Origin: Chitinophagales bacterium | Lineage (GTDB): Bacteria > Bacteroidota > Bacteroidia > Chitinophagales > UBA10324 | DNA: 12,513 nucleotides | NCBI GenBank assembly: GCA_026786335.1 | Contig: JAJAYG010000526.1 | Coordinates: 1 to 12,513, forward strand | Reading direction: 5' to 3' | Shown here: piece by piece, positions 1-12,513 of the stretch | Layout of the letters: the number at the start of each line of letters is the position of its first letter | How positions within the stretch are numbered: position 1 is the first letter of the stretch | Notes under the pieces: generated by a model | Database searches by the model: none | Told to the model about the DNA's origin: nothing | What the model saw: only the letters and a program-made list of their open reading frames with translations | Position numbers and translations under genes: made by a program

Positions 1-116
1 ATTCTGGTTCATTCAATGCATCATTCGACGTAAGCAAACTTTTACCTGGTATTTATTTCTTTATGGTAAGAAGCAGTGATGGAAAAAGCTGGCAGCAAAA
101 ATTTATAAAAGAGTAA
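1..116 (+). CDS. 3' end of a T9SS-secreted protein (partial, C-terminal sorting domain only)
   Basis: The frame beginning at base 3 stays open to a TAA at 114-116 and gives about 37 residues ending in KFIKE. The residues DVSKLLPGIYFF, followed by a short loop with a conserved Gly and Trp and then QQKFIKE, match the final strands of the type A T9SS C-terminal sorting domain (Por secretion tail). That family ends in a pattern of D-[IVL]-S-x-L-x-x-G-x-Y-x(n)-K-F-[IV]-K. The protein would be exported through the outer membrane and the tail removed. The N-terminal functional part lies outside the window, so its activity is unknown. An intrinsic terminator follows 23 bp after the stop. Confidence 0.8.
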   Translation, partial: SGSFNASFDVSKLLPGIYFFMVRSSDGKSWQQKFIKE

Positions 117-138
117 GTATATAAACGATATGAAGGAG

Positions 139-172
139 CGAGGCAGTTGTTATTTCTGCCTCGTTTTTTTTT
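139..172 (+). terminator. Rho-independent terminator of the upstream T9SS gene
   Basis: A perfect 8-bp stem (CGAGGCAG at 139-146 and CTGCCTCG at 156-163) encloses a 9-nt loop and is followed directly by nine T residues (164-172). This is a textbook intrinsic terminator. It also rules out the upstream TTG at 147 as the start of the next gene, since that codon sits in the hairpin loop. Confidence 0.9.
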
Positions 173-209
173 GCTGCCTTGTTTTATTAATCACAATTAC
201 ATTTACAAA

Positions 210-1430
210 ATGAATCCCATCGTACTTTCAATTCCCATCTTCTTCATTCTTATTGGAATTGAAATTATTTACGATCGAATCACGAATAAAAATCTTTACC
301 GCATTAATGATGCAATCAGCAATATCAGTTGCGGCATCTTCGAACAAATCACAGGAGTGTTTGCCAAAGTTTTTACCGTTGCAATGTTTGCAGTGGTGTA
401 TGATCAGTTTCGTTTTTTCACCATTCCCAATACATGGTATTGGCTGCTGATTTTATTGCTCGGTGTCGACCTTGCCTATTATTGGGCGCATAGAATGAGT
501 CACGAAATTAATTTGCTTTGGGTTGGCCATGTAGTGCATCACCAGAGCGAGGAATACAATCTGAGTGTTGCACTCAGGCAAGGTGCATTTCAAAAAGTTT
601 TCACTTCATTTTTTTATTTACCGCTTGCATTGATTGGTTTTAGTACTGAATTCTTTTTGATTCTTACCGCCTACAATACTCTCTATCAATTCTGGATTCA
701 TACCGAAGTAATAAAAAAACTTTGGGTGTTTGAATGGGTAATGAATACTCCTTCGCACCATCGCGTGCATCATGGAAGAAACCCAAAATACATTGACCGC
801 AATCATGCCGGTATATTCATCATCTGGGATAAAATGTTCGGCACCTTTCAAAAAGAAGAGGAGCGGCCGGTGTATGGAATTACCACACCAATTGAATGCT
901 GGGATCCGGTAACATCGCATGTAAAACCATTCACCAATTTGTGGAGCGATTTAAAAATCGTGAAAGAATGGAAATTCAAATTCCAATTGTTGTGGATGCC
1001 TCCCGGTTGGCTGCCAAAAAAATATGGCGGCTACCGCGAACTCAAAGATGTAGTGCCCGAAACCTATGAGAAGTTTGAAACAAAACTAAATGTTCAAATG
1101 AATTGGTACCTCTTCATTCACTTTCTTTTTATCATTGGCGGTGCTTCGATTTTTCTTTTCGGTATTTCAAATTTTTCATTCAACGAAAAAATTCTTTTTG
1201 CAGCATTGATCACTTTATCAGTTATGTCAACCGGTTTTTTATTTGAAGGAAAAACCTGGAGCAAATGGTTTGAGGCATCGCGGCTTGTCTCAATTGGTGC
1301 TATGCTGCTGTTTGTAATTCTTAATTCATCATTCTTAATTCCGTTTACAATTTCATTATTGCTCATTGTTCTTGCATCGCTGTATTGGCTGTTTCGTTTT
1401 TCATCAACACAAAAAAATCATGATGAATAA
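210..1430 (+). CDS. Sterol desaturase / fatty acid hydroxylase superfamily protein, alkylglycerol monooxygenase (AGMO/TMEM195)-like
   Basis: This is a 406-aa polytopic membrane protein of the di-iron fatty acid hydroxylase superfamily. The metal-binding histidine boxes are all visible: H94-x3-H98 (HRMSHE), H107-x2-H110-H111 (HVVHH) and H184-x2-H187-H188 (HHRVHH), with further His at 164 and 199. The context YYWAHRMSHE, then HHQSEEYNLS and ALRQ, is closer to animal alkylglycerol monooxygenase than to sterol C5 desaturases. Four or more hydrophobic segments follow the catalytic half (about 298-320, 327-342, 357-375, 377-395), as in AGMO; overall length is near the ~445 aa of the human enzyme. 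AGMO hydroxylates the O-alkyl ether carbon of glyceryl ethers using tetrahydropterin, giving an aldehyde and glycerol derivative. ATG 210 is chosen because the longer frame would start inside a terminator. The stop overlaps the next gene by 11 bp. Superfamily is certain; substrate is inferred. Confidence 0.88.
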   Translation: MNPIVLSIPIFFILIGIEIIYDRITNKNLYRINDAISNISCGIFEQITGVFAKVFTVAMFAVVYDQFRFFTIPNTWYWLLILLLGVDLAYYWAHRMSHEINLLWVGHVVHHQSEEYNLSVALRQGAFQKVFTSFFYLPLALIGFSTEFFLILTAYNTLYQFWIHTEVIKKLWVFEWVMNTPSHHRVHHGRNPKYIDRNHAGIFIIWDKMFGTFQKEEERPVYGITTPIECWDPVTSHVKPFTNLWSDLKIVKEWKFKFQLLWMPPGWLPKKYGGYRELKDVVPETYEKFETKLNVQMNWYLFIHFLFIIGGASIFLFGISNFSFNEKILFAALITLSVMSTGFLFEGKTWSKWFEASRLVSIGAMLLFVILNSSFLIPFTISLLLIVLASLYWLFRFSSTQKNHDE

Positions 1431-2241
1431 TTCTGTTTCCCCTAAACATTTTATTTTCTTTTTTCTCATTGCTGCAATGCATCTTGCCGCAATTGTTGCG
1501 GGTAGCGGAGCTGAAATGGTGGTAACATTTACTAAACCTTTCTTACTGATTGCGCTACTTATTGTTTTCAGCCGGCTTACCCGCAACAGAAAAAATATTC
1601 AGATAAAATTTGTTTTTGCAGCCCTTATTTTTTCATGGTTCGGCGATGTTACTTTATTATTTCAGGAAATGAATCCAAATTATTTTCTCATTGGTTTAGT
1701 GTGTTTTCTTCTCGCTCATCTTGCGTACGTGATTTCATTTAAGCTGAGAACAAAATCAGGCATCAGCAACTCTCTGCCTTATAAGGAAGAGCCAGCGGGT
1801 ATTCTAAGAAAACATCCCTGGCTTATATTTTTATTTCTCGGCTATGCAGCAATTATTCTTTCAATCACTTATCATGGTTTGGGAGATATGCTTGTGCCAG
1901 TAATCGTTTACATGTGTGTAATACTCATGATGGGGCTTACGGCACTCAACCGCTTTGGAAAAGTTTCTTCAATAAGTTTTAAGGAAGTTTTTGCCGGCGC
2001 AATTTTTTTTATGCTCAGTGATTCGTTGTTAGCAATCAATAAATTTTCTCAGCCAATTCCTTCAGCATCATTCTTAATTATGTTTACTTACATTCTTGCA
2101 CAGTATTTAATTGTGAAAGGAATGTTGGATGAAGGGCAATGGAAAGAGATTATTACAAAAACCGGCGTGCCTGAAATTATAAAAGGTGAAATTTTAGAAG
2201 AAGGAGATCCTGAAATCACTTCGGCGGAAAAAAAACCTTAA
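1420..2241 (+). CDS. YhhN/TMEM86 family lysoplasmalogenase
   Basis: This is a 273-aa (272 from the second ATG) integral membrane protein with about eight hydrophobic helices. YhhN-family landmarks are visible: a KP pair after the second helix (39-40), FSWFGD (71-76) with its conserved Asp, FLLAHLAY (97-103), a helix with Tyr164, and GAIFFMLSDSLLAINKF (193-209) with Asp201. Characterised members (mammalian TMEM86B, Legionella YhhN) hydrolyse the vinyl-ether bond of lysoplasmalogens to a fatty aldehyde and a glycerophospho-base. The start is ATG 1420 or ATG 1423 (the sequence is ATGATGAATAA), so the gene overlaps the AGMO-like gene by 8-11 bp and is probably translationally coupled to it. Roughly 30 C-terminal residues after the last helix are charged and Glu-rich. 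The 3' end overlaps the convergent TonB-domain gene by 26 bp. The TTG further upstream (1366) is an unlikely start because it lies deep in the preceding gene. Confidence 0.88.
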   Translation: MMNNSVSPKHFIFFFLIAAMHLAAIVAGSGAEMVVTFTKPFLLIALLIVFSRLTRNRKNIQIKFVFAALIFSWFGDVTLLFQEMNPNYFLIGLVCFLLAHLAYVISFKLRTKSGISNSLPYKEEPAGILRKHPWLIFLFLGYAAIILSITYHGLGDMLVPVIVYMCVILMMGLTALNRFGKVSSISFKEVFAGAIFFMLSDSLLAINKFSQPIPSASFLIMFTYILAQYLIVKGMLDEGQWKEIITKTGVPEIIKGEILEEGDPEITSAEKKP

Positions 2242-2968
2242 TCGTAACCTTCACCCTTTTATCTTCTCCCTTGATTTGACCGGGAATCCATGTAGGCATT
2301 TGTTTGATAACGCGAATTGCTTCTGCGCCGCAGCCACCACCGATATCATGTTTAACTTGTACATCGCTCAGTGATCCGTTTTTTTCAACTACTGCTGTTA
2401 CTTCAACCTGCCCCATTATTTTATCGCGCTTTGCAGTGGCCGGGTATTTTGCATTTTCAGTCAGCCATGTTTTCTTCGCATCACTGCCACCCGGAAATTC
2501 GGGAGCCACCTCGGCACTTAAATATATTTTTGTGTCTTCTTTAACTACTACAGAATCTTCATCTGCTGTTAAGTCGCTTGCCTCATCCGTTTCTTCAGTA
2601 GCAATTTCATCCTCGTGCGCTCTTTGAACTGAATCAATAAAGTATTTTAAATGAAAATCACCCGACTTGTAATCAAACGTCATTTGCTCGGGAGAAAAAA
2701 GTGCACTGCATTCCTCATCATTGTAATTAAGAACTGTGTAATAGAAATCATTTTCCATTCGCTTGCTGTTCTTTACATCTAAGTATAAATGTGATTCACC
2801 TTGTTCCACAGTAATTTTTGTGCTGTCGATATAAATAACAGATGAAGTTCTGCTCGATGATTTTGATTTAACATCTACCCATCTCGATGAATAGAGCGTG
2901 AAAATTTGTGCTTGAGCAACTGCGAAAAATGAGATTAGCAAAATGGTTGCAAATACTTTTTTTTGCAT
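2216..2968 (-). CDS. Secreted TonB C-terminal domain protein
   Basis: This is a 250-aa protein with a clear Sec signal peptide (MQKKVFATILLISFFAVAQA, probable cut after A20). Residues about 22-115 have no fold I recognise. An acidic low-complexity linker follows (about 117-147, rich in E/D/T), then a TonB C-terminal domain at 155-248. Typical landmarks of that domain are EFPGG (157-161), W168, N172-YP, G186-QVEV, GGGC-AEA (210-217) and MPTWIPG (224-230). True energy-transducing TonB proteins keep an uncleaved N-terminal anchor and a Pro-rich periplasmic spacer. This one appears to have a cleavable signal and no Pro-rich spacer, so it may be a stand-alone periplasmic TonB_C protein rather than a partner of ExbB/ExbD. 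It starts 11 bp after the stop of the CotH gene upstream, so the two are probably co-transcribed. Its last 26 bp overlap the convergent lysoplasmalogenase gene. Confidence 0.82.
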   Translation of the reverse strand: MQKKVFATILLISFFAVAQAQIFTLYSSRWVDVKSKSSSRTSSVIYIDSTKITVEQGESHLYLDVKNSKRMENDFYYTVLNYNDEECSALFSPEQMTFDYKSGDFHLKYFIDSVQRAHEDEIATEETDEASDLTADEDSVVVKEDTKIYLSAEVAPEFPGGSDAKKTWLTENAKYPATAKRDKIMGQVEVTAVVEKNGSLSDVQVKHDIGGGCGAEAIRVIKQMPTWIPGQIKGEDKRVKVTIKVFFPPK

Positions 2969-2979
2969 AGCGGCTTAAT

Positions 2980-5310
2980 TTATAGCTTGATTATTTTTTG
3001 GAATGAAAAAATCTTTGAATCATTCATTGATGAAGCTTTAAGAAAAAAAACTCCTGATGAAAGTTGATTAAGAATATTTTTAGAAAAAGCGAATTGATGG
3101 TTTCCGGATGTAGCATTCACTTTATTCTCAAATACCACTCTTCCAACCACATCAAAAAGTTGAAATTGAATTTGCTGAGAAGCAGAAACTGTTAGAATGA
3201 TCATCAGGTTTTCTGAAAATGGATTGGGGTATGCAGCAACAGCAACTGATGATGTATCCTGTTCATCAATTCCAATATTTAAATTTGAATAACCTGGTGT
3301 AGGCGCTTCGAGTGAGATGATAGGTAAAGCACCATCGGGAAAACAACCGATTGAAACATCTGTGATTTGATTTTCCCATGCAACTGAATCAAGCAAAAGC
3401 GATGAAGTGTCCTGCACTTCATTCAAAAAAATATGTTCGCCTGCTGCGTTCAGTTTAAAGCTTGCGTGAAATTTTCCTTGCGATGTTTGTTCATCGCACC
3501 AAATTAAAACAAAACCATGAGCAGGAATTTCAACATCGGGCAATCGCCATTTATCAGGATTAGTTTTTTCATCACTTAAATATTTAAAATTGAGTGAAAC
3601 CGAAAAAGAATCGGCATTATAAATTTCAACCCAGTCATCATACTCACCAAACTCATCAGCAACTGCTGTTGTATTAGAAGACATTATTTCATTAAAAACC
3701 AAATGCGGAATTGGTAATACAACAGTTGAATAAAAATTTTCGCGCGGTTCTTCTCCGGTTTGGGAATTGATATCTGTTGCTTCCACGAAATAAAAAATGG
3801 TATCGAAAATATTTGGTGCTATAATTCCAACTCCATAAACCTGATCATTGGGCAAACCATCGCTGTGCAATCCATCATCAAACATTGCAACTGAATTTAT
3901 GGAGTTGCTATTAAATTTATAATTCAACATTACTGATGAAGGAATTAATTCATCTTCAACCCAGGCAGAAATAAAAACCGAATCATTTGCATGAACAATT
4001 TTTGGAGCATAATTCAAATTACTGATGATGGGAATTACATCCACTGTTTGCAATTCACTTTTTGTTTGATCGTGCCGCGTAGTGAAAAATGGTTTCAATC
4101 CATACTTAACGTGCGCACCAAGAGCAATCGTATAGGAGTTAAGAAAATCGTTGTAGCTCCATCCATAATCCAGCGTGCGGTAAGTATCTGCCTGCGCCGA
4201 AGATTTTATTTTAGGCAGAATAGAATCTATGATGGGGAAAATATTAGTGGTATCACCTAAACCTTGATTTAATTCATTCATAAAAAAAGTATATCGATCA
4301 ACATATTCCTGAATACCAAAAATTCTTTTTACCAATGAAATGTTGAGTGAGTTATTGTACCATGAATAAATATTTCTTGTTCCCCAATCAATACCAAACC
4401 AGTCAATACCAAAAGTATTATCAGTGTCATAGGGAATGTATTCAAACTTACCGGTTGCAGGATGGTGATAGAGGTAAAAATTATTTTGATTGTAAGAGTA
4501 GTCATCCCAATTTCCGGTTGTTACATCAACTGCATAAGCACGCAAAAATGAATTTACGTTGAATACTTTTTCTAATTCAACCGGCAATTGATTATCTGAT
4601 GTGTTGTTTATAATCGAAATGAAATTTGCGAGATCATTGTAATCATCTTCATCTTTATTTGTTTGAAGATCATAAGCCCGGCGGCCGTTCACTTCGAATT
4701 TATAATCATCGCCATAACTACTGATGTAATTTAAATCGGCAGGGTAGAGGCATTTGTAAAGATTGCCGTTTTTATTTCCAAACCTGCTCTCCATCATTTG
4801 CTCATCAATATTTTCAACATTGATATAAAGCCCGAAATAATTTCCATTGATGTAAAAGTCAACATGGTTAGCACGAGGACCGGGAACTTTCATACTCTCC
4901 AATGTTCTCCAATAAAGTTTGGAGCGAATAATCGATGGGTCATTATGTTCTCCATTGAGATGCAATTTTTCTTCACCATAAAATTTTCTGCCGCTAACAA
5001 ATGTGTTGAACGAAATTTTAAAAGATTTTTTTTGAGAAACCTGCGAAGTATTTCCGCGAACACGAATACCAATGTTGCTTATTGTATCAATCGCAGTTCC
5101 ATTATTAAAAACAAACAGGGCAGTGTATTGGGTTTCTGAATACAGATCGTTGTACATGATCTCGAATGAATCTGCATCCATGTAAACATCAATGCGCAGA
5201 ACTACTGCATCAGTATATACATGCCCGCCCTCGGGAAAATATGGTTGAGAAAATATTTTACACGAAATGATTAATAGCAATAGGAAAAACAGAATGGAGA
5301 TTGACTTCAT
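2980..5310 (-). CDS. Secreted CotH kinase family protein with lamin-tail domain and T9SS sorting domain
   Basis: This is a 776-aa exported protein. Order of parts: signal peptide (1-22), CotH domain (about 35-410), an Ig-like linker with a DDGLHSDG...NDQVYG acidic loop (about 430-532), lamin-tail domain (about 536-650, opening LVFNEIMSSN and with DDWVEIYN), and a type A T9SS tail (about 692-776, opening YPNPFSENL). CotH landmarks are GIRVRGNTS (81-89), KKSFKISF (94-101), NGNYFGLYINVENID (155-169), NWDDYSYNQNNFYLY (267-281) and PYDTDNTFG (293-301). The Asp residues at 269, 295 and 297 are the natural candidates for catalysis and metal binding. Bacillus CotH is an atypical kinase acting on spore-coat proteins; surface-secreted Bacteroidota homologues have no established substrate that I know of. 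The signal sequence contains IISC (14-17), which could be read as a lipobox, but a T9SS tail argues for signal peptidase I cleavage near S21-Q22. It heads a two-gene minus-strand unit. Confidence 0.9.
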   Translation of the reverse strand: MKSISILFFLLLLIISCKIFSQPYFPEGGHVYTDAVVLRIDVYMDADSFEIMYNDLYSETQYTALFVFNNGTAIDTISNIGIRVRGNTSQVSQKKSFKISFNTFVSGRKFYGEEKLHLNGEHNDPSIIRSKLYWRTLESMKVPGPRANHVDFYINGNYFGLYINVENIDEQMMESRFGNKNGNLYKCLYPADLNYISSYGDDYKFEVNGRRAYDLQTNKDEDDYNDLANFISIINNTSDNQLPVELEKVFNVNSFLRAYAVDVTTGNWDDYSYNQNNFYLYHHPATGKFEYIPYDTDNTFGIDWFGIDWGTRNIYSWYNNSLNISLVKRIFGIQEYVDRYTFFMNELNQGLGDTTNIFPIIDSILPKIKSSAQADTYRTLDYGWSYNDFLNSYTIALGAHVKYGLKPFFTTRHDQTKSELQTVDVIPIISNLNYAPKIVHANDSVFISAWVEDELIPSSVMLNYKFNSNSINSVAMFDDGLHSDGLPNDQVYGVGIIAPNIFDTIFYFVEATDINSQTGEEPRENFYSTVVLPIPHLVFNEIMSSNTTAVADEFGEYDDWVEIYNADSFSVSLNFKYLSDEKTNPDKWRLPDVEIPAHGFVLIWCDEQTSQGKFHASFKLNAAGEHIFLNEVQDTSSLLLDSVAWENQITDVSIGCFPDGALPIISLEAPTPGYSNLNIGIDEQDTSSVAVAAYPNPFSENLMIILTVSASQQIQFQLFDVVGRVVFENKVNATSGNHQFAFSKNILNQLSSGVFFLKASSMNDSKIFSFQKIIKL

Positions 5311-5320
5311 GAGTTCGATT

Positions 5321-5328
5321 CAAAATTA
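5321..5328 (-). promoter_or_regulatory. Candidate -7 promoter element for the CotH gene
   Basis: On the minus strand these bases read TAATTTTG, an exact match to the Bacteroidota -7 motif TAnnTTTG. It lies 10 nt before the ATG, which would leave an almost leaderless transcript. No convincing -33 TTG at the usual 19-20 nt spacing is visible, so this rests on one motif in AT-rich DNA. Confidence 0.35.
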
Positions 5329-5375
5329 GACAACAATTCAATGCAGTCATTGTGTTTTTTCTCCCATCTTAAAAT

Positions 5376-5383
5376 TACATTTG
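5376..5383 (+). promoter_or_regulatory. Candidate -7 promoter element for aspS
   Basis: TACATTTG matches the Bacteroidota -7 motif TAnnTTTG, 42 nt before the aspS ATG. A TTGTG at 5350-5354 could act as the -33 element, although the spacing of about 23 nt is longer than the usual 19-20. The 115-bp region 5311-5425 is the only divergent intergenic gap in the window and must carry promoters for both sides. Confidence 0.45.
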
Positions 5384-5425
5384 CGACCATTAAATTAATG
5401 GTAACAATTATTATTAAGAAGATTT

Positions 5426-7213
5426 ATGTACCGTACACACACTTGTGGTGAATTAAGATTGGAGCATGCAGGCAATACAGTAACATTGGCTGGCTGGGTG
5501 CATCGCATCCGTGATTTTGGTGGAATGAATTTTATTGATTTGCGTGATCGCTATGGAATAACACAATTGGTATTTAACCCCGAGCACAATGATGCTCTTG
5601 CTCAAAGCGCATCGCAGCTTGGCCGTGAGTTTGTAATTGCTGTAAAAGGAAAAGTAGTAGAACGTTCCAACAAAAATTTACAGATTCCAACAGGAGAAAT
5701 TGAAATAATAGTTGATGAACTCAATGTGCTGAATGCATCCATCACACCTCCATTTACCATTGAAGATGATACTGATGGTGGTGATGATCTGCGAATGAAA
5801 TACCGATACCTCGATCTGCGAAGAAATCCTTTACAACAAAATTTATTAAAGCGACATGAAGTGGCAAAAGCAGTTCGTGCATATATGGATGCACAAGGGT
5901 TTGCCGATGTTGAAACACCTTTCTTTATCAAGTCAACACCTGAAGGTGCAAGAGATTTTGTGGTGCCATCACGTTTAAATCCAGGGCAGTTTTACGCGCT
6001 GCCGCAATCACCGCAAACATTCAAGCAACTGTTGATGGTTAGTGGCTTCGACCGCTACTATCAGATTGTAAGATGTTTTCGCGATGAAGATTTAAGAGCC
6101 GATCGGCAGCCCGAGTTTACACAGATTGATTGCGAGATGGCTTTTGTTGAACGTGAAGATGTGCTGCAAATGTTTGAAGGCCTTGTAAAAAATGTTTTCA
6201 AAAAAGTAAAAGGAATAGAGTTGCCTGAATTCCCGCGAATGAGTTATGATGATGCAATGCTGTTTTATGGAAATGATAAACCCGACATCAGATTTGCAAT
6301 GAAGTTTGTGGCTTTGCGCGAGAGCACTCCCCTCTCCTTGGGAGAGGGGCAGGGGGTGAGGAAAAACAGTGTGATGATTTTTCCAACCGGCTTCAAAGTA
6401 TTTGATGATGCCGAAACAGTAATTGGAATTTGTGCAACAGGTTGTGCTGAATATTCACGCAAACAATTAGATGAACTCACAGAGTTTGTAAAGCGCCCGC
6501 AACTTGGTGCAAATGGTTTGGTGTACATCAAGTGCAATGCCGATGGAACATTCAAATCTTCGGTTGATAAATTTTATTCGCAAGAAGATTTAAAAAATAT
6601 TGCAGAGAAATTTTCTGCTAAAGCAGGTGATTTAATTTTAATTCTCGCAGGAGAAACTGCACGAACCAGAAAAGCGCTGAGTGAATTGCGGTTGGAAATG
6701 GGAAACAGATTAGGTCTGCGCAGCAAAGAAGAATTTAAACCGCTATGGGTTTTAGATTTTCCTTTATTAGAATTTGATGAGGAAGAAAAAAGATGGAATG
6801 CTATGCACCATCCTTTTACTTCATGGAGAAAAGAAGATGATGCGTTGCTTGAAACCGATCCCGGAAAAGTAAAAGCAAATGCTTACGATATTGTAATGAA
6901 TGGTGTTGAATTAGGCGGCGGTTCCATTCGCATTCACAACAGAAAAAATCAAGAGCGAATGTTTTCTGCATTGGGAATGTCGAAGGAGCAATACGATTAT
7001 AAGTTTGGTTTTATCCTTAATGCATTTGAATACGGTACCCCCCCGCACGGAGGAATTGCTTTCGGCTTCGATCGCTTCTGTTCAATGGTAACTGCCAATC
7101 AGGAAGGCATTCGTGACTTCATTGCTTTCCCTAAAAACAATATGGGAAGAGATATGATGCTCGATGCACCGAGTGATATTGATGAAAAGCAGAAGAAGGA
7201 GTTGGGATTGTAA
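5426..7213 (+). CDS. aspS: Aspartyl-tRNA synthetase
   Basis: This is a class II aminoacyl-tRNA synthetase of bacterial type, 595 aa, charging tRNA-Asp in the cytoplasm. Residues about 1-105 form the anticodon-binding OB fold ([11 protein letters not shown], then [15 protein letters not shown]). The catalytic core begins with [10 protein letters not shown] (124-133). [13 protein letters not shown] (171-183) and ALPQSPQ (191-197) follow. Motif 2 is [18 protein letters not shown] (218-235) and motif 3 contains GIAFGFDRF (543-551). GGGSIRIHN (497-505) is also typical. The bacterial GAD insertion domain occupies roughly 285-415. Within it, residues about 300-314 ([15 protein letters not shown]) do not fit the family and coincide with a palindromic DNA repeat, an apparent in-frame insertion that makes the protein slightly longer than usual. 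The downstream GFKVFDDAE and [14 protein letters not shown] are normal, so the frame is intact and the gene probably functional. The codons for [10 protein letters not shown] at its 3' end are echoed after the fic gene. Confidence 0.97.
6323..6364 (+). repeat. Palindromic repeat element inserted in frame inside aspS
   Basis: A perfect 9-bp inverted repeat (CCCCTCTCC at 6329-6337, GGAGAGGGG at 6341-6349, loop TTG) is followed by the G-rich tail CAGGGGGTGAGG (6350-6361). The block is strikingly GC-rich against its AT-rich surroundings and encodes [12 protein letters not shown] in the aspS frame. I recall near-identical sequence, giving peptides like PLSLGEGxGVR, as an interspersed small repeat in many bacterial genomes. 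The situation resembles Rickettsia palindromic elements lodged in genes. The exact insertion boundaries are estimated. Confidence 0.75.
7178..7206 (+). repeat. aspS 3'-end copy 1 of a direct repeat flanking fic
   Basis: These are the last codons of aspS ([10 protein letters not shown]). They match 26 of 29 bases at 8526-8554, on the far side of the fic gene, in the same orientation. This copy is the one used by the intact aspS. Confidence 0.7.
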
Positions 7214-7251
7214 CTCTTTGACAACCAACGTTTGTTTAGCTATGCTCTTAA

Positions 7252-7326
7252 CAAAGTAAAATAGCATTGTTCGTTATTTTACTTTGATGGCTTAAAGTAA
7301 AATAACTCAATTTCTTATTTTACTTT
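7252..7326 (+). promoter_or_regulatory. Two tandem inverted repeats (four AAAGTAAAATA half-sites): putative operator upstream of fic
   Basis: The first inverted repeat has perfect 12-bp arms, CAAAGTAAAATA (7252-7263) and TATTTTACTTTG (7275-7286), with an 11-nt spacer. The second has perfect 12-bp arms, AAAGTAAAATAA (7294-7305) and TTATTTTACTTT (7315-7326), with a 9-nt spacer. All four arms share the 11-mer AAAGTAAAATA. Corresponding arms of the two units are exactly 41 bp apart, and neighbouring half-sites are 22, 19 and 22 bp apart, about two helical turns each, so all would face the same side of the DNA. The last arm overlaps the -7 promoter match of fic. This layout fits a repressor operator, most simply for the winged helix at the C terminus of the Fic protein itself. 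The binding protein is inferred. Confidence 0.75.
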
Positions 7327-7328
7327 TG
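7321..7328 (+). promoter_or_regulatory. Candidate -7 promoter element of fic, inside the operator
   Basis: TACTTTTG matches TAnnTTTG exactly and lies 19 nt before the fic ATG, the same geometry as at the two genes downstream. Six of its eight bases belong to the last operator half-site, so occupancy of the site would block transcription. No good -33 motif is seen, because that region is occupied by the third half-site. Confidence 0.55.
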
Positions 7329-7347
7329 CACTACTAACTCAATTCGC

Positions 7348-8484
7348 ATGGATGTTAATGACTTCAAATCAGGAATTTGGATACAGGCAGTAGGGTATCG
7401 TAATTTTCTTCCTGAAAAAATCAACCATGATTTTCATTGGGCTGATTCTGAATTGAATGAATTACTTGAAAGCGCCTCTCATATTTTGGGTGAATTAAAT
7501 GCTTATGCTGTTTTGGTTCCTGATGTAGATGTTTTCATTCGGGCTTATGTTGCCAAAGAGGCGGTTGTTTCAAGTAAGATTGAAGGCACACAAACCACCA
7601 TGCAGGAAGCGTTTATGCAAGAAAATGATTTGGCCCCTGAAAGAAAGAACGATCACCTTGAAGTAATAAACTACACTGCAGCAATGAATGATGCAATCAA
7701 GGAATTGAAAAAACTTCCTTTGTCAAATCGCCTTATAAAAAAAGCGCATCAACAATTATTACAAAGTGTTAGGGGTAAGCACAAAACTCCAGGCGAATTT
7801 AGAAGAAGCCCTAATTGGATTGGTGGAAGCGGATTAAAAGACGCTGTGTTTATTCCACCCTCTCATGAACATGTTGATGAGTTAATGAGCGACATGGAAT
7901 TATTTCTTCACAACAGAAATATTCACGTACCTCATCTTGTAAGAATTGCAATTGCTCACTATCAGTTTGAAACTATTCACCCATTTCTTGATGGCAATGG
8001 ACGAGTTGGGAGATTATTAATTACACTGTATTTAGTCAGCAATGGAAAACTCAGCAAACCACTTTTATACTTGTCAGATTTTTTTGAACGTCACAAAACA
8101 CTGTACTACGACAACCTGATGAGAGTGAGAACACACGGTGATTTACGTCAATGGCTTGTGTTTTTTTTAAGCGGAGTAATTGAAACGGGAGAAAGTGCAA
8201 TCAGTACATTGAAAAGAATAGTTATTTTGAAAGAGCGCTTGCTTGAAGATAAAGTAATGCTAATGGGAAAGAAAACAACGAATGCAATTCCATTATTGAA
8301 CTATCTTTTCAAACACCCTGCAACTAACACTAACCAAATTAGCAAGTCGTTAAACCTGACACACAAAACATCTGGTATTTTAATTTCAACATTTGAAGAA
8401 GCAGGTATTGTGAAAGAAATAACCGGCGCAGCAAGAGACCGCATTTTTATTTTCGATGCTTACCTAAAAATTTTCAGGACATAA
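7348..8484 (+). CDS. Fic family protein (class II AMP-transferase) with C-terminal winged helix
   Basis: This is a 378-aa cytoplasmic protein. An N-terminal Fic_N-type helical region (about 1-100) contains the autoinhibitory motif S75-SKI-E79-G80, matching [ST]xxxE[GN]; its position before the Fic core makes it class II. The Fic core (about 125-275) carries a complete catalytic motif HPFLDGNGRVGR at 211-222, with catalytic His211 and the phosphate/Mg-binding residues intact. The expected activity is transfer of AMP (or another nucleotide) to a hydroxyl side chain of a target protein. Residues about 310-370 look like a winged helix-turn-helix (NQISKSLNLTHKTSGILISTF, then a GIVKEITG-ARDRIF wing). 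Architecture and length resemble Shewanella SoFic (about 370 aa). There is no separate antitoxin gene; inhibition would be internal. The gene has its own operator-promoter and sits between two copies of the aspS tail, suggesting a later arrival. The target protein is unknown. Confidence 0.92.
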   Translation: MDVNDFKSGIWIQAVGYRNFLPEKINHDFHWADSELNELLESASHILGELNAYAVLVPDVDVFIRAYVAKEAVVSSKIEGTQTTMQEAFMQENDLAPERKNDHLEVINYTAAMNDAIKELKKLPLSNRLIKKAHQQLLQSVRGKHKTPGEFRRSPNWIGGSGLKDAVFIPPSHEHVDELMSDMELFLHNRNIHVPHLVRIAIAHYQFETIHPFLDGNGRVGRLLITLYLVSNGKLSKPLLYLSDFFERHKTLYYDNLMRVRTHGDLRQWLVFFLSGVIETGESAISTLKRIVILKERLLEDKVMLMGKKTTNAIPLLNYLFKHPATNTNQISKSLNLTHKTSGILISTFEEAGIVKEITGAARDRIFIFDAYLKIFRT

Positions 8485-8525
8485 TCATATTTCTGATAGG
8501 TATTTTTCCAAATCGGGAATCGAAA

Positions 8526-8554
8526 ATTGATGAAAGGCAGACGAAGGAGTTAGG
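8526..8554 (+). pseudogene. Remnant of an aspS 3' end downstream of fic (direct-repeat copy 2)
   Basis: Twenty-six of 29 bases match 7178-7206 in direct orientation. Read in the matching frame it gives IDERQTKELG against [10 protein letters not shown] in the intact aspS, and the codon phase is preserved throughout. The two other codon changes besides K-to-R and K-to-T are synonymous (TTG/TTA, GGA/GGT). The frame then runs on to a TAG at 8631-8633 without further resemblance. Nothing else in 8485-8684 looks like a gene. The simplest reading is a scar left when a fic-bearing segment entered at the 3' end of aspS, or when an imported aspS-fic allele replaced the resident gene. Confidence 0.65.
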
Positions 8555-8659
8555 TGCGGTAATGAGTAATATCCGAATTTCAATTCACTTCTCCTTTTTA
8601 CAAGTAATCTGCTTAGCATTTATTTATCATTAGTCGCTTCAATCATAATTAATTTTTAT

Positions 8660-8667
8660 TATTTTTG
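8660..8667 (+). promoter_or_regulatory. Candidate -7 promoter element of the repeat-propeller gene
   Basis: TATTTTTG matches TAnnTTTG exactly, 17 nt before the ATG at 8685. No clear -33 TTG is seen at standard spacing. The leader is short and contains no Shine-Dalgarno sequence, as is common in this phylum. Confidence 0.5.
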
Positions 8668-8684
8668 GTTTAAATATTTACACC

Positions 8685-11375
8685 ATGAAAACTCTAACCC
8701 TTTTCTCAGCTTTAATCTTTTCTTCCCTACTATCATTCTCTCAGGAAATTATTGAATGGCAAATGACGCTTGGTGGAGTCTTTTCCGACAAGCAAACGTG
8801 CAGTGTAGCCACGCAGGATGGAGGCGTTCTTGTTGGTGGTCATTCTTCTTCCATTATATCAGGAAACAAAACTGAAGACTCGAAAGGGGACGCAGATTTT
8901 TGGGTTGTTAAGATTTCTGAGATTGGAATAGTTGAATGGCAAAAAGTATTTGGTGGAAATAAAAATGACTTTCTTCTTGCATTAATTCAAACAACCGATG
9001 GCGGGTATTTGCTGGCAGGTTCAAGTTTATCTGATAGTTCTGGTGATAAAACTTCGGCAACAAAAGGTGCAGATGACTATTGGGTTGTTCGAATAGATAA
9101 AGAAGGCGCACTGTTGTGGGAAAAATCATTTGGAGGCACAGGTAACGAATATATTTACGCCATCACCAATTCAAATGATGGTGGCTTTGTGGTTGGTGGC
9201 ATTTCTAATTCAAATAATAACGGCGATAAATTGGAAGAGAGTATGGGTGGTTTCGATTTATGGATGATCAAGTGTGATGCTCAGGGAAATATACAATGGC
9301 AAAATTCCATCGGTACGGCATCTGACGATTTCATTTCATCCGTTGAACAAACAAACGATGGAGATTATGTACTTGGCTGTTATTCATATAGCACCAACAT
9401 AAGTCCCGATAAATCTGAAGCGGGTTTTGGACCTGATTATTGGGTGATTAAATTGAACAGTGAAGGCCAAATTGAATGGGAAAATACAATTGTAGCACTT
9501 GACGAAGACGTTCTAACTGTTGCACATCAAACTAATGATGGAGGGTATATTTTGGGTGGCTATTCCAATTCGAAAGCTGGTAGCGATAAGTCTGAATATT
9601 CATGGGTTGAACTTAATGATTATTGGATTGTAAAATTGGATAGTGCAGGCGAAATAGTTTGGGAGAACACAATTTCGGCTGGATTTAATGATACATTAAC
9701 AAGCATTTATGAGTACGACAATGGGGAATATTTAGTAATGGGTAGTTCTACTTCAAATTATTTCTGGGGAATAGAAAAGACAGAGGATAATAATGGAGGC
9801 GCCGACTTTTGGATGCTTAAATTAAATGCTGAAGGTGAATTGATCTGGCAGGCAACCATTGGTGGCTGTTCTGAAGAATACGGTGGAGCGGCTTTTCAAA
9901 CAAAGGATGGAAAGGTAATCATAACCGGCACATCCAATTCGGGAAACTGCGGCGACAAGGATGATGTTTGTTATGGATTTACGGATTACTGGGTAATGAA
10001 AGTTTTATTAGATTATAATATTATTACCGGATCTGTTTTCTATGATTTTGATAAGAATGGAATTCTTGATAACAACGATTTCTCAGTTCCGAATTTGATG
10101 GTTCAGGAAGCCACTACCGGCAAGCTTGCCATTACAAATAAGGAAGGTGCTTACACGATTGCTGTTACGGATTCAGGAGACTTTTCCACTTCCGTTATAA
10201 GCCCCTTATTTGTTGCGTATGAATTTTTACCTGAAAACCGCGAAATCAATTTTAATACAGATGCTGGATTAACAGTTAGTGAAAACAATTTTGGCATAAC
10301 ACCCAGTTATGATTTTGCCGATTTATCAGTAACCTTAACTTCAGTTTCAATTATGAGAGCAGGTCAGTCATGTATTTATTCTGCGCATATTTTAAACACG
10401 GGTACTCAGCCAACAGATGGTGATCTCATTCTTACATTTGATACTGATCTTTTAACGTATACTTCATCAAATGTTCAGCCCGTGTCAATGGCGAACAATG
10501 AAATTGTTTTTCCAATAACTGCACTGCCCGCATTTACTACCACTGATGTTCAAATAACATTTTTAATAAAAACCTCAGCACCTTTTGGTCAACAATTTGA
10601 AGCTTCGGCAATAGTTGCAACTCAGGGCACTATTGATCCTTTTGTTTTTAATGATACCTGTCATACGAATGATACGATTGTAGCATCTTATGACCCCAAT
10701 GATATTTCTGTTGATCGTGGTTTTATTCTCTCATCCGAAACTTCGAATCCACCCGAACTTAATTACATCATTCGTTTTCAAAATACCGGGAACGATACTG
10801 CTTTCAATATTAAGGTCGTGAATAAATTATCGCAGTATGTCGATCTCAGTTCATTTGTGTTAATTGATAATTCAGATACTGTTGAAATTACTTTGAATCA
10901 GTTCACACATGAGCTTGAATTTAGTTTTGCAAATATTCACTTACCCGATAGTAATGTGAATGAAATTGAAAGCCATGGTTTTGTGCGCTATAAGATTATG
11001 CCCAACCCCGGGCTATTGATTAATGATTCCATTTCAACTTATGCCGATATTTATTTTGATTACAATGATGCTGTAAAAACAAATGATGCACTCACTGTAA
11101 TTACCGAACCTACATTAGTAGAAACAATTCCATCAGATCATTTCCCGATTTCAATTTACCCTAACCCGGCCACAAATATTGTTGCAATAAGAAATCCAAC
11201 ATTATCAGCAAGTTCATTGTCGGTTTTGAATGTAAGCGGACAGGTTATTTATTTTGTTGAACTATCAACAGATGAATTGCATCAAATTAATATTGATAAA
11301 TGGAATTCAGGAATTTATTTTATTCAAATGGTTAGTGAAACTGAAACAGCAGTGGCAAAGTTGGTGAAGAATTAA
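8685..11375 (+). CDS. Large secreted protein: seven-repeat beta-propeller, Cna-B-like, DUF11/DUF7619-like and T9SS sorting domains
   Basis: This is an 896-aa exported protein with a signal peptide (1-20, LLSFSQ-E). Residues 25-440 hold seven repeats with conserved W at 25, 85, 145, 205, 265, 326 and 388. Each follows W-x-x-x-[FI]GG-x(3)-D, then QT-DGGY-x-L-x-GxSxS, GDK and a closing DYWVVKLD strand before the next G-x-x-x-W. Residues about 446-540 (ITGSVFYDFDKNGILD...) resemble a Cna-B/SdrD-like or carboxypeptidase-regulatory-like beta sandwich. Residues about 543-665 look like a DUF11-type repeat (NTGTQPTDGDLIL). Residues about 668-806 (SYDPNDISVDRG, then RFQNTGNDTAFNIKV and ADIYFDYNDAVKTN) match the DUF7619-type domain common in T9SS cargo. 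The T9SS type A tail is about 820-896 (ISIYPNPATN to KLVKN). It probably ends up at the cell surface or outside. No catalytic motif is visible; a binding or adhesion role is only a guess. Confidence 0.88.
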   Translation: MKTLTLFSALIFSSLLSFSQEIIEWQMTLGGVFSDKQTCSVATQDGGVLVGGHSSSIISGNKTEDSKGDADFWVVKISEIGIVEWQKVFGGNKNDFLLALIQTTDGGYLLAGSSLSDSSGDKTSATKGADDYWVVRIDKEGALLWEKSFGGTGNEYIYAITNSNDGGFVVGGISNSNNNGDKLEESMGGFDLWMIKCDAQGNIQWQNSIGTASDDFISSVEQTNDGDYVLGCYSYSTNISPDKSEAGFGPDYWVIKLNSEGQIEWENTIVALDEDVLTVAHQTNDGGYILGGYSNSKAGSDKSEYSWVELNDYWIVKLDSAGEIVWENTISAGFNDTLTSIYEYDNGEYLVMGSSTSNYFWGIEKTEDNNGGADFWMLKLNAEGELIWQATIGGCSEEYGGAAFQTKDGKVIITGTSNSGNCGDKDDVCYGFTDYWVMKVLLDYNIITGSVFYDFDKNGILDNNDFSVPNLMVQEATTGKLAITNKEGAYTIAVTDSGDFSTSVISPLFVAYEFLPENREINFNTDAGLTVSENNFGITPSYDFADLSVTLTSVSIMRAGQSCIYSAHILNTGTQPTDGDLILTFDTDLLTYTSSNVQPVSMANNEIVFPITALPAFTTTDVQITFLIKTSAPFGQQFEASAIVATQGTIDPFVFNDTCHTNDTIVASYDPNDISVDRGFILSSETSNPPELNYIIRFQNTGNDTAFNIKVVNKLSQYVDLSSFVLIDNSDTVEITLNQFTHELEFSFANIHLPDSNVNEIESHGFVRYKIMPNPGLLINDSISTYADIYFDYNDAVKTNDALTVITEPTLVETIPSDHFPISIYPNPATNIVAIRNPTLSASSLSVLNVSGQVIYFVELSTDELHQINIDKWNSGIYFIQMVSETETAVAKLVKN
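8757..10004 (+). repeat. Seven tandem ~180-bp coding repeats (propeller blades)
   Basis: The conserved Trp codons recur at intervals of 60, 60, 60, 60, 61 and 62 codons. The DNA is diverged while the protein pattern is kept, pointing to old duplication under selection. Seven units match the most common blade number for closed beta-propellers. The last repeat ends in the DYWVMKV strand without a following W strand, and the protein begins with a lone EWQ strand, as expected if the first and last strands pair to close the ring. Confidence 0.75.
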
Positions 11376-11496
11376 ATTTAGTTCCCCACAAAAAAATTCA
11401 GACTCTTTAATCTACGTAAAGATGAGTACGGTATTGGTTTATTATGCCTTCGCTATTCAATCTTCAAAGTAAAACTTCATTACAAGAACCGAAAGT

Positions 11497-11504
11497 TATT
11501 TTTG
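11497..11504 (+). promoter_or_regulatory. Candidate -7 promoter element of the M28 peptidase gene
   Basis: TATTTTTG matches TAnnTTTG exactly, 20 nt before the ATG at 11525. The rest of the 149-bp gap after the propeller gene contains no terminator with a T tract that I can identify and no gene. Confidence 0.5.
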
Positions 11505-11524
11505 TTACCACTAAATAATTCTTC

Positions 11525-12513
11525 ATGAAGAAAATTTTCCTGCTTTCATTTTTCCTGGCTTGTGTTTTTCCTTTCAATTCAAAATCACAAAACACAGATT
11601 CAATCGCATTCAAAAACATTTTTGAATTTGCGCTTACAAAATCACAGTGCTATCAAACCCTTACTGATCTTACAGCAAATGGCGGAAGATTAAGCGGTTC
11701 ACCGCAAGCAGCACAAGCAGTTGAGTTGATGAAAAAAGTAATGGAGCAAAATGCATTTGATAAAGTGTGGTTGCAACCGTGCTATGTTCCGCATTGGGTA
11801 CGTGGTGAAAAAGAAGTTTGCTATGCCGAAACAAAAGGAGGCAAAACAAATTTTACCATTACTGCTCTCGGCAATTCACAAGGCACAGGAAAGAATGGCT
11901 TGAAAGCGCCAGTGATTGAAATAAATAATTACAAGCAGATGGATTCATTGGGAAGAAAAAATATTGAAGGCAAAATTGTTTTTTACAATCATCCTTTTAA
12001 TGATGCTTTCATTGATCAGTTCAACGCTTATGGCGAAGCAGTTGGATACAGATGGGCTGGTCCTTCGCAGGCAGCGAAGTATGGTGCTGTGGCAACTATT
12101 GTTCGTTCCATGACTTCTTCACTCGATGATTATCCTCACACCGGTGCAATGCATTACGTTGATTCATTCCCAAAAAATCCTGCTGTTGCGATTAGTACAA
12201 TCGGCGCAAATAAGCTCAGCCAAATGTTGAAGGCAGATCCATCGCTTAAAGTTTATTTGCGCAACACCAGTGTGATGATGACAGATAGCGTGCTCTCTTA
12301 CAATGTGATTGGTGAATTAACGGGAACAGAATTTCCTGATCAGTATATAACAGTTGGGGGCCACCTCGATTCATGGGAAACAGGAAGCGGTGCGCATGAT
12401 GATGGTGCAGGTGTGGTGCAATCAGTTGAAGTGTTGCGGATTTTTAAAGGACTTGGAATAAAACCGAAGCACACCATCCGTTGTGTTTGTTTTATGAATG
12501 AAGAGAATGGCGG
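11525..12513 (+). CDS. Secreted M28 family zinc metallopeptidase (partial, 3' end beyond window)
   Basis: The frame from ATG 11525 is open to the window edge, giving 329 complete codons. It starts with a Sec signal peptide (about 1-22, MKKIFLLSFFLACVFPF, then NSKSQ). A region resembling a protease-associated (PA) insert lies at about 115-235, with GKIVFYNHPF and AAKYGAVATIVRSM. The M28 core begins at about 255 with SYNVIGELTGTE. Metal-site motifs are GGHLDSW (278-284, His280), GAHDDGAG (289-296, bridging Asp at 292 or 293) and NEENG (325-329), supplying the general-base Glu and a zinc-binding Glu. The arrangement resembles the carboxypeptidase Q / plasma glutamate carboxypeptidase branch, which are co-catalytic two-zinc exopeptidases. 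The true substrate is unknown. The rest of the catalytic domain, including the last zinc ligand His, and any C-terminal sorting domain are not in view. Confidence 0.9.
   Translation, partial: MKKIFLLSFFLACVFPFNSKSQNTDSIAFKNIFEFALTKSQCYQTLTDLTANGGRLSGSPQAAQAVELMKKVMEQNAFDKVWLQPCYVPHWVRGEKEVCYAETKGGKTNFTITALGNSQGTGKNGLKAPVIEINNYKQMDSLGRKNIEGKIVFYNHPFNDAFIDQFNAYGEAVGYRWAGPSQAAKYGAVATIVRSMTSSLDDYPHTGAMHYVDSFPKNPAVAISTIGANKLSQMLKADPSLKVYLRNTSVMMTDSVLSYNVIGELTGTEFPDQYITVGGHLDSWETGSGAHDDGAGVVQSVEVLRIFKGLGIKPKHTIRCVCFMNEENG

Follow-up and report, generated by a model that had tools for sequence, protein, structure and literature searches.

Autoregulated toxin-antitoxin operators keep a toxic enzyme low by self-repression through palindromes. 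Among Fic enzymes, the closest tested case to the locus described here is CccR of Yersinia pseudotuberculosis, a class II enzyme that represses its own gene, with a C-terminal helix-turn-helix (HTH) that binds inverted repeats close to the promoter boxes of this gene; a dimer is required, in which the DNA-reading helices lie 70.2 Å apart (PMC9755527), or ~20.6 bp by our own arithmetic at 3.4 Å per bp. CbFic2, a class II Fic with a winged HTH, also binds DNA, with a proposed effect on its dimer state and activity; random DNA is reported to have been used in that work, with no specific site known (PMC10628234). SoFic is an anti-phage defence protein (PDB 3eqx, 3zcn), and the paper on EcSofic, whose main text does not contain the terms HTH or transcription, presents the C-terminal domain as regulating toxicity (PMC12249575).

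We analysed a stretch of 12,513 nucleotides from a Chitinophagales bacterium (contig JAJAYG010000526.1; hereafter the window), in which a fic gene (7348-8484, forward strand) encodes a 378-aa protein and lies downstream of aspS (identified by eye). Ahead of fic, four copies of the 11-mer AAAGTAAAATA start at 7253, 7275, 7294 and 7316 on alternating strands and form two perfect 12-bp inverted repeats, which together make up the array (7252-7326). Palindrome 1 joins half-site 1 (7252-7263, forward) to half-site 2 (7275-7286, reverse) across an 11-nt gap, and palindrome 2 joins half-site 3 (7294-7305, forward) to half-site 4 (7315-7326, reverse) across a 9-nt gap, the 12-nt arms being 100% complementary in both. 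Along the array, the gaps separating the 12-bp arms are 11, 7 and 9 bp, successive 11-mers start at distances of 22, 19 and 22 bp, and the 33-nt palindrome units start 41 bp apart. The repeats with their common 11-mer, the 41-bp period and the 22/19/22 spacing had all been proposed in the original prediction and are reproduced from the coordinates. Half-site 4 overlaps a TAnnTTTG box, TACTTTTG (7321-7328, forward), which we take to be a likely Bacteroidota -7 element; the last arm had been predicted to cover this box, and since it stops at 7326 it spans the box minus its last two bases. The start of fic is 21 bases past the last arm. Of 44 array-bearing Bacteroidota loci, 11 have a TAnnTTTG box at their fourth half-site, vs 0.7 in shuffles, and the other 33 lack one there.

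Every one of the four exact 11-mers of the window lies inside the array, and with one mismatch allowed the window contains five matches vs 0.76 expected, a number reached by 0 of 200 shuffles. The four-site score of the array is at its ceiling (66/66), vs 51 for the best of 798 shuffled upstream regions. The exact repeats, the shuffled four-site scores and the 11-mer count against expectation rule out a chance origin of the array. As for CccR, the window has inverted repeats over the gene's own promoter, here a promoter recognised by its consensus box only. The CccR operator is reported as one palindrome made of two 10-bp boxes and a 26-bp spacer (~36 bp between centres), whereas the window has four half-sites ~20 bp apart; CccR is moreover reported as a secreted effector (PMC9755527).

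The window genome (a 2.9-Mb assembly, 72.85% complete) contains 14 copies of the 11-mer, including the 4 of this array, and a relaxed pair (AAAGTAAA-N14-20-TTTACTTT) is found at one further place, inside an ORF resembling a chromate transporter (named by eye). A scan of 395 Bacteroidota genomes found the exact pair (AAGTAAAATA-N9-13-TATTTTACTT) at 6 places, spread over 5 genomes; four of the six are immediately upstream of a fic orthologue (G000 twice, G064 and G264), and a reversed control pattern gave 0 matches in the 395 genomes. One of the other two places is flanked by an outer-membrane-like and a membrane ORF (genome G120; L265, 1501-1531), the second by transposase-like and helicase-like ORFs (genome G166; L267, 1501-1530), all named by eye. 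There is no sign of a genome-wide regulon site in the window genome, nor for the exact pair in the 395 Bacteroidota genomes. A motif absent upstream of orthologous fic genes and frequent elsewhere had been named as counter-evidence in the original prediction; what we found is a rare pair that stands mostly at fic.

Conservation of the layout was followed in 133 non-redundant, nearly full-length orthologues (at least 42% identity, the window counted in as L095), selected from 243 loci in which fic had been located. Of these orthologues, 25 have a 14-base direct repeat at a lag of 40, 14 at 41 and 2 at 42; no other lag between 15 and 74 is represented by more than one locus. When four half-sites of alternating orientation were modelled, 89/133 orthologues scored above the shuffled 99% level, and a three-site test was passed by 92/133, vs only 3/288 regions preceding non-fic ORFs of these loci; altogether, 99 orthologues passed either array test and 34 passed neither. 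The period was 40 or 41 bp in 159 of 174 measurements (87 arrays) and, between 13-bp windows, the convergent spacing was 19 or 20 bp in 142/150 cases and the divergent spacing 21 or 22 bp in 103/111; both vary by ~1 base, and the spacing does not tell whether one dimer spans a convergent or a divergent pair. Array-bearing loci include ones recorded as Lentisphaerae, Deltaproteobacteria, Methylobacter, Planctomycetota, Acidobacteriota and Poribacteria, many of them metagenome bins. Upstream of the fic gene of Tannerella forsythia (L068), three nearly identical 41-bp units stand in tandem, so arrays may exceed four half-sites. The fic gene closely follows a same-strand ORF (ending -60 to +50 of the fic start) in 16 of the 44 orthologues without a four-site array vs 2 of the 89 with one (Fisher p 2e-7), a distribution that suits an operator needed only when fic has its own promoter. 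In 28 of these 44 orthologues no close upstream ORF offers such an explanation; the three-site test accepts 10 of the 44. The sequence comparisons give good support to the view that the four-half-site array is a conserved operator belonging to the fic gene.

In a relative of the same family, G006, the corresponding position after an aspS-like gene holds a broken fic, which seems to have lost the whole stretch beginning with half-site 4 and reaching to codon ~270. Its half-sites 1-3 are identical to those of the window at 35/36 positions, vs 9/27 in the spacers, suggesting that the half-sites, kept while the spacers changed, are under selection. The fic remnant (L260, ~1891-2280, minus strand) contains a 91-aa ORF with the winged helix, which could still be a small DNA-binding protein. 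In the aspS gene of the window, an in-frame stretch (6329-6364, with a CTCTCCTTGGGAGAGGGGCAGGGGGTGAGG core) resembles an interspersed repeat; three similar copies are present on contig C442 of the same genome, and the stretch is missing from the aspS-like ORF of G006 (by eye).

By its motifs, the window protein (Fic_N 38-117, Fic 124-229) is predicted to be a class II Fic enzyme capable of AMP transfer: it carries the inhibitory motif SSKIEG at residues 75-80 and an intact Fic motif HPFLDGNGRVGR at 211-222, with most positions invariant in 24 aligned sequences (motif definitions as given in the CccR paper, PMC9755527). An AlphaFold2 model built on the same number of sequences (24 in the input alignment; mean pLDDT 73.5 for the protein, 78-93 in 10-residue blocks from 301 onward) places helices at 303-322, 328-334 and 339-351 and short strands at 356-357 and 367-368, in agreement with the predicted C-terminal winged HTH (residues 303-378; 8254-8484, forward strand); the helix at 339-351 (HKTSGILISTFEE; 8362-8400, forward strand) is the predicted recognition helix, from this model and from the half-site covariation described below. 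HTH_24 is matched by 11/24 aligned homologues and Pfam SoFic-like_C by 4/24, the window protein being in neither group. The PADLOC SoFic model matches the window protein over residues 16-376 (389.3 bits, E 4.9e-117) and phmmer aligns it with SoFic over 44-373; since its score for the NCBIfam SoFic equivalog (173.4 bits) is below the cut-off of 550, we call it SoFic-like, although PADLOC assigns it to SoFic. Directly downstream of fic, no ORF of at least 60 aa that could be a separate antitoxin is present in 8485-8684, a size limit under which a 47-aa AS1-like gene would fall. Unlike in toxin-antitoxin systems, enzyme, inhibitory helix and likely repressor would be one chain here. On Synechocystis plasmids, related Fic genes (hits H5-H8) directly adjoin a gene whose annotation is restriction endonuclease subunit S, and 1264 plasmid records hold a relative.

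The half-site word itself varies among orthologues (AAAGTAAAATAA, AAAGTAAACTAA, AACTTAAATAAG, TGCAAATATA, TTGACTA-like and CTCCATTATA), and the subtypes defined by it include AAAGTAAAATAA-type and CTTAAATAAG-type proteins. Conservation of AAAGTAAAATA as a family rule was dismissed because many orthologues use other words: the search upstream of fic homologues proposed in the original prediction recovered the layout, with AAAGTAAAATA as one of several words. We compared this variation with that of the protein, with half-site register and orientation fixed from the DNA only and a Mantel-type comparison conditioned on whole-protein distance. Across a set of 86 loci that includes the window, the top five 8-residue protein windows by agreement with operator distance all fell within residues 331-346, the best being 337-344 (partial rho 0.360, vs a permutation maximum of 0.23 in 300 permutations of every third protein window and 0.258 in 200 permutations of all protein windows). 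Among 378 x 13 residue-base pairs, the top one by bias-corrected information was K340 with half-site position 5, where A is found in 34/37 loci with lysine 340 and 11/49 with other residues; likewise, C at position 8 is found in 9/10 loci with lysine 339 and 7/76 with other residues. In pairs of loci chosen without common branches, base 5 differed in 3/31 when residue 340 was the same and in 13/20 when it was different. By single-pair permutation z-scores, several Fic-domain columns stood above or beside the helix (71 of the 100 best pairs in residues 1-300, 18 in 331-347), most likely through shared ancestry; these scores were set aside in favour of bias-corrected information and independent pairs because low-variation columns rank top in them.

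A held-out set of 45 further loci left 41 usable, 32 of them with an array. In these, the half-site was predicted with an identity of 0.748 from the training locus with the nearest helix, 0.679 from the nearest core and 0.630 at random (helix better in 17, core in 8) and, with core identity capped at 0.6, of 0.749, 0.572 and 0.611, respectively (helix better in 25, core in 6); C at position 8 was present in 5/7 loci with lysine 339 and 2/25 with other residues. In the first set, the helix predicted clearly better than the core under the 0.6 cap, the two were equal at 0.810 each without a cap (with the helix ahead in 27 and the core in 38), and they reached 0.770 for the helix and 0.769 for the core under a 0.75 cap (helix better in 33, core in 48). 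When all 118 loci were combined, the five best protein windows were again in 331-346 (0.309 vs a permutation maximum of 0.181). Smaller sets were less clear: the Mantel test on the 32 held-out loci gave no significant protein window and no helix window in the top seven, and the top six protein windows of 18 representatives included none from the helix. A helix window came second among 34 representatives (0.319, behind 215-222 at 0.325; permutation 95% 0.303) and among 45 high-score arrays (0.304, behind 259-266 at 0.307; permutation 95% 0.313). Taken with the structural model, these sequence relations point to the winged helix at the C-terminus of Fic itself as the likely reader of the array.

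The covariation could in principle reflect shared ancestry only, the operator and the gene travelling as one cassette, as might be suggested by the equal prediction from core and helix in the uncapped first set, by the loss of power in the reduced sets and by the non-significant Mantel test in the held-out set alone. We consider this improbable, given that the signal remains local to the recognition helix after whole-protein conditioning in the 118 loci, that the helix clearly beats the core under the 0.6 cap, and that base 5 so seldom changes without residue 340 in the independent pairs. AT-rich palindromes are bound by many bacterial regulators, and a different, unlinked regulator might read the array; variation of the half-site among orthologues in step with the helix of Fic itself, together with the rarity of the paired motif elsewhere in the window genome and in the 395 Bacteroidota genomes, makes this quite improbable. 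Still more remote is the view that the repeats are an RNA hairpin, a terminator or a repeated element rather than a protein site: perfect inverted repeats and the two of six paired motifs located away from fic would fit it, and against it stand the 40-41 bp period in most arrays regardless of sequence, the position over the promoter and the divergence of the spacers while the half-sites were kept.

A rival that shares the reader with our explanation deserves more weight, though we hold it to be unlikely: Fic would bind the array to control the enzyme (its dimer state, or AMPylation vs deAMPylation) or to activate the gene, repression being secondary or absent. Such a role was proposed for CbFic2 on DNA (PMC10628234), and two adjacent dimer sites could be expected to favour a fixed oligomer. 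The array, however, overlaps the promoter box, and in CccR, which represses, the regulatory and toxic activities are reported to be independent (PMC9755527).

In the explanation that we regard as highly probable, argued from sequence comparison, the array serves as operator for a single-gene Fic enzyme that regulates itself by reading the array with its own winged helix, in circuits that have diversified. Because the half-site word tends to change with the part of the enzyme expected to read it, Fic very likely controls its own gene, binding its own promoter as adjacent dimers and repressing it. The winged helix (residues 303-378, recognition helix from 339) would read the AAAGTAAAATA half-site, and two adjacent Fic dimers would cover the promoter and shut off fic transcription. 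The half-sites are ~20 bp apart, roughly two helical turns, and hence nearly on one face; this spacing and the ~20.6 bp between the CccR helices suggest one dimer per neighbouring pair and two dimers adjacent to each other, while repression is suggested by the position of the array over the promoter and by CccR, in which repression was measured (PMC9755527). DNA looping, which the original prediction had raised, is unnecessary with palindromes that are adjacent, ~four helical turns apart; the Fic-controlled operator that it had also put forward holds up as a conserved array tied to fic and probably read by its own winged helix. The cooperative binding and the switch through AMPylation state or the inhibitory helix that it also raised would be conjectural additions to this picture. 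Within a layout nearly fixed in the family (convergent spacing ~19-20 bp and divergent spacing ~21-22 bp, both taken between 13-bp windows, with a period of 40-41 bp), half-site word and recognition helix would have changed together, giving many separate self-repressing circuits. Through self-repression, an AMP-transferase that is harmful and probably defensive would stay at a low level until released by a signal. More speculatively, and we think this rather doubtful, the array might also be an activity switch, in which phased Fic dimers are locked in an inactive or deAMPylating state until phage attack on DNA or transcription releases active enzyme and derepresses the gene, differing words insulating the circuits from one another.

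Autorepression by a Fic enzyme with an HTH is already known from CccR (PMC9755527). Among the papers listed from full-text literature, mostly open journals, none reports a phased array at a fic gene beyond the single palindrome of CccR. The novelty seems to lie in two features, a phased multi-site array conserved across the SoFic-like family and a changing word that follows the recognition helix. The SoFic-like branch would thereby gain a likely regulator, itself, and a DNA target readable from sequence; the natural helix/half-site pairs form a set for testing a recognition code, and the model proposes what the C-terminal domain may do in SoFic-type defence proteins. The spacing rule may extend to more distant homologues. 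In a set of 63 homologues that are more distant or shorter at the N-terminus, direct repeats of 12 bases were found at lags of 30-31 bp (4), 40-41 bp (13), 43 bp (2) and 50-52 bp (7), with single repeats at 18, 70, 78, 81 and 82, vs a shuffled mean of 0.08 per lag, some of these loci being interrelated. Lags near 30, 41 and 51 bp correspond to about 3, 4 and 5 helical turns, and near-whole-turn spacing may thus be a wider rule. Several of the 51-bp cases have a GAAATA-like word in common and possibly belong to one lineage.
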